Shown in pieces: positions 1 to 64,000 of a stretch of DNA of 64,000 bases (its first letter is position 1; each line of letters begins with the position of its first letter). A program made the position numbers and the translations under genes. Source of the DNA: Azoarcus sp. Lineage in GTDB: Bacteria > Pseudomonadota > Gammaproteobacteria > Burkholderiales > Rhodocyclaceae. The stretch is from positions 1 to 64,000 of the forward strand of contig JAITMK010000131.1 of the NCBI GenBank assembly GCA_031277415.1, in the 5' to 3' direction. The notes below the pieces were generated by a model. The model did not search any database, had not been told where the DNA came from, and saw only the letters and a program-made list of their open reading frames with translations.

Positions 1-20
1 TACCCCCTATATCCACCATT

Positions 21-115
21 TGTCATCCTGCTTGATACCGCAGGATCCACGCGGCGTCTGGATTCTGCGACTTCGCTTCGCTGCGCGCAGAATGACAGGA
101 GGGGTTTTGCAGGCT
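21..115. repeat. Interspersed palindromic repeat, family A, copy 1
   Basis: Two inverted modules in series: CATCCTG...GCAGGAT, then ATTCTGCG...CGCAGAAT, followed by GGGGTTTTGCAG. The same arrangement recurs near 4340, 12280, 28120, 41493, 43517 and 58249. It lies just past the 3' end of the membrane-protein gene that stops at 120. The short open frame across it is the repeat translated and is not a gene. Confidence 0.85.
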
Positions 116-119
116 TTCC

Positions 120-1025
120 TTAGAGATAAGGATGCCAACAATCATCGCTGGAAGAATGTTGTTTGCACAAAGGTTCGACGTATTCCAGACCCGGAAAACG
201 TTCGGCGAAGGCGTTTTTTAGCGCATTGCGCAAGGCCTTCATTTTCTTTGTGACACCTTCTGAGAAGAAAAGACTTGAATTAGAACCAACGATTTTGAAT
301 GAAACGATATTTGGTTCATGGAATGAATATATCATACTTATGTTTTCGCTCTTATCTTTATAACGCGAGCAAGTATCTGGGTTTGGTTCGTTTTCACAAG
401 TCAGCCAGTTCGATCTGCCATATCTGTCAGCCTTCGCAAACCCGTGCTTCTCGGCGACTTCTTTGATCGCAACGGCTACTGTGCTCCAATCGAGCACGGT
501 ATCAGGGTTTGTTGGGCGTATCGAGTATTGGTGGTGGGACGGCACGAAGGATGTCCCCATGATTCCGAGCAGGCTTATCCCCAGAATTGGTGCGGCTACA
601 AAACGCCTGGTCATGTACCAAGGCAGCGCGTAACGTTTGCTGTCGGCAAGGACTCGATTGCATAGAGGCATTACGCAAAGCGCCATCAAATCAGTGTAAT
701 CGACAGTCCTGCTAATTTTGTACGGGAGCAAATCGTTGGCTGTTTGGATGAAGAGGGCCGATAGCGGGCTTTTCCACCATAGAAAAACAGCAGTAATGCC
801 CAGCGTAACAGCCAACAAACGGCGCGGGAAAAGCGCCCCCAGCAGCAGGAACAGCACGGCAATCCCCGCAAAATCGGACAACTTTCCGGTAATTACATTT
901 GGATAAACCGACTTCAGCCACCAGTCGTTTATCAGTAAAGTGAGCAGCGCCAGTAGAAAGGGCCAAGTGACGGCAACGTCTAGCAGCCGATCTTGCTTCT
1001 GCTGTTTTGATTTCACTGGAATCAT
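120..1025 (-). CDS. Multi-pass membrane protein of unknown function
   Basis: About 301 residues. The N-terminal half has four or five hydrophobic segments with the motifs ITGKLSDFAG and WKSPLSALF, then TVDYTDLMAL; similar strings occur in a widespread family of uncharacterised bacterial membrane proteins, as far as I recall. The C-terminal 130 residues after a last membrane segment are soluble, probably periplasmic, with four cysteines (TCENEPNPDTCS and a CKQ..DDC tail) that could form disulfides. The open frame extends back to 1181, but that start lies inside the tRNA gene, so the ATG at 1025 (MIPVKSK) is preferred; an AGGCAAGAG stretch precedes it. Function unknown. Confidence 0.7.
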   Translation of the reverse strand: MIPVKSKQQKQDRLLDVAVTWPFLLALLTLLINDWWLKSVYPNVITGKLSDFAGIAVLFLLLGALFPRRLLAVTLGITAVFLWWKSPLSALFIQTANDLLPYKISRTVDYTDLMALCVMPLCNRVLADSKRYALPWYMTRRFVAAPILGISLLGIMGTSFVPSHHQYSIRPTNPDTVLDWSTVAVAIKEVAEKHGFAKADRYGRSNWLTCENEPNPDTCSRYKDKSENISMIYSFHEPNIVSFKIVGSNSSLFFSEGVTKKMKALRNALKNAFAERFPGLEYVEPLCKQHSSSDDCWHPYL

Positions 1026-1169
1026 GCTCTTGCCTACTGATATTTCATGAGAGAGTTTATTCTGAACTACCTTGGGAGCGGCTTCAACTCCGGGACGGAC
1101 AGTGCCATGCTCGCTCAGGTGCAGGCGTTTCATAAAAAAGGGCTGCATTGCTGCAACCCCTTGATTTTC

Positions 1170-1245
1170 TGGTAGGGGCACAAGGGCTCGAACCTTGGAC
1201 CTACGGATTAAGAGTCCGCTGCTCTACCAACTGAGCTATACCCCC
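1170..1245 (-). tRNA. tRNA-Lys (anticodon CUU)
   Basis: Read on the minus strand this 76-base stretch folds as a full cloverleaf: acceptor GGGGGTA pairing with TGCCCCT (one G-U at 1:72), D arm GCTC/GAGC with the AGTTGGTA loop, anticodon stem GCGGA/TCCGT with loop CTCTTAA, T arm with TTCGAGC. Anticodon CTT reads AAG. The CCA end is encoded in the DNA. Confidence 0.95.
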
Positions 1246-1331
1246 TGAAAGAGCTGCGAATGATAAACGATGTTGTTTTGCCCTTCAACCAAAGTGTAGA
1301 AAAGTGTAGAAAAGGAGGGTAGGGGAGGCTG

Positions 1332-1901
1332 TCAAACTCCCAAAATGCGTCCGCCGCGCTGGCGGGCGAATGGGCCGGTGAGTGCGCCCAGGCCGGTGCT
1401 GCCGTGGGCGTGGCAGATTGCGCAGGCCAGCGCATCGGCGGCATCTGCCTGTGGTTCGCCGGTGAGCGACAGCAGCCTGGCAACCATGTGCTGTACTTGC
1501 TCCTTGCTGGCTTTGCCCTGACCGACCACGGCTTGTTTGATTTGTAGCGCGGTGTATTCGGCTATCGGCAGGTCGCGGGAGACCGCGCCGCAGATGACCG
1601 CTCCGCGCGCTTGCCCAAGAAGAAGGGTGGATTGGGGATTGACGTTGACGAAAACCTTTTCGACGGCGGCAATGCCGGGGTGGTAGGTGTCGATGATTTC
1701 GTGTACGCCATCGAGAAGGGTCTTGAGGCGGTCGGGCAGGGGACGGTCACCGCCTTCGCTGGTTCGGATGCAGCCGCTGGCAACGTAGTGCAGGTGGTTG
1801 CCGGATACGTCGATGATGCCGAAACCGGTGATCCGCAGCCCTGGGTCGAGTCCGAGGATGCGGGTGAAGGCTGCGGCGGCTGGTGTGCCCGGAGTCTGCA
1901 T
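1332..1901 (-). CDS. ruvC: Crossover junction endodeoxyribonuclease RuvC
   Basis: Holliday-junction resolvase, 189 residues, the usual family length plus a short N-terminal extension. The acidic catalytic set is visible: D19 in LGLDPG, E81 in AAVEKVF, and D153/D156 in QADAADALA. It cuts four-way junctions made by recombination, normally with RuvAB. It follows yebC by 9 bases, the usual yebC-ruvC operon, but ruvA and ruvB do not follow: 86 bases downstream is the tRNA-Lys gene. The start at 1901 leaves about 15 residues before the first core strand; a strong ribosome site is not seen. Confidence 0.97.
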
Positions 1902-1910
1902 GGTGGATTC

Positions 1911-2639
1911 TTATTCGCTGTCCAGCACGGCAGAGGTGTAGACCTCCTGCACGTCGTCGAGCGCGTCGAGGGCGTCGAGCAGTTTTTGCATTCGCAGGCT
2001 GTCTTCGCCGGAGAGTTCCGTTTCGTTCAGCGGTTTCATGGTGACTTCGCCGAATTCGGGTTTGAACCCGGCAGCCTCCAGCGCCTCTCGCGCAGCGGAG
2101 AATTCCCACGGGCCGGTCATGACTTCGATGGAGCCGTCGTCGTGGGTGAGGATGTCTTCGGCTCCGGCTTCGAGCGCAGCTTCCATCAGAGCTTCTTCAT
2201 CTGTTCCGGGGGCGAAGAGCAGTTGCCCGCAGTGTTTGAACTGGAAGGCGACGCAGCCGTCCGTGCCCAGACTGCCGCCGTATTTGCTGAAGGCGTGGCG
2301 CACGTCGGCAACGGTGCGGTTTCTGCTGTCGGTGAGGCAGTCGACCATGACCGCCGCGCCCGCGATGCCGTAGCCTTCGTAGCGCACTTCTTCGTAGACG
2401 ACGCCTTCGAGTTGGCCCGTGCCGCGCTTGATGGCGTTTTCGATGGTGTCCTTGGGAACGGATTCGCCCTTGGCCTTGTCGATAGCCAGCCGCAGGCGCG
2501 GGTTGGCAGTGATGTCACTGCCGCCCATTTTGGCGGCGACGGTGATTTCCTTGATCAGTTTGGTGAAAATCTTGCCCCGTTTGGCGTCCTGGCGCCCTTT
2601 GCGGTGCTGGATATTGGCCCATTTGGAATGACCAGCCAT
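1911..2639 (-). CDS. yebC: YebC/PmpR family DNA-binding regulator
   Basis: 242 residues, standard length. It opens with [20 protein letters not shown], the family signature, and contains the [10 protein letters not shown] segment. YebC/TACO1-type proteins are DNA-binding regulators in some bacteria and translation factors for proline-rich stalls in others; which applies here cannot be told. First gene of the yebC-ruvC pair on the minus strand. Confidence 0.96.
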
Positions 2640-2817
2640 GCGTTGAACCTCTGGCGTTGTATGCGAGAAACGCTCTATTTTAGCGGCTCAGACGCCCCCT
2701 AGCCAGACGGTTTTGAATTCGTGTCACCGGTTTTGAATTCGGGTAGTTGCTGATGTCGTGGTTCGATTGCGCCAGGCAATGGGATAATGTGCGCCCGTTT
2801 CATTTTTTCTTTTTCCA

Positions 2818-3705
2818 ATGCCTGCCATTCAATGGTTTCCGGGTCACATGAATTCCGCGCGCCGCGCGTTTGCCAAGGCGCTTGCGGCAATAGACGTGGT
2901 CATCGAGGTGACGGACGCGCGCCTGCCCGGCGCAAGCAGCAATCCGATGATCGAAGAATTGCGGCACTTCCGGAATCGTCCCTGCCTGAAACTGCTCAAC
3001 AAAGCCGATCTCGCCGACCCGAAGGCGACTCGTGAGTGGATCGCGTACTACAACGCCCAGCCCGGCGTGCGGGCAATCGCCATTTCGGCGAAACATCCGG
3101 CGGATGTGGAACGCATCCCGGTACTGTCCCGGCAACTCGCGCCGCACCGTAGCGGAGCGGAAAAACCCTTGCGGATGGCGCTGGCGGGCATTCCGAACGT
3201 AGGAAAATCCACGCTGATGAACGCGCTTCTGAAACGTCGCGTGGCGAAGGTCGGCGATGAACCGGCGGTAACGAAAAGCCAGCAGACGCTCGACCTGGGG
3301 CCGGGAATGACCCTGACGGATACGCCGGGCCTGATGTGGCCGAAGATCGAACACGATGCGGACGGCTTCATGCTGGCCGCCAGCCACGCGATTGGCCGCA
3401 ATGCGGTAATCGATGAAGAAGTGGCGGTGAACCTGGGGTCGATTCTGCTGGCACGTTATCCGGCGTTCATTGAAGTTCGTTACCGGATCGATGTCACCGG
3501 GCTGGATGGGGAAGGGCTGCTGGAGCGCATCGCCCATCGGCGCGGCTGCATACGCAAGGGCGGAGGGCTCGATCTGGAAAAGGCCGCAAACGTTTTTCTT
3601 GTGGATTACCGCTCTGGAACACTGGGCCGCATCACTCTGGAAGTGCCGGAAAGCCGTCAGCAGATGTTGGCGGCAGCGGAAAGTGTGCCGGATGTTTTGA
3701 GTTAG
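2818..3705 (+). CDS. ylqF: Ribosome-assembly GTPase, RbgA/YlqF type
   Basis: 295-residue circularly permuted GTPase. The G motifs occur in the permuted order: G4 NKAD (61-64), then G1 GIPNVGKS (124-131), then G3 DTPG (168-171). The N-terminal IQWFPGHM and the IEVTDARLP segment are typical of YlqF/RbgA, which matures the large ribosomal subunit. It is transcribed divergently from yebC-ruvC across about 180 bases. Confidence 0.95.
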   Translation: MPAIQWFPGHMNSARRAFAKALAAIDVVIEVTDARLPGASSNPMIEELRHFRNRPCLKLLNKADLADPKATREWIAYYNAQPGVRAIAISAKHPADVERIPVLSRQLAPHRSGAEKPLRMALAGIPNVGKSTLMNALLKRRVAKVGDEPAVTKSQQTLDLGPGMTLTDTPGLMWPKIEHDADGFMLAASHAIGRNAVIDEEVAVNLGSILLARYPAFIEVRYRIDVTGLDGEGLLERIAHRRGCIRKGGGLDLEKAANVFLVDYRSGTLGRITLEVPESRQQMLAAAESVPDVLS

Positions 3706-3902
3706 GGGTCGATCTGCTGGCATACGCAGGCTGCATTCTATTCGCGTATTTCAGGTTTGCCTAAACCTATTAACCTGGCTCGAAGATCAAACATTTTAAA
3801 CTGCCTAACAAATTGTTTTGTATGTATTTTATACAGTAACTCTGTCTGGTTTATACGTGCCAGTTTAATAATCGAAGAGACATTCGCTGTTTCGAGCAGG
3901 GA
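3706..3902. other. AT-rich spacer without recognisable features
   Basis: Spacer between the GTPase gene and the promoter at 3903. It is visibly AT-richer than the flanking housekeeping DNA. I see no open frame with coding character and no member of the repeat families found elsewhere in the window. Confidence 0.4.
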
Positions 3903-3940
3903 TTGACAGTACTTGCAAGGTAAATGATACTGTTCTTATC
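3903..3940 (+). promoter_or_regulatory. Sigma70-type promoter, duplicated copy 1
   Basis: TTGACA (3903-3908), 17-base spacer, GATACT (3926-3931). About 70 bases around it, from roughly 3870 to 3940, are near-identical to 4600-4670 in front of the next gene. GATAC-N5-TTATC overlaps the -10 box and could be an operator. Confidence 0.6.
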
Positions 3941-4036
3941 AAGGCTGTTTATCTATATGCAGTGAGGGGGTGCAAACCTTCTACGTTAGGTATTCTGTCT
4001 TGTATATTCACCACCTCAAGCACAGGAGAATGTTTC

Positions 4037-4270
4037 ATGCGTCCAATCATTCAGAGTTTTGCTCTTGTTTTTGCAACTGGCATAGCCTTCACGCTTTCTG
4101 CCTGCTCGGAACCAACTCGTACAGTGGAGTGGTACAAAGAACATGAGAAAGAGCGCAAAGCGAAGCTCCAGGAATGCGCGAACAATCCCTCCGAACACAT
4201 GGCTACGCCCAACTGTACCAATGCAGGACTAGGAGAAATACAGGCTCTCACGGAAGCAATGAGAAAATGA
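4037..4270 (+). CDS. EexN-family lipoprotein
   Basis: 77 residues. A signal peptide ends in the lipobox LSAC (Cys24), so the mature product should be a lipid-anchored protein. The following SEPTRTVEWYKEHEKERKAK and the CANNPSEH...TPNCTNA pattern match my memory of EexN-type entry-exclusion lipoproteins of conjugative elements, although no conjugation genes are near. The ATG at 4037 has AGGAG 8 bases upstream; the longer frame from 3962 lacks a ribosome site and would bury the signal peptide. Transcribed from the 3903 promoter. Confidence 0.75.
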   Translation: MRPIIQSFALVFATGIAFTLSACSEPTRTVEWYKEHEKERKAKLQECANNPSEHMATPNCTNAGLGEIQALTEAMRK

Positions 4271-4337
4271 CCGTGGCAGCATTCGGTGAACACGGAATCA
4301 AGCCTTAGGCGTTAAGTTTCAGTACCCTATTACCCAC

Positions 4338-4563
4338 CGCTTGTCATCCTGAGCGAAGTCGCAGGATCCACGCAATGTCTGGATTCTGCGACTTCGCTTC
4401 GCTGCGCGCAGAATGACGGGGAAACGTCGGGCATGCACGGTCCCGTAGGGGCGAATAACTATTCGCCCTTGCCGCAGGTTGGATGTTGGGATTCGCTTCG
4501 CTCGTCCCAACCTACGCCCTTGCCGCAGCATTGTTGATGGGCGAATAATTATTCGCCCCTACA
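4338..4563. repeat. Compound repeat block: families A, B and H
   Basis: Family A copy 2 occupies about 4341-4418. Then a family B palindrome (GGGGCGAATAACTATTCGCC, 4445-4468), a family H stretch with GGTTGGATGTTGGGATTCGC reaching CCCAACCTACG near 4515, and a second family B palindrome (4539-4563) in opposite orientation. The two B copies bracket H, as they bracket a different filler at 40275-40341. No gene lies in 4271-4696. Confidence 0.8.
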
Positions 4564-4632
4564 CCCGGCAATTGGGGAGGGGGTTTGCAGAGAATCCCTA
4601 ATCGAAGAGGTATCCGCTGTTTTGAGTAGGAA

Positions 4633-4670
4633 TTGACTGCACTTGCGAGCCAAATGATAATGTTCTTATC
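4633..4670 (+). promoter_or_regulatory. Sigma70-type promoter, duplicated copy 2
   Basis: TTGACT (4633-4638), 17-base spacer, GATAAT (4656-4661). Near-duplicate of the element at 3903. The inverted repeat GATAA-N5-TTATC is exact here and overlaps the -10 box. Confidence 0.6.
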
Positions 4671-4696
4671 TGTTTGTCTATATGTGGTTATAACTT

Positions 4697-5101
4697 ATGA
4701 AACCTTTATCGAAATTTGCCATATCCGTCGGCATATTTACTATCATAGGACCACTGGTTGGAAATGCTGTTTTAGGACTTTGGCTCGCGCTCGAAGGCGG
4801 ATTCGCGGAACTGCCTTCTGTGTTCGTCCTCACCTTGGGTCTCGCATATTTCTCCGGTATTTTGCCTGCGTGCACAGCAGGCATTTTGTTTGGCGCAATC
4901 ATCAACAAATACAATCTGCGTTCAGTTCCATCTATCATAATTGGACTCATGGCCGGAGCCGCCACTACAGCCCTTATCTCTTCCCTTCTGTACGAGGGGA
5001 TTTCTTCTAGAGAGGAAATGAATTTGCTGGTTTCGATTGGTGCCATCAGCGGGGCTATTTGCGGACTTATCGTATGGCGGATTGTTAGAGAGGTGGCCTG
5101 A
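4697..5101 (+). CDS. Small four-helix membrane protein, unknown
   Basis: 134 residues, almost entirely hydrophobic, with four predicted membrane spans (about 8-32, 42-70, 80-98, 108-128) separated by short polar loops and ending in WRIVREVA. The glycine- and alanine-rich helices (GLMAGAATTALIS, IGAISGAICGL) suggest tight packing. No family recognised. It is expressed from the second copy of the duplicated promoter at 4633. The ATG at 4697 lies in a weak ribosome-site context. Confidence 0.6.
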   Translation: MKPLSKFAISVGIFTIIGPLVGNAVLGLWLALEGGFAELPSVFVLTLGLAYFSGILPACTAGILFGAIINKYNLRSVPSIIIGLMAGAATTALISSLLYEGISSREEMNLLVSIGAISGAICGLIVWRIVREVA

Positions 5102-5180
5102 ATGTAATTAGCGATCAAGTCGCCATATTCGCGTTCAAACACATGTATTTTAGTGTCTTACACCGCATTTGGAAGGTCGC

Positions 5181-5363
5181 ATGAAAAAGTTATTTGTAAT
5201 AATTGCAGTTAGCTTTGTTGTGTTTTCCATTACAGGCGGCATGCCGGGTGGTATGGGAGGGGCGCAGTCTGCAAGGACTGCCCCTATCTCGATCATGAAC
5301 GTTAGGCTATATTGCCCCTCTCAAGCAGTTTGCCTGCATGTACGTAAATTTTTAGGAGAGTAA
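5181..5363 (+). CDS. Putative exported 60-residue peptide
   Basis: Starts MKKLFVIIAVSFVVFSITGG, a convincing Sec signal core, then a glycine/methionine stretch (GGMPGGMGGAQS) and a short tail with two cysteines. GGAAGG lies 5 bases before the ATG at 5181. The stop TAA touches the next start. No homologue recognised; the tail may be a decayed remnant of something longer. Confidence 0.4.
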   Translation: MKKLFVIIAVSFVVFSITGGMPGGMGGAQSARTAPISIMNVRLYCPSQAVCLHVRKFLGE

Positions 5364-5365
5364 TG

Positions 5366-6046
5366 ATGCGTAAATCACGTCTTGCACCAGCAGTTTTGAC
5401 ATTTTTAGGGCTGACTCGACGGGCAGAATCTCAAGAAACAATTGCTACTCGTGAACAAGCTCTGACTTTTGAAGTCGAGAAGCTTTTCTACACACCGGAA
5501 AATGTTAGGGTATTGTCAAAATTATGTAGTGTATTAGAAATTAATTGTGGCGAAATAGCTAATAAAGGTAGATTTCGGCTTATTCAGTCCCAAATACGTG
5601 TGGAGCAGATAGAAGAGGAAGTTGCACGAATAGACAAGGAAGTTGCACGGATAGACATGGAAGTTGCGCGAATAGAAAGGAAAGTGGCATGGGCGGATAA
5701 GAAAATAGCATGGATCAATAGGGAGGTAGTGCAGATAGAAGAGGAAGAAGCGCGGATAGAAAAAGAAGTAGCACGGATAGAAAATGAAGCCACACAGATG
5801 GATGAGGAAGCAGTACGGATATATAAGGAGGCAGCACTGATATATGAGGAAGGAGCATGGATAAAGAATGACGCAGCACAGATAACAAGGGAAGGAGCAC
5901 AGATATATGAAGAATCAGCACGGATACATGATGAAGGAGCACGGATATATGATGAAGGAGCACGGATACATGAGGAAGCAGCACGGATATATGGGGAAGT
6001 AAAACGATTAGAGGCTGAGACTGATGCTATTGGAAAGCCTGATTAA
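5366..6046 (+). CDS. Heptad-repeat coiled-coil protein, unknown
   Basis: 226 residues. After a basic, mildly hydrophobic N terminus and an approximately 50-residue segment with two cysteines (KLCSVLEINCG), residues 79-218 are 20 consecutive heptads of the form VARIDKE with no break in register: small or beta-branched residue at a, Ile at d, Glu mostly at g. Early heptads are rich in D/E/K, later ones in Y/H (AARIYGE, SARIHDE). This predicts one long parallel coiled coil of about 20 nm. ATA is used for nearly every Ile of the repeat, unlike the neighbouring housekeeping genes. AGGAG is 7 bases before the ATG at 5366; an ATG at 5363 is also possible. Function unknown. Confidence 0.75.
   Translation: MRKSRLAPAVLTFLGLTRRAESQETIATREQALTFEVEKLFYTPENVRVLSKLCSVLEINCGEIANKGRFRLIQSQIRVEQIEEEVARIDKEVARIDMEVARIERKVAWADKKIAWINREVVQIEEEEARIEKEVARIENEATQMDEEAVRIYKEAALIYEEGAWIKNDAAQITREGAQIYEESARIHDEGARIYDEGARIHEEAARIYGEVKRLEAETDAIGKPD
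5600..6019 (+). repeat. 21-bp imperfect tandem repeat, 20 units, coding
   Basis: Direct DNA counterpart of the heptads: units like GTTGCACGAATAGACAAGGA plus one base, exactly 21 bases each for 420 bases, diverged mostly by substitutions that keep the a and d positions. No indels break the period. Confidence 0.9.
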
Positions 6047-6062
6047 CACCTGATTTCTGCTA

Positions 6063-6285
6063 AGGCGATTGTACCTATATGTCATACTTGTTTTGTTCCC
6101 GCGCGCTTTCCCATTCCGTCATTCCCGCGTGTTCCCCGCTCAGGATCACTGCGGGGACAAGCTTTGGCGGGAATTCAGCGTTTTTTGCAATTCAATCAAC
6201 ACGGCCCTTTTTGCCTCATGCTTTGGATTGTTTGTCGTCGCGAGGTGTTTGCTGTCAAAGGTAAAGACGCTGGATTCCCGTTCAC
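6063..6285 (-). repeat. Dispersed repeat family F, copy 1 (inverted)
   Basis: Reverse complement closely matches 43918-44107 and, in part, 44983-45081. Shared landmarks are GGAATCCAGCGTCTTTACC, TCGCGACGACAAACA, CACGCGGGAATGACGGA and a terminal GGTACAATCGCC. This copy has extra sequence in the middle. It fills the gap between the coiled-coil gene and the macroglobulin gene. At 6292-6335 follows a separate GGGGCGGCA/TGCCGCCC hairpin. Confidence 0.8.
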
Positions 6286-6342
6286 ATGCCCGCCCATAGG
6301 GGCGGCAATCTGCCGCCCGTCCAATTCTCCTTTTTTTCAACG

Positions 6343-9300
6343 CTATTTGGCCTCTATCTCAATTTTTTCGCCGCTTACCCAATGCTTGTGCTCGTCAAGG
6401 TAGAAGGCGTAGGCCCGCGAGGCCGATCCGGTATAGATGCCGGGTATGTTGGCCGTAAACGGTATGCTCAAGTCTACTTCGGTGTTGCCTTTCATTACTC
6501 GCCAGTACAGCACCAGTTCGCGCCCGATTATTTCGTAAGACGCAATCTGCCCGGCGCTTGCCAATTCTTTAAGGCGTTCGTGCCGAGGTTCAAGACCGGC
6601 GGGCATGCCGATTACGGCAAGAGGCATTGAAGTGTCGGTCTTGGCTTCTACTCTGACCTTGAGGTCCACCAGTTCCCCTTCCTTCACTTTTGAAGAGGAG
6701 AGCCTGGTAGAAAGTAGCAGCGGACATTCGTCGCTGCTGGCAGGCTGTGGGGTGTTGTAGGTTACGGTTACGACAAAGGGCATATCGGCCCCGTCTTCCA
6801 TGGCCAGTTCAATCCTGTGCTCGCCCGAAGTCATGGCCGCGCTGAAATCCGGCAGTACGATGGCGCTCTTGGAGTCTTTGTCGAAGGCAATCGGGTTGCC
6901 AAAAGGCTTGCCGTTGATTTTGAGTTGCGCTTTCCCCGGAGCTTTGGGCTTGCTGCGGGCGGCATCGTAGGCGTTGATAGCTTTGAGAACCAAGATTGTG
7001 GACTGGGTGCTGCCAAAGCGCCCGGCTTTGCAGTTTTCAAACAGCCAACTCATGGCCTGTTCAACCGCACCAGCGAACTCATCGCCAAGACGCAGCCAGG
7101 AAATTATGGCCAACGAGGTGGTTTCTATTTTGAGGGCGTCGCCGCCGGAACGGGTGATGGAGGTTTCAGCGCCGGTCAGATAGCCGTCCTTGTTCTGGGC
7201 CGTCTGCATCTTTTTGGCAGCAGCGAGGGCCGCCTCTTTTTCGCCCGCGAGATACATGATGTTTGCGCCAAGAGCCAGCAGGTACGGGTCTTTCGTTTCG
7301 CCCAGCAGCTTTTTGGCGGCGTTTATTTCAGCCTTGAGTTCGGATGGGTTTTCGCCGGATTCCAACAGAGTCCAGAGGATGTATAAATTGGTGAGCGGAA
7401 CCGGGGCTGCGCCAAAGGAGTCGAGGGCCCTGGTGTTGCGTTCGAATCCACCCTTGCCGTCGCGACGAGCCATGAGCCAGTTGCGGGTGCGCTCCACCAT
7501 GGCGCTGTCAACGGCCATTACCTTTTTCATTTCAGTAAACTGCATGAGGCCGTAAGCGGTCAAGGCTTCATGCCCCGGATTGTCGCCAAACCATTCATAG
7601 CCCCTGTCTTTGGACTCAAAGCCGATAAGGCGTTTGTAGCTTTCGTCCAAAAGTTTCTCGGCATTCTTGATTTTTTCGGGCGAAACACCGGGATGGCTCA
7701 GGAAATATTGCTGGGCCATTACCAGCGGAAAGCTGGTGGAACTGGTCTGTTCGAAGCAGCCGTAGGGGCTGCGCAAAAGCGCATTCAAGGCTTCTTCCAG
7801 GTTGGCCAACGGAGTGGGATAGATTTTGGCCTCGGCACGCATGCTGCCAGGCACGATTTCGCTGGCGATGGTGAAAGACCGGCCAAAAGGTTTGGTCGGC
7901 CCAAGCATGCCGGAAGCGTCCAGCTGCACCGGGAACCCACGGGGCAAAACCTTTATGGGACGGGTTACCGAGTCGGTATAGCCGCCAGCCGTTGCGTTGA
8001 GAGTGAGGAGGTATTGGGCGACAACGTCCGGTTCAAGGACAAGCAGCGCGCGAGAACGCGATCCGGCGGATAGTGTCTTGGGCATGGCTGAAATTGCGCC
8101 GGGTTTCAGACCTTCGGCTCGCGCCAGAATGGCTGGCTTGTCAAGCGCATGGGGCATGGAGTTGACAAGGGCTACGGGAAGATTTATCCGGTCGCCGGTT
8201 ACGACTTCGGGCGGAAACTTGGGCTCGATGTAGAAAGGTTCAAGAGATGCGATTTCGTGTGTGGTCTCGCCCAGGGCGCCATTGTTGCCAAAGGCGTCGG
8301 CCCGCAGACGGAAGGAGGTGACGCTGTCGGAAAGATCAAACTCCACGGTGGCCAGGCCATCCCGGGGGTTGGTGCGTATTCCGGCATTCCAGTACAAGGT
8401 TTCGGTGAAATCCACCCGGTCGTTGGGGCGGCGGTCTGGGCGCGCCTTGTGCGCGTATTCGCGCACGTATACGTCATACTGCCGTATCCGCGCCCGCGCA
8501 AATGGCTCCTCTATAATCGCCGCCATTGGCAGTGCCTCTGCCGCCGGCGCTGGCGCCGGCTTCGCTATTTCTTCCTGTACGGGTGGCATGTCCTGCAACG
8601 GTTCTGGCGACGGTAACGGTTCCGGCTGTTGCGCCGCTCCGTCCTGAGCGCCCTCCATGGCGAGTTCCGCCAAGTTCTGGAAGAGAAAATCCTCGTCCTT
8701 CGGGGCAGCCATCCGGCGTATAAATCTGAATTCGCCCATGCCTGCCGCCATCGGCATCTGATCAGGGGCAGGGGCAACTATGGCAAGGGCGCGGCGTACG
8801 TCTTCCGGGTTGTTTTTCAGGGCGTCGTCGAGGCGGGAGAGAACAAAACGCCGCCAGCCCTGCGTGCCCAGCAGCAGGTCGACCTGGCGGGCTGCTTCGG
8901 GGTTTTTGGGGTCGAAATACACATGCGCGTCGGCAAGGTCTTTCACTTCATTTTCAAGGTAGACCATCACCGGCAGACTGGGCGCCTGATCGCGTTTTTC
9001 GACCATCTCCAGCACAGCGTCGTCGGTCAGGACAAGACCCACCACGGCTTCCACCGGGTTGTTTTTTTCGTCTTTGGTCTCGATTTTCAGGCGCACTTTG
9101 CTTCCGGGCGTGGGCGACGACCCGGCGGGAATGGTTTCGACGCCAACGCCGATTTGCACTTTGAATTTTGGCTCGCGGAATACCAGGCGCTCGGCCAGCG
9201 GCTTGCCGGATTTGTTCCAGACAGTAGCAATGAGCACGCCTTCGACATCGTCGGGTTTCAGGCTTACTTCGTTTTGTCCGGCCTTGAGTTTGGCTTGAGC

Positions 9301-10452
9301 GACGAGCCGTTCGCGATGATATAGAGTGATCCAGGCTGCATCGGAATCTTCCGTGGCCCTGACATCCAGTTTTATTTCATCCTCGAAAGCATACGATGGC
9401 TTATGGGCTTTGATGGCAACCCCGGAGTCGGTGACCTCTGGCAACGGAAAAATACGGGTGATGCCCGAAGGCTTGAGCAGGCGCAGGGCATAGCGCCCTT
9501 TGGCCTGTGGGGTAAATTCCATGATGCCCCGGCCTTCATGAGTGGTGGTCAGCCTGGCCGCAGGCTCTGAAGATGCACGTGATGCACGCGGGGCAGGGTT
9601 GTTGTTTTTGTCCAGCAGGATGATTTCACCCTCCAGATCGGCGGGTTTTCCGTCCGGACGCAGGGCTTGCACATAGACGCGGCCAGGCAGGCCGGCTACC
9701 AGTTCGCCCCCTTCGGGATAAAACGCGATATCAAGGGTTTGCAGCAGAATAGGGATGGTTTTTGTGGCGGTTTCCACCACGCCGCCGTCTTCAATCATGA
9801 AGGCCAGCGTGCCTTCGCCACGCTCTATGTTTTTGGGCAATTTGAAGGAAACCTTGGCGTTGCCTTCCTTGTCCAGAGATAATTTCACACGCGCAACCTC
9901 GGCCTCGTCAACGCGGGCAATCGCCGTTACACGCGCCTTTTCCGGCACGCCGCCCTCGGCCCTTTTTACGTTTACGACGGCTGCGACTTCATCGCCCGGG
10001 CCGTAGCCCTCTCGCATGAACTCGATTTGCGATTTCAGCCGAGGCGGATTGTAGACCCGTACCTCAAAGGATCGCTCGGCCTTCATGAAGCCATCTACAG
10101 TGACCGAAGCCTTGTAACGACCGCCGGGCGTGCCATGCGGAATGTCCCAGGTAAAACCTGTGGTGCTGTTCTGGGTAGGAGCCCAGGTTGTGAAAAGTTC
10201 ATCATAACGGGGCCCGGTAACAGTAAGCTCGACACCACTGTTGTCTTGCATGGGGAAGAAGGTGTCGGAGCGGAGCATTACGGCGCGGGCGTAAATGGTT
10301 TCACCCGGCTTATAGATGGGTTTGTCGGTTGAAAGCAGAAGCAGAAAGCGTTCTTTTCCACCAAGGCGTTCGGGGGTCGGAACAGAAAATTCCGGGGCTC
10401 CGGCAGGGAGCGTTTTTCCAAAGATTGTTGTCGACATAAGGGCTATGCACAC
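6343..10452 (-). CDS. Alpha-2-macroglobulin family protein, thioester type
   Basis: 1369 residues in frame. N-terminal MG2 module with STDKPIYKPGETIYARA, several further beta-sandwich modules, a Pro/Glu/Ala-rich linker at about 600-645, and an alpha/alpha-barrel complement-like domain carrying CFEQ (Cys899-Gln902), the intact thioester motif; so this is a covalent protease trap rather than a thioester-less type. Bacterial homologues guard the periplasm against foreign proteases and are often encoded beside penicillin-binding protein 1C; no pbpC is present here. The frame opens at a GTG without ribosome site and lacks a proper signal, because the true 5' end appears to be one base out of frame (see 10453-10526). 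Confidence 0.93.
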   Translation of the reverse strand: MCIALMSTTIFGKTLPAGAPEFSVPTPERLGGKERFLLLLSTDKPIYKPGETIYARAVMLRSDTFFPMQDNSGVELTVTGPRYDELFTTWAPTQNSTTGFTWDIPHGTPGGRYKASVTVDGFMKAERSFEVRVYNPPRLKSQIEFMREGYGPGDEVAAVVNVKRAEGGVPEKARVTAIARVDEAEVARVKLSLDKEGNAKVSFKLPKNIERGEGTLAFMIEDGGVVETATKTIPILLQTLDIAFYPEGGELVAGLPGRVYVQALRPDGKPADLEGEIILLDKNNNPAPRASRASSEPAARLTTTHEGRGIMEFTPQAKGRYALRLLKPSGITRIFPLPEVTDSGVAIKAHKPSYAFEDEIKLDVRATEDSDAAWITLYHRERLVAQAKLKAGQNEVSLKPDDVEGVLIATVWNKSGKPLAERLVFREPKFKVQIGVGVETIPAGSSPTPGSKVRLKIETKDEKNNPVEAVVGLVLTDDAVLEMVEKRDQAPSLPVMVYLENEVKDLADAHVYFDPKNPEAARQVDLLLGTQGWRRFVLSRLDDALKNNPEDVRRALAIVAPAPDQMPMAAGMGEFRFIRRMAAPKDEDFLFQNLAELAMEGAQDGAAQQPEPLPSPEPLQDMPPVQEEIAKPAPAPAAEALPMAAIIEEPFARARIRQYDVYVREYAHKARPDRRPNDRVDFTETLYWNAGIRTNPRDGLATVEFDLSDSVTSFRLRADAFGNNGALGETTHEIASLEPFYIEPKFPPEVVTGDRINLPVALVNSMPHALDKPAILARAEGLKPGAISAMPKTLSAGSRSRALLVLEPDVVAQYLLTLNATAGGYTDSVTRPIKVLPRGFPVQLDASGMLGPTKPFGRSFTIASEIVPGSMRAEAKIYPTPLANLEEALNALLRSPYGCFEQTSSTSFPLVMAQQYFLSHPGVSPEKIKNAEKLLDESYKRLIGFESKDRGYEWFGDNPGHEALTAYGLMQFTEMKKVMAVDSAMVERTRNWLMARRDGKGGFERNTRALDSFGAAPVPLTNLYILWTLLESGENPSELKAEINAAKKLLGETKDPYLLALGANIMYLAGEKEAALAAAKKMQTAQNKDGYLTGAETSITRSGGDALKIETTSLAIISWLRLGDEFAGAVEQAMSWLFENCKAGRFGSTQSTILVLKAINAYDAARSKPKAPGKAQLKINGKPFGNPIAFDKDSKSAIVLPDFSAAMTSGEHRIELAMEDGADMPFVVTVTYNTPQPASSDECPLLLSTRLSSSKVKEGELVDLKVRVEAKTDTSMPLAVIGMPAGLEPRHERLKELASAGQIASYEIIGRELVLYWRVMKGNTEVDLSIPFTANIPGIYTGSASRAYAFYLDEHKHWVSGEKIEIEAK

Positions 10453-10526
10453 ATGTATGAGGATGACGGCGCCTGTCGCGAGGATCGTCGAGAGGCCTAC
10501 TTTTTTGGAGCAGGAATGTCTACCAT
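10453..10526 (-). other. Probable frameshifted 5' end of the macroglobulin gene
   Basis: GGAG then 5 bases then ATG at 10526 opens MVDIPAPKK followed by a stop. The macroglobulin frame, read upstream of its GTG, encodes VGLSTILATGAVILIHVC, an excellent signal or anchor segment. The two frames meet at a run of six A (minus strand) at 10501-10506. One extra A would join them into a normal secreted start. Confidence 0.75.
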
Positions 10527-10579
10527 GCCAACTCCGGCTGGAATGATATTACCATGTATTTAGTTTCCGAATGCCATAT

Positions 10580-10710
10580 TTTTTGAGTCACCCCTACCTG
10601 AAGGCAGGGGATTCCTCGATACGATCTTGGGGCGCCTTCGGCGCCAAGTGATACTTTGTCTCGCGCAATCTCCGCCATAAATGGCGGAGATTGCGCGAGA
10701 CGCGTGTTCA
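10580..10710. repeat. Three-hairpin repeat, family D, copy 1
   Basis: Modules in order: GAGTCACCCCTACCTGAAGG with its partner CAGGGG; GGGCGCCTTCGGCGCC; and a 19-bp perfect stem (10659-10677 with 10682-10700) closed by a TAAA loop. A second full copy lies at 24438-24568 and the first hairpin alone at 46570-46610. The first hairpin resembles ends of IS200/IS605-type elements from memory. Confidence 0.8.
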
Positions 10711-10768
10711 AATACGGGTTCAGACACCTGAACAGTCCATGCTTCCTGGTTTACCTGAAACCGTTTCC

Positions 10769-10846
10769 GTAGAGGCGACCTGTGGTCGCCCGGTGAATTG
10801 CGTGAATGAATGTGCAATGTATCGGGCGACCACAGGTCGCCCCTAC
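10769..10846. repeat. Palindromic repeat family C, copy 1
   Basis: GTAGAGGCGACCTGTGGTCG ... CGACCACAGGTCGCCCCTAC: two inverted hairpins around a GTGAATTGCGTGAATGAATG spacer. Related copies at 12378-12418 (left half) and 28224-28328. The remaining 200 bases to the next gene hold nothing recognisable. Confidence 0.8.
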
Positions 10847-11047
10847 CTCGCAGGTATGTCCCGCTCCGGCAGACGGAGGTGGTATTCTTTGCGGGTCGCG
10901 CGTTCGGTTGAATTTATGTCCGGTTTCACCAAGCATCCTGACAACATGTTCAACCTCGCTCGCAGGGCATCTCAAGGCTACACTTTGGGATGCCGGTTAA
11001 CATAAACGTTGGACCTCACTCCTGCCCACTGTCAAAAGGAACTTATC

Positions 11048-11542
11048 ATGAAGTTTTGCAAAGCTCTCATAGTCCTCTTTGCCCTAAGCATCGCTTATAT
11101 CCCGGCCAAGGCGGAAGAACTAACGCCCGAAAAGCGCGCAGACATCGAGCAACTCTTGACGATGACCGGTGCTTTGTCGCTCGGAAAACAGATGAGCGAC
11201 ATGGTTGTAAGCAACATGATACAAACCCTGAAAGAAGTCCGTCCCGACATTCCTGAAAAAGCACTTAACGTTCTGCCTGCGGAAATCGCAGCGGTCTTCG
11301 ATGAAAATATGGGCGCTTTAATGGAACTGACCATCCCCCTCTATCACAAATACTTTACCGCCGCCGAAGTGAAGGAGATGATTCGTTTTTATTCAACCGA
11401 TCTTGGGAAAAAAACGATCAGGCTAATGCCCGCCCTCATGCAAGAAGCCATGGTTGTCGGGCAGCAATGGGGTAAATCGTTTGCACCACAGCTCAATCAG
11501 CGAATCATGGAGAAACTTAAACAGCAAGGAATAAATCTCTGA
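11048..11542 (+). CDS. Exported DUF2059-domain protein
   Basis: 164 residues with a Sec signal (MKFCKALIVLFALSIAYIPA, cleavage likely after AKA). The body is all-helical, with the IPLYHKYFTAAEVKEMIRFY stretch and FYSTDLGKKTIRLMP typical of DUF2059 proteins. These are periplasmic proteins of unknown role. The ATG at 11048 follows AAAAGGAACTTATC. It is followed 35 bases later by a second, diverged DUF2059 gene. Confidence 0.85.
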   Translation: MKFCKALIVLFALSIAYIPAKAEELTPEKRADIEQLLTMTGALSLGKQMSDMVVSNMIQTLKEVRPDIPEKALNVLPAEIAAVFDENMGALMELTIPLYHKYFTAAEVKEMIRFYSTDLGKKTIRLMPALMQEAMVVGQQWGKSFAPQLNQRIMEKLKQQGINL

Positions 11543-11577
11543 TCCGGACGTTCACTCACTCCATAATGGGAAGCTCC

Positions 11578-12246
11578 ATGAAGCAAGCATTCGTTCGCCG
11601 CGCTGCCCTCGCCTTGATGATTGCTGTACTGGGCGCGGGTTGTGCATCGGTTACTGAAACTGAAGATGCCTTGGTAGTACCAGGTAGCAAGGAAGCAGCA
11701 AGTAGCGAAGAAGTAATAAAACAACTGTTAGTACTCACCAAGAGCAGGGATTTAGTAGCCGAAGCACATGATCAGATGAGATTCATGGTGCGTGTGAACA
11801 TGCAGCAGGTGCGGGCAGGACAGATTCTGGATGCCAGGCAACAAAAGGTCATAGAGGATATGGAGAACAAAATGCTGGCCCTTATTCAAAAGGAATTTTC
11901 CTGGGAGAGGCAGGAGGCACTCCACATTCGCCTGTACCAAGAAACATTCAGCAAAAAGGAACTGGATGGGTTGTTGAGCTTCTACAAGACAGCTACTGGG
12001 CAAGCCATCGCAAATAAGTTTCCGTTACTTACACGGAAGACGATGCTTCAGGCACGAGAGATCCAGCACGGCGTGCAAATTGGAGCGTCAAAAATTATGC
12101 AGGAGTCCTATTCTGAATTCATGGGCGCAGGTCACACAGGCATCCCGACAACGCCAGGCATCCCTTCAGAATGTCAAGTGGATTCAGACTGTGGGCAAGG
12201 GAAAAGTTGCCGGAACCGTATAGGGGGAGGAAATGAATGCCGGTAG
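11578..12246 (+). CDS. DUF2059-like lipoprotein with cysteine-rich tail
   Basis: 222 residues. Lipobox LGAGC (Cys22) predicts a lipid anchor. The central part keeps the DUF2059 core (IRLYQETFSKKELDGLLSFY, KTATGQAIANKFPLL) and is paralogous to the gene before it. It differs by a C-terminal extension after a Gly/Pro/Thr linker, with cysteines in the pattern C-x5-DC-x4-KSC...C, which looks like a small disulfide-knotted module. ATG at 11578 with GGAAG 5 bases upstream is preferred over the ATG at 11566. Confidence 0.8.
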   Translation: MKQAFVRRAALALMIAVLGAGCASVTETEDALVVPGSKEAASSEEVIKQLLVLTKSRDLVAEAHDQMRFMVRVNMQQVRAGQILDARQQKVIEDMENKMLALIQKEFSWERQEALHIRLYQETFSKKELDGLLSFYKTATGQAIANKFPLLTRKTMLQAREIQHGVQIGASKIMQESYSEFMGAGHTGIPTTPGIPSECQVDSDCGQGKSCRNRIGGGNECR

Positions 12247-12278
12247 GGAACCCCTGCATTACCTTATAACCCACCACC

Positions 12279-12418
12279 TGTCATCCTGCTTGATACCGCA
12301 GGATCCATGCAACGTCTGGATTCTGCGACTTCGCTTCGCTGCGCGCAGAATGACGGGAGGGGTTTTGCAGGGATTCCGTAGGGGCGACCTGTGGTCGCCC
12401 GGTGAATTGCGTGAAATG
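12279..12418. repeat. Families A (copy 3) and C (half copy) in tandem
   Basis: Family A from 12279 to about 12370 ends in GGGGTTTTGCAGGGATTCC and runs directly into the left arm of family C (GTAGGGGCGACCTGTGGTCG, from 12378). It sits between convergent genes. Confidence 0.8.
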
Positions 12419-12438
12419 AACCGAAACCGCTCTAAAAA

Positions 12439-13497
12439 TCAGAAAGAAAATTCAATCTGATCGAGCACATTTCCATTCTCCGCATTTTCATTCAGAGAGG
12501 AAACGAGTAACTGGAGTGCCTGTTTGGCGTTTGTATTACCTTGTTCCATTGCTTTTCTGAAGCATTTTTGGGCTTCGATAAAGTTCTGTGCAATTCCAAG
12601 ACCTTTTGCGTAGATGACTCCAATATTATATTGGGCATTTCCATCGCCATTTTCTGCAATCTTGCGATACCATTTCATGGCTTCTGCATAATCGGGCGTA
12701 ATGAGGTCATCGCAACCGGCGTATGTTTTCGCGAGCTGCGTTTGAGCCATGAAATGCCCCTGTTCAGCCGCTCTTGTGTACCACTTCAAGGCTTCTGCAA
12801 CGTCTTGTTCTTCGACACACCAGCCTGTCGAGTACATATAGCCAAGCTCATACTGAGCATCCACGAGTCCCTGTTCAGCCGCTTTTTGAAACCATTGCAC
12901 ACCTTTCTCTTCGTTTTCCCTGCCGCCCATGAACCAGCAGTAAATTCCTCCGAGTTCAAATTGGGCTTTCAGATCTCCCTGTGCGGCTGACTGGCGAAAT
13001 CCTTCTGTCGCCATTTGGAACCATCTTGCGGACTCTTCTTCAAACCATTTGGCGTCTTTTTCGCCGGAATAAAGTCCCAGCGCGGAGGAAATCGTTTTGA
13101 TTCTTTTGTTCTGGTTTTCGCTTTTGACGGTGTTGTATCGATAGCTTTCTTTCTTCGCTATGTCATATATTTCTCCGAGGCGGCATTGTGCCTCCGCATC
13201 GCCTTTTTCAGCCGCCCGGCGAAATCCGTCCATCGCTGTCTGAATCCACTTGATGGCTTCTTCTTCATTTTTCCTGTTGGCCGGAAGCCTGGAGTACATC
13301 AGCCCAAGGTCATACTGAGCCTTTGCGTGTCCCTGTTCGGCAGCCTTGAGATAGTACTGCATGGCTTTTCCTGCATCCTGCTTGACCCCCTGGCCTTCTT
13401 CGTACATGCGGGCAAGGTCATATTGAGATTGTATATCTCCCTGATCTGCCACAAGTTTTTTTTCTTCAAAGCGTTTTATCAATGTATACAAGGCCAT
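12439..13497 (-). CDS. Sel1-like repeat protein
   Basis: 352 residues built of about seven or eight Sel1/TPR-like helical repeats (for example AMQYYLKAAEQGHAKAQYDL, ALKWYTRAAEQGHFMAQTQL). No signal peptide or membrane segment, so probably cytoplasmic. Such repeats bind partner proteins; no enzymatic domain is attached. One repeat region (about 105-150) is interrupted by a polar, lysine-rich insertion (KSENQNKRIKTISS). AGGAGA lies before the ATG at 13497. Confidence 0.9.
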   Translation of the reverse strand: MALYTLIKRFEEKKLVADQGDIQSQYDLARMYEEGQGVKQDAGKAMQYYLKAAEQGHAKAQYDLGLMYSRLPANRKNEEEAIKWIQTAMDGFRRAAEKGDAEAQCRLGEIYDIAKKESYRYNTVKSENQNKRIKTISSALGLYSGEKDAKWFEEESARWFQMATEGFRQSAAQGDLKAQFELGGIYCWFMGGRENEEKGVQWFQKAAEQGLVDAQYELGYMYSTGWCVEEQDVAEALKWYTRAAEQGHFMAQTQLAKTYAGCDDLITPDYAEAMKWYRKIAENGDGNAQYNIGVIYAKGLGIAQNFIEAQKCFRKAMEQGNTNAKQALQLLVSSLNENAENGNVLDQIEFSF

Positions 13498-13638
13498 TGC
13501 TTTCTCCTGGCGACGGGATGCTGATTATTTCTTTGAAACCCGGATTGTTTGTGCGAATTGCTACATGCTTAATCATATTTGGGACGGGCATCAAACCGTA
13601 CCCGGGGGGATGTCCATAAAATCGGGCCGACAGGCGTT

Positions 13639-15723
13639 TTACCCTTCTGCCGCCAATTCGGCAAGTAGGGTAGCCTGGGCGGAGTATGCGGTGCGGTGTG
13701 AGGTTTTACGCCGGTAACGGCCGTCTGACTGCATTTCCCACGCCTGGGTGTTGTCGAGAAGGTAGCAGCGCAAGCCTTCCTTGATGACCCGCCGCTTGAG
13801 TTGCGGATCGAGTATGGGGAAGGCGGTTTCGATGCGGCGGAAAAAGTTGCGCGGCATCCAGTCGGCACTCGACAGGTAAACACGGTCTTCGCCGTCGGCG
13901 CGAAAATAAAAGATGCGGTGGTGTTCCAGAAATCGTCCGACGAGCGAGCGCACTCGGATGTTTTCCGAAAGCCCCGGCACACCGGGGCGCAGGGCGCAAG
14001 GGCCACGCACGATGAGGTCGATTTTCACCCCGGCGCAAGAGGCTTCGTAAAGAGCCTCGATGGTTTCGGGGTCGAGCAGGGCGTTGATCTTGACGATGAT
14101 GCGGCCGCGCCGACCCGCACGGGCGATTTCGGTTTCGTTTTTGATGGCAGCGACGACGTTGGGTTGAAGCGAGAAAGGGGCTTGCCACAGATGGGTGAGG
14201 GGGGATGCCCGCCCGAGGCCGGTGATCTGCTTGAAGACTTCGGCAACATCTTCACCGATCTGTTCATTGGCGGTTAGCAGTCCGAAATCGGTGTAGAAGC
14301 GCGTGGTGCGGGGATGGTAGTTGCCGGTTCCCAGGTGGACGTAGCGGTGCAGGTTGCCGCTGGCTTCGCGGCGAACGAGCATGAGCAGCTTGGCGTGTAC
14401 CTTGAAGCCGAAAATGCCATAGATGACGTGCGCGCCCGCTTCTTCGAGACGGGTGGCCCAGGAGATGTTGGCTTCTTCGTCGAAGCGGGCCATGAGTTCG
14501 AGAACGACAGTGACTTCCTTGCCTTTTTGCGCGGCTCGAACGAGGTGTTCCATGAGCACGGAATCGGTTCCGGTGCGATAGACGGTCATTTTGATGGCGA
14601 CGACTTGCGGGTCGTCCGCGCCTGCGCGCAGGAATTCAATGACCGGCGCAAAACTCTGGAAGGGGTGATGGAGCAGAACATCACGTTTTTGGAGAACGGA
14701 AAAGATGTCGCACCGGGATCCGATCGATTTGGGCAGGCCGGGACGCAATGGCGGGTATTTGAGATCCGGGCGGTCGACCCAGTCGGGAACCTGCATCATC
14801 CGAACGAGGTTGACGATGCCCGGCAGGGTATACAAATCGGTCTGGTCGAGTTGGAAATGCTGGAGAAGGAAGTCGGCCATCTGCTCCGAGCAGTTGTCGG
14901 CAACTTCCAGCCGCACGGCGCCGCCGTAATTGCGTTGCTGGAGTTCGCCCTTGAGCTTGGCTCGCAGATCCTTGATTTCTTCTTCGTCGACGAAAAGATC
15001 GGAATTACGGGTGACGCGGAATTGGTAGCATCCGTGCACATTCATGCCGACGAAGATTTCATCTACGTGGGTGTGCAGGACGGAGGAGAGGAAGACGAAG
15101 GTGTAGGGCGCCTGGCCGGGCCGATCCGGCAGGCGGATGATGCGGGGAAGTACCCGGGGAGCCTGTACGATGGCGGTGTTCGAGACGCGGCCGAAGGCGT
15201 CGCGCCCTTCGAGTTCTACGGCGAAATTCAGGCTCTTGTTGAATACCCTGGGGAAGGGGTGCGCGGGATCCAGCCCGATGGGAGTGAGCACGGGCATGAC
15301 TTCGCGCCGGAAAAAATCGTAAATCCAGGCGCTTTGCGCTTCGTCCCAAAGGCCGCGCCGAAGGAATACGATGCCTTCACGCTCCAGTGCGGGAAGGATG
15401 TCGTCATTGAGCAGCGCGTATTGTTCAGACAGGATCTGGTGCACCTCGGCGCTGACGAATGCGAGCAGTTCGGTAGGCAGGATGCCGTCGGTGCTGGCGG
15501 CATTGCTTCCAAGACGGATTTGTTCGCGGATACCGGAAACCCTGATCTCGAAAAATTCATCGAGATTGCTCGATACGATGCACAGAAAGCGAAGCCGTTC
15601 GAGGAGCGGAACCGTCGGGTCGGCGGCCTGCGCGAGCACGCGGCGCTGGAATTGCAACAGGGAGAGTTCCCGGTTGATGAAGTGTTCCGCGTCGTAGGGG
15701 GGGGAGTTGAGCGGAGCGGCCAT
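13639..15723 (-). CDS. ppk1: Polyphosphate kinase 1
   Basis: About 694 residues. Makes long-chain polyphosphate reversibly from ATP through a phosphohistidine. Visible landmarks: FINRELSLLQFQRRVL at the N terminus, RLRFLCIVSSNLDEFFEIR, HHPFQSF, VYRTGTDS, the catalytic-His region GFKVHAKLLMLVRRE, and YVHLGTGNYHPRT. The frame is open to 15813, but MAAPLNSPPYDAEHFINREL at 15723 fits the family start and has CAGGAA upstream. It is divergent from ppx, so synthesis and degradation genes share one 200-base control region. Confidence 0.97.
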   Translation of the reverse strand: MAAPLNSPPYDAEHFINRELSLLQFQRRVLAQAADPTVPLLERLRFLCIVSSNLDEFFEIRVSGIREQIRLGSNAASTDGILPTELLAFVSAEVHQILSEQYALLNDDILPALEREGIVFLRRGLWDEAQSAWIYDFFRREVMPVLTPIGLDPAHPFPRVFNKSLNFAVELEGRDAFGRVSNTAIVQAPRVLPRIIRLPDRPGQAPYTFVFLSSVLHTHVDEIFVGMNVHGCYQFRVTRNSDLFVDEEEIKDLRAKLKGELQQRNYGGAVRLEVADNCSEQMADFLLQHFQLDQTDLYTLPGIVNLVRMMQVPDWVDRPDLKYPPLRPGLPKSIGSRCDIFSVLQKRDVLLHHPFQSFAPVIEFLRAGADDPQVVAIKMTVYRTGTDSVLMEHLVRAAQKGKEVTVVLELMARFDEEANISWATRLEEAGAHVIYGIFGFKVHAKLLMLVRREASGNLHRYVHLGTGNYHPRTTRFYTDFGLLTANEQIGEDVAEVFKQITGLGRASPLTHLWQAPFSLQPNVVAAIKNETEIARAGRRGRIIVKINALLDPETIEALYEASCAGVKIDLIVRGPCALRPGVPGLSENIRVRSLVGRFLEHHRIFYFRADGEDRVYLSSADWMPRNFFRRIETAFPILDPQLKRRVIKEGLRCYLLDNTQAWEMQSDGRYRRKTSHRTAYSAQATLLAELAAEG

Positions 15724-15921
15724 GGCGTTTGTTCCTGACAGGACGATGACGTGATTATGTGACATTTCTGCCGTAACGGCGAAAATAACAGCAATGTTGC
15801 TTTGGAGCGGCACATTGCTTTTTGCCGAGTGGTGCGTGCTGCGGACGGTTTCTCTCGCAATGATGAGTCGGGAAGGTTAGAGTCCTTTCTTTGAAGTCGC
15901 CCAATTTTTCAGGCCGCTACG

Positions 15922-17409
15922 ATGCAGGATGCAATTGCTGCAATTGATCTGGGTTCAAACAGTTTCCGTCTCCAGGTCGGGCACGTCGTCAATGAGCAGA
16001 TTTATGCGTTCGACAGGTTGAGGGAGCCTGTGAGGCTGGCTGCGGGGTTGTCGCCGGACAATTGGTTGAGTGATGAAGCCTGTCAGCGAGGCATCGCCGC
16101 TCTGCGTCTGTTTCATGAACGGCTCGCGGGTTTTTCGCCTGCGGCGGTGCGTGCCGTGGCAACCAATACCCTGCGTGTTGCCAAGAACGCGGGAATTTTT
16201 CTGCGTCAGGCAGAGAAGGCACTCGGTTTTCCCATCGAAGTGATCGGCGGGCGCGAGGAAGCGCGTCTGATTCATCTGGGGGTTGTCCACACGCTGCCCG
16301 ATCCGCATCGCCAGCAGTTGATTGTCGATATTGGAGGCGGGTCGACCGAATTCATCATCGGCAAGGGCTTCGAGCCTGTATTGCTCGATTCACTCTATAT
16401 GGGTTGCGTCGGTTACAGCCTGCGTTATTTTCCTGACGGAAAGATTGGCAAACACGGCTTCAGGGAGGCGGAACTTTCCTCATGCCGCGAATTGCAGTCA
16501 ATCGCTCATGATTACCGTAAACTGGGCTGGGATCTGGCGGTCGGTTCCAGCGGCACGGCCAGGGCGCTGGAAGAAATCCTTGTAGGGAACGGTTTGTCGG
16601 CGGGGGGAATCACCCGCGACGGACTGGAGAAGTTACGCGCGATTTTTCTGCGCGCCGGTCATCTGGATGCTGTCGATTTGTGCGCTCTGGACAGCGACCG
16701 CAGGCCCGTCATCCTGGGAGGGCTGGCGATCATGATGGCGGTGTTCCGCGAGCTTGGCCTGCAACATATGGAGTTTTCGGAAGGAGCTTTGCGGCTGGGC
16801 GTGCTTTACGATTTGTTGGGCCGCCATTGCCGCAATGATCTGCGAGATACCACGGTCGATGCGTTCATGAGCCGTTACCAGGTCAATATGCGCCAGGCCG
16901 GGCAGGTGGCCGATACAGCCTGCGCCCTGTTCGCGCAGATCGATCCGGCTGCCGCCGATCCGGCCAATATGGATCGCAGGTTTCTGCGATGGGCGGCTCT
17001 TTTGCATGAAGTTGGCATTTCCATTGCTCACGCAGGTTGTCACAAGCATAGTGCCTATATCCTTGCCAATGCCGATATGCCGGGTTTTTCGCGCGTGGAT
17101 CAGGCGCGGCTCTCGCGGCTCGTGCTGGCCCATCGCGGCAGGCTCAAACGCGTGGAAGAGATTGATCCGTCAATGCCGGACTGGCTGTTGATCGTCTGTC
17201 TGCGTCTGGCAGTGGTGATTCATCGCGCCCGCGATGAACGAGGCGTGCCGGATGTCATCCTGACCCGGACGAGGCGCGGGTTCATCGTTACAACTCCACC
17301 AGGATGGTTGCAGGAATTACCGCTCACGGCAGCTTCGTTCGAGGAAGAACGCTTGCAGTGGCGCTCGGTTGGCCGAGCGCTCATCGTGCGCGCGGCGCAG
17401 GCGGGTTGA
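15922..17409 (+). CDS. ppx: Exopolyphosphatase, Ppx/GppA family
   Basis: 495 residues. N-terminal actin-like ASKHA fold with AAIDLGSNSFRLQVG and VDIGGGSTEF, and a C-terminal HD-like helical domain (WAALLHEVGISIAH..CHKHSAYIL). Removes terminal phosphates from polyphosphate and/or pppGpp. Divergent from ppk1; its stop overlaps the region where tatD begins. Confidence 0.95.
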   Translation: MQDAIAAIDLGSNSFRLQVGHVVNEQIYAFDRLREPVRLAAGLSPDNWLSDEACQRGIAALRLFHERLAGFSPAAVRAVATNTLRVAKNAGIFLRQAEKALGFPIEVIGGREEARLIHLGVVHTLPDPHRQQLIVDIGGGSTEFIIGKGFEPVLLDSLYMGCVGYSLRYFPDGKIGKHGFREAELSSCRELQSIAHDYRKLGWDLAVGSSGTARALEEILVGNGLSAGGITRDGLEKLRAIFLRAGHLDAVDLCALDSDRRPVILGGLAIMMAVFRELGLQHMEFSEGALRLGVLYDLLGRHCRNDLRDTTVDAFMSRYQVNMRQAGQVADTACALFAQIDPAAADPANMDRRFLRWAALLHEVGISIAHAGCHKHSAYILANADMPGFSRVDQARLSRLVLAHRGRLKRVEEIDPSMPDWLLIVCLRLAVVIHRARDERGVPDVILTRTRRGFIVTTPPGWLQELPLTAASFEEERLQWRSVGRALIVRAAQAG

Positions 17410-17426
17410 AACTATTTTTGCTCTCA

Positions 17427-18209
17427 GTGTTGATCGATACGCATATTCATCTCGACGCGGCTGAATTTGATCCGGATCGTGCGGAGGTGCTTGCGCGGGC
17501 ACATGCGGTGGGCGTCACCGGGTTTGTCGTGCCCGCCGTCGACAGGGCGAGTTTTGCGCGGGTGCTGGAACTGGCCGAAACGACGTCCGGCATTTTTCCG
17601 GCGCTGGGCATTCATCCGCTTTATGTCGATGACGCCGATGAATCTGATCTCGATGCGCTCGATTCTCTGCTCGCGCAGGGTTGTGCCGTAGCCGTGGGGG
17701 AGATTGGGCTGGATCATCATGTTCCGGGGTTCGACACTGCGCGGCAGGAGGCGTTTTTTACCGCACAACTTAAACTGGCGCGCCGTCACGGCTTGCCGGT
17801 CATTCTTCATGTGCGCCGGGCGCAGGATGCCGTGCTCGCTGCTTTGCGGAAAACCAGGGTCATGGGAGGTATCGCACATGCTTTCAATGGCAGTTTCCAG
17901 CAGGCGGAGGCTTTCATCGAATTGGGTTTCAAACTCGGTTTTGGCGGAGCGGCGACCTTTGACGGGTCACGCCGCATACGCCGTCTCGCAACGGAATTGC
18001 CGCTGGATGTGATCGTGCTCGAAACTGATGCGCCGGACATGCCGCCAGCCTGGATGCACGGGGAGCGGAACGTGCCGGAAAATATTATGCGTATCGCATC
18101 TGCCATCGCCGGATTGCGCGGTTTGTCGTTTGAAGAAATTGTTTTGGCCACTTCCGGCAATGCCCGTATGGCGTTGCCGCTGCTGGAAAAAAGGTGCGGT
18201 AATTTTTGA
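17427..18209 (+). CDS. tatD: TatD-family metal-dependent hydrolase
   Basis: About 260 residues, TIM-barrel metallohydrolase (DNase/proofreading 3' exonuclease in studied members). Metal ligands in order: HIH in LIDTHIHLD, E in VGEIGLDHH, H in ILHVRR, H in IAHAFNG, D in ETDAPDMPP. The frame has no ATG at a sensible place. GTG at 17427 gives the family-typical MLIDTHIHLD; TTG at 17406, overlapping the ppx stop, is the alternative and would favour translational coupling. Confidence 0.92.
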   Translation: MLIDTHIHLDAAEFDPDRAEVLARAHAVGVTGFVVPAVDRASFARVLELAETTSGIFPALGIHPLYVDDADESDLDALDSLLAQGCAVAVGEIGLDHHVPGFDTARQEAFFTAQLKLARRHGLPVILHVRRAQDAVLAALRKTRVMGGIAHAFNGSFQQAEAFIELGFKLGFGGAATFDGSRRIRRLATELPLDVIVLETDAPDMPPAWMHGERNVPENIMRIASAIAGLRGLSFEEIVLATSGNARMALPLLEKRCGNF

Positions 18210-18438
18210 TAAATGTAGTAGAAGGAAACGGTAACAGCGGCTAATATGATAGATGCAGGTGAACACCTGTCTTAAATGGAAGGGTAACGTAGCGCGGAGA
18301 ACAGGAATGGTACTTTTGCATTTTGCGGCGCAACATGATTTGTTCGGGTCGTAATGGCATAATCACCAACCCCGGCAGAGCTACAACCGGGAGGCGCTCG
18401 TTGCAGTTTTTAACCGATCTAAAACAAAGGAGACTACT

Positions 18439-19188
18439 TTGAAAATCCTGGTCCCGGTTAAGCGTGTGGTCGACTACAACGTCAATATCCGCGTCAAGGC
18501 GGATGGCAGCGGTGTAGATTTGGCCAACGTGAAAATGAGTATGAATCCATTTGACGAAATCGCTGTGGAAGAGGCTGTGAAGTTGAAGGAAGGCGGCCAT
18601 GCCACCGAGGTTGTCGTTGTAAGCGCTGGCTTGGGAGCTGCGCAGGAAACGTTGCGTACCGCAATGGCAATAGGTGCGGATCGCGGCATCCTGGTGGAGA
18701 CCGATGCCGATTTACAACCACTGGCAGTCGCCAAGCTCCTGAAAGCAATTGTCGATAAGGAGGCTCCGAGAATGGTCATCGCGGGCAAACAGGCCATTGA
18801 CGATGACGCCAACCAGACAGGGCAGATGCTTGCCGCGCTGCTTGGCTGGCCCCAGGCAACATTCATTTCCAAGCTGGTTCCCGATACGGACGAAATCACC
18901 GTTACCCGTGAAATCGATGGCGGCCTGGAAAAACTGGCGGTCAAGTTGCCAGCGGTAGTGACGGTCGATCTGCGTCTCAATGAGCCGCGCTATGCCACCT
19001 TGCCCAATATCATGAAGGCAAAGAAAAAACCGCTTGAAACAGTGAAGCCTGCCGATCTGGGCGTGGATGTCGCTCCGAGACTGACTACTCTCAAAGTGAC
19101 CGAACCGCCACAGCGCAGCGCAGGAATCATCGTGGCCGATGTCGGTCAGTTGGTCGATAAACTCAAGAACGTAGCAAAGGTGATCTGA
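18439..19188 (+). CDS. etfB: Electron transfer flavoprotein, beta subunit
   Basis: 249 residues. [20 protein letters not shown] and [16 protein letters not shown] are diagnostic; [14 protein letters not shown] contributes to AMP binding. With EtfA it carries electrons from acyl-CoA dehydrogenases to ETF-quinone oxidoreductase. The start is TTG at 18439 with AAAGGAG well placed. The 229-base leader upstream contains a CAGGTG-AA-CACCTG hairpin (18256-18269) of unknown role. First gene of etfB-etfA-acyl-CoA dehydrogenase. Confidence 0.97.
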
Positions 19189-19190
19189 TC

Positions 19191-20123
19191 ATGGCCATTC
19201 TCGTCATTGCCGAACACGACAACGCTACCCTGAAGGGTGCGACTCTCAATGCCGTGACTGCTGCCGGAAAACTCGGCGGCGACATTCATCTGCTTGTAGC
19301 CGGAGCCAATGTTGGTGCGGTGAGTCAGGCTGCCGCCAAAGTGGCGGGGGTTGCAAAGGTGCTTGTCGCCGATGCGCCGCAGTATGAGGCGCAAGTCCCG
19401 GAAAACCTCGCCGTCCTGGTCGAGGGTCTGGCTTCCGGTTACAGTCATATTGTTTCCCCCGCTACCACTGCGGGTAAAAACCTGTCTCCCCGTGTGGCGG
19501 GATTGCTTGATTCTGCCCAGGTCAGCGACATCATTGCGGTCGAAGCGCCGGATACCTTCGTGCGTCCGATCTATGCCGGTAACGCGCTGGCGACGGTAAA
19601 AAGCGCCGACCCCATCAAAATTCTGACCGTTCGCACGACCGCGTTCGATCCAGCCGGGGAAGGCGGCAACGCGGTAATCGAACCTGTGGCAACAGGAGAT
19701 GATCTCGGTCTCGTGCGCCTGCTTGGGCGTGAAGTTACCAAGAGCGCTCGGCCGGAACTCGCCGCAGCCAAGGTGATCGTTTCCGGGGGCCGTGGTTTGG
19801 GCAGCGGTGAAAACTTCAACAAGATGCTCGAACCGTTGGCCGACAAACTCGGTGCAGCAATTGGCGCGAGTCGTGCTGCGGTAGATGCCGGTTTTGTGCC
19901 CAACGACTATCAGGTGGGGCAAACCGGCAAGATCGTTGCGCCGCAGCTCTACTTTGCCATCGGGATTTCGGGAGCGATCCAGCATTTGGCCGGTATGAAA
20001 GATTCCAAGGTGATTGTGGCAATCAACAAGGATGCCGACGCGGCGATCTTCCAGGTGGCCGATTATGGTTTGGTGGCAGACTTGTTTGCCGCCGTGCCGG
20101 AGTTAACGGCTGCACTGGGTTGA
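19191..20123 (+). CDS. etfA: Electron transfer flavoprotein, alpha subunit
   Basis: 310 residues, standard length. C-terminal FAD domain with [36 protein letters not shown] and [16 protein letters not shown]. The start is 2 bases after the etfB stop, so the two subunits are co-translated. Confidence 0.97.
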
Positions 20124-20185
20124 ACCTGCGTTCAAATTGTTGCAGTTACTGTTTTGCATCAAAACGTTTTCAGGAGGGAGACTTA

Positions 20186-21997
20186 ATGAGTACTTACAAC
20201 GCACCACTGGCTGACATGCGTTTCGTTCTGAACGAAATGGCAGGGTTACAAGAAATTCTTGATTTGCCCGATTTTGCGGAAGTCGATGCCGACACCGTGG
20301 ATGCCATTCTGGAAGAAGCGGCCAAATTTGCATCCGAGGTTATTGATCCCTTGAACCCGAAAGGCGACAAGAAAGGGCCAGTCTGGAAAGACGGTGTTGT
20401 CACCACGATTCAGGAATACAAGGACGCCTACAACCTCTTTTGTGAAAACGGCTGGCATGCCATGCCGGTGAATCCCAAGTTTGGCGGGCAGGGGTTGCCT
20501 CATCTCGTCAACATCGCGGTCAATGAGATGTGGCGTTCTGCCAGCATTGCTTTCGCGCTGTGCCCAATGCTGACTCTGGGGGCGATCGAGGCGATCCGCC
20601 ACCACGCTTCCGAGGAACTCAAGGAAAAATATCTGCACAAAATGGCTGACGGTACCTGGTCGGGCACGATGAACCTGACCGAGCCGCAAGCCGGTTCCGA
20701 TCTGACCGCCATCCGCACCAAGGCCGTACCAGACCCCAGCGGCGACGGCACCTACAGAATCTCCGGCACCAAGATATTCATTACTTGGGGCGAACACGAC
20801 ATGGCGGAGAACATCATCCATCTCGTGCTTGCACGCCTGCCCAATTCCGATCCTGGCCTGAAAGGCATTTCGCTCTTCATCGTTCCCAAGTTCTTCGTCA
20901 ACGACGATGGCAGCCTGGGCGAACGTAACGACCTGATCTGCTCGGCCCTTGAGCACAAACTCGGCATCCACGGCAGTGCTACTTCGGTCATGTCCTATGG
21001 TGACAATGCCGGTGCGAAAGGCTGGCTGGTCGGGCAGGAAGGCAAGGGCGTGGCCTACATGTTCACGATGATGAATCATGCGCGGCTCAATGTGGGTCTG
21101 GAAGGCGTCGGCGTGGCCGAGCGCGCCTACCAGCATGCGCTGACCTACGCTCGCGAACGCATCCAGGGCGCGATCATCGGCGACAAGTCCAAGGAAACCA
21201 AGCCCATCCTGTTCCATCCTGATGTGCGCCGTCTCCTGATGAGCATGAAGTCCCGTACCGAAGCCATGCGCGCGATTGCCTATTTCGTCGCCGGCAACAT
21301 GGACAAGGCCGGACATCACCCCGACGCGGCGGTGCGCAAGCAAAGCCAGGCTTATGTCGAACTGCTCACGCCGGTAGTCAAAGGATGGAGCACCGAGAGC
21401 AGTATCGATATTGCCAACGACGGTATCCAGATTCATGGCGGAAACGGCTTCATCGAAGAAACCGGCGCGGCGCAATACCTGCGTGATGCCCGCATCACCG
21501 CGATCTACGAAGGCACGACCGCCATTCAGGCCAATGACCTGGTTGGCCGCAAGACCGCGCGTGAAAAGGATGAAGCGGGGAACGTCGGTTTCACCGCTCG
21601 CGGTTTGTACAAGGATATTGCCGCTTATGCCGATAAACTGGCTGGTGATGCCAAATTTGGTGACGTCGGCAAGCTCCTGAAAGAAGCCGTTCAAGCGCAG
21701 ATCGACGCGACCGAATGGCTGATCGGCGTCTATGGCAGCGCGCCGGAAGTCGTGCATGCCGGTTCCGTCCCCTACCTCAAGCTCACCGGCATCGTGGTGG
21801 GTGGCTGGTTGCTGGCCAAGTCCGCGCAAATTGCGCAGGCGAAGCTGGACGCGGGTGCAACTGACGGCTACTTGAAGGCCAAGCTGGCGACAGCCCGTTT
21901 CTTCGCGCAACACTATCTGGTTCAAGCCAGGGCGATGGCAACGGAAATCAGCCAAGGCGGCGAATCGGTGTTCGGTCTCGAAGAACCTCTGTTCTAA
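20186..21997 (+). CDS. Acyl-CoA dehydrogenase, long form
   Basis: 603 residues, the size class with an extra C-terminal domain (as in DmdC/FadE-like enzymes of proteobacteria). Dehydrogenase core shows MNLTEPQAGSDL, FITWGEHDM, and QIHGGNGFIEE..AQYLRDARI with YEGTTAIQANDL. Oxidises an acyl-CoA to the enoyl-CoA, passing electrons to the EtfAB encoded just upstream; chain-length preference cannot be read here. Start ATG 20186 has a near-perfect AGGAGGGAG; the upstream frame extension is not coding. Confidence 0.93.
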   Translation: MSTYNAPLADMRFVLNEMAGLQEILDLPDFAEVDADTVDAILEEAAKFASEVIDPLNPKGDKKGPVWKDGVVTTIQEYKDAYNLFCENGWHAMPVNPKFGGQGLPHLVNIAVNEMWRSASIAFALCPMLTLGAIEAIRHHASEELKEKYLHKMADGTWSGTMNLTEPQAGSDLTAIRTKAVPDPSGDGTYRISGTKIFITWGEHDMAENIIHLVLARLPNSDPGLKGISLFIVPKFFVNDDGSLGERNDLICSALEHKLGIHGSATSVMSYGDNAGAKGWLVGQEGKGVAYMFTMMNHARLNVGLEGVGVAERAYQHALTYARERIQGAIIGDKSKETKPILFHPDVRRLLMSMKSRTEAMRAIAYFVAGNMDKAGHHPDAAVRKQSQAYVELLTPVVKGWSTESSIDIANDGIQIHGGNGFIEETGAAQYLRDARITAIYEGTTAIQANDLVGRKTAREKDEAGNVGFTARGLYKDIAAYADKLAGDAKFGDVGKLLKEAVQAQIDATEWLIGVYGSAPEVVHAGSVPYLKLTGIVVGGWLLAKSAQIAQAKLDAGATDGYLKAKLATARFFAQHYLVQARAMATEISQGGESVFGLEEPLF

Positions 21998-22020
21998 GCC
22001 AAAGCAGCATTTCGAAGCAA

Positions 22021-22057
22021 ACCGGCATCTTTCCTTCGGGGAAGATGCCGGTTTTTT
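22021..22057 (+). terminator. Intrinsic terminator after the acyl-CoA dehydrogenase
   Basis: 14-bp stem (ACCGGCATCTTTCC against GGGAAGATGCCGGT, one G-T pair) with a TTCG tetraloop and a run of six T. The T run overlaps the stop of the convergent gph gene. Confidence 0.95.
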
Positions 22058-22730
22058 ACGCGTCCAGGACGTAATCCGGAATCTGATACGCGCTGTCCAG
22101 TAGCCCATCGCAATCGATGGTATCCACCGGCATCCCCTCGCTATAGCCGTATTTCACGAGAAGCACCGGCATACCCGCGGCGCGCGCGGCGAGCGAGTCG
22201 TTGATGGAGTCGCCGATCATCAGGGATTCCTCCGGTTTGACTCCAAGCAGGTTGCAGGCATGGTGAATCATGGCGGGATCGGGTTTTTTTACGGGCAGGG
22301 TATCGCCGCAGACGAACGCGCCGAAATATCGCGTGAGGCCGAATTGTTCCAGTAACGGCAATGCAAAGACAGAGGACTTGTTGGTGACGACAGCCATTTT
22401 CAGATGGCGCGCGGCAAACGCTGCAAGGAGTTCCGGGACTCCGGGGTAGGGCCGCGTAGTCCGGCCGTTTACGCGCGCGTAATGGCGGCGGAAGATTTCG
22501 TGCGCGTCGGCAACCTCGGAAACGGAAGGTTCGTCGCTTTCGGCAAGGCAGCGATGGACGAGGTCGTTGACACCCCGGCCCACGAAATTGAGAACGTGTG
22601 TCTGGCTGAGTGCCGGTTTTTCCAGTTCGGCCAGCGTCAGGTTGGCGGCTTCGGTCAGGTCGGCAACGGTGTCAAGCAAGGTGCCGTCGAGGTCGAACAG
22701 GATCGCTTTTACCGCGAAACGCCGATTCAT
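22056..22730 (-). CDS. gph: Phosphoglycolate phosphatase (HAD family)
   Basis: 224 residues. Nucleophile motif [23 protein letters not shown] (motif II region), KKPDP and [14 protein letters not shown] (motif IV). Removes phosphate from 2-phosphoglycolate. The ATG at 22730 overlaps the rpe stop by ATGA. The much longer frame to 23273 is the antisense-frame extension through rpe and is not coding. Confidence 0.95.
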
Positions 22731-23422
22731 GTGTTTACCGTAGCCAGTTCGGCGCGCAACCGCGCAATGATCGTGTCGTAGCGGTGCGGATCGCTGTCGT
22801 GCCCGGCTCCAAACACGGCGGAACCGGCTACGAAGGTGTCGGCTCCGGCACGGGCGATGTCGGCGATGTTGTCGGCCTTTACGCCGCCATCGACTTCGAG
22901 CAGGAGGCGCCGCCCGCTCTTCTGGCCCCAGGCATCGAGCCGCGCGCGAGCCGCAGTGAGCTTGGCGAGTGTGCCGGGGATAAACGTTTGTCCGCCGAAA
23001 CCGGGATTGACGCTCATCAGCAGGACGAAATCGAGCCGTTCCATGACATGATCGAGCACATGGAGAGGGGTGGCCGGGTTGAGCGCCAGGCCCGCTTTTG
23101 CGCCGCCGTCCCGGATGAGGGCCAGACTGCGGTCGATATGTTCGGAGGCTTCGGGATGAAAGCTGATGAAATCTGCGCCTGCTTCGATGAATCCGGAGAT
23201 GATCCGGTCGACCGGTTTTACCATCAGATGTACGTCGATGGGCGCTTTCGTCAATGGGCGGATGGCCTTGCACACCAACGGCCCGAACGTAAGGTTGGGG
23301 ACGTAATGGTTGTCCATCACGTCGAAGTGTATCCAGTCTGCGCCGGAGGCAATCACGTTTTCCACTTCCTCGCCGAGGCGGGAAAAATCGGCGGAAAGCA
23401 GGCTGGGGGCAAGGCGGTACAT
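22727..23422 (-). CDS. rpe: Ribulose-phosphate 3-epimerase
   Basis: 231 residues, TIM barrel. [19 protein letters not shown] start, [39 protein letters not shown] and EVDGGV are all present with the metal-binding His/Asp residues. Pentose-phosphate pathway. Operon rpe-gph. Confidence 0.97.
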
Positions 23423-23487
23423 GGGCGGGATTTCAGAAAATTCCGGAAAGAGGAATTCTACCCGCCCTCACCGGTTCGTGTGGGTGT

Positions 23488-24255
23488 TCAGAATTCAAAA
23501 ACTTGTCCGCGCATGAGGCGCGTTGGACGCAGATGCGTGTTCAGAGCGTCGACCTGCTCCATGATACGGTCGCTCATGCCTGGTTTGAGGTGACTGATGA
23601 ACACTTCCGGCGATACGGTCAACTCATTGAGCATGGTTTTCAGAATGCCCGGACACAGATGACGAGCCGCTATTGCCATTGCATGCATTTCTTCCGGGAA
23701 GGCCGTTTCCATGATCAGGTAACGCAGGGATTGGCAGGTGTTGATGGCGGCGATCAGGTCGGGGCTGTAGGTTGTATCTCCCGAATAGATCAACTGAGTT
23801 TCGCCACTATCGAGGAGCCAGGCCGCGCCGGGCACGGTATGGAGCACCGGCAGCGCCGTGAAAGTACGTGTTCCCAGTTGCAATGATTCTCCAATTTGAA
23901 TCGATTGCAGGCGCAAATAGGAGAAGCGGCGATCCGGGATGGCGGTGAAATCCGGCCATACCAGCCAGTTGAATACGTGCGCCCGCAGGATGTGCAGCGT
24001 TTCCGGCGTCGCATAAATCGTGACCGTGTGGCGGCAGACTTCGCCGATGGAATCGACCAGCAGAGGAATGGCAGCGATATGATCGATATGGGAATGGCTG
24101 ACAAAAACGTGGCTGATGCGACGCAGTTCTTCGAATCCCAGATCGCCCACACCCGTCCCGCAGTCGACGAGCACATCATCATCGACGAAAAACGAGGACG
24201 TACGAGAATCCTCGCAGCCAATTCCTCCGCTACAACCAAGCACTTTCAACTTCAT
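23488..24255 (-). CDS. Metallo-beta-lactamase-fold hydrolase, cyclic-nucleotide phosphodiesterase-like
   Basis: 255 residues. Zinc motif SHSHIDHIAAIPLLVD, later metal ligands in LPVLHTVPG and IYSGDTTY, and a C-terminal FISHLKPG histidine. The layout (start MKLKVLGCSGG, class II cAMP-phosphodiesterase-like insert with ETAFPEE) recalls CpdA-unrelated 3',5'-cyclic-nucleotide phosphodiesterases of the MBL fold. Substrate is inferred, not shown. Monocistronic or at the end of the PP2C-FHA strand run. Confidence 0.8.
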   Translation of the reverse strand: MKLKVLGCSGGIGCEDSRTSSFFVDDDVLVDCGTGVGDLGFEELRRISHVFVSHSHIDHIAAIPLLVDSIGEVCRHTVTIYATPETLHILRAHVFNWLVWPDFTAIPDRRFSYLRLQSIQIGESLQLGTRTFTALPVLHTVPGAAWLLDSGETQLIYSGDTTYSPDLIAAINTCQSLRYLIMETAFPEEMHAMAIAARHLCPGILKTMLNELTVSPEVFISHLKPGMSDRIMEQVDALNTHLRPTRLMRGQVFEF

Positions 24256-24437
24256 TGATCTTCTACCAAATCCGCATACCCCACTGTGGTCTCTCCAAGT
24301 CAGGACGAAACCTTATCATTTGCCCTCAGTAATGGGCGATGAAAGAAGTCACGACATTCCGGAAACCGCTTTTTTGAACTGGCCGGTCCCTGGGAATTTG
24401 CGCCACGAAAGCTGGGCGCCTTTGGCGTCCAACCTGG

Positions 24438-24568
24438 TTTTTTGAGTCGCCCCTGCCTGGAGGCAGGGGATTCCTCGATACGGTACTGGGGCGCCTTCGG
24501 CGCCAAGTCATATTTTGCCTCGCTTGACTCCGCCATAAATGGCGGAGACTGCGCGAGACGCGTGTTCA
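24438..24568. repeat. Three-hairpin repeat, family D, copy 2
   Basis: Same three modules as at 10580: GAGTCGCCCCTGCCTGGAGG hairpin, GGGCGCCTTCGGCGCC hairpin, and the CCGCCATAAATGGCGG hairpin, whose outer stem has diverged here. It ends in the same GCGAGACGCGTGTTCA. The flanking 24256-24437 contains no gene, though a second TGGGCGCCTTTGGCGTCCAA hairpin is present near 24415. Confidence 0.8.
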
Positions 24569-24603
24569 TGTCATTCACCGCGAAGGGTACACCCAAAGCT
24601 TGC

Positions 24604-25332
24604 TCAGGAACGCAAAAAGAATTCCATTTTAACACCAGCAATCTCTATGACGTCGTTGTCATTCAACTTGCGTGCCTGAATACCGAGTTGTTCGTTATTG
24701 ACCAGCGGATACACCTGACCTTCGACGTGGGTAATGAAATAGCCTTGTTCACGCCGCGTGATGACGGCCACCTGGTAACCGGGTTTGCCAAGCGTCGTTA
24801 CCGGTTTGCTCAGTTCGAGTTCATGTCCGGTGTTGACGCCGGTCAATACCTGAATGACGCCGAGATGTTCCAGCAGATGGCCGACCGACGTGCTCATGGA
24901 TTTTGCGTTTTCGTTCAGTGCATTGCGCGTGCGAACCGTGCTCGTTCCGGCCGGCAAAGGCTCGGCCGGGTTGAGTGTCCCTATTTCAAAAGGCTTCAGA
25001 GCGGCGGTGTCGACCAGTTCCGTTCCCGATACTCCCGGGGTGGAAGAGTCGACCAGGTACTTGATCCGGTATTTGCCGAGTTCGATGACATCATTGTTGT
25101 GCAACACATGTTTTTTCACGGGTTGCCCGTTGACGTAGGTTCCATTCGTGCTGTTGAGATCTTCCAGAAACGCATCGCCCAAAATACGAGTAATTACCGC
25201 GTGCTGGCCACTGATGGAAAGATTGTCGATCTGGATGTCGTTGGCGGGTTTGCGTCCGATAGAAGTGCGCTCCTTGCTGAGCACGATTTCTTTGAGCACC
25301 AGTCCATCCATGCTGAGAATCAACTTCGGCAT
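24604..25332 (-). CDS. FHA-domain protein
   Basis: 242 residues. Canonical N-terminal FHA domain: RTSIGRKPANDIQID, SISGQHAVI, DLNSTNGTYVNG, the residues that read phosphothreonine. After a linker, residues about 150-240 look like a second, degenerate FHA fold (TGHELELSKPVTTLGKPG, NNEQLGIQARKLNDNDVIEI) without the Ser/Asn binding residues. Encoded 68 bases after a PP2C phosphatase on the same strand, so it probably reports on Thr phosphorylation that the phosphatase reverses. No kinase gene is in the window. Confidence 0.9.
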   Translation of the reverse strand: MPKLILSMDGLVLKEIVLSKERTSIGRKPANDIQIDNLSISGQHAVITRILGDAFLEDLNSTNGTYVNGQPVKKHVLHNNDVIELGKYRIKYLVDSSTPGVSGTELVDTAALKPFEIGTLNPAEPLPAGTSTVRTRNALNENAKSMSTSVGHLLEHLGVIQVLTGVNTGHELELSKPVTTLGKPGYQVAVITRREQGYFITHVEGQVYPLVNNEQLGIQARKLNDNDVIEIAGVKMEFFLRS

Positions 25333-25400
25333 TGCTCACATCCATTAACGTTTATCTTGCAAGCTGCGCTACCCGCGCATCGTCCACCACCTTGTCGAGA

Positions 25401-26165
25401 CTATTCATTGAACCACGCAACGATAACGGAAACGTTATCGCGTCCGCCAGCGAAGTTCGCTGCCTCGATCAAGCTCTTTGCTACTTCATCGGCCCGGACG
25501 GACATTCCGAGCAGTCTGGCAATTTCATGCTCGTTTATCATGTCTGTCAAACCATCTGTGCACAGTAGCAAACGATCACCGGGATGCAATGTACAAATAC
25601 CGGTATCGGGTTCTACTTTATCTTGCACTCCAAGACCGCGCGTGAGTAATCCTTGACAAGGGTGATTTTGCGCCATCTCGACCGTCAGGTTTCCGGCATC
25701 GATGGATTCCTGAATCAGGGTGTGATCGCGCGACAATTGCGTCAGAGTGCCTTCGCGCAGCAGATACAGGCGCGAGTCACCAACGTGCGCGTATATTAGC
25801 TCACCAGGACTCAATAAAGCCCCGACAAAAGTCGCTCCCATCGGATAAGCGGCTGCGGATTGCTTTCCCGCGCTGCGAATGGCGGCATTGGCATCGATTA
25901 TGCTGTTGGTGAGCGCACTGGCGTAATCGGGGTTTTCGTTTTTCTCGGCTGTGGCGAGCAGGCGGTCCAGTACATAGTGAATGGTCATCGCGGAAGCCAG
26001 GTCGCCTGAACTGTGCCCCCCCATGCCATCGGCCAACAGCAACCATCTACGTCCGGCATCGACCCACAAAGAGTCTTCATTGCGGTTTCGAAGCAGACCA
26101 ATATCCGTGCGCGCAGCACATTCGAACATGGGTGCTTTTTCATGCGTTTTGCCGTCATCCGGCAT
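25401..26165 (-). CDS. PP2C-family Ser/Thr protein phosphatase
   Basis: 254 residues. PP2C motifs: RTDIGLLRNRNEDS, LLADGMGGHSSGDLAS, AHVGDSRLYLLREG, LLLCTDGLTDMI, GGRDNVSVIV; the metal-binding Asp residues are all kept. AGGAG precedes the ATG at 26165. Upstream partner of the FHA gene. Confidence 0.95.
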   Translation of the reverse strand: MPDDGKTHEKAPMFECAARTDIGLLRNRNEDSLWVDAGRRWLLLADGMGGHSSGDLASAMTIHYVLDRLLATAEKNENPDYASALTNSIIDANAAIRSAGKQSAAAYPMGATFVGALLSPGELIYAHVGDSRLYLLREGTLTQLSRDHTLIQESIDAGNLTVEMAQNHPCQGLLTRGLGVQDKVEPDTGICTLHPGDRLLLCTDGLTDMINEHEIARLLGMSVRADEVAKSLIEAANFAGGRDNVSVIVAWFNE

Positions 26166-26338
26166 GGTTTTAACGCTCCTGGCCGATAAAGTTTCCGTCT
26201 ATTCTAAAGTAAGCCAGCCTGTCTGGTTTCAACGAAGTTGGCATTTGTTACATTCTTGGCCTGTCTGCTGCACCAATAATGCGGTACGATAATCAAAGCA
26301 TTCTTCAATGACGAGATTCTCTAATCTACTTGGCAACC

Positions 26339-27622
26339 ATGAAAACAAGACGAACAGGAATCGCCATTCTGCTCGCGGGCATGTTTGCTTTTATCTGCAT
26401 GTCATCCGTCGCATTGGCCGTTCCTCCCAGGGCTTCTCAAGCCGCACGAGCCGCTTCCAGAAGCAATTGCCCGAACCTGGCAGATTTAGAGGCTGCGCTC
26501 AAGGAACACAGGGAAACCGAGCAGATACTGCAGGGACGTATAAACGATCTCGAGGAAGCGCAGAAAAGACTGCTTGCACTCGAAGACGAACAAAAAAAAT
26601 TGCTCGAACAGTTCAAACAACCTCCGGCTCCCACACCCTCACCGGCGCCGCAATCAGGCGCTTCATTCAACTGGCTGCTTGGCGGAATCTCTATTTTTAC
26701 CCTTGCCCTTTGTGTCATCTTCCTGTTGCGCTTGAACAGGCCAAAAAGCATCGATGAATTGTGGGGACAGGAGGAACCGCTCAGTTTTGAGAAATCATCC
26801 CCATCTTTCATCGACATCGCCTCGGTCGCGCCTGCCTCAGATACCGAACCTCACCGGGCTCTTCCTTTTGTTCCTGCCCTGCCTGATTGGGATTCGGCGT
26901 CGCCCGAGCTTGATTCGCAGAGCCTGAAAGCACTGTTACCGGGAAAAAATGCCCGGAACCATGATTCGACCATCGAACTGGCCGATCTCATGTTGAGCTT
27001 TGGACGCATCAACAGTGCTGCGGAAGCTTTGGCGAACTTCGTCGAGAATTACCCGAAAGAGGCTTTTGCACCCTGGCTCAAGCTGCTCGAAGTCTATCGG
27101 GCCAACGGGCAGCGCACCGAATTCGAGAAGATTGCCCAGAAGTTGAACAAAACCTTCAATGTCTGGCTGGTCGATTGGGACAATTTCACCGATACGCTTG
27201 CACCGATACACAGTCTTGAAACCATGCCACACATCGTGGAACGTTTGCAGAAGTTATGGGGCACGCGCGAATGTCAGGCTTATCTGCAGAACCTGTTGCG
27301 CGACACGCGGGACGAAACCCGGCGTGGTTTTCCGCTGGCAGCCATCGAGGACATTCTTTGCCTGAGCGATATCCTTGAATGCTGTCTTGGTCCCTACACA
27401 GGGCCGCTCAAAACTGTTGCCGAGGGCTTGCAGGATATTGACGCTGTGACGGAAACCGAAAGCGATGTTGTGACGAGAATCAAAAGCGACGCTGTGACGG
27501 AGACCGAAAGCGATGTTGTGACGGAAACCGAAGGCGACGCTGTAACGGAAACCGAAGGCGACGTTCCCCAGGCGGCGGCAGAAGAAAATAACGCAGAGAC
27601 AGAAGAAAATAACGCAGGATAA
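26339..27622 (+). CDS. FimV-like membrane protein with acidic repeat tail
   Basis: 427 residues. Signal sequence (to about residue 28), coiled coil (about 45-95, [20 protein letters not shown]), Pro-rich hinge, one membrane span (about 118-138), then a cytoplasmic acidic region with a helical unit [40 protein letters not shown] that resembles the TPR-type units of FimV/PilF-like proteins. The tail (about 368-407) is five octapeptides [16 protein letters not shown], then Glu/Asn-rich. FimV relatives organise cell poles and type IV pili; assignment here is by resemblance. ATG at 26339. Confidence 0.65.
27440..27559 (+). repeat. 24-bp tandem repeat, 5 units, coding
   Basis: Units of the type GACGCTGTGACGGAAACCGA plus four bases encode the octapeptides of the FimV-like tail. 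Two unit variants (GACGCTGTGACG and GATGTTGTGACG) alternate, pointing to a 48-bp duplication step. Confidence 0.85.
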
Positions 27623-27704
27623 AATCTTTGCTTTGACGCGCCTGCGCGCGCAAGGCATCATGCGCAACTGCCCGGCAGGGCAGCCCATGACAGAGGAGCA
27701 AACA

Positions 27705-28055
27705 ATGGATATGGAAGCCGACACCCAGGACTTTCTGGTGTTTACCGACAGCGCAGTCGGCAAGGTGCGTGAGTTGATCGAAGAAGAGGGCAATCCCGCC
27801 CTGAAGTTGCGAGTGTTCGTAAGTGGTGGCGGCTGTGCCGGGTTCCAGTACGGTTTTACGTTCGACGAAGAAGTTAACGAAGACGATGTGACGCTCGAAA
27901 AGGGGGGGGTGACGTTGCTCGTGGATTCGATGAGCTATCAGTACCTTGTCGGAGCCGAGATCGACTACACCGAGGGGCTGGAAGGTTCGCAATTCGTGAT
28001 ACGCAATCCGAACGCAACCAACACCTGCGGCTGCGGATCGTCGTTTTCGGCCTGA
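27705..28055 (+). CDS. erpA: Iron-sulfur cluster insertion protein ErpA
   Basis: 116 residues, A-type carrier. The three cluster-binding cysteines are present: C44 in [12 protein letters not shown], and C108, C110 in NTCGCGSSF. Delivers Fe-S clusters to target enzymes. GAGGAG precedes the ATG at 27705. Confidence 0.95.
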
Positions 28056-28079
28056 GCGGCACGTACCCGGTTCAAAAAA

Positions 28080-28101
28080 CGGGGCGCTCAGACGCGCCCC
28101 G
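28080..28101 (+). terminator. Terminator-like hairpin after erpA
   Basis: CGGGGCGC/GCGCCCCG 8-bp stem with a six-base loop, 24 bases past the erpA stop. The T run (TTTT at 28111) comes ten bases later, so it may act weakly. Confidence 0.5.
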
Positions 28102-28112
28102 GTGCTCAGATT

Positions 28113-28328
28113 TTAAGGAAAACCTGCAAAACCCCTCTCGTCATTCTGCGCGTAGCGAAGCGAAGTCGCAGAATCCAGACGTTGCATGGATCCTGCGACT
28201 TCGCGCAGGATGACCGGGGTTGGTGTAGGGGCGACCTGTGGTCGCCCGGTGAATTACGTGATCGAATGTGCAGCATATCGGGCGACCGCATGTCGTCCCT
28301 ACAACGGGCGACCGCAGGTCGCCCTTAC
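28113..28328. repeat. Families A (copy 4, inverted) and C (copy 3)
   Basis: Inverted family A from about 28113 (CCTGCAAAACCCCTC) to 28213, then family C from 28224 (GTAGGGGCGACCTGTGGTCG) with an extra hairpin arm CGGGCGACCGCAGGTCGCCC. Its last bases form the stop codon of the M23 peptidase gene. Confidence 0.8.
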
Positions 28329-29848
28329 AATCTGCCTGCCTTGTCATTTTCACCTTCGCTGGCCGCGATGCGGCGATTGAGCAGTTCAAGCCGGGCAAGC
28401 TGGATGCGCGTGTTTTCGCGAAAACGGGCAAGTTCCTTGCCACGCAGAGGTTCAGAATTCGGCAGCGCCATCGTCATCGGATTTTGAGCGACATCGTTGA
28501 TGCGAACCTCGTAGTGCAGGTGAGGAGCCGTCACGCGGCCTGTCGCGCCTACTTCCCCGATGATCTCGCCCTGCCTGACGGTTTCGCCGACGCTCAGACC
28601 GGGGGCAAAGGCATTCAAATGGGCGTAGGCTGTGCTGATATTGTCCCGGTGTTTGAGGACGATGAGCTTGCCGTAGCCGCCGTAGCGCCCAATAAAACTG
28701 ACCTCGCCATCCGATGTTGCCCGCACAGGAGTTCCGATTGGGGCACCGAAATCCACGCCACTATGATTGCGCCAATTTCCGAGAACCGGGTGTACGCGGC
28801 GGCCAAAGTTGGACGTAACCTTGGAAAATTCGAGCGGAGAACGCAGGAAAGAACTGCGCAGGCTCTGACCCGTACTCTTGTAGTATTCCGAGCGACCGTT
28901 GGTTGTGGTGTGGAGAAAAACGGCATAGCGCACGCCCTGGTTGACGAACTCGGCAGCCAGAATACGGCCCGCTTGTGTGGGTGCTCCCCGGTCATATGTG
29001 GTTTGGTAGATTACGCCGAACGTGTCGCCCTGGCGCAGATCGGAGTGGAAGTCGATTTCGGTGCCGAACAGGTCGGCCAGTTGCATGGCAATGCTGTCGG
29101 GCAGTCCGGCGGTTTCCGTTGCGGCAAAGAGCGAATTCGTGATGACGCCGCTACGCATTTCGGTACCGCTTTCAAACGCGACGGGCGTGTTGGAAACATG
29201 GAATGACTGGTTTGCCGTGTTTCGTGAAATTTCGATGGAATCGCCATCGACCGTAACCGGCAGACGCATGGACAACAGATGGCCGGAGGAATTGACAACG
29301 GCAGTCAACGAGGAGCCGGTGCGCAATTGCTGCACGGCCCTGGCGGCTTTCGGGTTTGTCTGAAGAAAAGTCAGAGCGGCCGGGTCTGAGATGCCCAGGC
29401 GGCGGAAAATGGATTGCAGCGTGTCTCCGGGGCCGATGTGTTCCTCATAAACGTAGGGCAGGCCGGGAGTGGAAATTTCTTCCGGGAGGACAGCGAGCTT
29501 TTCTACGATGGTTTGTATTCCAACGGGTTCTTCCGGCGTCGTAACGACCGAGGTAGCGGCAACGCCAATCGCTGAAATGCTCACAAGGGCGCCGGCAATC
29601 AAACCTCGTTTACTGCTGAATAACCGCCAGGGCAATTCGGCTACACTCTCCGAAAGAGAAGTGGATTTGACGCGCCGCGTCCGGCTCAACCCGGCAAGCC
29701 GCCAGCGCAGCTCGTTCATGCGCCACCGCAGCCCGCTTGGGCACTGTTTCATTTTGCCGATTTGGCCAAAATATCTGGCGAGTGTCCAACGCAGAGCATC
29801 GAGCCGCCACCGCAATTCGGCTAAAATCTTCTTTTTTCTTGTCCGCAT
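28325..29848 (-). CDS. M23-family LytM peptidase, membrane anchored
   Basis: 507 residues. Order: a basic cytoplasmic N terminus (1-75) with five copies of an LRWRL-type motif, one membrane span (about 80-100), a LysM-like/OapA-like segment (HIGPGDTLQSIFRRLG), then an M23 domain with HSGVDFGAPIGTPVRA (metal His and Asp) and APHLHYEVRI (HxH). It probably cuts peptidoglycan cross-links or is an activator of amidases. Divergent from tyrS. The open frame reaches 30082, but that would overlap tyrS; ATG at 29848 is preferred. Confidence 0.92.
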   Translation of the reverse strand: MRTRKKKILAELRWRLDALRWTLARYFGQIGKMKQCPSGLRWRMNELRWRLAGLSRTRRVKSTSLSESVAELPWRLFSSKRGLIAGALVSISAIGVAATSVVTTPEEPVGIQTIVEKLAVLPEEISTPGLPYVYEEHIGPGDTLQSIFRRLGISDPAALTFLQTNPKAARAVQQLRTGSSLTAVVNSSGHLLSMRLPVTVDGDSIEISRNTANQSFHVSNTPVAFESGTEMRSGVITNSLFAATETAGLPDSIAMQLADLFGTEIDFHSDLRQGDTFGVIYQTTYDRGAPTQAGRILAAEFVNQGVRYAVFLHTTTNGRSEYYKSTGQSLRSSFLRSPLEFSKVTSNFGRRVHPVLGNWRNHSGVDFGAPIGTPVRATSDGEVSFIGRYGGYGKLIVLKHRDNISTAYAHLNAFAPGLSVGETVRQGEIIGEVGATGRVTAPHLHYEVRINDVAQNPMTMALPNSEPLRGKELARFRENTRIQLARLELLNRRIAASEGENDKAGRL

Positions 29849-29949
29849 TTCAGACTCTTGATTGGGGAAGTTTTCTCTCTCTTCAGGAGAGCTTGATTGA
29901 AGTCTAGCAAGACTGCGGATCGGCAAGTGTGACCTTATTGGAGAAACGA

Positions 29950-31146
29950 ATGAAAGAAATCGGGGCCGCGATGAATCAGATCCGGCGCGGAGCCGAAGAG
30001 TTACTGATCGAGGCCGAACTGGTCGAAAAGTTGAAAACTGGCCGTCCGTTGCGTGTAAAAGCCGGATTCGATCCGACAGCACCCGACCTGCATTTCGGGC
30101 ATACGGTTTTGCTCAACAAATTGCGCCATTTTCAGGAACTCGGCCATCACATCATGTTCCTCATCGGGGATTTCACCGGCATGATCGGCGACCCGAGCGG
30201 CAAAAATGCAACCCGTCCGCCCCTGTCGCGCGAACAGGTGCTTGCAAATGCCGAAACTTACCGTGAGCAGGTATTCAAGATTCTCGATCCGGACAGAACG
30301 GAGATCTGCTTCAACTCGGCCTGGATGAACGAAATGGACGCGGCGGGGATGATTCGCCTGGCCGCGCAGCAAACTGTCGCGCGCATGCTCGAACGCGACG
30401 ACTTTGCCAAACGTTATGCGAACGAACAGCCGATTTCGATTCACGAATTTCTCTACCCACTCTGCCAGGGCTACGATTCGGTGGTTATGAAGGCCGACAT
30501 CGAACTGGGCGGAACCGACCAGCGTTTCAACCTGCTGATGGGGCGCGAATTGCAGAAACATTATGGTCAGGCGCCGCAATGCGTGCTGATGATGCCGTTG
30601 CTTGAAGGGCTGGACGGCATAAACAAGATGTCCAAGTCGCTGGGCAACTACATCGGCATTGCGGAACCGCCGAGGGAAATCTTCGGCAAGACCATGTCGG
30701 TCTCCGACAGCCTGATGTGGCGCTACTACGATTTGCTTTCGTTCCGAGAAACAAGCGAAATCGCGGCATTGAAAGCCGAGGTCGAAGCCGGGCGCAATCC
30801 GCGCGATGTCAAGGTGATGCTGGCGCAGGAATTCGTGGCCCGTTTCCACGGCCAGAAGGCTGCCGCCGATGCGCTTGCCGACTTCGAGGCGCGTTTTCAG
30901 AAAAACGAAATCCCCGATGACATTCCCGAAGTGCGGGTTGTTGTCGGCAATGGTATGCCGGTATTCAAGGTCATCCAGGAAGCGGGTCTGACCGGAACTA
31001 CCTCGGAAGCCTCGCGCATGATCGAGCAAGGCGCGGTGAAACTCGACGGTGAGCGCGTCGAGGATCGCAGCCGACTGCTTCTTGCGGGCAACCGGGTCAT
31101 CCTGCAAGTGGGTAAGCGGAAATTTGCTGCCGTGGTGCTGGAGTGA
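29950..31146 (+). CDS. tyrS: Tyrosyl-tRNA synthetase
   Basis: 398 residues. Class I motifs HFGH (48-51) and KMSKS (226-230), with the [18 protein letters not shown] context of the bacterial TyrRS subgroup lacking a long insertion, and a C-terminal S4 RNA-binding domain ([18 protein letters not shown]). GGAG precedes the ATG at 29950; the GTG at 29929 is an alternative. Confidence 0.97.
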
Positions 31147-31955
31147 ACGCATCAGGCAACAACCGCCCCATTGGCGTGTTCGATTCGGGCGTAGGCGGTC
31201 TGACCGTCGTTCGTGCGCTGATGGAACGCTTGCCGCTGGAGAGCATCGTCTATTTCGGCGACACCGCGCGCGTGCCTTATGGCGTCAAATCGGTGACGAC
31301 GATCGAGCATTTCACCGGCCAGATTGCCGACTTCCTGCTGCGGCAGGAAGTCAAGATGCTGATCATTGCCTGCAACACGATGGCCGCCGTGGCCCTGAAA
31401 GTCGTGGTTGCACGGGCCGGGAATATTCCGGTGCTCGATGTCATCGAAGCTGGCGCGCGTGCTGCCGTGGCCGTATCGAGGAATGGGCGCATCGGCGTCA
31501 TCGGTACGCCGACCACGATCAACAGCAACGCCTATGCGCGGCGGATACACGCGCTCGATCCCGGCGCGCGCGTCTGCTCGCAAGCCTGCCCGCTCTTCGT
31601 GCCTCTCGTGGAAGAAGGCTGGCTCGATCATCCGGTGACAAGGCTGACGGCGCAGGAGTATTTGCGCCCGGTGCTGGCCGAGGAAGTCGGCAGCCTGGTG
31701 CTCGGGTGTACGCATTACCCGCTGCTCAAACCGCTGTTGCGCGACGTGGCGGGAGAGAAGATCAAACTCATCGATTCGGCGGAAACGACTGCCGAACTCG
31801 CCGCAGCCCGGTTGCAGGAAGCGGGGTTGGCTGCGGAGAGCCAGGAAGCTGTGGCTTACCGTTATTTCGTAACCGATGTACCGCTGCGATTCCAGACCAT
31901 CGGGGAGCGGTTCCTGGGGCGTTCGCTGGGCGGCATCGAACGGGTGGATTGGTGA
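31143..31955 (+). CDS. murI: Glutamate racemase
   Basis: 270 residues. Catalytic pair Cys77 (IIACNTMAA) and the second Cys in [11 protein letters not shown], with [11 protein letters not shown] at the N terminus. Makes D-glutamate for peptidoglycan. The GTG start overlaps the tyrS stop (GTGA), so the two are translationally coupled, an arrangement that ties a wall gene to a tRNA synthetase. Confidence 0.96.
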
Positions 31956-32103
31956 AACGGGTCAAAGTGCCAATCGCAACGTGGCAGGGATTCACAATAC
32001 TGCTTTTACGGCAAAAGTGGCTTACCTCTGTCGTTGAACGCATTTGGCGGATATAATCCGACAGTATTCGCAAGTTTCGTCCCAAGAGACTGAGGAAAGG
32101 GTC

Positions 32104-32721
32104 ATGAGTGATCAAAAGAAAGGCTGCGATTCCGAGCGCAGGAATCTTCTGGTGGCGACATCTGTGCTCGGTGGCGCAGCCGTGACGGCGGCTGCAGTGC
32201 CGTTCGTTGCCAGCCTGGCTCCGTCGGAACGGGCAAAAGCCATTGGCGCGCCGGTCATTGCCGATATCAGCAAACTTGCTCCCGGCGAAAAGATGGTGGT
32301 GAAATGGCGTGGCAAACCCGTATGGATTCTGCGGCGCACTCCGGAAATGCTCGCTTCGCTGGAGGCCGTCAAAGAAAAACTCAGCGATCCGGATTCCGAA
32401 AAATCTGCTCAACCTGCCTACGCCAAAAACGCGGAGCGCGCGATCAACAAAGAATATCTTGTCGCTGTCGGCATCTGCACACACCTCGGCTGCTCGCCGA
32501 CCGACAAGCTCAAGCCCGGCACAGACGAAGGCGTGCAGGAGCCGGGCTGGCAAGGCGGCTTTCTTTGTCCATGCCACGGTTCGTTGTTCGATCTTGCCGG
32601 GCGGGTGTTCAAGGGGCAGCCCGCCCCGACCAATCTTGAGATTCCACCACACATGTTTGATCCCGCTAATCCCAACCTCGTCACCATCGGCGTAGATCCT
32701 ACTGATTCGAAGGGGGCTTAA
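32104..32721 (+). CDS. petA: Ubiquinol-cytochrome c reductase, Rieske Fe-S subunit
   Basis: 205 residues. Twin-arginine-like region SERRNLLVATSVLGGAAV anchors the protein; the [2Fe-2S] site is CTHLGC (125-130) and CPCHGS (155-160). First gene of the bc1 operon. GAGGAAAGG precedes the ATG. A perfect TATAAT lies at 32052-32057, 46 bases upstream, without an obvious -35 box. Confidence 0.98.
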   Translation: MSDQKKGCDSERRNLLVATSVLGGAAVTAAAVPFVASLAPSERAKAIGAPVIADISKLAPGEKMVVKWRGKPVWILRRTPEMLASLEAVKEKLSDPDSEKSAQPAYAKNAERAINKEYLVAVGICTHLGCSPTDKLKPGTDEGVQEPGWQGGFLCPCHGSLFDLAGRVFKGQPAPTNLEIPPHMFDPANPNLVTIGVDPTDSKGA

Positions 32722-32724
32722 AAC

Positions 32725-34086
32725 ATGGCCGCGAACAGCAATTTCCCGAAATACCAGTCGGACGGGACGCGCCTTGGTAACGCGCTGGAGTGGTTCGATG
32801 CCCGCTTTCCGCTGACCTCTCTCTGGAAAGCGCACCTGTCCGAATACTATGCGCCGAAGAATTTCAACTTCTGGTATTTCTTCGGTTCCATGGCGATCGT
32901 GGTGCTCATCATTCAGTTCGTGACGGGCATTTTCCTGGTCATGCACTACCAGCCCAATGCCAATCTCACGCCCGCCGGTCTCCCGATTGCCTTTGAAAGC
33001 GTCGAGTACATCATGCGCGAGGTTCCGGGCGGCTGGTTCATCCGGTACATGCACTCGACCGGCGCTTCGTTCTTCTTCATCGTCATCTACCTGCACATGT
33101 TCCGGGGCCTGCTTTACGGCTCCTACCGGAAACCGCGTGAGCTGGTCTGGATTTTCGGCGTTCTGATCTTCCTGTGCCTGATGGCGATAGCCTTCATGGG
33201 CTACCTGCTTCCCTGGGGGCAAATGTCCTACTGGGGTGCGCAGGTCATCCTCAGTTTCTTCTCGGCGATTCCTGTCGTCGGCGATGATATCTCGACTTAC
33301 ATCCGTGGCGATTACGTGGTTGCCGCCGCGACACTGAACCGTTTCTTCGCGCTCCATGTCTGCGCTGTGCCACTGGCGCTGCTCGGGCTGGTCGTCGCGC
33401 ACATCCTGGCGCTGCATGAAGTTGGCTCGAACAACCCGGATGGCGTGGAAATCAAGAAATTCAAGGATGAAAACGGCATTCCTCTCGACGGTGTGCCCTT
33501 CCATCCGCAATACACGATCGGTCACGACCTCCCCGCCAATGTCATCATGTTGATGTTCTTCTTCGCGGTCCTTTTCTTCTGGCCGGAAGGGGGCGGTTAT
33601 TTCCTGGAGTACAACAACTTCCTGCCTGCGGATCCCATGGCTACGCCGGAACACCTCGCCCCGGTGTGGTACTTCACGGCGTTCTATTCGATGCTGCGCG
33701 CGATGACCTGGAACTTCTTCTGGATCGACGCCAAGATCTGGGGCGTGATTTCCATGTTTGCCGGCGTGTTCATCCTGGCCTTCCTGCCCTGGCTCGACCG
33801 CAGCCCGGCGAAATCCATCCGCTATCGTGGCCCGATTTTCAAAGTGCTGCTTGCGTTCTTCGTGGTCTCGTTCGCGATGTTGTGTTTCCTGGGTACCAAG
33901 GGTGTGGAGTATCACTTCTTCGGCTACACACCGAGCAAGGATTCCAGTCCGCTGAGCATCCTGATTTCGGGCGCCTTCCACACCAAGCTTTGGACCATCT
34001 ACTACTTCCTCTTTTTCCTGACGATGCCGTATTGGTCGAAAATCGACAAATGCAAGCCGGTTCCAGAAAGGGTGACGTTCAAATGA
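32725..34086 (+). CDS. petB: Cytochrome b subunit of the bc1 complex
   Basis: 453 residues, eight or nine membrane helices. Haem-ligating His pairs lie in helix B (MHSTGASFFFIVIYLHMFRG) and helix D (LHVCAVPL...VAHILALHE). The Qo-site signature appears as FFWPEGGG rather than a plain PEWY, so the PEWY-loop region deserves a check: the segment is LFFWPEGGGYF and HLAPVWYFTAFYS follows, where PVWY is the variant of PEWY. Confidence 0.97.
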   Translation: MAANSNFPKYQSDGTRLGNALEWFDARFPLTSLWKAHLSEYYAPKNFNFWYFFGSMAIVVLIIQFVTGIFLVMHYQPNANLTPAGLPIAFESVEYIMREVPGGWFIRYMHSTGASFFFIVIYLHMFRGLLYGSYRKPRELVWIFGVLIFLCLMAIAFMGYLLPWGQMSYWGAQVILSFFSAIPVVGDDISTYIRGDYVVAAATLNRFFALHVCAVPLALLGLVVAHILALHEVGSNNPDGVEIKKFKDENGIPLDGVPFHPQYTIGHDLPANVIMLMFFFAVLFFWPEGGGYFLEYNNFLPADPMATPEHLAPVWYFTAFYSMLRAMTWNFFWIDAKIWGVISMFAGVFILAFLPWLDRSPAKSIRYRGPIFKVLLAFFVVSFAMLCFLGTKGVEYHFFGYTPSKDSSPLSILISGAFHTKLWTIYYFLFFLTMPYWSKIDKCKPVPERVTFK

Positions 34087-34838
34087 AAACGCACGCAATC
34101 AAATTCCTCAAGCGCTTCGCTGGTGTCGTTCTTTTTGTCCCGGCCCTGGCAATGGCGGCTGCCGCCATACACCTGGACAAGGCACCGGTCAGCACCGATC
34201 AACAAAGGCTCCAGAATGGCGCAAGAACGTTCGTCAAATACTGTCTGAATTGCCATAGCGCCTCGCTGGTGCGTTACAACCAGTTGGAAAAAATCGGGTT
34301 CAAAAAAGAGAAGATCGAGGAAGAACTGATCTTCTCGGGCGAAAACGCTGGCAGCATGATGACTGTCGCCATGACCCCTGCCGATGCCGAAGCCTGGTTC
34401 GGTAAAGCACCGCCCGATCTCTCCCTGATCGCGCGCGCCAAGGCTTCCGGGGCCGGTTCGGGCGCCGATTACCTCTACACCTACCTGCGCAGCTTCTACA
34501 AGGATAAAACCCGCCCGACAGGTTGGAACAACAAGGCCTTCGACAACATCGGGATGCCGCACGCGATGTGGGATCTGCAAGGCGAGGCAACCGCCGAGGT
34601 GACGTTTGACAAAAACAATGTCAAAAACGTCAAACTCGTTGCGCCTGCCGTTCCCGGCAGCATGTCGGCAGAAAAATACGATGACGCAGTGGCCGATCTC
34701 GTTTCGTTCCTGGTATGGATGGGCGAACCCGTTGCAGGCACTCGGAAGACCATCGGTATTTTCGTTCTGATCTTTCTTGCCGGTTTCTACGTGCTGACCC
34801 ACATGCTTGGGAAAACCTACTGGAAGAATATTCACTGA
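34083..34838 (+). CDS. petC: Cytochrome c1 subunit of the bc1 complex
   Basis: 251 residues. Sec signal, CLNCH haem site (54-58), axial-Met region near IGMPHAMWDL, and a C-terminal membrane anchor (about 222-244). Its ATG overlaps the petB stop (ATGA). Together with petA and petB it forms the proton-pumping quinol:cytochrome c oxidoreductase in the inner membrane. Confidence 0.97.
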   Translation: MKTHAIKFLKRFAGVVLFVPALAMAAAAIHLDKAPVSTDQQRLQNGARTFVKYCLNCHSASLVRYNQLEKIGFKKEKIEEELIFSGENAGSMMTVAMTPADAEAWFGKAPPDLSLIARAKASGAGSGADYLYTYLRSFYKDKTRPTGWNNKAFDNIGMPHAMWDLQGEATAEVTFDKNNVKNVKLVAPAVPGSMSAEKYDDAVADLVSFLVWMGEPVAGTRKTIGIFVLIFLAGFYVLTHMLGKTYWKNIH

Positions 34839-34851
34839 CTGCGAACAGGGG

Positions 34852-34882
34852 CACGCAGAGCTTTCGGCTCTGCGTGTATCCT
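34852..34882 (+). terminator. Terminator-like hairpin after petC
   Basis: Perfect 10-bp stem CACGCAGAGC/GCTCTGCGTG (34852-34861 with 34867-34876), five-base loop, followed by a T-rich but interrupted stretch. Confidence 0.7.
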
Positions 34883-34909
34883 GTTGTTTGATATCTCTTG
34901 ACCTTTTCA

Positions 34910-34940
34910 CGCACCGTTATGCGGTGCGCTTTCGTTTTTG
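34910..34940 (+). terminator. Second hairpin, between petC and sspA
   Basis: CGCACCG/CGGTGCG 7-bp stem with loop TTATG, then CTTTCGTTTTTG. It lies 22 bases before the sspA start, so it is either a back-up terminator or an attenuator in the sspA leader. Confidence 0.5.
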
Positions 34941-34961
34941 ACCCCCTGGAGCAATCCAACT

Positions 34962-35558
34962 ATGATGAATTTATATTCCGGCACAACTGATCCATTCAGT
35001 CATCGTTGTCGGATCGTGCTCTACGAGAAGGGCATGGATTTTGAAATAATCGATGTTGACCTCTACCACAAACCAGAGGACATTGCCGTCATCAACCCAT
35101 ACAACCGGGTGCCGGTGCTGGTAGATCGTGATCTCGTGCTCTATGAAGCGAACATCATCAACGAATACATCGATGAGCGTTTTCCACACCCGCAGTTGAT
35201 GCCGCCCGACCCGATCATGCGCGCCCGCGCACGTCAGTTGCTGCACACTTTCGAGCGCGAGATGTTCGAACACATCCCGGCGCTCGAAGCCGACCAGAAA
35301 GGCGCTGAAAAGCCGCGCGCCCATGTACGCGATCACCTGATCCAGCTTGTGCCGATGTTTACCAAGCAGAAATTCATGCTTGGAGACGAATTCTCCATGC
35401 TCGATGTCGCCATTGCCCCACTGCTCTGGCGGCTCGAACTCTACGGCATCGAACTGCCCAAGGCTGCGTCACCGCTGATGAAATACGCAGAACGCATCTT
35501 CAGCCGTCAGGGGTTCATCGATGCCCTGACACCTTCCGAAAAGGTCATGCGGCGTTAA
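34962..35558 (+). CDS. sspA: Stringent starvation protein A
   Basis: 198 residues. GST-like fold: MMNLYSGTTDPFSHRCRIVL thioredoxin-like start, INPYNRVPVLVDRDLVLYEA, and a helical C domain. SspA binds RNA polymerase and modulates transcription under starvation and acid stress. ATG at 34962 has GGAG upstream. Forms the usual pair with sspB 16 bases downstream. Confidence 0.95.
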   Translation: MMNLYSGTTDPFSHRCRIVLYEKGMDFEIIDVDLYHKPEDIAVINPYNRVPVLVDRDLVLYEANIINEYIDERFPHPQLMPPDPIMRARARQLLHTFEREMFEHIPALEADQKGAEKPRAHVRDHLIQLVPMFTKQKFMLGDEFSMLDVAIAPLLWRLELYGIELPKAASPLMKYAERIFSRQGFIDALTPSEKVMRR

Positions 35559-35574
35559 CGGGGAAGAACCGTCC

Positions 35575-35997
35575 ATGCTATCCACCAAGCCCTATCTGGT
35601 CCGCGCCATTTACGAATGGTGTGCCGACCAGGGCTTTACCCCTTACATCGCAGTACAGGTCGACCAGCACACACGCGTTCCTTCCGGCTACGTCCATGAA
35701 GGGCAGATCGTGCTCAACATCGGATCCGAGGCAACCCATCAACTCAAGATCGATAACGAGCAGGTAACGTTTCAGGCGCGCTTCAATGGCGTGGCGCATC
35801 AGATTGTCGTGCCGATCAACAACGTCGCGGCAATCTACGCGCGAGAAAACGGACAGGGCATGGCCTTCGAGATATCGGACGCATTGGAAAACGCCGGAAA
35901 AGCGCCAGACTCCGCTGAAACGGGTACGGAACCGCCAGACGAACGCCCGCCTCCGCCTCCGCCCCCGCGCGGTTCGCATCTGAAAGTCATCAAGTAA
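35575..35997 (+). CDS. sspB: ClpXP adaptor SspB
   Basis: 140 residues. Substrate-binding domain with PYLVRAIYEWCADQGFTPYI and VLNIGSEATHQLKI, a Pro-rich disordered linker (PPDERPPPPPPPRGS) and the C-terminal ClpX-docking tail SHLKVIK. Delivers ssrA-tagged proteins to ClpXP. Confidence 0.96.
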   Translation: MLSTKPYLVRAIYEWCADQGFTPYIAVQVDQHTRVPSGYVHEGQIVLNIGSEATHQLKIDNEQVTFQARFNGVAHQIVVPINNVAAIYARENGQGMAFEISDALENAGKAPDSAETGTEPPDERPPPPPPPRGSHLKVIK

Positions 35998-36012
35998 AAA
36001 AGGGGAACGATC

Positions 36013-36459
36013 ATAGAGTGGAATGAACGCTACGTCCTGGGCATTGCCCGCATGGACGAAACGCATCGGGAATTCGTTGAATTCTGCAATGCACTCATTG
36101 CTGCCGGGTCGGAAAGCGAAGGCTTTCTCGAACAGTTCGATGCTTTCATCGAACACACCGCCGCACATTTCAACCAGGAAAACCGCTGGATGGAAGCGAC
36201 GAACTTTCCCGTCGCCTGCCACCATGAAGAGCACGACCGCGTACTGGCCGTGGCAAACGAAGTGCGCCAGCACATCGAAAAAGGCGATCTCTTCCTGGGC
36301 CGCCGCCTGCTCGAAGAACTCCCGCCCTGGTTCGACAACCACGTCGAAACAATGGACACGGCACTGGCTTTTCACCTGAAAAAAACGGGTTTCGACACTG
36401 AAACCGAGACGTTTCCGGAAAACGAGACGGCCCCGCCTCCCGCCTGCACCGCTGTTTAG
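36013..36459 (+). CDS. Bacteriohemerythrin with non-canonical start
   Basis: Up to 148 residues. Di-iron ligands of the four-helix bundle: H in MDETHREF, H..E in FIEHTAAHFNQEN, H..H in CHHEEHD, and a later H in FDNHVETMD. The conserved opening EWNERYVLGIARMDETH is in frame upstream of the only ATG (36052), and no ATG, GTG or TTG precedes it; AGGGG lies 7 bases before an ATA codon at 36013, where ATG would be expected. It is in the same frame as sspB, one stop codon away. Likely binds O2 or buffers oxygen or iron. C-terminal tail is Thr/Glu/Pro-rich. Confidence 0.8.
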   Translation: MEWNERYVLGIARMDETHREFVEFCNALIAAGSESEGFLEQFDAFIEHTAAHFNQENRWMEATNFPVACHHEEHDRVLAVANEVRQHIEKGDLFLGRRLLEELPPWFDNHVETMDTALAFHLKKTGFDTETETFPENETAPPPACTAV

Positions 36460-36492
36460 GGAGTCTCTGCAGAACCCATTCCAATTGCCGGG

Positions 36493-36568
36493 TGTAGGGG
36501 CAACCCTTGTGGTTGCCCTGTTTCAGGTGTGCTATGGCCGCATGGGCGGGCACAAGGCCCGCCCCTAC
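36493..36568. repeat. Repeat related to family C, diverged
   Basis: GTAGGGGCAACCCTTGTGGT hairpin on the left and GGGCGGGCACAAGGCCCGCC ... CCTACG on the right around a 30-base spacer: the layout of family C with different stem sequence. Preceded at 36460 by the AGTCTCTGCAGAACCC tag. Confidence 0.65.
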
Positions 36569-36609
36569 GTTACGCGAGATGTCAGGAAAAGAGGCGGCAA
36601 GACCTGTGG

Positions 36610-37887
36610 TCAGTTTTGTTTTGGAGCGTGTTCCGGAAAAAGGTAGCGCAGTCCTTCGGGTTTGAGAATGGGTTTCAATCTGGAAAAAGGCAGGACGACA
36701 CTCTCTCCTCCACAGGGAGAGCAACACCTGGATACCCCATTGATAGCGAGCGAATCCGATTCGACAAAATAAACATCCCAGAATTTTTCCGCATCCAGAG
36801 AACAACCGTATTCATCCTTTTCCCCGGAAAATGTCTTGCTGTCTTCCTGTTTCAGCCGGTTCACCCATTCCCGAAAAGCCGGGCTGGGCACAGGCCGGGT
36901 TCCGTTTTCATCTTTCCCGGCAACGAACAGATTGGACAAGCGGTTCCAATTCAAGTATTCACCTCGCACCAGATCAAAAGTGACTGGATGCACGTATGGA
37001 TAAAAGTCACTCATGCAGAAAAGCAATGTGCCGCTTTCAATTATCGTCATCAAAGTGGGAGTCAAATACTCGACACGGGCATTTCCCACTGCATTGGCGC
37101 ATTCCTGATCGTCCCCGCTTTGCGCCCACAACATTTCAGTGGCGAATCTGCCGTGCTTTTCTTCCAGAAGAAAATTGATTCTCGCCATGACTTTCGGGTC
37201 TGGATGGCGTGTCAGGCGGGGGTATTGAACCCCGGTGCGCGGATCTTCCCACATCCGGTACGCCACCTGACCTTTCACCGTTTCTTCATCAACCGGTTTG
37301 GCAATGGCTTTTATCTGCAAAAATCTGTAAGGATCAGGCAAATTATTGCCATGGTCGTCAACCTCGAAACCCAGTGACTGGGCCTGTCCCTTGAGATAAA
37401 CATCTTTCAGTTCAAAGCGATGCGCCTTGCCGGTATGCTGATCTATCCATTCACCTTTCAGACAGCAACCGGTTCTTTGCCGGATATTCCAGATGGCGCG
37501 GGGTTTGTCGAATCCCTCATACTGCGGAGCGCCCCTTGCAGTTTTCACCGGCTTCGGTTCGACCAACTTGTCCATCGTCCCTTCAAGCGGAATGTCGTAG
37601 CCGTTGCGGGCAAAAAAGTATCGACCACTCAACAGCCCCGGTTTTTTTGGCGATAGCTTGAGTTCCATGACTACTTTTCCCACGCTTTCGATTTCGCCTT
37701 CATAAATCATGACAGTGCGCGAAATCACAATCGAGGGGTTGAACCTGTCATGAAAATCCACGGCATCCGGGACAGGTTCGGTCAAGCCGTGGCCAGGATC
37801 AGCCAAATTCGTTGTGGTCTGAGTACTTTGGCAAGCGGCCAATGCAAAAACCAGCAGGCATGAAGTAAATGTGAGCAAATGTTTCAT
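36610..37887 (-). CDS. Large lipoprotein of unknown function
   Basis: 425 residues. Signal MKHLLTFTSCLLVFALAAC with a lipobox ending at Cys19, so lipid anchored. The N half has a beta-rich segment (VMIYEGEIESVGKVVMELKL, GRYFFARNGYDIPLEGTM); the C half (LEEKHGRFATEMLWAQSGDD, FDLVRGEYLNWNRLSNL) resembles DUF3298/RsiV-like C-terminal domains in general style only. Several late cysteines (RCCSPCGGES). No confident family. Single gene between repeat blocks. Confidence 0.7.
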   Translation of the reverse strand: MKHLLTFTSCLLVFALAACQSTQTTTNLADPGHGLTEPVPDAVDFHDRFNPSIVISRTVMIYEGEIESVGKVVMELKLSPKKPGLLSGRYFFARNGYDIPLEGTMDKLVEPKPVKTARGAPQYEGFDKPRAIWNIRQRTGCCLKGEWIDQHTGKAHRFELKDVYLKGQAQSLGFEVDDHGNNLPDPYRFLQIKAIAKPVDEETVKGQVAYRMWEDPRTGVQYPRLTRHPDPKVMARINFLLEEKHGRFATEMLWAQSGDDQECANAVGNARVEYLTPTLMTIIESGTLLFCMSDFYPYVHPVTFDLVRGEYLNWNRLSNLFVAGKDENGTRPVPSPAFREWVNRLKQEDSKTFSGEKDEYGCSLDAEKFWDVYFVESDSLAINGVSRCCSPCGGESVVLPFSRLKPILKPEGLRYLFPEHAPKQN

Positions 37888-38019
37888 GATTTACCTCGTT
37901 TCCATTGAGTCATTACAAACTGAAATAATGATCCAGAATCTTTTTGATGGTGAGTTTCCTGTGGTGTATTTTTCCCCATGCATATTATCGGGCTATCTAC
38001 CAATAAAGCACGACTCTAT

Positions 38020-38065
38020 CCCCTCTCCCGCTTGCGGGAGAGGGTTTTGCAGAGAATCCTTAGAG
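38020..38065. repeat. Family E hairpin with common terminal tag
   Basis: CCCTCTCCCGCTTGCGGGAG hairpin followed directly by TTTTGCAGAGAATCCTTAGA, the tag that also ends family A copies. The rest of 37888-38147 holds nothing recognisable. Confidence 0.75.
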
Positions 38066-38147
38066 CAGTTTCGGTTCAAGTGGATCCAGAAAATCCGGGT
38101 AAACCGGTTCATGCTGTGCATAACTAAACAAAAACTGCCCCAGAAAG

Positions 38148-38196
38148 TGTTGCATGTAACAAGTAGAAGGCGTAGCATGTTGCATGTAACAACATG
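38148..38196 (+). promoter_or_regulatory. Operator-like repeats before the MazEF-type pair
   Basis: TGTTGCATGTAACA occurs twice (38148-38161 and 38178-38191), 30 bases start to start. The second is embedded in a perfect 7-bp inverted repeat CATGTTG (38176-38182) / CAACATG (38190-38196). It lies directly in front of the antitoxin gene, the expected place for autoregulation by the antitoxin. Confidence 0.7.
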
Positions 38197-38206
38197 AGGG
38201 GCGCTC

Positions 38207-38425
38207 ATGGCACATGTCAATTCACGAGTTCAGAAGCACCGCGACGCGCTGCGCATGGCGGGACTGCGCCTGGTACAAATCTGGGTGCCGGATACACGTC
38301 GGCAAGACTTCGCGGAGGAATGTCGTCGCCAATGCCGCCTGGCAGCTCAAGCTGACATGGCTGATGCGTCTATGCAGCAGTTCATGGACGAAGCCTTGGC
38401 AGACATGGAGAACTGGACGGAATGA
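38207..38425 (+). CDS. MazE-like antitoxin
   Basis: 72 residues. VNSRVQKHRDALRMAGLRLV and QIWVPDTRR match the DUF3018/antitoxin-MazE-like group, with a ribbon-helix-helix-type N terminus and an acidic C-terminal tail (DEALADMENWTE) that would wrap the toxin. Its stop overlaps the toxin start by ATGA. Confidence 0.88.
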   Translation: MAHVNSRVQKHRDALRMAGLRLVQIWVPDTRRQDFAEECRRQCRLAAQADMADASMQQFMDEALADMENWTE

Positions 38426-38748
38426 TGCGCGGCGACTTTGTGACCATCTCCATGCAAGGCGATTTTGGCAAACCAAGACCCGCTCTGGTGATTCAGGCCA
38501 ATCAGTTCAGCGAGCACACGAGCGTGACAGTTCTACCTGTTACCAGCATGCTCATCGCCGCGCCGCTGCTCCGCATCACTGTACAGCCAAGTGCAACAAA
38601 TGGCTTGCAGAAACCTTCACAGGTGATGGTGGATAAAACCATGACCGTAAAGCGAGACAAGGTGGGTTCAGCTTTCGGACGAATCGACGCGAAAACATTG
38701 GTGGAAGTTGAGCGGTGCCTGGCGGTATTTCTGGGTGTTGTCAAGTGA
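38422..38748 (+). CDS. MazF/PemK-type mRNA interferase toxin
   Basis: 108 residues, SH3-like fold. GDFVTISMQGDFGKPRPALV, TSVTVLPVTS and QVMVDKTMTVKRDKVGSAFG are the family landmarks; the Arg after KP and the Thr/Ser of the VLPVTS loop are the catalytic candidates. Cleaves mRNA when the antitoxin is degraded. Complete and probably active. Confidence 0.92.
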   Translation: MMRGDFVTISMQGDFGKPRPALVIQANQFSEHTSVTVLPVTSMLIAAPLLRITVQPSATNGLQKPSQVMVDKTMTVKRDKVGSAFGRIDAKTLVEVERCLAVFLGVVK

Positions 38749-38799
38749 CGTAAACGTCTGTTGCCCCCCCGAAGGGGAATGTACCGGGAGAATTTAGCC

Positions 38800-40065
38800 T
38801 TACCCGCCCCAAAGCGGAAATTCAACCGGCGGTTTTTCTCCGCGCATCAGCGCCGCGAGTACCGATGCCGAACCGCAGGCGAGCGTCCAGCCCAGAGTGC
38901 CGTGGCCGGTATTGAACCAGAGATTTTCGTGACGCCTGCTGCGCCCGACGATGGGCACGCCGCCGGGGGTGCCCGGACGCAGACCGGCCCAGGGCGTGAC
39001 ACGTTCGCGTTCGATGGCTCCGGGCAAGCGCGTTTCTGCCCACTCCAGCAGGGCGGCAATGCGGGCAGGATCGATTTCGAGACTGTTAGCGCCCAACTCG
39101 GCCGTGCCCGCGATGCGCAGGCGTTCGCCGAGGCGCGAACACACGATACGGCGGGATTCGTCGGTCAGGCTCACCAGGGGCGCGCGCGCAGCATCGCGCA
39201 CCGGCGCGGTAATCGAATAACCCTTGAGCGGATAGATGGGTAATCGTTCGCCAAGTGGACGCAACAAACGCCGCCCGTGACTGCCCAGGCAAATCACCAC
39301 CGCGTCGGCGGGCAGCGTATCGCGGCCTCCGGCGTGGCAGATTTCGACCTCTTTAATGCGTTGCCCATCGCCCACGTGCAGGCATTCGATATCCGCGCCG
39401 TAATGAAAGCGCACCCCGCTGGCAGCGAGAACCTGAGCCAATGCCTGACTGAAACGCATCGTGTCGCCGGATTCATCGTCCGGCGCGTACAGCCCGCCTG
39501 CCGGGGCGTTCGCGGCGAGCGCAGGTTCGATCTCGGCGCATTGTGTGGCAGAACAAGCCCGCAGTTCGATGCCCAAAGCGGCCAGTTCCTCGACGCGGTT
39601 TTTGGCGCGCGCGAACGAGGCGGCTTCGAAGAACAGGTGCAGGATGCCGCGCCTTTGCGCGTCGTAAGCATCGGCAATACCGGCTTCCTCTCTCAACTGG
39701 CGCAATTCGGCAAGGCTGTGAACGGCCAGCGCAGCAATGGCGGCCGTGTTGCGACGGGAGCGCCACGGCAGGCATTCGCGCAAAAATCCGGCCATCCATT
39801 GCCATTGTTCCGGGTCCAGCCTTGGGCGCAGTTTGAGCGGCGCACCCGCGCGGCCTAGCCAGCGCAAGGCGACGAACGGCGCAGAAGGATTGGCCCAGGG
39901 TTCCGGGTGACTCACCGAAATCTGGCCGCCGTTGGCGAAACTGGTTTCCTGCGCGGCCTCTGAGCGGCGTTCGATGACGCTGACGCAAAAACCCGCCCGG
40001 TGCAAAAACCAGGCGGTAGTGACGCCGGCGATGCCGGCACCGAGCACCATCACGTTCATGGACAT
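38800..40065 (-). CDS. dadA: D-amino acid dehydrogenase, small subunit type
   Basis: 421 residues. N-terminal FAD motif VMVLGAGIAGVTTAWFLHRAG, then ERRSEAAQETSFANGGQIS and WKRFHSAR-free DadA body; C-terminal GLRPGTPGGVPIVG and NTGHGTLGWTLACGSA. Deaminates D-amino acids to 2-oxo acids, passing electrons to quinone. It is convergent with the toxin gene and 51 bases away. No alanine racemase neighbour. Confidence 0.92.
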   Translation of the reverse strand: MSMNVMVLGAGIAGVTTAWFLHRAGFCVSVIERRSEAAQETSFANGGQISVSHPEPWANPSAPFVALRWLGRAGAPLKLRPRLDPEQWQWMAGFLRECLPWRSRRNTAAIAALAVHSLAELRQLREEAGIADAYDAQRRGILHLFFEAASFARAKNRVEELAALGIELRACSATQCAEIEPALAANAPAGGLYAPDDESGDTMRFSQALAQVLAASGVRFHYGADIECLHVGDGQRIKEVEICHAGGRDTLPADAVVICLGSHGRRLLRPLGERLPIYPLKGYSITAPVRDAARAPLVSLTDESRRIVCSRLGERLRIAGTAELGANSLEIDPARIAALLEWAETRLPGAIERERVTPWAGLRPGTPGGVPIVGRSRRHENLWFNTGHGTLGWTLACGSASVLAALMRGEKPPVEFPLWGG

Positions 40066-40185
40066 CGGAGGTCAGCAGTTGACATGGGGCATGAGACGCG
40101 GCACGCAACCGAAACGCTGCGCGGAAAGTTCCGTGCCAGAGAGCGAGGATCATACCTTGATTCAAGCTTCTCAAGGATGCGTCAA

Positions 40186-40226
40186 AAAACAACGGGATGT
40201 TTTTTAGAAAACAACGGGATGTTTTT
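40186..40226. repeat. Tandem AAAACA/TGTTTT hairpins
   Basis: The unit AAAACAACGGGATGTTTT is present twice, 22 bases start to start. Each unit is itself an inverted repeat AAAACA-ACGGGA-TGTTTT. It lies about 120 bases upstream of dadA and 200 upstream of fbp. Confidence 0.7.
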
Positions 40227-40274
40227 CCACGTGCCCCAAACCCCACGGCTGGCACGGTGTTCAGGGTGTGTTTT

Positions 40275-40341
40275 GTAGGGGCGAATAATTATTCGCCCAT
40301 CGGCAATGCTGCGGCAAGGGCGAATAATTATTCGCCCCTAC
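40275..40341. repeat. Pair of family B palindromes
   Basis: GTAGGGGCGAATAATTATTC... (40275-40298) and its mirror ending GAATAATTATTCGCCCCTAC (40318-40341), separated by 19 bases. Same paired layout as at 4445-4563 with a different filler. Confidence 0.85.
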
Positions 40342-40423
40342 GAGTGGTTTCATAATGATGCGATGTCGTGCCGAAAGCGAGATAATCTATGTCCATATTT
40401 CAGTTTTTCTTCCGGGAGCCGTC

Positions 40424-41437
40424 ATGTCGCAACGTATCAGTCTGACCCAGTTTCTCATTGAAGAGCAGCGTGCTGCCCGCGTACCGGCAGATTTGAGGCT
40501 GCTGCTTGAAGTTGTTGCCCGCGCAGTCAAGGCAATCGGCGTCACGGTGTCGAAAGGCGCGTTGGCCGGGGTGCTCGGTGAGGCTGGAACCGAGAACGTT
40601 CAGGGCGAAGAACAGAAAAAACTCGATGTCATTTCCAATGAAATTCTGCTCCAGGCCAACGAATGGGGCGGCTATCTGGCGGCAATGGCTTCGGAAGAAC
40701 TCGAAACCATTTACCCTGTCCCCCCCAACTACCCGAAGGGCGACTACCTGCTGCTGTTCGATCCGCTCGACGGTTCCTCGAACATCGATGTCAACGTCAC
40801 CATCGGAACCATTTTTTCGGTGCTGCGCAACCCGCAGGCAAAGGACAAAACCCCGACAGAAGCGGATTTTCTCCAGCCGGGGCGCGACCAGATTGCCGCC
40901 GGTTATGTGGCTTACGGCCCCTCGACTCAACTGGTGTTGACCGTGGGAGACGGCGTACACGGCTTCACGCTCGACCGCGAAACGGGCGATTTCATCTATA
41001 CCAACCCATTCATGACCCTTCCCGCCGAGACGCGCGAATACGCGATCAACGCCTCCAACGCCCGTCATTGGGAAGCGCCCGTGCAGCGCTACATTGCCGA
41101 ATTGCAGCAAGGCAAGACGGGGCCGCGCGGCAGCGATTTCAACATGCGCTGGATTGCCTCGATGGTGGCCGATGTTCACCGCGTGCTGACCCGCGGTGGC
41201 ATCTTCATGTATCCGCTCGACGAAAAATGCCGCGCGAAAGGCGGCAAGCTACGGCTGATGTACGAAGCCAATCCGATGGCGATGCTGGTCGAACAGGCAG
41301 GCGGCGCCGCAACGACCGGACGCACCCGCATCCTCGACATTATTCCGGAGCGGCTGCATCAGCGCGTGCCGGTCATCCTCGGCTCGCGCGCCGAAGTCGA
41401 ACGGGTCACGTCCTACCATCTCGACCCGGCACCCTGA
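40424..41437 (+). CDS. fbp: Fructose-1,6-bisphosphatase class 1
   Basis: 337 residues. Metal and substrate motifs [59 protein letters not shown] and GRTRILDI. Gluconeogenesis. ATG at 40424 follows CGGGAG. Monocistronic, between repeat blocks. Confidence 0.97.
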
Positions 41438-41492
41438 AAACCCTCTGGAGGGAGATGGCATGTGCCTTAGGGAATACCTCTGCATCCACCGC

Positions 41493-41595
41493 TTGTCATC
41501 CTGCTTGATACCGCAGGATCCACGCGTTGTCTGGATTCTGCGACTTCGCTTCGCTACGCGCAGAATGACAGAAGGGGTTTTGCAGAGAATATTTA
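41493..41595. repeat. Interspersed palindromic repeat, family A, copy 5
   Basis: TTGTCATCCTGCTTGATACC through GAATGACAGAAGGGG and TTTTGCAGAGAATATTTAA. Direct orientation, 55 bases past the fbp stop. Confidence 0.85.
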
Positions 41596-41647
41596 ATGCG
41601 TTTTTTGTTTAATCAGATACAGTATGGACTCGCTACCCGGTTTTTTC

Positions 41648-41722
41648 TGGATCCCCGCCTTCGCGGGGATGACGCATTACTGGGTATTTTCCCCGTCATT
41701 CCCGCGAAGGCGGGAATCCAGG
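41648..41722. repeat. Family G repeat, paired GCGAAGGCGGG hairpins
   Basis: GGATCCCCGCCTTCGCGGGG and CATTCCCGCGAAGGCGGGAA in inverted orientation: the widespread type whose translation gives FPRRRESR. It falls inside the longest open frame of tamA but is not part of the protein. Confidence 0.85.
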
Positions 41723-41770
41723 GGTTGTATTCGTTTAAATCAAAAACGCTCTAAAACGAGCTTCTCGCGT

Positions 41771-43513
41771 TTGTGCCGGAAAGGGTCATGGTTTTTTGCT
41801 TGCCTGTTTTTTTGTTTCAGCGCGTTCGCAAACGAAGTCGTCACGGTTGAACTCGACGCGCCGCAGGAAGTTCAGGCGCTGCTCAAACAATACGTCTACC
41901 TGCTGCGCATGGATCCCGGCGCCATCCCCGAGGCGGGGCCGGACCGCTCCGCGCTCACGCGCCGCGCCCGCCGCGAAGTGGCCGCGTTGCTTGCCACGGA
42001 AGGCTATTTTTCCCCTGAGATTCGCATCGACCGTTCCGATTCTGCACGCTGGCGGCTCGTCGTCGAACCCGGTCAACGATCCGTCGTGGATGAAGTCGAC
42101 ATCCGGTTTCAAAGCGAGGTGCAGGAATCCGACATCGATGACGAACTGAAAACGCTTCACGAACAACTGCGGCGCGACTGGGGCATGTCGAACGGAACCC
42201 CGTTCCGGCAAGCGGATTGGGAATCGGCCAAACAGGCTCTGCTCGACGCCCTGCGCGGTGAACGTTACGCGGCGGCCAAATTCGTTTCATCGAGAGCCGA
42301 AGTCGATCCCGATGCTGCCAAAGTGCAAGTCAGAATCGTGGTCGATACCGGGCCGACCTTTCGCCTCGGCGCGCTCGAAGTCAGCGGTTTGCGCGATCTG
42401 CCGCCCGATTTCGTTGCCCGCTACAACACGCTCAGGGAAGGCGCCATCTACCGCCGCCGCGATCTTCTGGCCTTTCAGGAATCCCTGCAAAGCGCGCCGC
42501 AACTCTCGGTCGTGGTGGTGAGCATCGACCCGGATCCGCAACAGGCGGCAGCCGTGCCCGTTCGGGTCGCCGTTACCGAAGCGCCGCCGCGCCGCCTCAG
42601 ATTCGGCCTTGGCGCATCGAGTAATACCGGCTATCGGGTAGAGGCCGCGTATCGCCATCTCAACCTGTTCGGGAACGGATGGGAGCTTTCCAGCGGCTTA
42701 CGGCTGGAACAGCGGCGGCAATCGCTTTACGCCGATCTTTTCCTGCCGCCGACGAGGCATGGCCGCTATCGTGACAGTTTCGGCGTAGGGTTGGATCGCA
42801 GCGACCTGGAAGGACTCAAGATCGACACCCAGGCGGTAGGCGTGACGCGCACCATCAAACGCGGCCATATTGAAACCCAGCTCAGTGCACGGGTGCAGCA
42901 CGAGTCGATTCATCCCGAGGACTTCGAAAAAAGCAGCTACAACACCCTTACCCTGAACCTGGGGAGAACCTGGCGCGCGGTCGATAACGTTCTCGATCCG
43001 CGCCAGGGGCATGTGCTCGAAATTCAGTTGGGCGGCGGCCTGGGTTTGTCGCCGCAAGCCAATGACTTCGGGCGTGTCTATGGGCGAATCCAGAAATACA
43101 TCTCCCTGAGCCGCGATAACGTGCTGACCTTGCGCGCCGAGGGCGGTTACACCTTTGCAGATTCGCGGGACGGCGTGCCGCAGGACTTTCTGTTTCGCGC
43201 GGGAGGGACGCAATCGGTGCGCGGTTACGCCTATCGCAGTCTGGGCGTGAAAGAAGGTTCCGCTGTCGTCGGGGGGCGCATCCTCGCTACGGGCAGCGTG
43301 GAACTCGTGCACTGGTTCAGCCCATCCATCGGATTTGCCACTTTTGTCGATTCGGGCGACGCTGCGGACACGAGAGAAGAATTCAGTTTCCGTACCGGTT
43401 ACGGCGTCGGCTTGCGCTGGCTCAGCCCCGCCGGTCCGCTGGCGGTCGATCTGGGATGGGGGCAGGGAAGAGCCACCCCCAGGCTGCATTTCGGGGTATC
43501 GGTGGCGTTTTAG
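41771..43513 (+). CDS. tamA: TamA-type outer-membrane assembly protein (BamA/Omp85 family)
   Basis: About 580 residues from a TTG at 41771, giving the signal peptide MCRKGSWFFACLFFCFSAFA. POTRA domains (to about residue 270) precede a 16-strand Omp85 barrel; RAGGTQSVRGYAYRSLG is the conserved strand-12 region (VRGY motif of loop 6) and the protein ends in aromatic SVAF. TamA with TamB helps insert outer-membrane proteins. No tamB follows; the next 500 bases are repeats. The frame is open to an ATG at 41624, but that stretch is the family G repeat translated, so it is rejected as the start. Confidence 0.9.
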   Translation: MCRKGSWFFACLFFCFSAFANEVVTVELDAPQEVQALLKQYVYLLRMDPGAIPEAGPDRSALTRRARREVAALLATEGYFSPEIRIDRSDSARWRLVVEPGQRSVVDEVDIRFQSEVQESDIDDELKTLHEQLRRDWGMSNGTPFRQADWESAKQALLDALRGERYAAAKFVSSRAEVDPDAAKVQVRIVVDTGPTFRLGALEVSGLRDLPPDFVARYNTLREGAIYRRRDLLAFQESLQSAPQLSVVVVSIDPDPQQAAAVPVRVAVTEAPPRRLRFGLGASSNTGYRVEAAYRHLNLFGNGWELSSGLRLEQRRQSLYADLFLPPTRHGRYRDSFGVGLDRSDLEGLKIDTQAVGVTRTIKRGHIETQLSARVQHESIHPEDFEKSSYNTLTLNLGRTWRAVDNVLDPRQGHVLEIQLGGGLGLSPQANDFGRVYGRIQKYISLSRDNVLTLRAEGGYTFADSRDGVPQDFLFRAGGTQSVRGYAYRSLGVKEGSAVVGGRILATGSVELVHWFSPSIGFATFVDSGDAADTREEFSFRTGYGVGLRWLSPAGPLAVDLGWGQGRATPRLHFGVSVAF

Positions 43514-43516
43514 GGA

Positions 43517-43613
43517 TTCTCTGCAAAACCCCTCCCGTCATTCTGCGCGCAGCGAAGCGAAGTCGCAGAATCCAGACGTTGCATGGATCCTGCGACTGCG
43601 CGCAGGATGACAA
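43517..43613. repeat. Interspersed palindromic repeat, family A, copy 6 (inverted)
   Basis: Begins with AGGGATTCTCTGCAAAACCC directly at the tamA stop and runs through ATTCTGCGCGCAGCGAAGCG to GCGCAGGATGACAAG. Confidence 0.85.
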
Positions 43614-43683
43614 GCGGTAAAAGCAGGGGTAATGCGGAGGTTCCTTAGGAGTCGTCTCGGAAAACGGAAATAAAGCACGTCTC

Positions 43684-43880
43684 GGATTCTTTGCGAAACC
43701 CTCTCCCGCCCCTTCGGGGCACCCTCTCCCGCTTGCGGGAGAGGGTAATTGCTGAAAGAACGCCGCGAAATGCTGTAAAGGATGGCGGGTTGGGTGTAGG
43801 TTGGGTTGAGCTTCGCGAAACCCAACGTTTTTGTGGTCGGTTGGATGTTGGGATTCGCTTCGCTCATCCCAACCTACGCG
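43684..43880. repeat. Families E (double) and H
   Basis: From 43684 a variant tag (GGATTCTTTGCGAAACCC), two nested CCCTCTCCCGC hairpins (43699-43747) around CCCCTTCGGGG, then family H with GGGTTGAGCTTCGCGAAACC and GATGTTGGGATTCGCTTCGC (43795-43878). No gene between the tamA stop and 44011. Confidence 0.75.
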
Positions 43881-43917
43881 GGTTTACATTCTGAATTCCC
43901 CGTTATTCCCTTGATAA

Positions 43918-44107
43918 GCGGGAATCCAGCGTCTTTACCTTTGACAGCAAACGCCTCGCGACGACAAACAGTCCAAAGCATGTGAGGTAAAAAGAGTCAT
44001 GCTGATTGGATTACAAAAGACGCTGGATTCCCGCAAAAAACACGCGGGAATGACGGAGTGGGAAAGTGCACGGGGGGAAAAAAATATGATATATAGGTGC
44101 AATCGCC
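43918..44107 (+). repeat. Dispersed repeat family F, copy 2
   Basis: Starts GCGGGAATCCAGCGTCTTTA and ends AGGTGCAATCGCC; close match to the reverse complement of 6063-6285. Its right half (44011-44107) is read on the minus strand as the C-terminal tail of the paralogue at 44011-44505. Confidence 0.8.
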
Positions 44108-44505
44108 CAGCTCCAACTTATTGGAAATTCCAATGGTTTGGTTTTATGCCCAAAGCTTTCTGCGCTCTCCTTCTTGTCGACAATCTCAACCTTTCCGCCC
44201 GCGCCGATCCTGACTGTGTAGTCCACATAATCTATCCGACCCTCCTGCAAAAGCTTCACCTTGTAATTCCAGGTCGTGGTTTCTTCAATCGAACCGATCC
44301 CGCCGCCGCCACGTGGGCGGTAAGTTTTATCCACGTCGGCAAGGATGGCCTGATAGATGCAGATCGACTGTTTTATTGCATCATCGTTGCACCTCATCGG
44401 TTTTTTTGCATACGCCGAGTTCATCGGCAAGCATGCCAAGACCGCCCCCAAGGCCAATATTGCAACAGAAGCCGCGCCCCACGATGGTTTCGCCTGTTTC
44501 TTCAT
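44011..44505 (-). CDS. Exported small protein, paralogue 1 of 3
   Basis: 164 residues. Signal peptide MKKQAKPSWGAASVAILALG with cleavage likely after SAYA, then KKPMRCNDDAIKQSICIYQA, ILADVDKTYRPRGGGGIGSI and a beta-rich part (YKVKLLQEGRIDYVDYTVRI, GGKVEIVDKKES). Two cysteines in the mature N-terminal helix. The last 40 residues (from LEFPISWSWAIAP) are translated from dispersed repeat F. Very close to the genes at 44585 and 44985. Probably periplasmic; no family recognised. Confidence 0.7.
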   Translation of the reverse strand: MKKQAKPSWGAASVAILALGAVLACLPMNSAYAKKPMRCNDDAIKQSICIYQAILADVDKTYRPRGGGGIGSIEETTTWNYKVKLLQEGRIDYVDYTVRIGAGGKVEIVDKKESAESFGHKTKPLEFPISWSWAIAPIYHIFFPPCTFPLRHSRVFFAGIQRLL

Positions 44506-44584
44506 TTAATACCTCTTCGCTGCGGTCGTATGGTAGAGGCGGGCGTTCCGGCCTTCATTTGTAGCAGTACGCCGTATCCGACGA

Positions 44585-44980
44585 TTACCGCCTTATTGGA
44601 GGCCCCAATGGTGTGTGTGGAGGCCCATGGCTTTCCGTGCTCTCCTTCTTGCCGACGATCTTAACCTTTCCTCCAGCGCCAATCCTGACTGTGTAGTCAA
44701 TGTGATCTGTTCGACCCTCCTGCAAGATCTTCACCTTGTAATCCCAGGTCGAGGTTCCTTTAATCGAACCGATCCCGCCGCCGCCGCGCATGGGGTAAGT
44801 TTTATCCACATCGGCAAGGATGGCCTGATAGATACAGACCGACTGTTTTATTGCATCATCGTTGCACCTCATCGGTTTTTTTGCATACGCTGAGTTCATC
44901 GGCAAGCATGCCAAGACCGCCCCCAAGGCCAATATTGCAACAGAAGCCGCGCCCCACGATGGTTTCGCCTGTTTCTTCAT
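44585..44980 (-). CDS. Exported small protein, paralogue 2 of 3
   Basis: 131 residues. Same signal peptide and body as its neighbours (KKPMRCNDDAIKQSVCIYQA, DKTYPMRGGGGIGSIKGTST) but ends in HGPPHTPLGPPIRR without the repeat-derived tail, so this is likely the ancestral length. The frame is open to 45076 through repeat F; ATG at 44980 is chosen because it matches the paralogues. Unlike them it lacks the GAGG-TATT leader, repeat F having replaced it. Confidence 0.7.
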   Translation of the reverse strand: MKKQAKPSWGAASVAILALGAVLACLPMNSAYAKKPMRCNDDAIKQSVCIYQAILADVDKTYPMRGGGGIGSIKGTSTWDYKVKILQEGRTDHIDYTVRIGAGGKVKIVGKKESTESHGPPHTPLGPPIRR

Positions 44981-44982
44981 CG

Positions 44983-45081
44983 GATTACAAAAGACGCAGG
45001 ATATCCGCCAAAAACACGCGGGAATGACGGAGTGGGAAAGTGCACGGGGGGAAAAAAATATGATATATAGGTGCAATCGCC
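44983..45081 (+). repeat. Dispersed repeat family F, copy 3 (partial)
   Basis: Right half of family F only: GGATTACAAAAGACGCAGGA to GTGCAATCGCC. It lies between paralogues 2 and 3 and encodes the tail of paralogue 3. Confidence 0.8.
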
Positions 45082-45479
45082 CAACTCCAACTTATTGGAA
45101 ATTCCAATGGTGTGTGTGGGGGGCCATGGCTTTTTGTGCTCTTCTTTTTGTCAACGATCTCAACCTTTCCGCCCGCGCCAATCCTGACTGTGTAGTCTAT
45201 GTGATCTGTTCGACCCTCCTGAAAGACCCTTACTTTGTAAGCCATGGTCGTGGTTTCTGTGATCGAACCGATCCCACCGCCGCCACGTGGGCGGTAAGTT
45301 TTATCCACGTCGGCAAGGATGGCCTGATAGATGCAGATCGACTGTTTTATTGCATCATCGTTGCACCTCATCGGTTTTTTTGCATACGCCGAACTCATCG
45401 GCAAGCATGCCAAGACCGCTCCCAAGGCCAATATTGCAACAGAAGCCGCGGCCCACGATGGTTTCGCCTGTTTTTTCAT
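44985..45479 (-). CDS. Exported small protein, paralogue 3 of 3
   Basis: 164 residues. Same architecture as paralogue 1, including the repeat-F tail (LEFPISWSWAIAP...), with changes such as TETTTMAYKVRVFQEGRTDH. The ATG at 45479 is 2 bases after the stop of the metalloprotease, with GAGG in the protease's last codons as ribosome site, so protease and this protein are translated from one message. Confidence 0.75.
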   Translation of the reverse strand: MKKQAKPSWAAASVAILALGAVLACLPMSSAYAKKPMRCNDDAIKQSICIYQAILADVDKTYRPRGGGGIGSITETTTMAYKVRVFQEGRTDHIDYTVRIGAGGKVEIVDKKKSTKSHGPPHTPLEFPISWSWAIAPIYHIFFPPCTFPLRHSRVFLADILRLL

Positions 45480-45481
45480 TT

Positions 45482-46384
45482 TTAAATACCTCTTCGCTGC
45501 GGTCGTATGGTGGAGGCGGGCGTTCCGGCCTTCATTTCTGCCTCGGTTCTCGGATAGTGCCGCTGCATCTTCGCCGACCACACCGATGACAATGATGTAA
45601 TGGGCGTACCCAGGAGAGACCGTGCATGGCTGGCAGAACTCAACGCCGACAGCACTTTCGAAAACATTTCCTCCCGCGCGAAATGGCGCAACGACTCGCG
45701 CCAAGGATAGGCATGTTCAGACCGAAGCTGCATTCCAAAACCCATTACCGACTGCATGTCGTGATCAGAGACGCCATAGCATACATCGGCACTTGTGTCG
45801 CCCGATGCCGGGCAATGGGGTTTGCCGACATCGACGTGATCGAGGCCGAGCAGATGACCGACTTCGTGCACATGGGCGCGCTGCATCACTTTTTTGCCCG
45901 TGGAGGTTGTTTCTTTATGGATGCTGTCCATGTCCTTGCTGTCATAAAGCGTGTCATGTGAGCCAAACCAGTTCACACTGGGATCGAGGCGCACAACATC
46001 GATTGTGCGATGATTACCGGGCGTTGTCGCCTCGTTGCCGACAAGTTTCAAGCGGCACCAGACATTCGGAAAATAGATGACTCCCTGGTGCTTGTAGGGA
46101 AAGCTGAATGAATCGTTGATCAGCCAAAACTTGCCCGTCCAAAACGACTGGGCGGAGGAGACGAATCTCGCTTTCCAACTCGACCAGGCGGCGGGGTTCC
46201 ATCTGATAATCTTGCGCGGTTGCCCATCAGCGTCATGATACGTCCCGGTATTGACGCCGCCAGCGGGATTGATCTGCCGGAACCCCAGACGAAGCGTCAG
46301 CGTCAATTCCGCATTGCTGTACGGGTTGCAACAATCAGTGTTCAGTTCCGCATCGAATTTTGGGAAGGTCATCGTTTTCTTCAT
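45482..46384 (-). CDS. Metzincin-type zinc metalloprotease, no signal peptide
   Basis: 300 residues. Zinc motif HEVGHLLGLDH (173-183) of the HExxHxxGxxH type and a Met-turn SVMGFG (Met214): a metzincin. The N-terminal 170 residues (AELTLTLRLGFRQINPAGG, WSSWKARFVSSAQSFWTGKF) form a beta-rich part of the fold typical of reprolysin/matrixin-like cores. The protein has no signal peptide or membrane segment, and CC at 18-19. ATG at 46384 with AGGAG about 8 bases upstream; the longer frame to 46492 has no ribosome site. First gene of a run with three exported paralogues. Confidence 0.82.
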   Translation of the reverse strand: MKKTMTFPKFDAELNTDCCNPYSNAELTLTLRLGFRQINPAGGVNTGTYHDADGQPRKIIRWNPAAWSSWKARFVSSAQSFWTGKFWLINDSFSFPYKHQGVIYFPNVWCRLKLVGNEATTPGNHRTIDVVRLDPSVNWFGSHDTLYDSKDMDSIHKETTSTGKKVMQRAHVHEVGHLLGLDHVDVGKPHCPASGDTSADVCYGVSDHDMQSVMGFGMQLRSEHAYPWRESLRHFAREEMFSKVLSALSSASHARSLLGTPITSLSSVWSAKMQRHYPRTEAEMKAGTPASTIRPQRRGI

Positions 46385-46518
46385 ACTTGAACTCCTGACA
46401 ACGGATGTAATCTGGTTTTTGAGACTGTCATGTTGATTACGATAAATAAATTGACGTGAATAAGCGTACGGAATCTGGTTGGAATTTGTCAACTCTACCC
46501 ATAGAGCACGCCGCTATT

Positions 46519-46610
46519 CCCTCTCCCGCTTGCGGGAGAGGGTGCCCCGAAGGGGTCCCAAGACTGTATCGTGGAATCTCCTGCCTTCAGGCAGGGGTGA
46601 CTCAAAACCG
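46519..46610. repeat. Family E and a partial family D hairpin
   Basis: CCCTCTCCCGCTTGCGGGAG (46519-46543) followed by GTGCCCCGAAGGGGTCCC, then the inverted first hairpin of family D (CTCCTGCCTTCAGGCAGGGG to CTCAAAACCGG). This is the divergent gap between the metalloprotease and yceD. Confidence 0.75.
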
Positions 46611-46661
46611 GTGATAATGTGTTTTGACAGAAGAAAGAAAAAACAATACCATCCGAAGATT

Positions 46662-47198
46662 ATGTTCGAACAAGACAGCGCCGAGGCGGTGGCTGCCCGT
46701 GTTACCGATGTTTTTGGATTTGCCGCCGGAGGCGGCGCGCTGGAAGGTGAAGTGCCAGTGGCGCGCCTTGATCGGCTCTCCGACCAGCTTGCCACAACAC
46801 AAGGCGTGGTAAGCTGGCGGCTTTCCGGAAGTCTCGATGCCGAAGGCAGGCCCAGGCTTGATCTCGCCTTGAGCGGGAGGCTTGTGCTGCTTTGTCAGCG
46901 TTGCCTCGATGGACTGAATTGGGATCTGGTGGTCGAGTCGGCTTTGTTGCCGGTTCGTGCCGGGCAGGATTTTCCCGAGGATGATCTGGAGAATGACGAA
47001 GTTGACGTGCTTGAGGTCAACGGCGATGGCGAGTTCGACGTATTGTCGCTGGTCGAGGATGAAATCATCCTCGCGTTGCCGATAGCGCCCAGGCATGCGG
47101 ATTGCGGGATGCCAGGCGTAGCGGAAACGGATGACGGCACGCGCGAGAAATCACCTTTCGTTGCGCTTGCTGGCTTGCGAGGCAAAAGGATTTTGTAA
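46662..47198 (+). CDS. yceD: YceD family protein (DUF177)
   Basis: 178 residues. The metal-binding-type cysteines of [16 protein letters not shown] and the acidic [13 protein letters not shown]...[17 protein letters not shown] are the DUF177 signature. In bacteria and plants this family is linked to 23S rRNA accumulation. It precedes rpmF, as in most proteobacteria. ATG at 46662 chosen; an in-frame ATG at 46617 would add 15 basic residues. Confidence 0.92.
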
Positions 47199-47212
47199 TT
47201 CAGGAGTATTTC

Positions 47213-47392
47213 ATGGCTGTCCAACAGAACAAAAAGTCCCCATCCAAGCGCGGAATGCATCGTTCCCACGACTTTCTGGGCGCACCGGCTTTGGCCGTCG
47301 AACCGAACACGGGAGAAGTCCATCTGCGTCATCACATCAGCCCGAGCGGTTTTTATCGCGGCAAAAAAGTGACAAAGGGTAAGGGCGAATAA
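47213..47392 (+). CDS. rpmF: 50S ribosomal protein L32
   Basis: 59 residues: [20 protein letters not shown] then [20 protein letters not shown], ending KKVTKGKGE. Typical length and sequence; the zinc cysteines of some L32 proteins are absent, as usual in proteobacteria. AGGAG is 7 bases upstream of the ATG at 47213. Confidence 0.97.
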
Positions 47393-47479
47393 GCTTGACC
47401 CGGAAACCCGGAAAATCGGCGCAGGCACGCGGATGCCCTCGCCGTTTTTTTCGTCCCATATTTGTCATGCGGGGGAGCA

Positions 47480-48505
47480 ATGAATATCACCATCGCAATT
47501 GATTGCATGGGGGGCGATCACGGCCCGGTTGTTACCGTACCGGCTGCGCTAGCTTTTTTGAGCACGCATCCCGATGCCGAGGTGATTCTCGTCGGGCGCG
47601 AGGAGGAACTGGCTCCTCTTGTGGAAGAAGCGCAGGCAGGGTTGAAATCCCGGTTGCACATCCACAATGCCACCCAGGTAGTGGGGATGGACGATCCGCC
47701 CACGAGCGTGCGATCCAAAAAGGATTCCTCGATGCGCGTGGCGCTCCACCTGGTCAAGCACGGTCAGGCACAGGCGGCGGTGTCGGCAGGCAATACCGGC
47801 GCGCTGGTAATGATTTCCCGTTTTGCGCTCAAAACATTCCCCGGGATCGACCGCCCGGCGATTTGCTTCGCGTTGCCCACAATCAGGGGGCATACTTATG
47901 CTCTCGATCTGGGGGGTAATGTCGACTGCACTCCCGAGCATCTGTTTCAGTTCGGGGTCATGGGGGCGTTGCTGGCCTCGGCGCTCGATCATACCGAACG
48001 TCCGTCGGTGGGGCTGCTCAACGTCGGAACCGAAGAAATCAAGGGCAACGAACTGACCAGACGAACCGCTGAGTTGTTGCGTGAGAGCAATCTCAATTAT
48101 TACGGTTACGTTGAAGGGGATGACATCTTCAAAGGGACGACCGATGTCGTGGTTTGCGATGGTTTTGTCGGTAACGTGGCGCTCAAGACCAGTGAAGGGC
48201 TTGGGAAGATGCTCGGAACTTTCTTGCGCGAGGAAGTCAAACGTGGGCCGCTCTCGATGCTGATGGGGCTGATAGCCATGCCGGTGCTCAAACGATTCAA
48301 GCACCGGGCCAATCCCGGTCGCTACAATGGCGCGGTGTTGCTGGGGCTGAGTGGCGGCGTGGTGTTGAAGAGCCACGGGTCGGCAGATGCTTATGCATTT
48401 GAGCAGGCGATTGGCCGGGCAGCCGATGCCGTTGCCAACAATCTGATCCGGCGTATCCAGGACAGGATGGAGACGATGATTGGAGCGAGCGGGGAGAATG
48501 CATGA
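47480..48505 (+). CDS. plsX: Phosphate acyltransferase PlsX
   Basis: 341 residues. Starts [39 protein letters not shown] and [11 protein letters not shown] are diagnostic. Converts acyl-ACP to acyl-phosphate for phospholipid synthesis. ATG at 47480 has GGGGGAG. Its stop overlaps fabH (ATGA). Confidence 0.97.
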
Positions 48506-49467
48506 TCTACGCAAGAATCGTCGGAACGGGCAGTCATTTGCCGGGGGAACCGGTCACGAACGACGATCTGGTTCGGCGCGGTGTCGATACTTCGGATGAA
48601 TGGATCGTAAACCGTACCGGAATACGTACCCGCCATTTTGCAGCGCCCGGCTGCAAATCGAGCGAACTGGCACTGATCGCGGCACGCCGGGCCATCGAGG
48701 CTGCGGGTTGCGCTGCCGACGATATCGACCTCATCATTGTTGCGACGTCGACTCCCGATTTCATTTTTCCAAGTACGGCAACGCTGGTGCAAGCCGGGCT
48801 TGACATCGGAAATGGTTGTGCGGCTTTCGACGTGCAGGCGGTTTGCTGCGGTTTCGTTTATGCGCTGGCTACGGCAGAGAAGTTCATCCGTTCGGGTAGC
48901 CATCGGCGGGCATTGGTCATTGGAACCGATGTGTTTTCGGGTTTCCTCGACTGGACGGATCGCAGTACCTGTGTGCTGTTCGGTGACGGTGCAGGCGCAG
49001 TGGTGCTGGAAGCATCGGAGAAGCCCGGTGTGCGTGCCTCGGTGCTTCATGCGGATGGCAGCCATCATCCGCTGCTCTGGGTTCCCGGTGCCGTTGCCGG
49101 AGGACAAGTGACGGGCGACCCTTTTGTACGTATGGACGGGCAGGCGGTTTTCAAGTTTGCGGTCAAGGTGCTGGACGAGGTGGTGCGGGAAGTCGTTGAT
49201 CTTGCAGGGGTGGCGCAGGACAGCATCGACTGGCTGGTTCCGCATCAGGCTAATATTCGCATTATCCAGTCCTGGGCCAAACGGCTCGGATTGCCAATAG
49301 AAAAAGTCATCACTACTGTCAATCTCCACGGCAATACTTCGGCGGCGTCGATTCCGCTTGCTCTCGATTGCGCGGTGCGCGATGGCCGCATCCGCCCCGG
49401 TCACCGGGTTGTGGCCGAAGGGATCGGCGGAGGTTTTGCCTGGGGTGCGGTGCTCTTCGATTTTTGA
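48502..49467 (+). CDS. fabH: 3-oxoacyl-ACP synthase III (FabH)
   Basis: 321 residues. Catalytic Cys115 in [12 protein letters not shown], His in [10 protein letters not shown] and Asn in [12 protein letters not shown]. Starts fatty-acid chains by condensing acetyl-CoA with malonyl-ACP. The CC at the active site (C-C-G-F rather than C-S-G-F) is a small variation. Confidence 0.97.
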
Positions 49468-49508
49468 ATGGCTTCGATGCCGGTTTCTTTTTGTTCAATG
49501 GAAAAATA

Positions 49509-50450
49509 ATGACTTTCGCATTTGTTTTCCCGGGGCAAGGTTCGCAATCCACAGGCATGATGGATGCTTACGGCGCTTCGGCGGCCATACGCGAAGCTTT
49601 TGCCGAAGCATCCGAGGCGCTTGGTGAAGATTTATGGCAGATGGTTTCGGCCGGTCCGGCTGAACGCCTTGCGTTGACTGTCAATACACAGCCTTTGATG
49701 CTGACCGCCGGTGTGGCCGTGTACCGCGCCTGGCTGGCGGCGGGCGGTGCCAAACCGGCATTGGTGGCCGGGCACAGCCTGGGTGAATATTCGGCGCTGG
49801 TGGCGGCGCAAGCCTTGTCCTTTGCCGATGCCGTGCCGTTGGTGAGATTTCGCGCCCAGGCGATGCAGGAGGCCGTGCCGGAAGGCGAGGGGGCAATGGC
49901 GGCGCTCATGGGGCTGGACATGGATGAAGTGCGCACGACCTGTGCCGAAGCGGCTCAGGGCGAAGTGGTGGAAGCCGCCAATCTCAATGCGCCTGGGCAG
50001 ATTGTGATTGCCGGGAGCAGGGCTGCGGTGGAGCGTGCCATGGCGCTTGCCACGGAAAAAGGTGCAAAGCGCGCGGTGTTGTTGCCGGTATCCGCGCCGT
50101 TTCATTGCGCCCTGATGAACCCGGCGGCGGAACGAGTGCGTGAACGGCTGGCGACGGTAAAAATCGTCAGGCCGGAAATCGATGTGCTCAACAATGTCGA
50201 TGTTGCCGTTCAGGATGATCCCGAGAAGATACGCGACGCGCTCGTGCGGCAGGCATTCTCGCCGGTGCGTTGGATTGAATCCGTGACGGCAATGGCCTCG
50301 CGCGGATTGACCCGTGTCATCGAATGCGGCCCCGGCAAGGTGCTGGCCGCCATGACCCGGCGGATCAGCAAGGAAGTGGAAGGGGGGGCGTTGCACGACG
50401 CAGCGAGCCTGGAACAGGTGTTGGCGGAAGTGGGGGTAAAACAAGGATGA
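49509..50450 (+). CDS. fabD: Malonyl-CoA:ACP transacylase (FabD)
   Basis: 313 residues. FVFPGQGSQ opening, catalytic Ser90 in AGHSLGEYSAL, His in SAPFHCALM. ATG at 49509; the preceding 140 bases in frame are not coding. Stop overlaps fabG. Confidence 0.97.
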   Translation: MTFAFVFPGQGSQSTGMMDAYGASAAIREAFAEASEALGEDLWQMVSAGPAERLALTVNTQPLMLTAGVAVYRAWLAAGGAKPALVAGHSLGEYSALVAAQALSFADAVPLVRFRAQAMQEAVPEGEGAMAALMGLDMDEVRTTCAEAAQGEVVEAANLNAPGQIVIAGSRAAVERAMALATEKGAKRAVLLPVSAPFHCALMNPAAERVRERLATVKIVRPEIDVLNNVDVAVQDDPEKIRDALVRQAFSPVRWIESVTAMASRGLTRVIECGPGKVLAAMTRRISKEVEGGALHDAASLEQVLAEVGVKQG

Positions 50451-51196
50451 GCTACTCGATTGAAGGACAGCTTGCGCTGGTGACGGGCGCAATGCGCGGC
50501 ATAGGCCGTGCGGTGGCGTTCGAACTTGGCCGCCAGGGAGCAACCGTGGTCGGTACGGCAATCACGGAAGAGACTGCCGCAGAATTGACACAGGCGTTCT
50601 CGGCGGCCGGGATAAAAGGCGCGGGCAAAGTGCTCGATGTCACCGACGGTTCCGCCTGTGAACAGGTTGTTGCCGAAATCGAAAAGGAGTTTGGCACGAT
50701 CAACATTCTGGTCAACAATGCGGGCATTACCCAGGACAACCTTGGCATGCGCATGAAGGACGAGGAATGGGACGCGGTCATCGATGTCAATCTCAAGGCC
50801 GTGTTTCGTATGTCGCGCCTGGTGATGCGAGGCATGATGAAGGCGCGCATGGGCCGTATCATCAGCATTACCTCGGTGGTGGCCAGTTCCGGCAATCCGG
50901 GGCAGGCCAATTACGCTGCGTCCAAGGCCGGCGTGGCGGGGATGAGCCGTTCACTCGCCCGGGAATTGGGTAGCCGCAACATCACTGTTAATTGTGTGGC
51001 ACCGGGCTTCATCGATACACAGATGACTCAGGGTTTGCCGCAGGCAGTGCGTGATAACCTTGTGAGCAACATCGTGCTGGGCCGTCTCGGTCAGCCGGAA
51101 GAAATTGCCTGCGCCGTGGCCTTTCTCGCGTCGCCGGCAGCGGCTTACATTACCGGAACGACCCTGCACGTCAACGGTGGAATGTACATGGCATAA
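50447..51196 (+). CDS. fabG: 3-oxoacyl-ACP reductase (FabG)
   Basis: 249 residues, short-chain dehydrogenase. NADPH motif TGAMRGIG (13-20), NNAG, catalytic Ser in ITSVVASSG and Y156/K160 in NYAASKAG. First reduction of the elongation cycle. ATGA overlap with fabD. Confidence 0.97.
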   Translation: MSYSIEGQLALVTGAMRGIGRAVAFELGRQGATVVGTAITEETAAELTQAFSAAGIKGAGKVLDVTDGSACEQVVAEIEKEFGTINILVNNAGITQDNLGMRMKDEEWDAVIDVNLKAVFRMSRLVMRGMMKARMGRIISITSVVASSGNPGQANYAASKAGVAGMSRSLARELGSRNITVNCVAPGFIDTQMTQGLPQAVRDNLVSNIVLGRLGQPEEIACAVAFLASPAAAYITGTTLHVNGGMYMA

Positions 51197-51275
51197 TTCT
51201 TGTGGCAGTAGCTTAATTCCACCTTTCTGATAAACTGTCTGAGTTTTTTACACCTGCATGGTAAGGAGTTGGTTC

Positions 51276-51515
51276 ATGAGCGATATCGAACAACGCGTCA
51301 GGAAGATTGTTGCCGAACAACTCGGCGTTGCCGAGGCGGAAATCAAGAATGAGGCTTCGTTCGTGGATGACTTGGGCGCGGATTCTCTGGATACCGTCGA
51401 ACTGGTCATGGCCCTGGAAGAGGAATTCGAGTGCGAGATTCCAGACGAGGAAGCGGAAAAAATCACTACCGTTCAGCAGGCGATCGACTACGTCAACGCC
51501 CACTTAAAGAAATAA
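51276..51515 (+). CDS. acpP: Acyl carrier protein
   Basis: 79 residues, highly acidic. Phosphopantetheine site Ser37 in [20 protein letters not shown] is upstream of the ATG at 51276. It has its own 79-base leader after fabG, in keeping with its high expression. Confidence 0.98.
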
Positions 51516-51616
51516 TCTGTTTTCCGACCCTTCAGCGGCTGTCACGGTTGTTGGCAATGGGTTTTCGCAATCGCTGATGGCTTTTGTTTTTCTCCGCCGC
51601 TTTTTCGGAGTGTTTT

Positions 51617-52852
51617 GTGACGAGTCGTAGAGTCGTTGTCACTGGTTTGGGCGCCGTCTCGCCGGTGGGTAATGCTGTTCCCGATATTTGGGCGAATGTG
51701 CTTGCCGGTAAAAGCGGGATTGGCCCGATTACTCGTTTCGACGCGAGCACATTCGCGTGTCGCGTGGCCGGTGAAGTCAAGGATTTCAATGCGGCTGACT
51801 GGATACCGCCGAAGGACGCGCGCCGGATGGATGCCTTCATGCATTACGGCATTGCGGCGGGCGTTCAGGCGTTTCGGGATTCCGGTCTTGAAGTCACCGA
51901 ATCCAACACTGAACGCATCGGCTTGAATATCGGTTCGGGCATGGGTGGTTTGCCCATGATCGAACTGGCGCACAGCGATTATCTCAACGGCGGGTCGCGC
52001 AGGGTTTCGCCGTTTTTCGTTCCCGGCTCCATCATCAATATGACCGCCGGAAACCTGTCGATCATGCTCGGCCTGAAGGGGCCGAATCTTGCCATGGTGA
52101 CGGCGTGTACGTCGGGCCTGCACGCTATCGGCATCAGCGCGCGCACGATTGCTTACGGCGACGCTGACGCCATGCTGTGCGGCGGATCGGAATCCACGGT
52201 AACGCCTGTGGCTGTTGCCGGGTTCGGTTCGGCAAAGGCGCTCTCGACCCGCAATGACGATCCTGCTACTGCCAGTCGCCCCTGGGACATTGACCGCGAT
52301 GGTTTCGTGATCGGAGAAGGTTCCGGTGTGCTGGTGCTCGAAGAGTACGAACATGCCAAGCGTCGCGGCGCAAAGATATACGCTGAAATAATCGGTTTCG
52401 GGATGAGTGCCGATGCTTTTCACATCACTGCACCGGATACCGACGGCCCGCGCCGCAGCATGGTCAACGCGCTCAAGGATGCCAGGGTCAATCCCGATCA
52501 GGTGCAATACCTGAACGCGCATGGCACCTCGACGCCGTTGGGCGACAAGAACGAAACCGATGCTATCAAGCTTGCTTTCGGAGCCGAAAATGCCTCCAGG
52601 CTGGTAGTCAATTCCACCAAGTCGATGACCGGGCATCTGCTCGGTGGCGCGGGCGGACTCGAATCGGTATTCACCGTGCTCGCCATTTATCATCAGGTCT
52701 CTCCGCCAACGATCAACATCTTTGATCAGGATCCGGAGTGCGATCTCGATTACTGCGCCAATACCGCGCGCGAAATGAAGATCGACATCGCCATGAAGAA
52801 CAACTTCGGCTTTGGCGGCACAAACGGAACGCTGATGTTCCGCCGCATCTGA
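51617..52852 (+). CDS. fabF: 3-oxoacyl-ACP synthase II (FabF)
   Basis: 411 residues. Catalytic Cys164 in TACTSGLHAIG, His in NAHGTSTPLGD and His in SMTGHLLGGAGG. GTG start at 51617 with CGGAG, giving the standard MTSRRVVVTGLGAVSPVGN; the upstream extension has no support. Confidence 0.97.
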   Translation: MTSRRVVVTGLGAVSPVGNAVPDIWANVLAGKSGIGPITRFDASTFACRVAGEVKDFNAADWIPPKDARRMDAFMHYGIAAGVQAFRDSGLEVTESNTERIGLNIGSGMGGLPMIELAHSDYLNGGSRRVSPFFVPGSIINMTAGNLSIMLGLKGPNLAMVTACTSGLHAIGISARTIAYGDADAMLCGGSESTVTPVAVAGFGSAKALSTRNDDPATASRPWDIDRDGFVIGEGSGVLVLEEYEHAKRRGAKIYAEIIGFGMSADAFHITAPDTDGPRRSMVNALKDARVNPDQVQYLNAHGTSTPLGDKNETDAIKLAFGAENASRLVVNSTKSMTGHLLGGAGGLESVFTVLAIYHQVSPPTINIFDQDPECDLDYCANTAREMKIDIAMKNNFGFGGTNGTLMFRRI

Positions 52853-52861
52853 CAATTTCCG

Positions 52862-53347
52862 ATGCCGGATGAGTCGCATCTGCTCACGATACGGCTCAAG
52901 CCAAGCCCGGTGCTGTCGGCGGTGATTCTGGCCGTTCATTCTGCCGGGGTTGTGGCGCTTTTCCTTATGGATTTACCGCTTGCGGCAACGATTCCCCTCA
53001 TGTTGCTGTTGCTCGTTTCTGCCCTCCTGGCGGCACGAGCACAGGCATGCAAACGCGGACTGTCGCTCGTGCTGGCAGCCGATGGCGCCTTGCGGATATG
53101 CCAGGAAAGTGACAGCCACGATGCATGGGCCAGGGTGTTGCCCGGTGCGGTGTTGTTTCCTGCCGTGTTGTGGTTTTCGCTGGCCTGGACGGATGGCCGC
53201 CCGCGATGTTTGCGTCTGATGCTGATTGCGTCCGAAGTGATCGAGGATTGCGGTGGGAATACCCAATGGCGGCGATTGCGTGCCTGGTTACGCCATCGCG
53301 CCCTGAGTTCCGGGCCGGATACGCTCAGCCCGGCGGACGCGGCCTGA
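52862..53347 (+). CDS. YgfX-like membrane protein
   Basis: 161 residues. Basic start with [15 protein letters not shown], two membrane helices (about 18-38 and 40-60), then a soluble beta-rich part with [13 protein letters not shown] and a tail. Matches the YgfX/CptA type often found beside nadB or sdhE and in beta-proteobacteria between fabF and nadB. Function debated (linked to SdhE and, in one proposal, to cell-shape toxins). Its 3' end overlaps the nadB 3' end by 23 bases, convergently. Confidence 0.8.
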
Positions 53348-54932
53348 ACTGCGGCGGGCGCAGTACGGTGTCTCGTGCGTGTGGCAGGGTGCCGGGATAG
53401 TCGCGCGAATAGTGCAGCCCCCGGCTTTCACGTCGGCGTAACGCGCAACGCACGATCAAATCGGCCGTGGCGACGAGGTTGCGCAGTTCGATGAGATCGT
53501 TGGAAACGCGGAAATTCGAGTAGAACTCATCGATTTCGCGCGCGAGAAGCCGAATGCGGTGACGAGCGCGTTGTAGCCGCTTGTTGGTGCGCACGATGCC
53601 GACATAATCCCACATCGCCTGACGCAATTCAGCCCAGTTATGGGCGATGACGACTTCTTCGTCGGCATCGGTCACGCGGCTCTCGTCCCAGGCGGGCAGG
53701 GAGGGGATAGGAGTGGGTGGGCGCGCGAGGATATCCCGTGCCGCCGCCCCGCCGAAAACCAGGCATTCGAGCAGGGAGTTCGATGCGAGTCTGTTCGCGC
53801 CGTGCAACCCGGTTCCCGCCGTTTCTCCGACCGCATAAAGGTTGGGGATATCGGTACGCGCGGCCAGATCGGTGACGATACCTCCGCAGGAATAATGTGC
53901 TGCCGGCACGACCGGGATGGGTTCCCGTGTCATGTCGATACCCAGTTCCAGGCAGTGTGCGTAGATGGTAGGAAAATGCTCGCGCAACCAGTCCGCCGGT
54001 TTGTGGCTGATATCGAGATAGACGCAATCAAGCCCTTGTTTTTTCATCTCGAAATCGATGGCGCGGGCAACGATGTCCCTTGGAGCGAGTTCGGCGCGCG
54101 TATCGTGCGCAGGCATGAAACGGGTTCCGTCGGGCAGTTTCAGCAAGCCGCCTTCGCCCCGCACCGCTTCGGAAATCAGGAAAGACTTGGCCTGCGGGTG
54201 ATAAAGGCAGGTGGGGTGGAACTGGATGAATTCCATATTGCGCACCCGACAGCCTGCCCGCCAGGCCATTGCCACGCCGTCGCCGGTAGCGACATCCGGG
54301 TTGGTGGTGTAGAGATAAACCTTGCCTGCACCGCCGGTCGCCAGCACCGTGCTGCGAGCGGCGAAAGTGACGACCCGGTCATTTTTGATATCGAGCACAT
54401 AGGCGCCGACACAGCCGAATTCGGGCTTGCCGATACGTTTGCCGGAGATGAGATCGACGGCGATGTGATATTCGTGAATGTCGATGTTTGGATGTGCGAG
54501 TACCGCTTCGCTCAGGGTCGTCTGTACCGCTGCGCCGGTGGCATCGGCGGCGTGGATGATGCGCCGGTGGGAATGCCCGCCTTCGCGGGTCAGATGAAAT
54601 CCGAGCTCCGTGTCTTCTTCGCGGGTGAAGGGCACGCCGCGCCTGATGAGCCAGTCGATGGCTTCACGGCTGTGTTCGACCGTATAACGAGTGATATCCG
54701 GGTCACAAAGACCGGCTCCGGCATCGAACGTATCGCGAATATGGGCTTCGACACTGTCGGTAGTGTCGAGCACTGCGGCGATGCCGCCCTGTGCCAGAGC
54801 GCTTGCGCTGTCGGCAAGCGTGCGCTTGGTGATGAGCGCAACCTTCAGGCTGTCGGCAAGCAAAAGGGCTATCGATTGGCCTGCTGCGCCGCTGCCAAGG
54901 ATCAGGACGTCGTACTGATATTGGCCTGTCAC
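53325..54932 (-). CDS. nadB: L-aspartate oxidase
   Basis: About 535 residues. FAD motif [31 protein letters not shown], and C-terminal [15 protein letters not shown]. First step of NAD synthesis: aspartate to iminoaspartate. GTG at 54932 gives the family-like [15 protein letters not shown]; an ATG 12 codons upstream (54968) is also possible; neither has a clear ribosome site. Confidence 0.95.
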
Positions 54933-55137
54933 GATGATGTATTTGGAAAAATCAGAGAAGATGTGCAATATAACACGCTATAGATGTGTCATTACTGTGT
55001 GATTTGCGTTGAAACTGCCGTAAAACAGTAGTGTTCTTTTGAACCAAGGCACGACATTGCTGTCTATGTGAAAGATGAAGCAAAGGAGTTGGCGGGTAGG
55101 TGGATGGCTCACTTATACTTACTTACGAAAATTTTTC

Positions 55138-55180
55138 GATAGAAACAGGATAAGTGAAGGTTTTTAGATAGAAACAGGAT
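55138..55180 (+). repeat. Direct repeat in the rpoE leader
   Basis: GATAGAAACAGGAT at 55138-55151 and again at 55167-55180, 29 bases apart, just before the rpoE start. The spacing is close to three helical turns. Confidence 0.7.
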
Positions 55181-55192
55181 GACGGATACTTG

Positions 55193-55792
55193 ATGAGTGA
55201 TCGTGAAGTTGATCAGTTATTGGTGGAGCGCGTTCAGAGCGGAGACAAGCAGGCATTTGGTTTATTGGTGTCGAAATACCAATGCAAACTCCACCGTCTG
55301 CTTGCGCGGCTGGTGCGTGACACTGCCGAAGTCGAAGATCTGGCTCAAGAGACATTCATCAAGGCGTATCGTGCCTTGGGGTCGTTTCGTGGAGAAAGTG
55401 CCTTCTACACATGGCTTTATCGGATCGGTGTCAATACAGCGAAGAATCATTTCGCAGCCCAGGCTCACCGGGTGCCGGTTTTGACCTGGACAGACCCAGG
55501 CGAAATAGAGGGTGTCGAAGGCGCGGAGCGCCTGCATGATTTCGATACACCCGAGCATCAGTTGATGACGCGCCAGATTGCGCTGACGGTAGATGAAACC
55601 ATGTCCGGTTTGCCCGACGAATTGCGCGAAGCCATTACTCTGCGTGAACTGGAGGGACTTAGTTATGAGGATATTGCCAGTATCATGGATTGTCCGGTCG
55701 GTACGGTACGATCACGGATCTTTCGCGCGCGCGAGGCAATTGCTCTCCGTTTACGACCACTTCTTGGTACTCGCGCGGATGAACGTTGGTAA
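55193..55792 (+). CDS. rpoE: RNA polymerase sigma factor RpoE (AlgU type)
   Basis: 199 residues, ECF sigma. Region 2: FGLLVSKYQCKLHRLLARLV, DLAQETFIKAYRAL; region 4: LPDELREAITLRELEGLSYE, CPVGTVRSRIFRAREAI. Envelope-stress sigma factor held by RseA. First gene of rpoE-rseA-rseB-rseC. Confidence 0.97.
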   Translation: MSDREVDQLLVERVQSGDKQAFGLLVSKYQCKLHRLLARLVRDTAEVEDLAQETFIKAYRALGSFRGESAFYTWLYRIGVNTAKNHFAAQAHRVPVLTWTDPGEIEGVEGAERLHDFDTPEHQLMTRQIALTVDETMSGLPDELREAITLRELEGLSYEDIASIMDCPVGTVRSRIFRAREAIALRLRPLLGTRADERW

Positions 55793-55827
55793 ATTGATGC
55801 AAAACACTTCAATAAATGAGAGCTGAA

Positions 55828-56427
55828 ATGAAAGAGAAACTTTCGGCGATGCTCGATGGTGATGTTGACGACGCAACGGCTCGCGCGTTGTTCACCCGAC
55901 TCAAACACGATCCGGCGTTCCGCGACGAATGGGATACCTATTGCCTGGTTGGCGACATTATCCGGGGCTACGTGCCGCCAGAACGGGAAGGGTTCTCCGA
56001 GCGGGTGATGGCGCGACTCGAAAATGAGCCGATCATCTTTGCTCCATCTGGCGGCAGGAAAAACGTGGATGAAACAGGAGTTGAAGAAAAGGCAAAGGCT
56101 GAAGAAAGGGCAAAGGCTGAAGAAAAGGCAAAATCTGAAGTCATGCATCATTTCTGGCACAACCGTTTATTGCCGCTGGCGGCTTCAGTAATGGGTGTGC
56201 TGGTGGTAGGAGGGGGCATGGCGATGCTGTCCCGCGATGCGCCTGCCCCGGAGGTGGCCTCCGTTCTGGTCGTTGAAACACCGGGAACGGTTCCTGTTGT
56301 CGCCCATTCCATGGAAAACGGCGCACGCCATGATTATCTGGTTGCGCATCAGGCGCTGGCGGGCGGGCCGATGCCGGCGGTGCAGTATGTGCGTACCGTG
56401 TCGATTTCGCCAAGGGAACGAGATTGA
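55828..56427 (+). CDS. rseA: Anti-sigma-E factor RseA (MucA type)
   Basis: 199 residues. N-terminal cytoplasmic sigma-binding domain (KEKLSAMLDGDVDDATARAL, WDTYCLVGDIIRGY), one membrane span (about 116-134), periplasmic part. Between them is a charged stretch of three hexapeptides EEKAKA/EERAKA/EEKAKS encoded by an 18-bp tandem repeat (56083-56136) that lengthens the cytoplasmic linker. ATG at 55828 is chosen; one at 55816 is possible. Confidence 0.92.
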   Translation: MKEKLSAMLDGDVDDATARALFTRLKHDPAFRDEWDTYCLVGDIIRGYVPPEREGFSERVMARLENEPIIFAPSGGRKNVDETGVEEKAKAEERAKAEEKAKSEVMHHFWHNRLLPLAASVMGVLVVGGGMAMLSRDAPAPEVASVLVVETPGTVPVVAHSMENGARHDYLVAHQALAGGPMPAVQYVRTVSISPRERD

Positions 56428-56429
56428 TA

Positions 56430-57476
56430 ATGCCCGATACCAGACCGATGGCCGCGATGAGAGCGTGGTTTTTTGCCGGGCTGTGGGTGTTGTGCAGCTA
56501 TTCTTTCGCTAATCAGACCGACACGATAAACGGTAGAGCTCTGGCGGATATCAGCAAAAAGGCCCCCCCGGCGGTCAAGTCCGGATTGGCTGAGACGGAT
56601 CCGCTGGTTTGGCTCGACCGTCTCGGTGCAGCCAGCCGACAACTGAACTACGTCGGAACCTTCAGTTATCAGACGGGGAGTGGCGCCGAGACGTCGCGCA
56701 TCGTGCACCGCTATGCCAACGGTGAAGAAAGCGAACGCCTGGAAGTGCTCGACGGCAGCCCCCGCGAAGTCATCCGGCGAGGCAAGTCCTTGCAATGTGT
56801 GCTGCCTGCGCAGCGTACCGTCATCGTCGGTCGGCTGCGCGCCCGTGTCAACTTTCCGGGGCGCCTGCCACAGAACCATGCCGAATTGACCGGCAATTAC
56901 AGCGTCCGGCTGGGGGGTACGGGACGCATCGCCGGACATGAAGCCCAGAAACTGATACTCGAACCGCGCGATAAATTGCGTTTTGCCCATGTGTTGTGGG
57001 CCGAACAGAAAAGCGGCCTGCTCCTCAAATCACAAGTAATCAATGACAAGGGAAAGGTGGTCGAGCAATTTGCCTTCAGCGACGTGCGCATCGGCACTGA
57101 AATCGACGACAAATTGCTTGCGCCCCGCGTGAAGATCGGTGCGGACTGGCACAGGATCGATGTCGGCGGGGACGACGAGACACTGCTCAAGGATAAATGG
57201 AGATTCAAAGAATCTTTGCCTGGTTTTGCACTGAGGGCGATGATGCGTCATCGCAGTGGAGGAGTCCTGCAAATAGTGTTCAACGATGGCCTTGCGACGG
57301 TTTCGATCTTCATTGAACCGGTAGAGGCGACGGTCAAGGCACGCGGAGCCTATTCCGGAGGCGGCATGGCCAATGTTTTCGAGCGTATCGTGGATGGTCA
57401 CCGGATCACGGCGTTGGGTGAAGTCCCCGAGGCGACCGTACAACGGATGGCTGAAGCCGTAGAGATGCGCAAATGA
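56430..57476 (+). CDS. rseB: Sigma-E regulatory protein RseB (MucB type)
   Basis: 348 residues. Signal peptide ending near SYSFA, then a LolA-like domain (DPLVWLDRLGAASRQLNYVG, GTFSYQTGS) and a C-terminal domain (GGMANVFERIVDGHRITALG). Binds RseA in the periplasm and blocks its cleavage. ATG at 56430, 2 bases after the rseA stop. Confidence 0.93.
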   Translation: MPDTRPMAAMRAWFFAGLWVLCSYSFANQTDTINGRALADISKKAPPAVKSGLAETDPLVWLDRLGAASRQLNYVGTFSYQTGSGAETSRIVHRYANGEESERLEVLDGSPREVIRRGKSLQCVLPAQRTVIVGRLRARVNFPGRLPQNHAELTGNYSVRLGGTGRIAGHEAQKLILEPRDKLRFAHVLWAEQKSGLLLKSQVINDKGKVVEQFAFSDVRIGTEIDDKLLAPRVKIGADWHRIDVGGDDETLLKDKWRFKESLPGFALRAMMRHRSGGVLQIVFNDGLATVSIFIEPVEATVKARGAYSGGGMANVFERIVDGHRITALGEVPEATVQRMAEAVEMRK

Positions 57477-57940
57477 TCGCAACCAGGGCGGTCGTCGTGC
57501 GTGCCGGGGAGGGCAAAGCCTGGGTTCGTTTGCTCGAACATCATGGCGGCTGCGGGCGCTGCGAGGAACCCGGTGGCTGCCATGCGCCTCAATTGGCGGA
57601 AATGTTCCGGGGGAGCAGGAAGACTTTTGCGGTCGCCGATCCTTTTGGGCTGTGCGTGGATGAGCAGGTCAGGATCGTGATCGACGATAAAGTGCCGCTC
57701 AGGGCGGCGATGGCAAGTTATGGCCTGGGAACGGCGCTGGTTCTGGGCGGGGCCGCGCTGGGCGTCTGGTTGGCTCCGGCGGCGCAGGCCGATCTGGGAG
57801 CGGCCATGGGCCTGGCTTTCGGGGTTGCCGTAACAACGCTGATTATCTTCATTCGCGCGCGGCAGCGTGATTCATCCGCCTGGCGGTTACATGTCGAGCG
57901 GGACGACGGTTGCGCCGCCGGGCAGGGGAATGCTGTGTGA
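57473..57940 (+). CDS. rseC: SoxR-reducing system/RseC-family membrane protein
   Basis: 155 residues. Four-cysteine N-terminal motif (GGCGRCEEPGGCH) and two membrane helices (about 82-126). Family members help reduce SoxR or modulate sigma-E. ATG overlaps the rseB stop (ATGA). Confidence 0.9.
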   Translation: MIATRAVVVRAGEGKAWVRLLEHHGGCGRCEEPGGCHAPQLAEMFRGSRKTFAVADPFGLCVDEQVRIVIDDKVPLRAAMASYGLGTALVLGGAALGVWLAPAAQADLGAAMGLAFGVAVTTLIIFIRARQRDSSAWRLHVERDDGCAAGQGNAV

Positions 57941-58206
57941 ATACATATGCGCCTGAGCGTGTGTTCACGGTGTTGAGCCGCCAGTGGTGCCATCTCTGTC
58001 ATGAAATGGTCGAGGCGCTGGAGCCGATTGCACAGCATTACGCCTGGCGTATCGAAGTCGTCGATATTGAACAGAAACCGGCGCTGGAAGCACGTTGGGA
58101 TGAACTGATTCCCGTCCTGCTCGCGGGCGAAGTGGAAATCTGTCATCACCGGCTCGATGCAGAAGCCGTACACGCGTTTTGCAGAATGATTCCGGACTGC
58201 GGCTGA
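57937..58206 (+). CDS. Glutaredoxin-family protein
   Basis: 89 residues from GTG at 57937, which overlaps the rseC stop. Thioredoxin-like fold with a CxxC (WCHLC) near the N terminus and [17 protein letters not shown]. Similar to the DUF836 group. Last gene of the sigma-E operon; the usual degP/mucD and lepA do not follow. Confidence 0.85.
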
Positions 58207-58248
58207 CTGGCACCCTATGGGACATCTGCATTACCCTACTTTTCCGCC

Positions 58249-58357
58249 TCCTGTCATCCTGCTTGATACCGCAGGATCCACGTAGCATCTGGATTCTGCG
58301 ACTTCGCTTCGCTGCGCGCTGCAATGACGGGAGGGGTTTTGCAGAGAATCCCTATGG
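58249..58357. repeat. Interspersed palindromic repeat, family A, copy 7
   Basis: CTGTCATCCTGCTTGATACC to GGGGTTTTGCAGAGAATCCC. Direct orientation, about 40 bases past the glutaredoxin stop, at the point where the usual order of the sigma-E region ends. The rest of the gap to 58487 holds nothing recognised. Confidence 0.85.
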
Positions 58358-58487
58358 ACTTGGGCATAAAAATAGCCATCTGCCGCCAAGATTGCCAATA
58401 AAAGTGAAATATCTACGCCCGGCGGGGGGGGATTATGCTCAATATCTAACATTGCAGTTGCTTCTGAAAAATGTCCGGGAGAATCTC

Positions 58488-60365
58488 ATGTCACTGAAGC
58501 AGCGATTGTTGGTTTTTGTTGCGGCCCTGTTGGTGATAGTGATTGCAGGGCTTTCAGGAGTAGCGTATTGGCATATGCGCGTAGAAATCATCAACGGTGT
58601 ACGCCAGGAAATCGATACGGCCGTCAGCGGCAACCGTGAGGTCATTGCGAGTTGGGTTGCACAACGGCGCGACGCGATCGAAGCAGTAACGGCAAGGCTG
58701 CCTTCTGCAGAAAACCCTATTCCTTTCCTGATCGCAGGCAGGGATGCGGGGCGTTTCGATCAGACTTATGTCGGTTATGAAGACAAGCGGATGATCTATC
58801 ATCTGGCGGACAAGAAACTGCCTACGCCGGACTACGACCCGACTTCGCGCGTATGGTACAAGCAGGCCAACACAGAAAAAGGCACCACCGTCACGCAACC
58901 TTACATTTGCGCAAGCACCGGAGAACTCTGTATCACGGTAGCGCGTCCGGTGGCTTCTCAGGATGTGAGCGTCGTTGGCGGAGACATCTCGCTCAAGGAA
59001 ATCATCCAGCTCGTAAACGCGATTGAACTGCGCGGCCAGGGCTACGCTTTTCTTACTACTCGTGACGGAAAAATCGTCGCGCATTCAAAACCCGACTCGG
59101 CGTTGAAGCTTGTCGCAGAAGTCATACCCGGATTCGATGCATCGATCTTGAAAACGGAGGGCGACAAGGTTGTTCTGCATGAATTCGACATTGAAAATGT
59201 CTCAAAATACGTTACTGCCGCGCCGATTCCCGGTTCTGACTGGGTGCTTTGCATTGTGGTTGACAAGGCCGTACTGCTGTCGCCATTGCATTCCCTGTTA
59301 TGGAAACTGGTAGTTGCGGGTTTGATCATCGCAGCATTGGGCGCTCCGATAGCCAATCTGACCCTGTCGGCATTGATACAGGGCTTGTTCAAGCTACGCG
59401 ACGCCTTGATCGGGATAGCGCATGGGCGCGGGGAACTGATGAACGAGCTCGCAAAACAGGCACATGATGAAATCGGGCAGACAGCCGTTGTTTTCAACCG
59501 CTTCATTGCAGAGTTGAAAGGCATGTTCGTCGAAGTGCGTGAGCGCGCCGGCGAACTGAACGGCAATATCGATTCGCTGATCGAAGTGGCGCACACGATG
59601 ACCGAAGAATCGGAGCATCAGTCCGAAAAATTGAATTTCACGGCCAAGGCGATCGAGGAAATCACAGTCAGCATCGGCCACATTGCAGACAATGCGCAGC
59701 AGGTCGAGGAAACGGTCAAGCAAGCCGGAGAAGTTTCGAACCAATCTGCAGAAGCGGTAAGGGACCTGGCGCAGAGAGTCGAAAACATCGCGGCTGAAGT
59801 CGGTAATCTGTCAACCACTTTAGGTACGCTTGGCGAACGTTCCAATGAGATGAATGCAATCATCGGAGCGATTCGGGAGATTGCCGACCAGACAAACCTT
59901 CTGGCGCTGAATGCGGCGATTGAAGCGGCGCGTGCAGGTGAATCGGGGCGTGGTTTTGCCGTCGTCGCCGATGAAGTCAGGAAACTTGCCGAACGGACAG
60001 CCAGGGCAACGGTTGAAATCGGGCAATTGATCAGTGTGACGCACGGTGATATTCAGTCGGCACTCTCAGGCATGGAAGGTACACAGCGTTCCGTTGGCAC
60101 GGGACTGGCCGCTTCGCAGGCGGTTGTCGATGAGATGCAGGAGATCCGAAAAGAGGTTGACCGCATTTCCGTATCCATACGCGAAATTGCTGCTGCTACA
60201 CGAAATCAATCCGTTCTGACTGGCGAGATGGCAAAAACGGCGGAAGAGGTTGGTTACCTGAACCAGGAAACCAACCGGGACATTCAAACGGTAACGAAGT
60301 CCGTTACCGATCTGAGCAAGGTGTCAGGACATCTGCACGGTATGGTGGAGCGGTTCCCGCTTTGA
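58488..60365 (+). CDS. Methyl-accepting chemotaxis protein, Cache sensor
   Basis: 625 residues. TM1 (about 7-28), periplasmic double-Cache domain with [15 protein letters not shown] and [11 protein letters not shown]...[13 protein letters not shown]2 (about 270-292), HAMP, long coiled coil with methylation sites, and the tip motif [20 protein letters not shown] then [18 protein letters not shown]. Cache receptors of this type often sense amino or organic acids; ligand unknown. No CheAW/R/B genes nearby. ATG at 58488 with GGGAGA; upstream frame is repeat sequence. Confidence 0.95.
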
Positions 60366-60455
60366 CTGTTCTCCCGGTCTTTGACTGAACGGAAACCGGA
60401 CTGACGGACGGTAATGTGCGCAGGTCAAAGGTTCTGCGAACCAGGTCTTGCCCCC

Positions 60456-60483
60456 TTGCATTCCCTGTCCTTGGGCATACACT
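60456..60483 (+). promoter_or_regulatory. Possible promoter of dcd
   Basis: TTGCAT (60456-60461), 16-base spacer, TACACT (60478-60483), 33 bases before the dcd start. Confidence 0.3.
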
Positions 60484-60515
60484 ACGCGCTTTTCACCACC
60501 GTCCCGGAGTAGCGC

Positions 60516-61082
60516 ATGTCCATCAAATCCGACCGCTGGATACGTCGTATGGCCGAACAGCACGGCATGATCGAGCCGTTTGAGCCTCATCTGGTGCGGG
60601 AGGTCGAGGGCCGCAAGATCGTTTCCTACGGCACGTCGAGTTACGGTTACGACATCCGTTGCGCCCCGGAATTCAAGGTTTTTACCAATATCAATTCCAC
60701 GGTCGTCGACCCCAAGGCGTTCGATCCCAAGTCTTTCGTCGAGATCGATGCCGAGGTTTGCATCATTCCGCCCAATTCCTTCGCGCTGGCGCGCACGGTC
60801 GAGTATTTTCGTATCCCGCGCAATGTACTCACGGTATGTCTGGGTAAAAGCACCTATGCGCGCTGCGGCATCATCGTGAACGTGACCCCCTTCGAGCCGG
60901 AGTGGGAAGGCTACGTCACCCTGGAGTTCTCGAATACCACGCCGTTGCCCGCCAAAATCTACGCGGGCGAAGGTTGCGCACAAGTGCTGTTTTTCGAGTC
61001 CGACGAGGTGTGCGAAACCTCGTACAAGGATCGTGGCGGCAAGTATCAGGGGCAGGTCGGCGTGACCCTGCCGAAGATTTGA
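60516..61082 (+). CDS. dcd: dCTP deaminase
   Basis: 188 residues. [38 protein letters not shown] and the catalytic Glu of the GYVTLEFSN strand. Makes dUTP from dCTP. Followed 45 bases later by the decarboxylase gene, a common pairing in beta-proteobacteria. Confidence 0.96.
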
Positions 61083-61127
61083 AGACACATTCAAAGGCGC
61101 TATAGCCAGACCGCCGGGGAAACCGAG

Positions 61128-63374
61128 ATGCGATTCAACTTCCCGATCATCATCATTGACGAAGACTTCCGTTCCGACAACGCTTCCGGGCTGGGCATCC
61201 GTGGCCTGGTCGAAGCCATCGGCAAGGAGGATATGGACGTGCTGGGCGTGACCAGCTATGGCGATCTGACTTCGTTCGCGCAGCAGCAGAGCCGCGCATC
61301 GGCCTTCATCCTGTCCATCGACGACGATGAATTCACTTCGCGCGAAGCCGCAGACAAAGCCATTGACGGTTTGCGTGCGTTTGTCGAGGCTATCCGCCTT
61401 CGCAATACCGACATTCCGATCTTCCTCTACGGTGAGACGCGCACCGCGCGCCACATTCCGAACGACGTGCTGCGCGAGTTGCACGGTTTCATCCACATGT
61501 TCGAGGATACGCCGGAGTTCATTGCCCGCTATGTGGTGCGGGAGGCCAAGCATTATCTCGATTCGCTGCCGCCGCCGTTTTTTCGTGCGCTCACGCATTA
61601 CGCCGCAGACAGTTCCTATTCCTGGCACTGCCCCGGACATTCAGGCGGTGTCGCTTTTTTGAAGAGTCCGGTCGGGCAGATGTTTCACCAGTTTTTCGGC
61701 GAAAACATGTTGCGCGCCGATGTGTGCAATGCCGTCGACGAACTCGGACAGTTGCTCGACCACACCGGCCCGGTGGCGGCTTCCGAGCGCAACGCGGCGC
61801 GCATCTTCAATTGCGACCATCTTTATTTCGTCACCAACGGTACGTCGACATCGAACAAGATGGTGTGGCATACCGCCGTCGCGTCCGGCGATATCGTAGT
61901 TGTGGATCGCAATTGCCATAAATCGATACTGCATTCAATTGTCATGACCGGGGCGATTCCGGTGTTTCTCACTCCGACCCGCAATCACTACGGCATCATC
62001 GGCCCGATTCCGCTGGAAGAATTCCGCATCGAAAACATCCAGAAAAAGATCGAGGCCAACCCCTTTGCGCGCGAAGCGAAGAACAAGAAACCACGCATCC
62101 TGACCATTACGCAATCGACCTACGACGGGGTGGTCTACAACGTCGAAACCATCAAACAAATGCTCGACGGCCATATCGACACGTTGCATTTCGATGAAGC
62201 CTGGTTGCCGCACGCGGCTTTTCACGATTTTTACGGCGATTACCACGCCATTGGCGAAGGCCGTCCGCGATGCTGGGATTCAATGGTTTTTTCCACCCAG
62301 TCGACCCACAAATTACTCGCCGGGCTGTCGCAGGCGTCGCAAATCCTCGTGCAAAACTCGGAAACCCGTCAGCTTGACCGCGACATCTTCAACGAAGCCT
62401 ACCTGATGCACACATCGACCTCGCCGCAATACGCAATCATTGCGTCCTGTGACGTGGCGGCGGCGATGATGGAAGCGCCCGGCGGCACGGCACTGGTCAA
62501 CGAGTCGCTGGCCGAGTCCATTGAATTCCGGCGCGCCATGCGTAAAGTCGGCGGCGACTATGGCACGGAGGATTGGTGGTTCCAGGTCTGGGGTTCCGAG
62601 CATCTCGACGATGACGGTCTGCTCAATCGCGAGGACTGGATGCTGCGCGCCAACGAACGCTGGCATGGCTTCGGCAATCTTGCGGCGGGCTTCAACATGC
62701 TCGACCCGATCAAGGCCACCATCATCACGCCGGGCCTGGATGTCGATGGCGACTTTGCCGACCATACCGGCATTCCGGCTGCCATCGTCACCCGGTATCT
62801 GGCCGAACACGGCATCATCGTTGAGAAAACCGGACTGTACTCGTTCTTTATCATGTTTACCATCGGTATCACCAAGGGCCGCTGGAACACGATGCTCACG
62901 GAGTTGCAGCAATTCAAGGACGACTACGACAGCAACCAGCCGCTATGGCGCGTCATGCCCGAATTCATCGCGCGGTATCCAAGATATGAACGGGTCGGTC
63001 TCAAAGAACTGTGCAGTGAGATCCATCAGTTCTACAAAAGGCACGATGTCGCGCGCCTGACCACTGAAATGTATCTTTCCGACATGACCCCCGTCATGAA
63101 GCCCGCTGATGCTTTCGCCCGGATGGCGCACCGCGAAATCGAACGGGTGATGATTACCGACCTGGAAGGGCGGGTAACGGCAATGCTGGTGACACCCTAT
63201 CCGCCGGGTATCCCGCTACTCATTCCAGGCGAGCGTTTCAACGCGACCATCGTCCGTTACCTTGCCTTTGCGCGCGACTTCAATGCGGCATTCCCCGGTT
63301 TCGAGACGGATATTCATGGGCTGGTGAAAGGAGAAGACGGCCTGTATTACGTCGATTGCGTGAGGGACGATTAA
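61128..63374 (+). CDS. Arginine/lysine/ornithine decarboxylase, biodegradative type
   Basis: 748 residues, the large fold-type I form. N-terminal wing domain (FPIIIIDEDFRSDNASGLGI), PLP domain with HCPGHSGGVAFLKSP, VTNGTSTSNKMVWH, LHFDEAWLPHAAFH and the PLP-lysine K395 in STQSTHKLL, and a C-terminal domain. Which of the three amino acids it takes cannot be settled by eye; arginine (AdiA/SpeA-like large form) is the first guess. No antiporter gene beside it, so a pure acid-resistance role is not supported. Confidence 0.9.
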   Translation: MRFNFPIIIIDEDFRSDNASGLGIRGLVEAIGKEDMDVLGVTSYGDLTSFAQQQSRASAFILSIDDDEFTSREAADKAIDGLRAFVEAIRLRNTDIPIFLYGETRTARHIPNDVLRELHGFIHMFEDTPEFIARYVVREAKHYLDSLPPPFFRALTHYAADSSYSWHCPGHSGGVAFLKSPVGQMFHQFFGENMLRADVCNAVDELGQLLDHTGPVAASERNAARIFNCDHLYFVTNGTSTSNKMVWHTAVASGDIVVVDRNCHKSILHSIVMTGAIPVFLTPTRNHYGIIGPIPLEEFRIENIQKKIEANPFAREAKNKKPRILTITQSTYDGVVYNVETIKQMLDGHIDTLHFDEAWLPHAAFHDFYGDYHAIGEGRPRCWDSMVFSTQSTHKLLAGLSQASQILVQNSETRQLDRDIFNEAYLMHTSTSPQYAIIASCDVAAAMMEAPGGTALVNESLAESIEFRRAMRKVGGDYGTEDWWFQVWGSEHLDDDGLLNREDWMLRANERWHGFGNLAAGFNMLDPIKATIITPGLDVDGDFADHTGIPAAIVTRYLAEHGIIVEKTGLYSFFIMFTIGITKGRWNTMLTELQQFKDDYDSNQPLWRVMPEFIARYPRYERVGLKELCSEIHQFYKRHDVARLTTEMYLSDMTPVMKPADAFARMAHREIERVMITDLEGRVTAMLVTPYPPGIPLLIPGERFNATIVRYLAFARDFNAAFPGFETDIHGLVKGEDGLYYVDCVRDD

Positions 63375-63431
63375 CATCGGCCAGGATTGTGTGATCGAGG
63401 GGGGACGCAGATTTCGGGTGGCATTGAACCC

Positions 63432-64000
63432 ATGCGCAAGATCATCCATTGCGATTGCGACTGCTTTTATGCGGCGGTCGAGATGCGCGACGACCCGACG
63501 CTGCGCGGCAAGCCGCTTGCCGTGGGCGGGCGGGCCGAGGCGCGCGGAGTCATTGCAACATGCAACTACGAGGCGCGCGCTTTTGGCGTGCGTTCCGCGA
63601 TGTCGACGGCGCGGGCCTTTCGGCTATGTCCGCAACTCATTCTGTTGCCGCCGGATTTTCGCCGCTACCGCGATGTTTCCCGACAAATTCTTGCCATTTA
63701 CCGCGATTTCACCCCTCTTGTGGAGCCGCTTTCGCTCGACGAAGCCTATCTGGATGTGAGCGGTATCGGCCGCTGCCAGGGTTCGGCCACACGGATGGCC
63801 GAAGAAATTCGCGCCCGGATTCGCGCCGAAGCGGGTATTACCGCCTCGGCGGGCATTGCGGCAAACAAATTTCTTGCCAAGGTGGCGAGCGACTGGAACA
63901 AGCCGGATGGGCAGTTCGTCATCCTTCCGCAGGACGCCGATGCTTTTACCGCTGCTTTGCCGGTGAACAGGATTTTCGGCGTCGGCAAGGTTACGGCAGC
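63432..64000 (+). CDS. dinB: DNA polymerase IV, 5' part (cut by window end)
   Basis: First 189 residues only; the gene continues beyond 64000. Y-family polymerase: [19 protein letters not shown] with the metal-binding Asp, the steric-gate region [22 protein letters not shown], and the catalytic [11 protein letters not shown]; then [17 protein letters not shown]. Error-prone translesion synthesis. Starts at ATG 63432 (MRKIIHCD) after a 57-base gap from the decarboxylase. Confidence 0.95.

What the first reader, a model, noticed from the sequence alone, without database searches (positions are those of the whole stretch)
44011..46384. Signal-less metzincin followed by three tandem exported paralogues: possible effector/immunity or protease/inhibitor module
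Seen: a 300-residue metzincin (HEVGHLLGLDH, Met-turn SVMGFG) with no signal peptide; its stop is 2 bases from the start of an exported small protein, and two more near-identical copies follow on the same strand. Known: antibacterial effectors delivered by type VI or contact-dependent systems often lack signal peptides and are followed by one or more tandem immunity genes whose products are exported to the periplasm. Inference: the small proteins protect the cell's own periplasm from the protease, and gene multiplication broadens protection. No VgrG, PAAR or Hcp gene is in the window, so delivery is unproven; a secreted protease with inhibitors, or protease with substrates, are alternatives.
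Basis: partly seen in the sequence, partly recalled or inferred. Interest (0 to 1): 0.72.

Follow-up and report, generated by a model that had tools for sequence, protein, structure and literature searches.

The report
Predicted type VI protease toxin with antidote
This looks like a bacterial weapon-and-antidote gene set: a protein-cutting toxin probably injected into neighbouring cells by a type VI secretion machine, followed by a small exported protein (three copies here) that probably protects the producer; neither protein belongs to any family in the libraries searched.

Summary
A 300-aa metzincin without a signal peptide (45482-46384, -) ends 2 bases before a small exported protein, and two paralogues follow (82-87% identical). 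The same genome holds a second module (protease, A, B). The third paralogue is the relic of a duplicated module: the last 18 codons of a protease remain in front of it. So the native unit here is protease + A + B; relatives have a single small gene.

The gene pair is conserved. All eight closer protease relatives outside this genome (Alphaproteobacteria) have the small gene directly downstream.

The missing delivery link was found. All 13 genomes with a protease homologue carry T6SS TssB, against 24-29% of background genomes; in one the module lies inside a T6SS gene cluster. The small protein is predicted as a helix plus four-stranded sheet, possibly cystatin-like.

Best explanation: a T6SS-delivered, periplasm-acting metzincin with a periplasmic immunity/inhibitor protein. 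Toxicity, delivery and binding are untested. It works like the VgrG2b/Tpe1 pairs but differs in protease class and immunity family: a new variant of a known kind.

The parts
45482..46384 (-). Signal-less metzincin (300 aa), predicted T6SS effector; HEVGHLLGLDH zinc site at residues 173-183, Met-turn SVMG at 212-215
   Evidence: ORF and sequence; sub-threshold matrixin/metzincin Pfam hits; zinc-site His, Glu and Met-turn residues invariant in 12 homologues; no signal peptide, no RTX
44985..45479 (-). Small exported protein A1 (164 aa), predicted immunity/inhibitor; starts 2 bases after the protease stop
   Evidence: homologue directly downstream of the protease in 8 other genomes
44585..44980 (-). 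Small exported protein B (131 aa), paralogue without the repeat-encoded tail
   Evidence: AF2 core pLDDT about 90
44011..44505 (-). Small exported protein A2 (164 aa), paralogue left by a second module
44508..44561 (-). Remnant: last 18 codons of a second protease gene, directly before A2
   Evidence: tblastn-type hit, 94% identity to protease residues 283-300; DNA repeat D3, 92%
44988..45107 (-). C-terminal tail of A1 encoded by a dispersed repeat, absent from B and from homologues outside this genome
   Evidence: (C8 hit to this part only)
44014..44133 (-). C-terminal tail of A2, same dispersed repeat

Best explanation
An antibacterial type VI secretion effector-immunity module. The signal-less metzincin is made in the cytoplasm and, by inference, loaded on the T6SS and injected into the periplasm of neighbouring cells, where it cuts envelope proteins. 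The small Sec-exported protein waits in the producer's own periplasm and, by inference, binds and blocks the protease, so sister cells survive. Shown: gene order and tight spacing, the metzincin motif, no signal peptide on the protease and one on the small protein, conserved pairing between the window's genome and Alphaproteobacteria, TssB in every carrier genome, one copy inside a T6SS cluster. Inferred: T6SS loading, periplasmic site of action, proteolytic toxicity, inhibition by direct binding, and any role of the conserved Gly-rich loop.
For: Pair conserved in the window's genome (two modules) and 8 other genomes. Small protein in 4 of 285 genomes, all 4 protease carriers. TssB in 13/13 carriers against 57/200 and 72/298 background; Fisher p 1.7e-4 for the six carriers inside that second sample. 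In G671 the protease lies next to ClpV in a T6SS cluster with TssA, TssB, TssC, TssF, TssG, TssK, TssL, TssM, FHA and TagF genes on the same contig. Gene-spike VgrG/PF04717 in 4/4 tested carriers. Conserved cysteines in both proteins fit an extracytoplasmic place of action. Precedent: VgrG2b/PA0261 and Tpe1/Tpi1, periplasm-acting T6SS metallopeptidases with periplasm-exposed immunity proteins (PMC6899460).
Against: No experiment. Most modules are not beside T6SS genes; the G671 location is one case. The four most distant homologue carriers (G593, G611, G236, G358) have no such small gene next to the protease. The T6SS association is not corrected for relatedness of the genomes. No recognised T6SS loading domain (MIX, PAAR, VgrG or Hcp fusion) was reported by Pfam on the protease. 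The window's genome also has a second contractile-injection-like spike gene (C90), so T6SS is not its only candidate route.
Confidence: 0.75

Rival explanations
1. A secreted protease with a co-encoded periplasmic inhibitor that protects the producer during its own export, as in AprA/AprI (type I secretion) or Mep72/BamI. The small protein is a safety device rather than immunity against sister cells.
For: Metzincin plus small exported partner is exactly that gene logic; Mep72 is toxic to E. coli and relieved by its co-transcribed partner BamI, with which it forms a complex (PMC4334185).
Against: No Sec signal on the protease, no RTX repeats, no serralysin C-terminal or AprI-type Pfam match, no type I exporter among the neighbours scanned; does not explain TssB in 13/13 carriers and the copy inside a T6SS cluster.
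Confidence: 0.12
2. The protease is delivered by another contractile injection system (extracellular type, eCIS) or targets eukaryotic cells, with the small protein a by-stander or chaperone-like partner.
For: The window's genome has a second spike gene outside the T6SS set on C90; the most distant homologues have no small gene beside them, as would be expected of anti-eukaryotic effectors.
Against: The three other carriers tested had a single PF04717 gene each, and in two of them it lies within about 11 kb of TssB. A signal peptide on a conserved partner points to self-protection in the periplasm.
Confidence: 0.08
3. A housekeeping protease-substrate or protease-activator pair unrelated to conflict, spread with no link to T6SS.
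For: Several modules sit at a stable chromosomal place near maeB or mutS in Rhodobacteraceae, and function is untested.
Against: Sporadic distribution, 1 of 200 in the window's family and 8 of 397 around Tabrizicola; small gene never found alone; T6SS association.
Confidence: 0.05

Closest known systems
VgrG2b C-terminal domain / PA0261 and Tpe1/Tpi1 (T6SS metallopeptidase effector-immunity pairs; PMC6899460)
   Same: Zinc metallopeptidase followed by a small gene whose product is exported; homologues also occur as stand-alone cargo; T6SS linked; expected to act in the periplasm.
   Different: VgrG2b is thermolysin-like with a HEXXH motif; this is a metzincin (HExxHxxGxxH plus Met-turn). No sequence match to VgrG2b among PDB hits. 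No match of the small protein to any family or PDB chain.
AprA/AprI (serralysin with periplasmic inhibitor; own knowledge, cited in PMC4334185)
   Same: Metzincin without a Sec signal, plus a small exported inhibitor.
   Different: No RTX repeats, no serralysin C-terminal domain, no AprI-family match, no type I genes among the neighbours scanned.
Mep72/BamI of Pseudomonas aeruginosa (PMC4334185)
   Same: Metzincin co-encoded with a small partner that relieves its toxicity in E. coli.
   Different: Mep72 has a Sec signal and two carbohydrate-binding modules and is 599 residues; BamI lies upstream and is predicted partly unfolded; no T6SS link.

Membership tests
T6SS effector-immunity pair (functional class) | Effector and immunity genes adjacent and co-inherited | tested here: met
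T6SS effector-immunity pair (functional class) | Carrier genomes encode a T6SS | tested here: met
   TssB 13/13; background 24-29%
T6SS effector-immunity pair (functional class) | T6SS-dependent export, toxicity to susceptible cells, neutralisation by the immunity protein | not testable with these tools
   needs experiment
T6SS effector-immunity pair (functional class) | Recognisable loading element (VgrG, PAAR, Hcp fusion or MIX domain) | tested here: not met
   no such Pfam match on three homologues or the window protease; many cargo effectors lack one, so this is not an essential feature
Tpe/VgrG2b metallopeptidase effector family | Thermolysin-like fold, homologous to VgrG2b C-terminal domain | tested here: not met
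   metzincin motif; PDB profile hits are metzincins around the zinc site only, no VgrG2b
Metzincin superfamily | HExxHxxGxxH plus Met-turn downstream | tested here: met
   invariant H173, E174, H177, G180, H183 and M214; three-dimensional fold not confirmed, model failed
Serralysin (M10B) with AprI inhibitor | RTX repeats and C-terminal M10 domain for type I export; AprI-family inhibitor | tested here: not met
Cystatin-like fold (small protein) | Helix packed on a four-stranded antiparallel sheet | tested here: inconclusive
   AF2 core pLDDT about 90, one helix plus four strands; best PDB match a designed cystatin fold, E 0.015, TM 0.66 by target length; nothing below E 0.001

The most novel reading that the evidence does not exclude
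A previously undescribed family of metzincin T6SS effectors neutralised by cystatin-like periplasmic inhibitors whose conserved Gly-rich loop (RGGGGI in most members) reaches into the protease cleft: a proteinaceous metzincin inhibitor of a new kind, found in Rhodobacteraceae, Reyranella and the window's lineage.
Probability: 0.3. Interest if true: 0.7.

Novelty: new variant of a known kind. Interest (0 to 1): 0.58.

Why it matters
If true, it adds the metzincin class to antibacterial T6SS effectors, gives a directly testable effector-immunity pair for Rhodobacteraceae and related bacteria, and names a small family of likely natural metalloprotease inhibitors that has no match in Pfam, NCBIfam or PDB sequences.

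Tried and rejected
AF2 model of the protease failed with 4 sequences (pLDDT 31); no complex model was attempted, because only single chains can be predicted here. No relatives in viral contigs, phages or plasmids. Weak hits in G013 and G184 were not counted: their frames carry stops, and ORFs at the G013 place show no such protease. AprA/AprI-type export rejected for lack of RTX, type I genes nearby and an AprI match. Anti-phage library: no match. Lipoprotein anchoring of the small protein was considered and dropped, because the cysteine in the signal region is not conserved. Laying the whole genome in the Python box was not possible, so own-genome work used searches and stretches. Three literature searches found no description of a metzincin T6SS effector, but most subscription papers are not held.

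Full report
Observation. The protease stop TAA is followed by AA and then the ATG of the first small gene. The protease has HEVGHLLGLDH and SVMGFG, no hydrophobic N-terminus and a ribosome site upstream. Pfam and NCBIfam give only sub-threshold hits to matrixin and other metzincins over the zinc motif, and nothing for the small proteins. The small proteins are 82-87% identical to each other.

Origin of the array. The window's genome carries a second module on contig C170: protease (87% identical), then A and B. In the window, the last 18 codons of a protease lie directly before the third small gene (repeat D3). The array is thus protease-A1-B-(deleted protease)-A2. A-type proteins carry a 35-40 residue tail that looks like a translated dispersed repeat: the same stretch is read elsewhere in the genome (C8), its core motif recurs in the window, and no homologue outside the genome has it. 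All copies show dN/dS below 1, mostly 0.3-0.6 for mature cores and 0.48 for the proteases.

Conservation of the pair. A scan of a collection of 85,462 species found three protease relatives (Reyranella, Tabrizicola, a Rhodobacteraceae MAG; 58-67% identity), each with one exported homologue of the small protein directly downstream. A profile search of 397 genomes around Tabrizicola found eight carriers including Tabrizicola itself. G711, G978, G960, G853 and G671 also have the small gene directly downstream; G593 and G611 have more distant proteases without it. Within the window's own family only this genome of 200 has the pair; two genomes of the order, G236 and G358, have distant, solitary proteases. 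The small-protein profile found 4 of 285 genomes, all protease carriers (only the best 15 candidates per genome were scored, so a weak relative could be missed). Invariant in the small protein: Cys39, Cys49, two glycines of the Gly-rich loop, Glu88, Tyr96.

Delivery. TssB (PF05591) is in 4/4 and 9/9 carrier genomes, distant-homologue carriers included. Background is 57/200 in the window's family and 72/298 in Tabrizicola's. Fisher p is 1.7e-4 for the six carriers inside the second sample, not corrected for relatedness. In G671 the protease runs across the two ends of a 77.8-kb contig with its halves in register, so the contig looks circular. Beside the protease lie an unknown 284-aa gene, ClpV, TssG, TssF, TssC, TssB, TssA and FHA genes; TssK, TssL, TssM, TagF and a kinase gene are on the same contig. 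The window's genome itself has TssB and TssC on C85, a VgrG on C143 beside a gyrB/parE-type gene, and a separate spike gene on C90.

Structure. The AF2 model of paralogue B is good in the core (pLDDT about 90): one helix and four strands. The best PDB match is a designed cystatin fold (E 0.015), suggestive but below significance, and the fold is common. The protease model failed. Its profile matches metzincins in the PDB only around the zinc motif.

Mechanism. By analogy with VgrG2b/PA0261 (PMC6899460), the protease would be injected into the periplasm of neighbours and the small protein would neutralise it in the producer. The compartment logic fits: a signal-less effector, an exported partner, and conserved cysteines in both. 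Direct binding and the loop-in-cleft idea are inference. Mep72/BamI (PMC4334185) shows that a metzincin can be toxic to E. coli and be relieved by a small partner without T6SS; this is the main rival logic.

Verdict. The 'multiplication broadens protection' part is at least partly explained by module duplication and loss. The pair fails membership in the Tpe/VgrG2b and serralysin/AprI families but works like the former.

Noticed in passing
window 43709-43745 and 46519-46555: A 37-nt inverted repeat (95% complementary, 2773 nt apart) flanks the whole module; similar palindromic repeats occur elsewhere in the window, so it may be a dispersed repeat rather than a mobile-element end.
   Followed up: no
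L070 (G000:C90), 2674-12374: Own genome has a gene set with a PF04717 spike gene and phage-tail-like neighbours without T6SS TssB, possibly an extracellular contractile injection system.
   Followed up: partly
L071 (G000:C143), 55-5270: An orphan 940-aa VgrG follows a gyrB/parE-type gene; the second metzincin module on C170 lies just upstream of a parC-type gene (L019 8717-11017).
   Followed up: no
L054, 6178-7101 and 9427-10443: G593 has two distant homologues of the protease about 2.3 kb apart, and a third weaker hit about 100 kb away, without the small gene.
   Followed up: no
L067, 618-1469: A 284-aa protein without a Pfam match lies between ClpV and the protease in the G671 T6SS cluster; possible adaptor, not tested.
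   Followed up: no
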